The notes under the pieces were generated by a model. It saw only the letters and a list, made by a program, of their open reading frames with translations, was not told where the DNA came from and did no database searches. From NCBI GenBank assembly GCA_003132645.1, contig PKYM01000140.1, positions 453 through 13,368 on the forward strand: a stretch of DNA of 12,916 bases, written 5' to 3'. Source of the DNA: Actinomycetota bacterium (lineage in GTDB: Bacteria > Actinomycetota > Thermoleophilia > UBA2241). Shown here piece after piece: positions 1-12,916 of the stretch. Position numbers and translations under genes: made by a program. Positions within the stretch are counted from its first letter, which is position 1, and each line of letters begins with the position of its first letter.

Positions 1-51
1 AGCGCGCGGATGGCCGAAGAAGAGATCGACCACGAGGCGGGAGTGACCTGA
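1..51 (+). CDS. C-terminal end of an upstream gene, probably smc (partial)
   Basis: Seventeen codons are open from the first base and end in TGA at 49-51. They encode a short acidic tail (SARMAEEEIDHEAGVT). The stop is followed with no gap by the GTG of ftsY, as expected for two coupled genes. In many Actinomycetota the gene just before ftsY is smc, the chromosome condensation ATPase, and a charged tail would fit. The identity is inferred from gene order only: no SMC motif lies in these 16 residues. Confidence 0.45.
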   Translation, partial: SARMAEEEIDHEAGVT

Positions 52-1065
52 GTGGACTGGCACGAGGCGTTCAAGGGGCTGTCGGAAAGGCTGCCGGCGG
101 CGGCAGTCGTGCACGAAGACGAGGAGCGGCGCGGGCTGTTCGGCAGGCTGCGCGAGAACCTGGGCAAGGCGAGCGGGGCGCTGCGCGAGCACTTCCGCAC
201 GATCATGTTCGACGGCATCACCGAGGAGCTCTGGGAGCACATCGAGGAGGCCCTGATCTTCGCCGACGTCGGTGTCGAGGCGACGGTCAGGATCGTCGAG
301 CAGCTCGAGCGCGAGGCGGCCGAACAGCAGCTCACCTCGCGCGAGGAGCTGCTCGGCCATCTGGCCGACATCGTCGCTCGCCTGCTGCAGCCCGAGCACC
401 CCGAGGACCGTCTGATAGACGTCTCGGCACAGCCCGCCGTGATCCTCATCGTGGGCGTCAACGGCACCGGCAAGACGACCACCATCGGCAAGCTCGCCTT
501 CAGGCTGGCCGAGCTCGGCAAGACGCCCCTGATGGTGGCCGCCGACACGTTCCGCGCGGCCGCGGTCGAGCAGCTCGCCGAGTGGGCCTCGCGGGTCGGC
601 TGTGAGATCGTCCGGCAGGCGCCGGGCAGCGATCCCGCCGCGGTGGTCTACGACGGCATCGACGCCGCCCGGTCGCGCGGCGCCGACGTGGTGATCGTCG
701 ACACGGCCGGGCGGCTGCATACCCAGGTGAACCTCATGAACGAGCTCGCCAAGGTGCGTCGTGTGATCGACAAGCAGCTACCCGGCGCACCGCACGAGAC
801 CCTCCTCGTGATCGACGCGACGACGGGGCAGAACGGCCTGCGTCAGGCGCAGGTGTTCGCTGAAGCCGTCGACGTGACCGGCGTGGTGCTCACCAAGCTC
901 GACGGCAGCGCCAAGGGCGGCATCGTGATCGCCATCTGCGAGGAGCTCGGCATCCCGATCAAGCTGATCGGCGCGGGGGAAAGGCTCGAAGACCTGCGGC
1001 CCTTCGACCCCGACGAGTTCGCCCGCGCGCTGTTTCTGGACGACACTCCGAACGACGCGCCGTGA
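52..1065 (+). CDS. ftsY: Signal recognition particle receptor FtsY
   Basis: This is the SRP receptor GTPase, which docks ribosome-nascent chain-SRP complexes at the membrane by pairing its NG domain with that of Ffh. The 337-residue protein has a short charged N-terminal segment (about 1-45), a four-helix N domain (about 45-120) and a G domain. The GTPase motifs are visible: GVNGTGKTT at 135-143, DTFRAAA at 165-171, DTAGR at 217-221, TKLDG at 281-285 and GAGE at 307-310. There is no long acidic A domain as in E. coli, which is usual for actinobacterial and other short FtsY proteins; membrane contact would rest on the short N-terminal part. The GTG start at 52 touches the preceding TGA, and GGGAG at 39-43 lies 8 nt upstream. 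Its partner ffh lies one gene downstream. Confidence 0.97.
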   Translation: MDWHEAFKGLSERLPAAAVVHEDEERRGLFGRLRENLGKASGALREHFRTIMFDGITEELWEHIEEALIFADVGVEATVRIVEQLEREAAEQQLTSREELLGHLADIVARLLQPEHPEDRLIDVSAQPAVILIVGVNGTGKTTTIGKLAFRLAELGKTPLMVAADTFRAAAVEQLAEWASRVGCEIVRQAPGSDPAAVVYDGIDAARSRGADVVIVDTAGRLHTQVNLMNELAKVRRVIDKQLPGAPHETLLVIDATTGQNGLRQAQVFAEAVDVTGVVLTKLDGSAKGGIVIAICEELGIPIKLIGAGERLEDLRPFDPDEFARALFLDDTPNDAP

Positions 1066-1087
1066 GCGTGCTCCCCAAAGCAGCGCG

Positions 1088-1615
1088 GTGAGCGTGTATC
1101 TCGTCACGCCGCGCCTCGTGGTGCGCGAGTACACGGCGGTCGACCTCGACGACGTGGCCGAGATCCTCGCCGATCCCGAGGTGTTCTGGTGGGTCAAGGA
1201 GCCTTACACCCGGGAGCGGGCGCGGCGGTGGCTCGCCGACGAGATGGCCCTCATGGGCAGCGACGGCACCGGCCGTTGCGCGGTCGTGCTCAGGCAGACC
1301 GGCAAGGTCATCGGCGGGGCCGGCCTCGTGCGGCGCGACCTCGAGACCGGCCCCGAGATCGAACTGGGCTATCACCTGCATCGCGGCTTCTGGGGCCAGG
1401 GGTATGCGACCGAGGCGGGGGCGGCCTATCTGGCCTTCGCCCGCGAGGGCGCCACGCGTCGCGTCGTCTCGCTCATCTACGTCGACAACCCGCGATCCGC
1501 GGCGGTCGCCCGCAGACTCGGCATGAAACCTGAGCGCGTGCTCGAGTGGGCCGGCCTGCCGCACCGCCTGTGGGCCGTGGAGTTCGACTATTCGCAAGCC
1601 CCCCACGGGCGGTAG
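1088..1615 (+). CDS. GNAT-family N-acetyltransferase, RimJ/RimL-like
   Basis: This 175-residue protein is of the acetyl-CoA-dependent GNAT type. The N-terminus TPRLVVREY (7-15) is the usual opening of the RimJ/RimL (Acetyltransf_3) subgroup. The acetyl-CoA pyrophosphate loop is seen as RGFWGQGYATEA (99-110), and the VDNPRSAAVARRLGM stretch (132-146) is the conserved motif after it. The substrate is unknown: the subgroup includes enzymes acetylating ribosomal-protein N-termini, aminoglycosides and small metabolites. The GTG start at 1088 begins 22 nt after the ftsY stop and lacks a convincing Shine-Dalgarno sequence, so it may depend on coupling to ftsY. A GNAT gene between ftsY and ffh is not part of the core order. 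Its base composition looks like that of its neighbours, so I see no sign of recent transfer. Confidence 0.9.
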   Translation: MSVYLVTPRLVVREYTAVDLDDVAEILADPEVFWWVKEPYTRERARRWLADEMALMGSDGTGRCAVVLRQTGKVIGGAGLVRRDLETGPEIELGYHLHRGFWGQGYATEAGAAYLAFAREGATRRVVSLIYVDNPRSAAVARRLGMKPERVLEWAGLPHRLWAVEFDYSQAPHGR

Positions 1616-1618
1616 AAT
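1591..1618 (+). promoter_or_regulatory. Putative ffh promoter
   Basis: TAGAAT at 1613-1618 matches the -10 consensus at five of six positions. A weak -35 candidate, TTCGCA at 1591-1596, lies 16 nt upstream. The -10 overlaps the stop codon of the acetyltransferase gene. Transcription would begin near 1625 and give a leader of about 49 nt to the ffh ATG. Confidence 0.55.
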
Positions 1619-1673
1619 CGTCTGCCTGCGGGTACCAACGCTCTTGTCCCCTTAACGAAAGAGGCTATCCGGC

Positions 1674-3008
1674 ATGTTCGATTCGCTCTCCGAGCGACTG
1701 CAGGGCGTCTTCGGCGAGTTGCGCGGCCACGGCAAGCTGAGCGAGGCCGACATCGACAAGGCGATGCGCGAGATCCGTCTCGCCCTGCTCGAGGCCGACG
1801 TCAACTTCAAGGTCGTCCGCGAATTCGTCAACCACGTAAAGGAACGCGCCCTGGGCGCCGAGGTCATGGGCAGCCTGACGCCTGCCCAGCAGGTCGTGAA
1901 GGTCGTCAACGAGGAGCTCGTCGCCCTCATGGGCTCGGGCGACTCGCGGCTGGCCTTCAGCGGCCGGCCGCCGACGGTCGTCCTTATGGCCGGCCTGCAG
2001 GGCTCCGGCAAGACGACCACCTGCGCCAAGCTGGCGAAGCTCCTGCAAAAGGACGGCAAGCGACCGGTGCTGATCGCCGCCGACGTCTACCGTCCGGCGG
2101 CCATCGAGCAGCTCACCACGCTGGCCGAGCGCATCGGGGTGCCGGTCTACGCGCCCGGCGCCGACGCCGACCCGGTCGACATCGCGCGCGACGGCGTGGC
2201 CTTCGCCCGCGAGAAGGGCGACGTGGCGATCATCGACACCGCCGGCAGGCTGCACGTCGACGACGAGCTCATGGAGGAGCTCGTGCGCATCCGCAAAGAG
2301 GTCAAGCCGCACAACATCCTGCTCGTCATCGACGCCATGACCGGCCAGGACGCCGTCAACGCCGCCGACCAGTTCAAGCAGCGCGTCGACATCGACGGCG
2401 TCGTGCTGACCAAGCTCGACGGCGACGCCCGCGGCGGCGCCGCCCTGTCGGTGCGGGCCGTCACCGGCAAGCCGATCAAGTTCGTAAGCACCGGCGAGAA
2501 GCTCGACGACTTCGACACCTTCCACCCCGACCGCATGGCCTCGCGCATCCTCGGCATGGGCGACGTGCTGACCCTGATCGAAAAGGCCCAGACCGACATC
2601 ACAGAACAGGACGCGGCCCGCATGGAGGAACGTCTGCGGCGCGCCGAGTTCACCTTCGAGGACTTTCTCGAGCAGATGAAGCAGGTGCGCAAGATGGGCT
2701 CGCTGTCGAGCATCATCGGCCTGCTGCCCGGCGTGCCGGGCATGAAGGAGCTGAAGAACGCCAAGATCGACGAGCACCAGATGGACCGCATCGAAGCGAT
2801 CGTCTTCTCGATGACTCCCGAGGAACGCCGCCATCCCGACTTGATCGACGGCCGCAGGCGCCAGCGCATCGCCCGCGGCAGCGGCGTCGAGGTGGCCGAC
2901 GTCAACCGGCTGCTCAAACAGTTCCGCGAGATGAAGAAGATGCTGAAGGGCATGGCCGGCGCCAAGGGCGGCATGCTGGGCGGCCTGCCCGGCTTCGGCG
3001 GTCAGTGA
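1674..3008 (+). CDS. ffh: Signal recognition particle protein Ffh (SRP54)
   Basis: Ffh is the GTPase and signal-sequence-binding subunit of SRP; it binds 4.5S/SRP RNA and hands nascent membrane and secreted proteins to FtsY. The 444 residues show the N domain (1-95, with the ALLEADV motif at 37-43), the G domain with GLQGSGKTTT (107-116), DVYRPAA (137-143), DTAGR (188-192), TKLDG (246-250) and GEKLDD (274-279), and the methionine-rich M domain from about 300. The SRP RNA-binding element RRQRIARGSG sits at 395-404. The C-terminus is a short Met/Gly-rich tail. The ATG start at 1674 has GAAAGAGG at 1657-1664, 9 nt upstream; the 11-mer containing it (CGAAAGAGGCT) recurs before rplS. The SRP RNA gene itself is not in this window. 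Confidence 0.98.
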   Translation: MFDSLSERLQGVFGELRGHGKLSEADIDKAMREIRLALLEADVNFKVVREFVNHVKERALGAEVMGSLTPAQQVVKVVNEELVALMGSGDSRLAFSGRPPTVVLMAGLQGSGKTTTCAKLAKLLQKDGKRPVLIAADVYRPAAIEQLTTLAERIGVPVYAPGADADPVDIARDGVAFAREKGDVAIIDTAGRLHVDDELMEELVRIRKEVKPHNILLVIDAMTGQDAVNAADQFKQRVDIDGVVLTKLDGDARGGAALSVRAVTGKPIKFVSTGEKLDDFDTFHPDRMASRILGMGDVLTLIEKAQTDITEQDAARMEERLRRAEFTFEDFLEQMKQVRKMGSLSSIIGLLPGVPGMKELKNAKIDEHQMDRIEAIVFSMTPEERRHPDLIDGRRRQRIARGSGVEVADVNRLLKQFREMKKMLKGMAGAKGGMLGGLPGFGGQ

Positions 3009-3010
3009 CG

Positions 3011-3052
3011 GGGGGGGCCGGCGAGCGTGGACAAGCGCCCGCCGGCCCTCCC
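3011..3052 (+). terminator. Strong hairpin directly after ffh
   Basis: Arms at 3011-3027 and 3036-3052 pair over 17 positions, with one A.C mismatch (3024/3039) and one G.T pair (3014/3049), around an 8-nt loop (3028-3035). It begins 2 nt after the ffh stop and ends about 12 nt before the rpsP -10 box. No T-run follows, so it is either a U-less terminator of the kind often proposed for GC-rich actinobacteria or an mRNA 3' stabiliser. Confidence 0.7.
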
Positions 3053-3060
3053 GTCCGCTG

Positions 3061-3069
3061 TGATATCAT
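3061..3069 (+). promoter_or_regulatory. Extended -10 promoter of rpsP
   Basis: TGATATCAT at 3061-3069 is an extended -10 element (TGn followed by TATCAT). No -35 hexamer is evident 16-18 nt upstream, where the right arm of the ffh hairpin lies. Transcription would start near 3076, leaving a leader of about 55 nt. The same 11 bases occur before rpsB with one difference. Confidence 0.6.
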
Positions 3070-3119
3070 GTACGTCCGTTCGGGGCGCGGGGAGCGCCTC
3101 ATGTTGTTTTCAGTGGGAA

Positions 3120-3127
3120 GAGGTGAT
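3120..3127 (+). promoter_or_regulatory. Shine-Dalgarno site deciding the rpsP TTG start
   Basis: GAGGTGAT is an eight-base match to the complement of the conserved 16S rRNA 3' end. Its GAGG core is 7 nt from TTG at 3131 but 19 nt from the in-frame ATG at 3143, so it favours the TTG. Confidence 0.75.
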
Positions 3128-3130
3128 GAG

Positions 3131-3376
3131 TTGGCCGTCCGTATGAGACTGAGCAGGGTCGGTAGCGCCAAGAACCCCATCTATCGCATCGTGGTGGCCG
3201 ACGCACGGTCGCCGCGTGATGGACGTTCGATCGAGACCATCGGCCAGTACAACCCGCGCCAGACGCCGTCGTTGATCGTGATCGATGCCGACAGGGCCGC
3301 CGCCTGGCTCGAACAGGGCGCTCAGCCCTCGCGCACCGTCAAGAAGCTTCTGGCCATCAAAGGCATCGGCGCCTGA
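3131..3376 (+). CDS. rpsP: 30S ribosomal protein S16
   Basis: S16 is a small-subunit assembly protein that binds 16S rRNA. From the TTG at 3131 the product is 81 residues and begins (M)AVRMRLSRVG, the standard S16 N-terminus; YRIVVADARSPRDGR follows, which is the family signature, and then the IGQYNP stretch. The open frame runs further upstream to 3005, but that would add 42 residues crossing the ffh hairpin and the promoter. The strong Shine-Dalgarno site and the family N-terminus both support TTG. A UUG start on a highly expressed ribosomal gene is unusual, though it is backed by near-ideal pairing with 16S rRNA. It is the first gene of a run continuing through khpA, rimM and trmD with gaps of 1-9 nt. 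Confidence 0.96.
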   Translation: MAVRMRLSRVGSAKNPIYRIVVADARSPRDGRSIETIGQYNPRQTPSLIVIDADRAAAWLEQGAQPSRTVKKLLAIKGIGA

Positions 3377-3379
3377 CCG

Positions 3380-3643
3380 ATGAGCGATGTCGACGCGACA
3401 GAGGGCCTCGTGCTCAAGGAGTTGCTCGAATACCTGGCCAGGTCGCTGGTTGACACCCCCGACGAGGTCCACGTCGAAGCTACCGAGACCGAGACGACCG
3501 TCGTGCTCGAGCTCTCGGTCGCCAAGGACGACGTCGGCAAGGTGATCGGCAAGCAGGGTCGCATCGCCCGGGCTCTGCGCACGATCATCAAGGCGAGTGC
3601 GGTGCGCGACGGCAAGCGCGCCATCGTCGAGATCGTCGACTGA
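3380..3643 (+). CDS. khpA: KH-domain RNA-binding protein KhpA
   Basis: This small KH-domain protein belongs to the group found between rpsP and rimM in Gram-positive bacteria (KhpA, also called YlqC), which in other species pairs with KhpB/EloR and affects RNA and cell-elongation control. The KH core is clear: VHVEATETETTVVLELSV, then the GKVIGKQGR loop (GxxG, about residues 53-61), a helix RALRTIIKAS and the final strand. The ATG at 3380 gives 87 residues and lies 3 nt after the rpsP stop, consistent with coupling. A GTG at 3410 would give 77 residues beginning (M)LKELLEYLARSLV, closer to the usual family N-terminus, with AGAGGG a few bases before it, so the start is uncertain. The family is firm. 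Confidence 0.92.
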   Translation: MSDVDATEGLVLKELLEYLARSLVDTPDEVHVEATETETTVVLELSVAKDDVGKVIGKQGRIARALRTIIKASAVRDGKRAIVEIVD

Positions 3644-3652
3644 CCGATCGCT

Positions 3653-4153
3653 GTGACTGTCGGCCTGTGGGCCTGCGGAACGGTGGGTCGCGCACACGGG
3701 CTCAAGGGTGAGTTCTACCTCGATCTGCTTCCCAACGGTCTTTCGTATCTGACCGGGGGGGAGCGCTTTTTCATGGACCGGGCGGGGGCCGACGATCCCC
3801 AGCCGGTCGTGCTCAGGCGCGCCGGCGGCACCGGCGCCCGACCGCTTCTCACGCTCGAAGGCGTCGACTCGCGTGACGCCGTGATCGCCCTGCAGGGGAG
3901 CGCCATCCTGGCTTCCGGGCCGGGTCTCGACGAAGGTTCGGACCACTACCCGGTCTCGGAGTTGCTCGGCCTGCGCGCGGTGTCGGGCGACGTTGAGCTC
4001 GGCGTCGTCACCGAGGTGCTCATGAACCCCGCCCACGACATCATCCAGATCGACTCGCCCGACGGCGCGCGGTCGCTGGTCCCGTTCGTGGCGGAGCTGG
4101 TCGAAGTCGACCGCGAGCGCGGCGTCATCACCGTGCGCGAGGGGCTGCTCTAG
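3653..4153 (+). CDS. rimM: 16S rRNA processing / ribosome maturation factor RimM
   Basis: RimM assists maturation of the 30S subunit head region and binds S19. The 166-residue product has the N-terminal RimM domain with the signature GTVGRAHGLKGEF (9-21) and a C-terminal PRC-barrel with LGLRAV, the NPAHDIIQI stretch (125-133) and SLVPFVAELVEVD (141-153). It is at the short end of the family but both domains are complete. The GTG start at 3653 lies 9 nt after khpA, without a clear Shine-Dalgarno site. trmD starts 1 nt after its stop; rimM-trmD adjacency is widespread in bacteria and fits shared expression of ribosome and tRNA maturation factors. Confidence 0.96.
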   Translation: MTVGLWACGTVGRAHGLKGEFYLDLLPNGLSYLTGGERFFMDRAGADDPQPVVLRRAGGTGARPLLTLEGVDSRDAVIALQGSAILASGPGLDEGSDHYPVSELLGLRAVSGDVELGVVTEVLMNPAHDIIQIDSPDGARSLVPFVAELVEVDRERGVITVREGLL

Positions 4154-4154
4154 A

Positions 4155-4835
4155 GTGCGCCTCGACGTCTTCACCCTGTTTCCCGATGCCTTCACCTGGT
4201 TCTCGCAGCAGCCCCACGTGGCGCGGGCGCGCGAGCTCGGGGTCGCGCTCAACCTGTGGGACTACCGCGTCCACACGCCGCTGCGTCACGGTCAGGTCGA
4301 CGACGCGCCCTACGGCGGCGGCGCCGGCATGGTGCTGCGCATCGACGTGATCTGCGCGGCTCTCGAGGGGGTCTTCGGCGGCGACGCCGTCGACGTGCGG
4401 CTGGCGCGGCGCGTCGTCGAGCTGACGCCGCGCGGCCGCCAGCTTGACGACGCGCTCGCCACCGAGCTCGCCACCGGCGACCTCTGCGTGCTGTGCGGTC
4501 GCTACGAAGGCATCGACGAGCGCGTCGCGCAGCTCGTCACCGACCGGGTCTCGATCGGCCCCTACGTGCTGTCGGGCGGCGAGATCGCCGCCCAGGCGCT
4601 GCTCGACGCCGTCGTGCGCAAGATCGACGGGGCGGTCTCGAACCCCGAGAGCGTGGCCGCCGATTCGTTCTCGCCGGGACTCGGCGGCGCCTGCGAGTAT
4701 CCCCACTACACCCGCCCCGCCGAGTTTCGCGGCTGGCCCGTGCCGGCCGTGCTGCTGTCCGGCGACCACGCCGCCGTCGAGCGCTGGCGGCGTGAGCGGC
4801 TGGGCTCCGGGGAACCACCACCACACCAGGACTGA
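4155..4835 (+). CDS. trmD: tRNA (guanine-N1-)-methyltransferase TrmD
   Basis: TrmD uses S-adenosylmethionine to form m1G37 next to the anticodon, which prevents +1 frameshifting. The 226-residue protein opens with [13 protein letters not shown] and shows [12 protein letters not shown] (49-60), [11 protein letters not shown] (114-124) and [13 protein letters not shown] (133-145), the last two forming the SPOUT trefoil-knot cofactor site. D170 (in AADSF) corresponds to the catalytic aspartate and R155 to the paired arginine known from the Haemophilus enzyme. It is somewhat short for the family because the C-terminal helical tail ends early. The GTG at 4155 has GAGGGG at 4139-4144, 10 nt upstream. 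Confidence 0.97.
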
Positions 4836-4848
4836 AGCGGCCGTTCCT

Positions 4849-4877
4849 TTGTGTGTGGTCGCTGCTTCTGGTAGAGT
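4849..4877 (+). promoter_or_regulatory. Putative rplS promoter
   Basis: TAGAGT at 4872-4877 is preceded by TGG, giving an extended -10. TTGTGT at 4849-4854 is a half-matching -35 with a 17-nt spacer. Transcription near 4884 leaves about 25 nt of leader before the rplS GTG. This would separate rplS-lepB from the rpsP-trmD run. Confidence 0.6.
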
Positions 4878-4908
4878 ACCGCGCGCATTTCTTCCGAAAG
4901 AGGCTCCC

Positions 4909-5253
4909 GTGACGATCATCGAGAACATCGAACTCAAACAGCCGCGCAACGACGTGCCGGTTTTCAAGGCGGGCGACACCGTGAAGGTGCACTTCAAGGT
5001 CATCGAGGGCAGCCGGCAACGCACCCAGATGTACCAGGGCACCGTCATCAAACGCCAGGGCAACGGCGTACGCGAGACGTTCACCGTGCGCAAGCAGTCC
5101 TTTGGCGTCGGCGTCGAGCGTACGTTCCCGCTGCACTCGCCCAAGATCGAAAAGATCGAGCTGATGATGGTGGGCGACGTGCGCAGGGCAAAGCTCTACT
5201 ACCTGCGCAAGAAGGTCGGCAAGCAGGCGCGGGTGCGCGAGAAGCAGCACTAG
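4909..5253 (+). CDS. rplS: 50S ribosomal protein L19
   Basis: L19 lies at the interface of the two ribosomal subunits. The frame is open well upstream, but the true start is GTG at 4909 with GAAAGAGG at 4896-4903, 5 nt upstream; this gives 114 residues, the normal L19 length. Family signatures are the [13 protein letters not shown] opening of the SH3-like barrel, then [20 protein letters not shown], and finally [12 protein letters not shown] near the C-terminus. The upstream extension overlaps trmD and is only the trmD sequence read in another frame. rplS lies 73 nt after trmD, with a candidate promoter in the gap, and lepB follows after 12 nt. Confidence 0.97.
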
Positions 5254-5265
5254 GCTTTCGGGGCC

Positions 5266-5871
5266 ATGACCCGATCCGCGCCGGCCGGCGAGCGGGCCCG
5301 GGCGTCGGCATCCAGGCTGTTCGTCGAGTACGCGGTCATCCTGGCCGTCGCGCTGGGCGTGGCCTTTCTGTCGCAAGCCTTCATCGTCAAGCCCTATCGC
5401 ATACCGTCGCCGTCGATGGTGCCGACTCTCGACCCGGGCGACCGCGTGCTCGTGGCGCGCTTCCTGTACCACCTGACTTCACCCGCGCGCGGCGACATCG
5501 TCGTGTTCAAGTACCCGCTCGACACGCGCGTCGTTTTCATCAAGCGGCTGATCGGGTTGCCGGGCGACACGGTGTCGCTGCGCGACGGCCAGGTGTATGT
5601 CAACGGCGTGCGCGGCAACGAACCCTACGTTCTCAAGGTGAACGGCCGGACCACGCCGACCAACCCGGCGCCGGCCATCGCGGGCTCGACCCTGAGCGAG
5701 CCCTGGTCGCTGAACCGGCCCTACACGGTGCCGGCGGGCAGCTACTTCATGATGGGCGACAACCGTCTCGACAGCGACGACAGTCGCGTGTGGGGGACGG
5801 TGCCGGCCCGCGACCTGATCGGCAAGGCGTTCCTGGTCTATTGGCCGATCTCGCGCATCGGCTCGCTCTGA
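5266..5871 (+). CDS. lepB: Signal peptidase I
   Basis: Type I signal peptidase removes signal peptides from Sec and Tat substrates on the outer face of the membrane. The 201-residue protein has a cytoplasmic basic N-terminus, one membrane segment at about 19-40, and the catalytic domain outside. The nucleophile is Ser50 in IPSPSMVPTL, and the general base is Lys93 in FIKRLIGLPGD. The conserved box GDNRLDSDDSR lies at 164-174, followed by GKAFLVYWP. The ATG at 5266 has only a weak Shine-Dalgarno sequence and follows rplS by 12 nt, so coupling is likely. Together with ftsY and ffh it places three protein-export genes in the window. Confidence 0.97.
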   Translation: MTRSAPAGERARASASRLFVEYAVILAVALGVAFLSQAFIVKPYRIPSPSMVPTLDPGDRVLVARFLYHLTSPARGDIVVFKYPLDTRVVFIKRLIGLPGDTVSLRDGQVYVNGVRGNEPYVLKVNGRTTPTNPAPAIAGSTLSEPWSLNRPYTVPAGSYFMMGDNRLDSDDSRVWGTVPARDLIGKAFLVYWPISRIGSL

Positions 5872-5885
5872 GCAGCGCGCGCGCC

Positions 5886-5891
5886 TAGAAT
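5886..5891 (+). promoter_or_regulatory. -10 box for a probably leaderless rnhB transcript
   Basis: TAGAAT at 5886-5891 matches five of six -10 positions and ends 7 nt before the ATG at 5899, so transcription would begin at or next to the start codon. No Shine-Dalgarno sequence and no good -35 are visible in the preceding GC-rich bases. Confidence 0.5.
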
Positions 5892-5898
5892 GGCCGCC

Positions 5899-6534
5899 AT
5901 GAACCCGCGCTTCGCGCACGACCTCGATCGCGGCGGCGGCGGCTGCGTGGCCGGCGCCGACGAAGCCGGACGCGGCTGTCTGGCGGGCCCCCTCGTGGCG
6001 GCGGCGGTGGTCTTCGACTACGCCTGCTGGACCGCCGCCGACTACGCAGTCCTCGACCTTCTCAACGACTCGAAGAAACTCACGCGCGCACAGCGCGCGG
6101 ATGTCTTCGCCGGCGTCGTGGCGCACGCCGCGCGCTTCGCCGTCGTCTCGTGCTCGCCGGCCTCGATCGACGGGCGCGGTCTGCATGTCTGCAACCTGCT
6201 GGCCCTGGACCGGGCGCTGGCGCTGCTCGGGCCGGTCGACGGACCGGTCTTCGTCGATGGGTTCGCGCTGCGCTCCAGTACGGTGGTCCATGAGGCCCTG
6301 ATCGGCGGCGACGGCCGCTCCGCGGCCGTCGCCGCCGCCTCCATCGTGGCCAAGGTCACGCGCGACCGCCTCATGATCGCTCTCCACGAACGGTTCCCCG
6401 CCTGGGGCTTCGACCAGCACGTGGGCTACTCGTCTCCCGGTCATCGCCAGGCGATCGCCGAGCACGGCGTGAGCGAGCTGCATCGCATGTCGTTCGCCAG
6501 CGTCGCCTACGAGCAACTCGGGCTGGAGGTGTAG
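5899..6534 (+). CDS. rnhB: Ribonuclease HII
   Basis: RNase HII cuts the RNA strand of RNA-DNA hybrids and starts removal of single ribonucleotides misincorporated in DNA. From the ATG at 5899 the protein is 211 residues. The four acidic metal-binding residues are visible: D21 and E22 in GADEAGRG (19-26), D120 in FVDGFA, and D156 in KVTRDRL. The DSKKL motif (57-61) and the GYSSPGH stretch near 176 are also typical. An in-frame ATG at 5890 would add three residues, but it lies inside the TAGAAT box, so I prefer 5899. The gene begins 27 nt after lepB and apparently has its own promoter. No other RNase H is present in the window. Confidence 0.95.
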   Translation: MNPRFAHDLDRGGGGCVAGADEAGRGCLAGPLVAAAVVFDYACWTAADYAVLDLLNDSKKLTRAQRADVFAGVVAHAARFAVVSCSPASIDGRGLHVCNLLALDRALALLGPVDGPVFVDGFALRSSTVVHEALIGGDGRSAAVAAASIVAKVTRDRLMIALHERFPAWGFDQHVGYSSPGHRQAIAEHGVSELHRMSFASVAYEQLGLEV

Positions 6535-6559
6535 CTCGCCGCAGGCCTGGTCGCGCCGC

Positions 6560-6627
6560 GTTGCAGGTCGCGGCGCGTTGCGGGTGGCGGCGCGTTGCGG
6601 GTGGCGGTGCGTTGCAGGTGGCGACAG
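6560..6627 (+). repeat. Four tandem copies of a 17-bp unit
   Basis: Copies at 6560-6576, 6577-6593, 6594-6610 and 6611-6627 follow the pattern GTTGCrGGTsGCGryrs. Copies 2 and 3 differ at one base. The last copy forms the left arm of the hairpin below. The array starts 25 nt after the rnhB stop in a non-coding gap; 17 is not a multiple of three, which argues against a repeated peptide. Confidence 0.85.
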
Positions 6628-6645
6628 CCGCCTGCCGATTCCTTT
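6614..6645 (+). terminator. Possible rnhB terminator built on the last repeat
   Basis: The arm 6614-6622 pairs with 6627-6635 over nine positions (one T.G pair) around a four-base loop GACA. The stem is followed by CGATTCCTTT, which is T-rich for this genome. The other repeat copies could compete for the same right arm. The rest of the gap to yraN holds only the promoter and ribosome-binding signals described separately. Confidence 0.5.
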
Positions 6646-6691
6646 GCGGTAGACGAAGCCCGAACGTCACCGCCCGACTGCCCCTTTCGCC

Positions 6692-6720
6692 TTCATCGTC
6701 GGACGCGCTCAGGCTAGCGT
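6692..6720 (+). promoter_or_regulatory. Putative promoter before yraN
   Basis: TAGCGT at 6715-6720 is a -10 candidate, with TTCATC at 6692-6697 as a half-matching -35 and a 17-nt spacer. A start near 6727 would put an in-frame GTG (6728) at the 5' end of the mRNA, with a second, Shine-Dalgarno-preceded GTG at 6779. Confidence 0.4.
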
Positions 6721-6778
6721 CTCTTGCGTGCCGTCGGCGCATCGAGACGACGGCGGAAGAAGGCGAGGGGGAACCGGC

Positions 6779-7153
6779 GTGCGGGCAGATCCACACGAGT
6801 TCGGGCGGGCGGCCGAACGGCTGGCGGTGGCCTACCTCCAGCAGCGCGCGTATCGCATCGTAGCGGTCAACCAGCGCGTCGGTCGCGGCGAGATCGACAT
6901 CATCGCCCGCCAGGCCGGCGTGCTCGCGTTCATCGAGGTCAAGGCGCGTCGCACCCGCACCTGCGGCACGCCCGAAGACGCCGTTACGCCCCGCAAGCGC
7001 CATCAGATCGCCCGGCTCGCGACGCTCTGGCTGGGCAGTCACCCGCGCTCGCTGGTCGGGGTCTCCGACGTGCGCTTCGACATCATCGCAGTCGACGCTC
7101 TCGAGCGGCCGCCGCGCATCCGTCACCTGCGGGCCGCCTTCGACGGCTCCTGA
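6779..7153 (+). CDS. YraN/UPF0102 family putative endonuclease
   Basis: This 124-residue protein belongs to the YraN (UPF0102) family, which has a PD-(D/E)xK nuclease-like fold and no firmly established role. The N-terminal helix FGRAAERLAVAYL (8-20) precedes the active-site-like residues: E38 and D40 in GRGEID (35-40), and E53 and K55 in FIEVKARR (51-58). The GTG at 6779 has GAGGGGG at 6765-6771, 7 nt upstream, and gives the usual family length. An earlier GTG at 6728 would add 17 Arg/Gly-rich residues not expected in the family; I consider it less likely, although a possible promoter sits just before it. It adjoins rnhB and comM, as in many bacteria. Confidence 0.9.
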   Translation: MRADPHEFGRAAERLAVAYLQQRAYRIVAVNQRVGRGEIDIIARQAGVLAFIEVKARRTRTCGTPEDAVTPRKRHQIARLATLWLGSHPRSLVGVSDVRFDIIAVDALERPPRIRHLRAAFDGS

Positions 7154-7162
7154 GCTTCACGC

Positions 7163-8689
7163 GTGCTGGCCCGCATCGAAAGCGAAGCTCTGTCGGGCCT
7201 CGACAGCCACGCCGTGGCCGTCGAGGCCGACGTGGTGGCGGCCGCACCGGCGTTCACCATCGTCGGGCTCCCCGATGCCGCCGTCCAGGAGAGCCGCGAG
7301 CGCGTGCGCACCGCGATCGTCAATTCTCACTACGAATTCCCCTCGCGACGCATCACGGTCAACCTCGCTCCGGCCGACGTGCGCAAAGAGGGCCCGTCGT
7401 TCGATCTGCCCATCGCCCTCGCCCTGCTTGTCGCCACCGGGCAGACCCGCTGCCGTCTCGCCGACGCCGCGGCCATCGGCGAGCTCGGTCTCGACGGCAC
7501 GATCCGCTCGGTAGCCGGCGTACTGGCCGTCGCACAGAGCGCCTATGGGCGGGGATTGCGGGCGCTGCTGGTGCCCGCGGCCAACGCTCGCGAAGCGGCG
7601 CTGGTCACCGGGCTGCGGGTGCTGCCCGCCGCCACGCTGCGCGAGGCGGCAGCGCTCATGGCGGGCGCCGGAGGTCCGGCCGTCGAGTGTCCCGACCCCG
7701 AGACGCTCCTCGACGTCGAGGCAGCCACCGACGTCGACTTGAGCGACGTCCTGGGCCAGGGTCGCGTCAAGCGGGTGCTCGAGGTCGCTGTGGCCGGCGC
7801 GCACAACCTCCTCATGGTCGGCCCGCCGGGCTCAGGCAAGACCATGATCGCTCGGCGCGTGCCGTCGATCATGCCGCCGTTGTCGGTCGCCGAAGCGATC
7901 GACGTCACGCGCATCTACAGCGTCGCCGGCATGCTGCCGCCCGATGTCTCGCTCGTGGTGCGGCGCCCGTTCAGGGCGCCGCACCACACCATCTCGGTGG
8001 CCGGCCTGGTGGGCGGCGGCGCTTCGCCACGGGCCGGCGAGGTCAGCCTGGCGCATCTCGGGGTTCTGTTCCTGGACGAGTTTCCCGAGTTTCGCCACTC
8101 GGCGCTCGAAGGCTTGCGCCAGCCGCTCGAAGACGGCGAGGTGACGATCTCGCGGGCGCTCACGTCGCTCAGGTTTCCCGCCCGCATCATGCTCGTCGCG
8201 GCAATGAACCCGTGCGCCTGCGGCTTTCGTGGCGACAAGACCCGCGCCTGCTGCTGCCCGGCCCATCGTCTGGCGCAGTACGGGCAGCGGCTGAGCGGAC
8301 CGCTGCTCGACCGCATCGACCTGCGTATCGACGTGCCACGGCTCACCCCCCGCGACCGCCGCAGCCAGGTCTCCGGCGAGTCGTCGGCCGTCGTGCGCGA
8401 GCGCGTCACGCGCGCCAGGGCACGTCAGCGCGAACGGCTCTCCGGCGCCGGGGTGAGCGCCAACGCCCACCTCTCGGCGCGTGGCCTGCGCGAGCTGTGC
8501 CGGCTCGAATCGCGAGCCGTCGCGGTGCTCGATCGGGCTTACGACGAACTGCGTCTCAGCGCGCGAGCCTGCGACCGTGTGATCAAAGTGGCGCAGACCA
8601 TCGCCGACCTCGAGGGCTCCGACACCATCCAGGGCGGCCACGTCCTCGAAAGCCTGTCGTATCGCGAGCCGCCGTGGAGCCGACGCTGA
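7163..8689 (+). CDS. comM: ComM / YifB-type Mg chelatase-like AAA+ ATPase
   Basis: This is the AAA+ helicase family shown in Vibrio to drive branch migration during natural transformation; the older name is Mg chelatase-like protein. The 508 residues have an N-terminal Lon-S5-like domain (FTIVGLPDAAVQESRERVR at 31-49), the AAA+ core with Walker A GPPGSGKT (220-227), Walker B VLFLDE (301-306) and the LLDRIDLRI segment (381-389), and a C-terminal Mg-chelatase domain. A cysteine cluster (C351, C353, C363-C365) may bind zinc. The GTG start at 7163 lies 9 nt after yraN with no clear Shine-Dalgarno site. Its end overlaps the dprA start by 16 nt, so the two are probably translated together. ComM also occurs in bacteria not known to be transformable. 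Confidence 0.95.
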   Translation: MLARIESEALSGLDSHAVAVEADVVAAAPAFTIVGLPDAAVQESRERVRTAIVNSHYEFPSRRITVNLAPADVRKEGPSFDLPIALALLVATGQTRCRLADAAAIGELGLDGTIRSVAGVLAVAQSAYGRGLRALLVPAANAREAALVTGLRVLPAATLREAAALMAGAGGPAVECPDPETLLDVEAATDVDLSDVLGQGRVKRVLEVAVAGAHNLLMVGPPGSGKTMIARRVPSIMPPLSVAEAIDVTRIYSVAGMLPPDVSLVVRRPFRAPHHTISVAGLVGGGASPRAGEVSLAHLGVLFLDEFPEFRHSALEGLRQPLEDGEVTISRALTSLRFPARIMLVAAMNPCACGFRGDKTRACCCPAHRLAQYGQRLSGPLLDRIDLRIDVPRLTPRDRRSQVSGESSAVVRERVTRARARQRERLSGAGVSANAHLSARGLRELCRLESRAVAVLDRAYDELRLSARACDRVIKVAQTIADLEGSDTIQGGHVLESLSYREPPWSRR

Positions 8690-10005
8690 GCAGCCGCCGC
8701 CACGAACCCTCTCCACCCGCGACTCCTGGCGCCGCGTCGGCGTCTGTCGATGGCGGTGAGGCGGCGACACCCGATGACGCCGCCGACCTACGCCAGCGCT
8801 GTCTCTGGCTGGCCGAGCGCGCCGCCTACGACCGTGGGCTCGTTGGTCGGCTCGTCAAGGCGCACGGCAGCTTTGCCGCGGCACTGGGCCAACCGCGATC
8901 GACCCTGTCCAAGGCGCTGCGCTCGAGTCCAGGGGACGCTCACGGCGCCGACACAAGCGCCGGGTCGCCCGGTGAGACACCCGAGGGCGTCGTCACCTGG
9001 TGCGACCAGGAGTACCCGCCGCGGCTGCGAGAGCTCTTCGACCCGCCTCCGGCGCTCTTCCTGCGCGGTCGGCTTTGGCCGGACATGCTGCGAGGGTTAC
9101 GGGAACGCCCTACGGTAGCGGTCGTGGGAGCTCGTCACCCCTCGCCCTACGGCCTCGAGATGGCCTGGCTGCTGGGCGCCGGGTTGGCGCGCGCCGGGGT
9201 CAACGTCGTCAGCGGCATGGCGCTCGGCATCGACGCACAGGCTCACGCCGGCGCGCTCGAGGGTCTCGAGCTGGCCGCACCCGGCGAAGGGCTCCCCGAC
9301 GCGCCGGTCGTGCTCGCCGGGGTCCTGGGGGCCGGCGTTCGCCTGGCCGTGCCGCGCACCAACGAGGAGCTGTTCGGCGCCATCGCCCGGCGTGGCGTGC
9401 TGCTCAGCGAGTACGGCTGGTCGCTGCCGCCGTACCCCTGGCGGTTCCCTGCTCGCAACCGCCTCATCGCGGCCCTGTCCGACGCCGTGGTCATAGTCGA
9501 AGGTCGCGCCACGAGCGGCGCGCTGCACACGGCCGCCTTCGCCCTCGACCTCGGACGCGACGTGCTGGCCGTGCCGGGGGAGGCCGGTCGGCCGCTCTCG
9601 GCGGGCCCCCACCGGTTGCTGCGCGACGGCGCCCACCTGTGCGAGTCGCCCGGCGATGTGCTGGCTCTGCTGCCCGCGGGTCCGTGGTCTGTCCCGGAGG
9701 CGGCCACCAGCAGGGCGGTATCCGCGGCGCGCGCCGGCGACGCGGGCGAGCGTCACGACGCCACCTTGTGGCCGCCGTCCACGGCTGCCGCAGGCGGCTC
9801 CAATGACGCGCGCAGCGGTCCCGAGAGGCATGTGCTGGCAGCCCTGCGACGCGGCCAGCACACTGCCGACCAGCTTGCCCTCGCGCTCGACCTGCCGCCC
9901 CAGGCGGTGTCGGCGGCGCTCACCGTGCTCGAGATCGACGGCCTCCTCGAGGTGCAGCCCGGCGGGCGCTACCGCCTGCGCCGCCGGCGCACGTCGGGAA
10001 CCTGA
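8674..10005 (+). CDS. dprA: DNA processing protein DprA (Smf)
   Basis: DprA binds incoming single-stranded DNA and loads RecA during transformation. From the GTG at 8674, which overlaps comM by 16 nt, the product is 443 residues. There is a disordered N-terminal stretch (1-35), a SAM-like helical region (about 40-85), and the Rossmann-like core: VAVVGARHPSPYG (148-160), SGMALGIDAQAH (180-191), RFPARNRLIAALSDAVVIVE (257-276) and LAVPGE (298-303). A low-complexity linker (about 335-383) leads to a winged-helix domain (384-436). About 12-15 residues (around 197-212) appear inserted before GVLGAGV compared with typical DprA. No later in-frame ATG, GTG or TTG precedes the conserved region, which fixes the start. 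The open frame extending back to 6724 is a shadow of yraN and comM. Confidence 0.95.
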   Translation: MEPTLSSRRHEPSPPATPGAASASVDGGEAATPDDAADLRQRCLWLAERAAYDRGLVGRLVKAHGSFAAALGQPRSTLSKALRSSPGDAHGADTSAGSPGETPEGVVTWCDQEYPPRLRELFDPPPALFLRGRLWPDMLRGLRERPTVAVVGARHPSPYGLEMAWLLGAGLARAGVNVVSGMALGIDAQAHAGALEGLELAAPGEGLPDAPVVLAGVLGAGVRLAVPRTNEELFGAIARRGVLLSEYGWSLPPYPWRFPARNRLIAALSDAVVIVEGRATSGALHTAAFALDLGRDVLAVPGEAGRPLSAGPHRLLRDGAHLCESPGDVLALLPAGPWSVPEAATSRAVSAARAGDAGERHDATLWPPSTAAAGGSNDARSGPERHVLAALRRGQHTADQLALALDLPPQAVSAALTVLEIDGLLEVQPGGRYRLRRRRTSGT

Positions 10006-10167
10006 CCGACACGGCCGCTCTCATGACGTCGCGGGCCGCGGGCAGGATGCGAGCCCCGCCTTGGCGAACTTCCCAGGCAGGACGTCGGCGCACCTTGCCG
10101 ACCCGCGGCGCTCGCCGGTCCGGCGTCCGGTCTGCCAGGAGAAGACGAGACGACCCTCACGGACAGC

Positions 10168-11091
10168 ATGTCGACAGTCCCCAGACCAGACGGCTCCGAT
10201 GACCTGATCGAGCAGTTCCTGCGCTCCCTCGAGGTCCGCGGACTCTCGCCTGCCACGCGACGGTCCTACGCATCCGATCTCGCGCAGCTCAGCGAGTGGC
10301 TGGTCGAGCGCGAGAGTGGGCTCGCCGAACTCGACCGCACGACCGTGCGGGCTTTCGTGGCCGACCTGGGCCGCCGCGGCTATGCGCCGTCCACCCTGGC
10401 TCGCAAGCTGTCTGCCGTGCGCTCGCTCGCGCGGTTTCTGACGGCACGCGATGTGCTGGCCTCAGACCCGGCGCAGTACCTTCCGGGTCCCCGCCGCCGC
10501 CGGCGCCTGCCACACGCCTTGCGACCGGCCGAGGTCGACGCGGTCTGTGACGCGGTGCGCGGCTCCGACCCGCTGGCCCTGCGCGACCGGCTCATGTTCG
10601 AGCTGCTGTACGGCTGTGGGCTGCGCAGCCAGGAGCTGATCGACGTGAGCTGCGACGACGTGCGCGCGGCGCGCGGCGAGCTGCTGGTACGCGGCAAGGG
10701 CGGCAAGATGCGGGTCGTACCGCTCGGCGACGAAGCCGCCGCGGCGCTCGAGCGTTACCTCGCGACTGGGCGGGGTGCCCTCGGGCGGCGAGGAGGCGCA
10801 GCCTCCCCGCCGCCCGAGGGCACCCTTCTGCTGACGCGCAGCGGGCGGCCGCTGCACACCTCGGACGTGCGTCGCGTGGTCACCAAGTACGCCGCCATAG
10901 CCGGCCTCGACGCGGCCTCGCCGCACATGTTCCGGCACGCCTATGCTACGCACATGCTCGAACACGGCGCCGATCTGCGGGCCATTCAGGAGCTTCTGGG
11001 TCACAGCTCGGTCTCCACGACGCAGATCTACACGCACGTGAGCGGCGCCCATCTGAAGGCCGTCTACCGACGACATCACCCGCGATCGTGA
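10168..11091 (+). CDS. XerC/XerD-type tyrosine recombinase
   Basis: This tyrosine recombinase of the Xer family resolves chromosome dimers at dif sites. The 307 residues comprise an N-terminal SAM-like core-binding domain (about 10-95) and the catalytic domain with all active-site residues: R153 (GLRSQEL), K177 (GKGGKMR), H253 and R256 (PHMFRHAYATHML), H279 (LGHSS) and Y288 (QIYTH). Position beside dprA suggests the XerC branch, but XerC and XerD cannot be separated by eye. Residues about 202-219, rich in Gly, Arg, Ala and Pro, form a surface loop roughly eight residues longer than in E. coli XerC as I recall it; this loop is encoded by a large inverted repeat. The ATG at 10168 has a weak Shine-Dalgarno sequence. 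The preceding 162-nt gap has no TAnnnT box and only a 6-bp hairpin (10084-10102). Confidence 0.95.
   Translation: MSTVPRPDGSDDLIEQFLRSLEVRGLSPATRRSYASDLAQLSEWLVERESGLAELDRTTVRAFVADLGRRGYAPSTLARKLSAVRSLARFLTARDVLASDPAQYLPGPRRRRRLPHALRPAEVDAVCDAVRGSDPLALRDRLMFELLYGCGLRSQELIDVSCDDVRAARGELLVRGKGGKMRVVPLGDEAAAALERYLATGRGALGRRGGAASPPPEGTLLLTRSGRPLHTSDVRRVVTKYAAIAGLDAASPHMFRHAYATHMLEHGADLRAIQELLGHSSVSTTQIYTHVSGAHLKAVYRRHHPRS
10773..10825 (+). repeat. 25-bp inverted repeat inside the xer gene
   Basis: Arms at 10773-10797 and 10801-10825 are complementary at 24 of 25 positions (the exception is A10791/C10807), around a 3-nt loop GCA. The element is entirely in coding sequence and is read as a Gly/Arg/Ala/Pro-rich loop at about residues 202-219. 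Confidence 0.92.
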
Positions 11092-11112
11092 CGGGCGGTC
11101 GTGCGGGGTGAT
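11075..11112 (+). terminator. Possible hairpin at the end of xer
   Basis: ATCACCC (11075-11081) pairs with GGGTGAT (11106-11112). Inside, CGATCG (11083-11088) pairs with CGGTCG (11096-11101) around a 7-nt loop. The stop codon of xer lies in that loop region. No T-run follows; three GTGAnn repeats (11114-11131) come next. A weak terminator or chance structure. Confidence 0.35.
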
Positions 11113-11201
11113 CGTGAGCGTGACTGTGACTGAGATTGCTGCCTTGCGGAGAGCAGGGGTAAGCGCCCGCGTCGACCGACATGTGGGCGAGTGGCGTTCG
11201 G

Positions 11202-11210
11202 TGGTAGCAT
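11202..11210 (+). promoter_or_regulatory. Extended -10 promoter of the sigma factor gene
   Basis: TGGTAGCAT at 11202-11210 is an extended -10 element of the same type as before rpsP, rplS and rpsB. No clear -35 is visible. A start near 11217 gives about 66 nt of leader to the ATG at 11283. Confidence 0.55.
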
Positions 11211-11282
11211 GGAGAGGTTGTCCTTTTGGGCGACAGTGCGGGCAACAGCGGCGTTGTGACGTCGTTGAGTGAGGTCGCATCA

Positions 11283-12074
11283 ATGGCTCGTCTCGACGAA
11301 GCAAGGATCAACGATCTCTGGCGGCGGTTCAAGACCGACGGTGACCAGCAGGCCCGGGATCGGTTGATCCTGGCCTACTCGCCGCTCGTCAAGTACGTCG
11401 CCGGGCGCATGGGCAGCGGCCTGCCGGCGCACATCGAAGAATCCGATCTCATAAGCTACGGCCTCCTCGGACTCATCGGCGCGCTCGAGCGCTTCGACCT
11501 CGGACGCGAGATCAAGTTCGAGACGTATGCGATCTCGCGCATCAAGGGTTCGATCATCGACGAATTGCGCTCGCTCGACTGGGTGCCGCGCTCGGTGCGC
11601 AGCAAGGCTCGCGAGATCGAGCGCGTGTGCGCCCGCCTCGAGAATCGCCTGCAGCGCGCCCCCTCCGACGACGAGATCGCCGCCGAGATGGGCGTCACGA
11701 TGCCCGAGTTCCATCACGCGCTGACGCAGATCTCCAACACCTCGCTCGTCGCGCTCGACGAGCTCTGGGCGATCTCCGGCTCCGACGGCGACACGGCGTC
11801 GCTGATCGACACGATCGAAGACCCCAAGGCCCGCGACCCCTCGCGGATGCTCGATCTCTCCGAGATGAAGGCGCGGCTCGCGGCGGCCATCGATGCCTTG
11901 CCGCCGCGCGAGAAGATCGTCATCGCGCTCTACTACTACGAGAGCCTGACTTTGCGCGAGATCGGCGAGGTCCTGGGCGTCACCGAGTCGCGCGTCTCGC
12001 AGCTTCACACCAAAGCGATCCTGCGCCTCAAGGGCCGCCTGCGCGACGAGATCGAACCCGCTGTCATAGGGTAA
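11283..12074 (+). CDS. whiG: RNA polymerase sigma factor, FliA/WhiG family
   Basis: This is a sigma-70 group 3 factor of the sigma-28 type. FliA members direct flagellar genes and WhiG directs sporulation genes in Streptomyces. The 263 residues contain region 2 (about 29-100: LILAYSPLVKYVAGRM, SYGLLGLIGALERFD, FETYAISRIKGSIID), region 3 (about 104-160) and region 4 (about 200-252) with the helix-turn-helix LTLREIGEVLGVTESRVSQ (222-240). Region 1.1 is absent, as in group 3. The ATG at 11283 has TGAGGT at 11270-11275, 7 nt upstream. A TTG at 11226 would add 19 residues but lies only about 9 nt from the predicted transcript start. The position between xer/dprA and rpsB matches whiG of actinobacteria; no flagellar or anti-sigma gene is present, so the regulon is unknown. 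Confidence 0.93.
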   Translation: MARLDEARINDLWRRFKTDGDQQARDRLILAYSPLVKYVAGRMGSGLPAHIEESDLISYGLLGLIGALERFDLGREIKFETYAISRIKGSIIDELRSLDWVPRSVRSKAREIERVCARLENRLQRAPSDDEIAAEMGVTMPEFHHALTQISNTSLVALDELWAISGSDGDTASLIDTIEDPKARDPSRMLDLSEMKARLAAAIDALPPREKIVIALYYYESLTLREIGEVLGVTESRVSQLHTKAILRLKGRLRDEIEPAVIG

Positions 12075-12087
12075 CGCGCACTCGCGA

Positions 12088-12114
12088 CGCAGGCTCCGCG
12101 GGCGTGCGGCTGCG
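12088..12114 (+). terminator. Possible hairpin between the sigma gene and rpsB
   Basis: CGCAG (12088-12092) pairs with CTGCG (12110-12114), and after a 3-nt bulge CCGC (12096-12099) pairs with GCGG (12106-12109) around a 6-nt loop. It lies between the sigma-factor stop and the rpsB -10 box and has no T-run. Confidence 0.3.
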
Positions 12115-12121
12115 ACGTGCG

Positions 12122-12130
12122 TGGTATCAT
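12122..12130 (+). promoter_or_regulatory. Extended -10 promoter of rpsB
   Basis: TGGTATCAT at 12122-12130, followed by GT, differs at one base from the eleven-base rpsP element. No -35 hexamer is recognisable. Transcription would begin near 12137, leaving about 127 nt of leader. Confidence 0.6.
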
Positions 12131-12154
12131 GTGTGGCTACCTGTTTTCGCCAAC

Positions 12155-12209
12155 CCCCGACCCGACGGGTCTGGGCGCGTGGCGGTGCCCCGCTTGCGGG
12201 GTTCCACGC
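12155..12209 (+). promoter_or_regulatory. Structured rpsB 5' leader, candidate autoregulatory element
   Basis: Two adjacent hairpins can form. In the first, GACCC (12159-12163) pairs with GGGTC (12167-12171), and CCC/GGG outside (12155-12157/12173-12175) extends it past a mismatch. In the second, GCGTGG (12177-12182) pairs with CCACGC (12204-12209), with an internal loop and then CCCCG/CGGGG capped by CTTG, a stable G(CUUG)C tetraloop. Many bacteria regulate rpsB through S2 binding to its own leader; that this is such a site is inference. Confidence 0.45.
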
Positions 12210-12263
12210 CGCCCTCCGTCGGCAGCAGAAGAGTACTGACAACCGACCCCTCAAGGAGGCACC

Positions 12264-12916
12264 GTGCCTACGGTCAGCATGAAGGACCTGCTGCAAAGCG
12301 GCGTCCATTTCGGCCATCAGACCCGCCGCTGGAACCCGAAGATGAAGAGCTACATCTTCTCCGAACGTGGCGGCATCTACATAATCGATCTGCAGAAGAC
12401 GACCGTGCTCATCGACGAGGCCTACAACTTCTTGCGCAACGTCGCCGCCCGCGGCGGCAGCGTGCTCTTCGTGGGTACCAAGAAGCAGTGCCAGGAGTCC
12501 ATCAAGGAAGAGGCTGCGGCGGCCGGTCAGCCGTACGTCGCGGCGCGCTGGCTGGGCGGTCTGCTGACCAACTACGCCACGCTGTCCAAGCGCATCCGGC
12601 GGCTTCACGAGCTGCGTGAGCTGGTCGCCGCGGGCTCGATCGACGTGTTGCCGACGCGCGATCAGATGAAGCTTCGCGGCGAGCTCGCCAAGCTCGAGAC
12701 CAACCTGGGCGGGGTGGCCGGCATGGACAGCCTGCCCAGCGCTGTGTTCGTGGTCGACCCGCGCAAAGAGGCGATCGTCATCAAAGAGGCGCGTAAGCTG
12801 CACATCCCGATCGTGGCGCTCGTCGACACCAACTGCGACCCCGACGAGGTCGACTTCGTGATCCCCGGCAACGACGACGCCATCCGTTCCTGCGCGGTGA
12901 TCGTCAAGGCCATGGC
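12264..12916 (+). CDS. rpsB: 30S ribosomal protein S2 (partial, cut by the window end)
   Basis: S2 binds late to the 30S subunit near the mRNA exit and is needed for S1 attachment where S1 is of the classical type. The 217 codons present cover most of the protein (full length is usually 240-300 residues): [19 protein letters not shown], then [48 protein letters not shown], the [18 protein letters not shown] region and [20 protein letters not shown], all typical S2 blocks in order. The GTG at 12264 has AAGGAGG at 12253-12259, 4 nt upstream, which is a tight spacing. The gene runs off the window; tsf normally follows. Confidence 0.97.

Follow-up and report, generated by a model that had tools for sequence, protein, structure and literature searches.

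How a long, nearly perfect palindrome comes to lie within the reading frame of a conserved gene is the question raised by a XerC-like tyrosine recombinase encoded in the window, the 12,916 nt stretch of Actinomycetota DNA analysed here (Table 1). The inverted repeat described in the original prediction was recovered by a repeat search of the window, with 25 nt arms that are complementary at 24 of 25 positions (96%) and flank a 3 nt spacer; the single mismatch, read from the sequence, is A10791 facing C10807. It encodes the peptide RGALGRRGGAASPPPEGTL in a frame that is open throughout, and each codon of the right arm is matched by one of the left, position 3 of a codon pairing with position 1. 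A near-perfect inverted repeat is therefore found wholly within a conserved gene without introducing a stop, and the frame is kept, as had been expected, with the 307 aa ORF running through it. In profile searches the product scores above the cutoff of NF001399 and matches TIGR02224 with an E value of 1.1e-89, below the cutoff of that profile, while the sequence-nearest solved structure is E. coli XerD (1a0p; E = 1.1e-54). No variation is seen at K177, H253, R256, H279 or Y288 across 48 aligned rows, and as K177 and H253 are among these residues, the predicted position of the palindrome between two catalytic blocks is borne out. Judged from its sequence, the recombinase gene appears to be in working order; its neighbours are a dprA-like gene (8692-10005) on one side and a whiG-type sigma factor gene (11226-12074) on the other.

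Table 1. Positions in the window of the recombinase gene, the parts of its palindrome and the associated direct repeats
Feature	Position	Strand	Evidence
XerC-like tyrosine recombinase gene, 307 aa, palindrome inside	10168..11091	+	ORF, profile matches, catalytic residues
Left (5') arm, G-rich, codes (R)GALGRRGG	10773..10797	+	Repeat search, RNA fold
Loop GCA, 3 nt, one complete Ala codon	10798..10800	+	Repeat search, codon register
Right (3') arm, C-rich, codes ASPPPEGT(L)	10801..10825	+	Repeat search, codon register
Direct repeat CGGGCGGC, 8 bp, copy 1, in left arm	10782..10789	+	60-nt deletion end point
Direct repeat CGGGCGGC, copy 2, downstream of palindrome	10842..10849	+	60 nt from copy 1

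When folded as RNA, the 63 nt from 10768 to 10830 reach -61.4 kcal/mol (z = -8.18), a stability equalled by none of 200 dinucleotide shuffles. A search of Rfam over the palindrome returned nothing above the gathering score, the best sub-threshold match being mir-2756 at 24.7 against 61 bits, and the right flank, TTCTGCTGAC, contains no run of T 3' of the palindrome such as is seen in an intrinsic terminator. The linker that hosts the palindrome spans from a helix (ERYL..GRG.L) to a strand (LLL.RSGR.L) and varies in length among relatives. It measures 14 residues in the present gene; most close homologues have 12-14, the parsed set of homologues ranges from 6 to 29, and the family member G007 has 50. 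The original prediction that this loop is longer than usual holds in relation to E. coli XerD (1a0p), over which it has six additional residues in a pairwise alignment, but not in relation to most close homologues. By this comparison the palindrome occupies a linker of ordinary length.

Linkers could be scored in 116 of the 120 XerC homologues listed, requiring codons to be able to pair one-for-one and in register. A permutation p value of at most 0.01 was obtained for 13 of the 30 scorable linkers among P0001-P0033, compared with 0 of 86 among P0034-P0120; the codon-complement score was 7 or 8 in 11 of P0001-P0033, and reached a maximum of 6 in P0034-P0120. The linker residues themselves vary, P0016 for instance having Gln for Glu opposite Leu. 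This suggests, rather than demonstrates, that the hairpin has been kept in the near clade of XerC homologues, because the rows are related, the test reads protein only and 17 of the 30 close linkers fail it. P0001 has an identical linker peptide, but could itself represent the cluster to which the window's protein belongs, while variants of the same peptide are found in P0002, P0003, P0004 and P0009 (sources jgi, lgn and ena). Three metagenomic homologues, P0005, P0026 and P0029, have in-frame deletions across the linker, and P0005 reads, over that stretch, exactly as the product of a 60 nt deletion between the 8 bp repeats at 10782 and 10842. The linker of another close homologue, P0013, GRPGGPPPPPPHGPQQRPRNGRPL, looks frame-shifted, perhaps from trouble in copying or sequencing the hairpin.

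Within the family, an uncultured one of the Thermoleophilia, the XerC gene of G007 (genus g3) carries a perfect 29 bp stem with a 3 nt loop in the same linker, unrelated in sequence and folding at -78.5 kcal/mol. A stem score (pairs minus 2 per mismatch) of at least 13 was found at this site in none of the ten other members with an unbroken linker (G002, G003, G005, G006, G008-G012 and G014); G001 and G004 have NN there, and G013 is without a XerC among the matches listed. In G001, the single congener compared with the window's own assembly (G000), the gap falls exactly at the linker. NN gaps were found at hairpins in 0 of 33 cases in G000, 0 of 11 in G001 and 1 of 5 in G003; such gaps were therefore rejected as marks of hairpins and the one in the G001 linker was not used as evidence. 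A 24 bp perfect palindrome with NN in its middle lies at an assembly gap in G003 (L160, 178-227), and the xerC contig of G007 has a second perfect hairpin, of 24-25 bp, outside the called genes (L036 163-214 / L136 1662-1713).

The second Xer gene of the genome is similarly affected. In G000, XerD is encoded with a perfect 19 bp stem and 3 nt loop just before the linker corresponding to that of XerC, and the G001 orthologue has a perfect 21 bp stem at the same place. Of the 38 arm bases that they share, only two are different, and these are the partners of a single pair (G:C in one, A:T in the other), changing Gly to Ser, or the reverse, on one side and silent on the other; elsewhere in the gene 18.0% of bases differ. 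The best stem at this site scores no more than 9 in 11 of 13 other family loci, the exceptions being G001 (21) and G002 (13). A residue that is Val or Leu in all 12 others is Ala in G000 and G001, and another that is Asp in 8 of the 12 is His in both.

Such palindromes are not confined to the Xer genes. For the sampled stretches, gene calls were made by simple scoring of codon usage, and stems with loops of up to 8 nt were scored. The samples comprised 9.5% of G000 (contigs C1-C40 by number, plus the window's own contig), C1-C9 plus the XerC contig of G001, and C1-C20 of G007, which include its XerC contig; contigs consisting entirely of N (four in G000, one in G001 and seven in G007) were counted as empty. 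At a score of at least 18, nine coding hairpins were found in 237 kb of G000 genes (273 genes), eight of them outside the window's contig, a density of approximately one per 26 kb of called genes. The corresponding counts were four in 107 kb in G001, six in 126 kb in G007, one in 290 kb in G003, and none in G028 (217 kb) or G021 (148 kb); 11 further family genomes, sampled at 5-60 kb each, had none in 284 kb, with one at a score of at least 16. The mean of five synonymous permutations at the same threshold was zero for each of the first six genomes other than G007, for which it was 0.2, such that the 9.5% sample of G000 contains many unrelated coding palindromes above the codon-preserving expectation. 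Five of the nine G000 cases are clearly within conserved proteins, namely XerC, XerD, an RlmKL-like methylase, a TilS-like protein and the product of a DUF7033-domain gene. The other four are close to one end of their called gene and, where a domain scan was made, fall beyond the matched domain; they are less sure, one having no open frame over its flanks. A Pfam scan of ten chosen hairpin genes (seven from G000, two from G001 and one from G007) found a domain in all ten.

Elsewhere in the window, a perfect 16 bp stem with a 3 nt loop is found inside rnhB (6303-6337). G007 has a hairpin in the same peptide, GGDGRSAAVAAAS, and because it recurs in this conserved peptide the rnhB hairpin is read as driven by the protein sequence. 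Just downstream of rnhB, a 24 nt unit occurs four times with 17 nt spacing (6549-6623).

The strong hairpins share a directional composition. Among the family genomes, at scores of at least 16, those with the G-rich arm on the 5' side outnumber the converse by 30 to 4 in genes and by 37 to 3 outside them. The two orientations are evenly represented at a score of 8 (69 to 73 in G000 and 57 to 60 in G007), but the stronger the hairpin, the greater the bias, with 14 to 6 and 11 to 6, respectively, at scores of 12-13; in G028 the corresponding figures are 49 to 33 at a score of 9 and 4 to 7 at 12-13. The commonest loop in coding hairpins is 3 nt (17 of 36). Codon position 3 is paired with position 1 in 20 of 34 strong hairpins, a further two of the 36 giving no open frame, although this register is uninformative because weak and codon-shuffled hairpins share the same preference. 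The original prediction had allowed that the hairpin might stop transcription within the gene. A T-rich tail (at least five T in nine bases) accompanies none of the 36 coding hairpins, and the terminator reading was rejected on this basis; such tails lie beside 2 of 48 other hairpins, a count that includes those of G028 and G021.

In three aligned genes the palindromes seem to have replaced residues common in the family with codons that complete the stem, and so to have altered the encoded proteins. The clearest example is the DUF7033-domain gene, where the family motif ERPLD..ELPLA is already a quasi-palindrome. A residue that is Pro in 12 of 13 relatives (Ala in the other) and in the second copy in G000 is here Gln, its CAG codon facing CTG and completing the stem. 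In G005 that stem is present and still mismatched, and the gene has no match in G001. Likewise, a residue of the RlmKL-like methylase that is Gly in seven of eight relatives with an aligned residue is here Ala, GCG facing CGC, the eighth being the congener G001, which is poorly aligned there and has Ala and no stem. A stem-completing change that would be templated by the other arm, with the imperfect state in relatives, is seen in the DUF7033-domain gene, and the RlmKL-like and XerD changes are consistent with one. The TilS-like gene shows no evident replacement at a conserved position, and its hairpin is absent from the G001 orthologue. Coding palindromes have therefore been gained and lost between related species.

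A number of explanations can be set against these observations. A chance product of GC-rich codons for Gly and Arg followed by Pro has some initial appeal, since the peptide itself favours complementarity: when the protein was held fixed and codons were drawn from usage in the window's genes, random recodings most often had 15 of 25 positions paired. However, none of 200,000 such recodings reached 24 pairs, the maximum being 22, which upholds the original view that such a palindrome is not expected by chance. In addition, the sampled genes exceed their synonymous permutations, and hairpins scoring at least 14 are absent from 365 kb of genes in two class-level relatives of higher GC. It had been proposed that relatives without the palindrome, together with a lack of further copies, would mark it as a chance product. 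That expectation is borne out by half, but the conclusion does not follow, because palindromes of other sequence turn up again and chance is excluded by the codon null; barring some local correlation in codon choice, chance can be regarded as exceedingly improbable. The suggestion that a mobile palindromic element, akin to a Rickettsia palindromic element (RPE), REP or MITE, landed in a tolerant loop fits a palindrome that is in frame and inside a variable linker, and RPEs too are in-frame palindromes within genes at tolerant places. RPEs are related copies inserted into genes; by contrast, the stems described here are unrelated in sequence and are not insertions. Searching the own assembly (3.24 Mb in 370 contigs, 88% complete) with a 111 bp query returned the self match alone, and the 25 nt arm, with up to three mismatches allowed, matched only the palindrome itself. 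Comparison with relatives, whose linkers are of similar length, reveals no clean 53 bp insertion across the family, and no arms of coding hairpins in the sample are alike beyond shuffles, with the exception of the orthologous XerD pair; some non-coding hairpins of G000 and G001 do resemble one another to that degree. With no further copies in this assembly, and arms unrelated between the coding hairpins sampled, a mobile repeat was rejected as very unlikely. A fold-back chimera from sequencing or assembly is about equally improbable. Hairpins are hard to sequence, P0005, P0026 and P0029 are deleted across the linker and the congener assembly has NN there; against this, the variants of the linker peptide come from other sources, the XerD hairpin is present in two assemblies with a compensatory difference, and NN gaps are not generally at hairpins.

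Selection on the hairpin itself deserves more attention, although it too appears rather unlikely. An RNA (or DNA) structure might cause ribosome pausing between domains, affect mRNA stability or dampen recombinase expression, with purifying selection keeping the arms paired. This would fit the fact that the genome has a hairpin in each of its Xer genes, the retention of the XerD stem in the congener with a paired change, the common G-rich 5' arm bias and the concentration of linkers fitting codon complementarity in P0001-P0033, the last of these coming from a protein-only test on related rows which most of the close ones fail. The host genes are, moreover, functionally unrelated, encoding RlmKL-like methylase, TilS-like, CobS, AlkZ-like, Dus and TetR proteins; some of the hairpins turn over between congeners; the XerC site is without one in all ten other family members with an unbroken linker, and most XerD loci beyond G000 have at best a weak stem; and T-rich tails are lacking.

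The palindrome is instead probably the product of polymerase template switching in a linker that tolerates it. A chance quasi-palindrome would have arisen in the GC-rich, weakly constrained XerC linker; the polymerase, switching template within the hairpin and copying its own nascent strand, would then have replaced one arm with the reverse complement of the other, leaving a near-perfect stem. The same process, operating across G000, its congener G001 and the family member G007, would produce many unrelated palindromes in genes, and persistence in the genus may reflect both tolerance of the hairpin by the linker and repeated switching that re-perfects the arms. Of the causes considered, template switching is the best supported, ahead of selection on RNA or DNA structure, as it would account for stems that are perfect yet unrelated in sequence, for changes that come in pairs, for the substitution of conserved residues and for the speed of turnover. 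Several observations weigh on the other side, among them the Ala of the G001 RlmKL-like gene and the lack of an evident replacement in the TilS-like gene. No pair of sequences from before and after captures the switch in XerC itself, because the gap in G001 bars reconstruction of the ancestral linker; the codon complement that protein sequences suggest for many close homologues would also be given by selection on structure; known repair genes do not account for which lineages are affected; and simple template switching does not predict the G-rich 5' arms of strong hairpins, for which fold-back of G-rich nascent strands can be offered as a guess.

Several repair functions were compared with the density of hairpins. 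SbcD matches above the cutoff in G000, G001 and the low-density G003, and has no match in G007 or in G021, the latter with a sample free of coding hairpins; as the presence of SbcD does not track hairpin density, loss of SbcCD was rejected as the cause. For SbcC, 14 of the 15 genomes of the family give a match but none exceeds the cutoff; as only 1 of 14 controls does so, this gene is uninformative. RecJ, matched in 13 of 15 family genomes, does not track density. In E. coli, ExoVII limits mutations of this kind. Its large subunit gene, xseA, has no match in 14 of the 15 genomes of this family (f1; G000-G014) and a marginal one in the other, as opposed to matches in 12 of 14 controls; since low-density members are also without xseA, its absence would be at most predisposing. 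It is possible, if doubtful, that some Thermoleophilia lineages have a hyperactive and directional form of hairpin writing, in which newly made G-rich strands fold back to serve as their own template, such that genes including both Xer loci collect and re-perfect palindromes at the expense of conserved residues, with an unrecognised peculiarity of replication or repair setting both the rate and the G-rich 5' arm bias.

Parallels exist in other systems. In E. coli it is established that quasi-palindromes are made perfect by template switching (PMC7202029); the process has been inferred in yeast genes (PMC8604942) and has been argued both to create and to maintain hairpins (PMC8794818). The E. 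coli mutations, for which a thyA hotspot is cited in that paper, likewise perfect an imperfect repeat and change the gene, but concern reporter and hotspot sites (PMC7202029), whereas here a standing set is seen over a sampled genome, fixed in the lineage. Similarly, homogenisation of arms yields nonsynonymous gene changes in yeast, where events in 39 genes were inferred between strains (PMC8604942), while here near-perfect stems of 18-29 bp are still visible. The closest resemblance is to the mitochondria of Nematomorpha, in which perfect inverted repeats are found in many functional genes and are gained and lost between species, and for which the authors prefer repeat conversion, for example by template switching, over a function (PMC6649704). 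Those palindromes are mitochondrial and up to 284 bp in length, in contrast to the bacterial chromosomal stems of mostly 16-29 bp described here, which are GC-rich with G-rich 5' arms; phase 1 is favoured and phase 3 disfavoured in the mitochondria, whereas the pairing of codon position 3 with 1 seen here in 20 of 34 corresponds to their phase 2 and is also the preference of chance hairpins in these genomes. The same paper contrasts RPEs with coding palindromes, and attributes the rarity with which inverted repeats overlap genes to conflict with the encoded protein (PMC6649704). A survey that covered 1,565 complete genomes of bacteria places most inverted repeats around, not within, annotated features, its main text not containing the string 'Thermoleophil' (PMC10434271). 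Among the papers listed by literature searches, judged by titles and the starts of abstracts and with subscription journals thinly covered, none reports long palindromes inside genes across a whole bacterial chromosome, which is weak evidence of novelty; the clearest prior case of coding palindromes found is that of an animal mitochondrion.

Coding palindromes in this bacterial lineage point to a route by which several residues of a protein can change through mutation rather than selection. They also serve as a warning against the usual practice of taking paired changes in a stem to prove a functional RNA, since ordinary genes can acquire them. As members with low and high densities of such palindromes are found within one genus (G003 and G007, both in g3), the family lends itself to a natural comparison of the factors that govern template switching.
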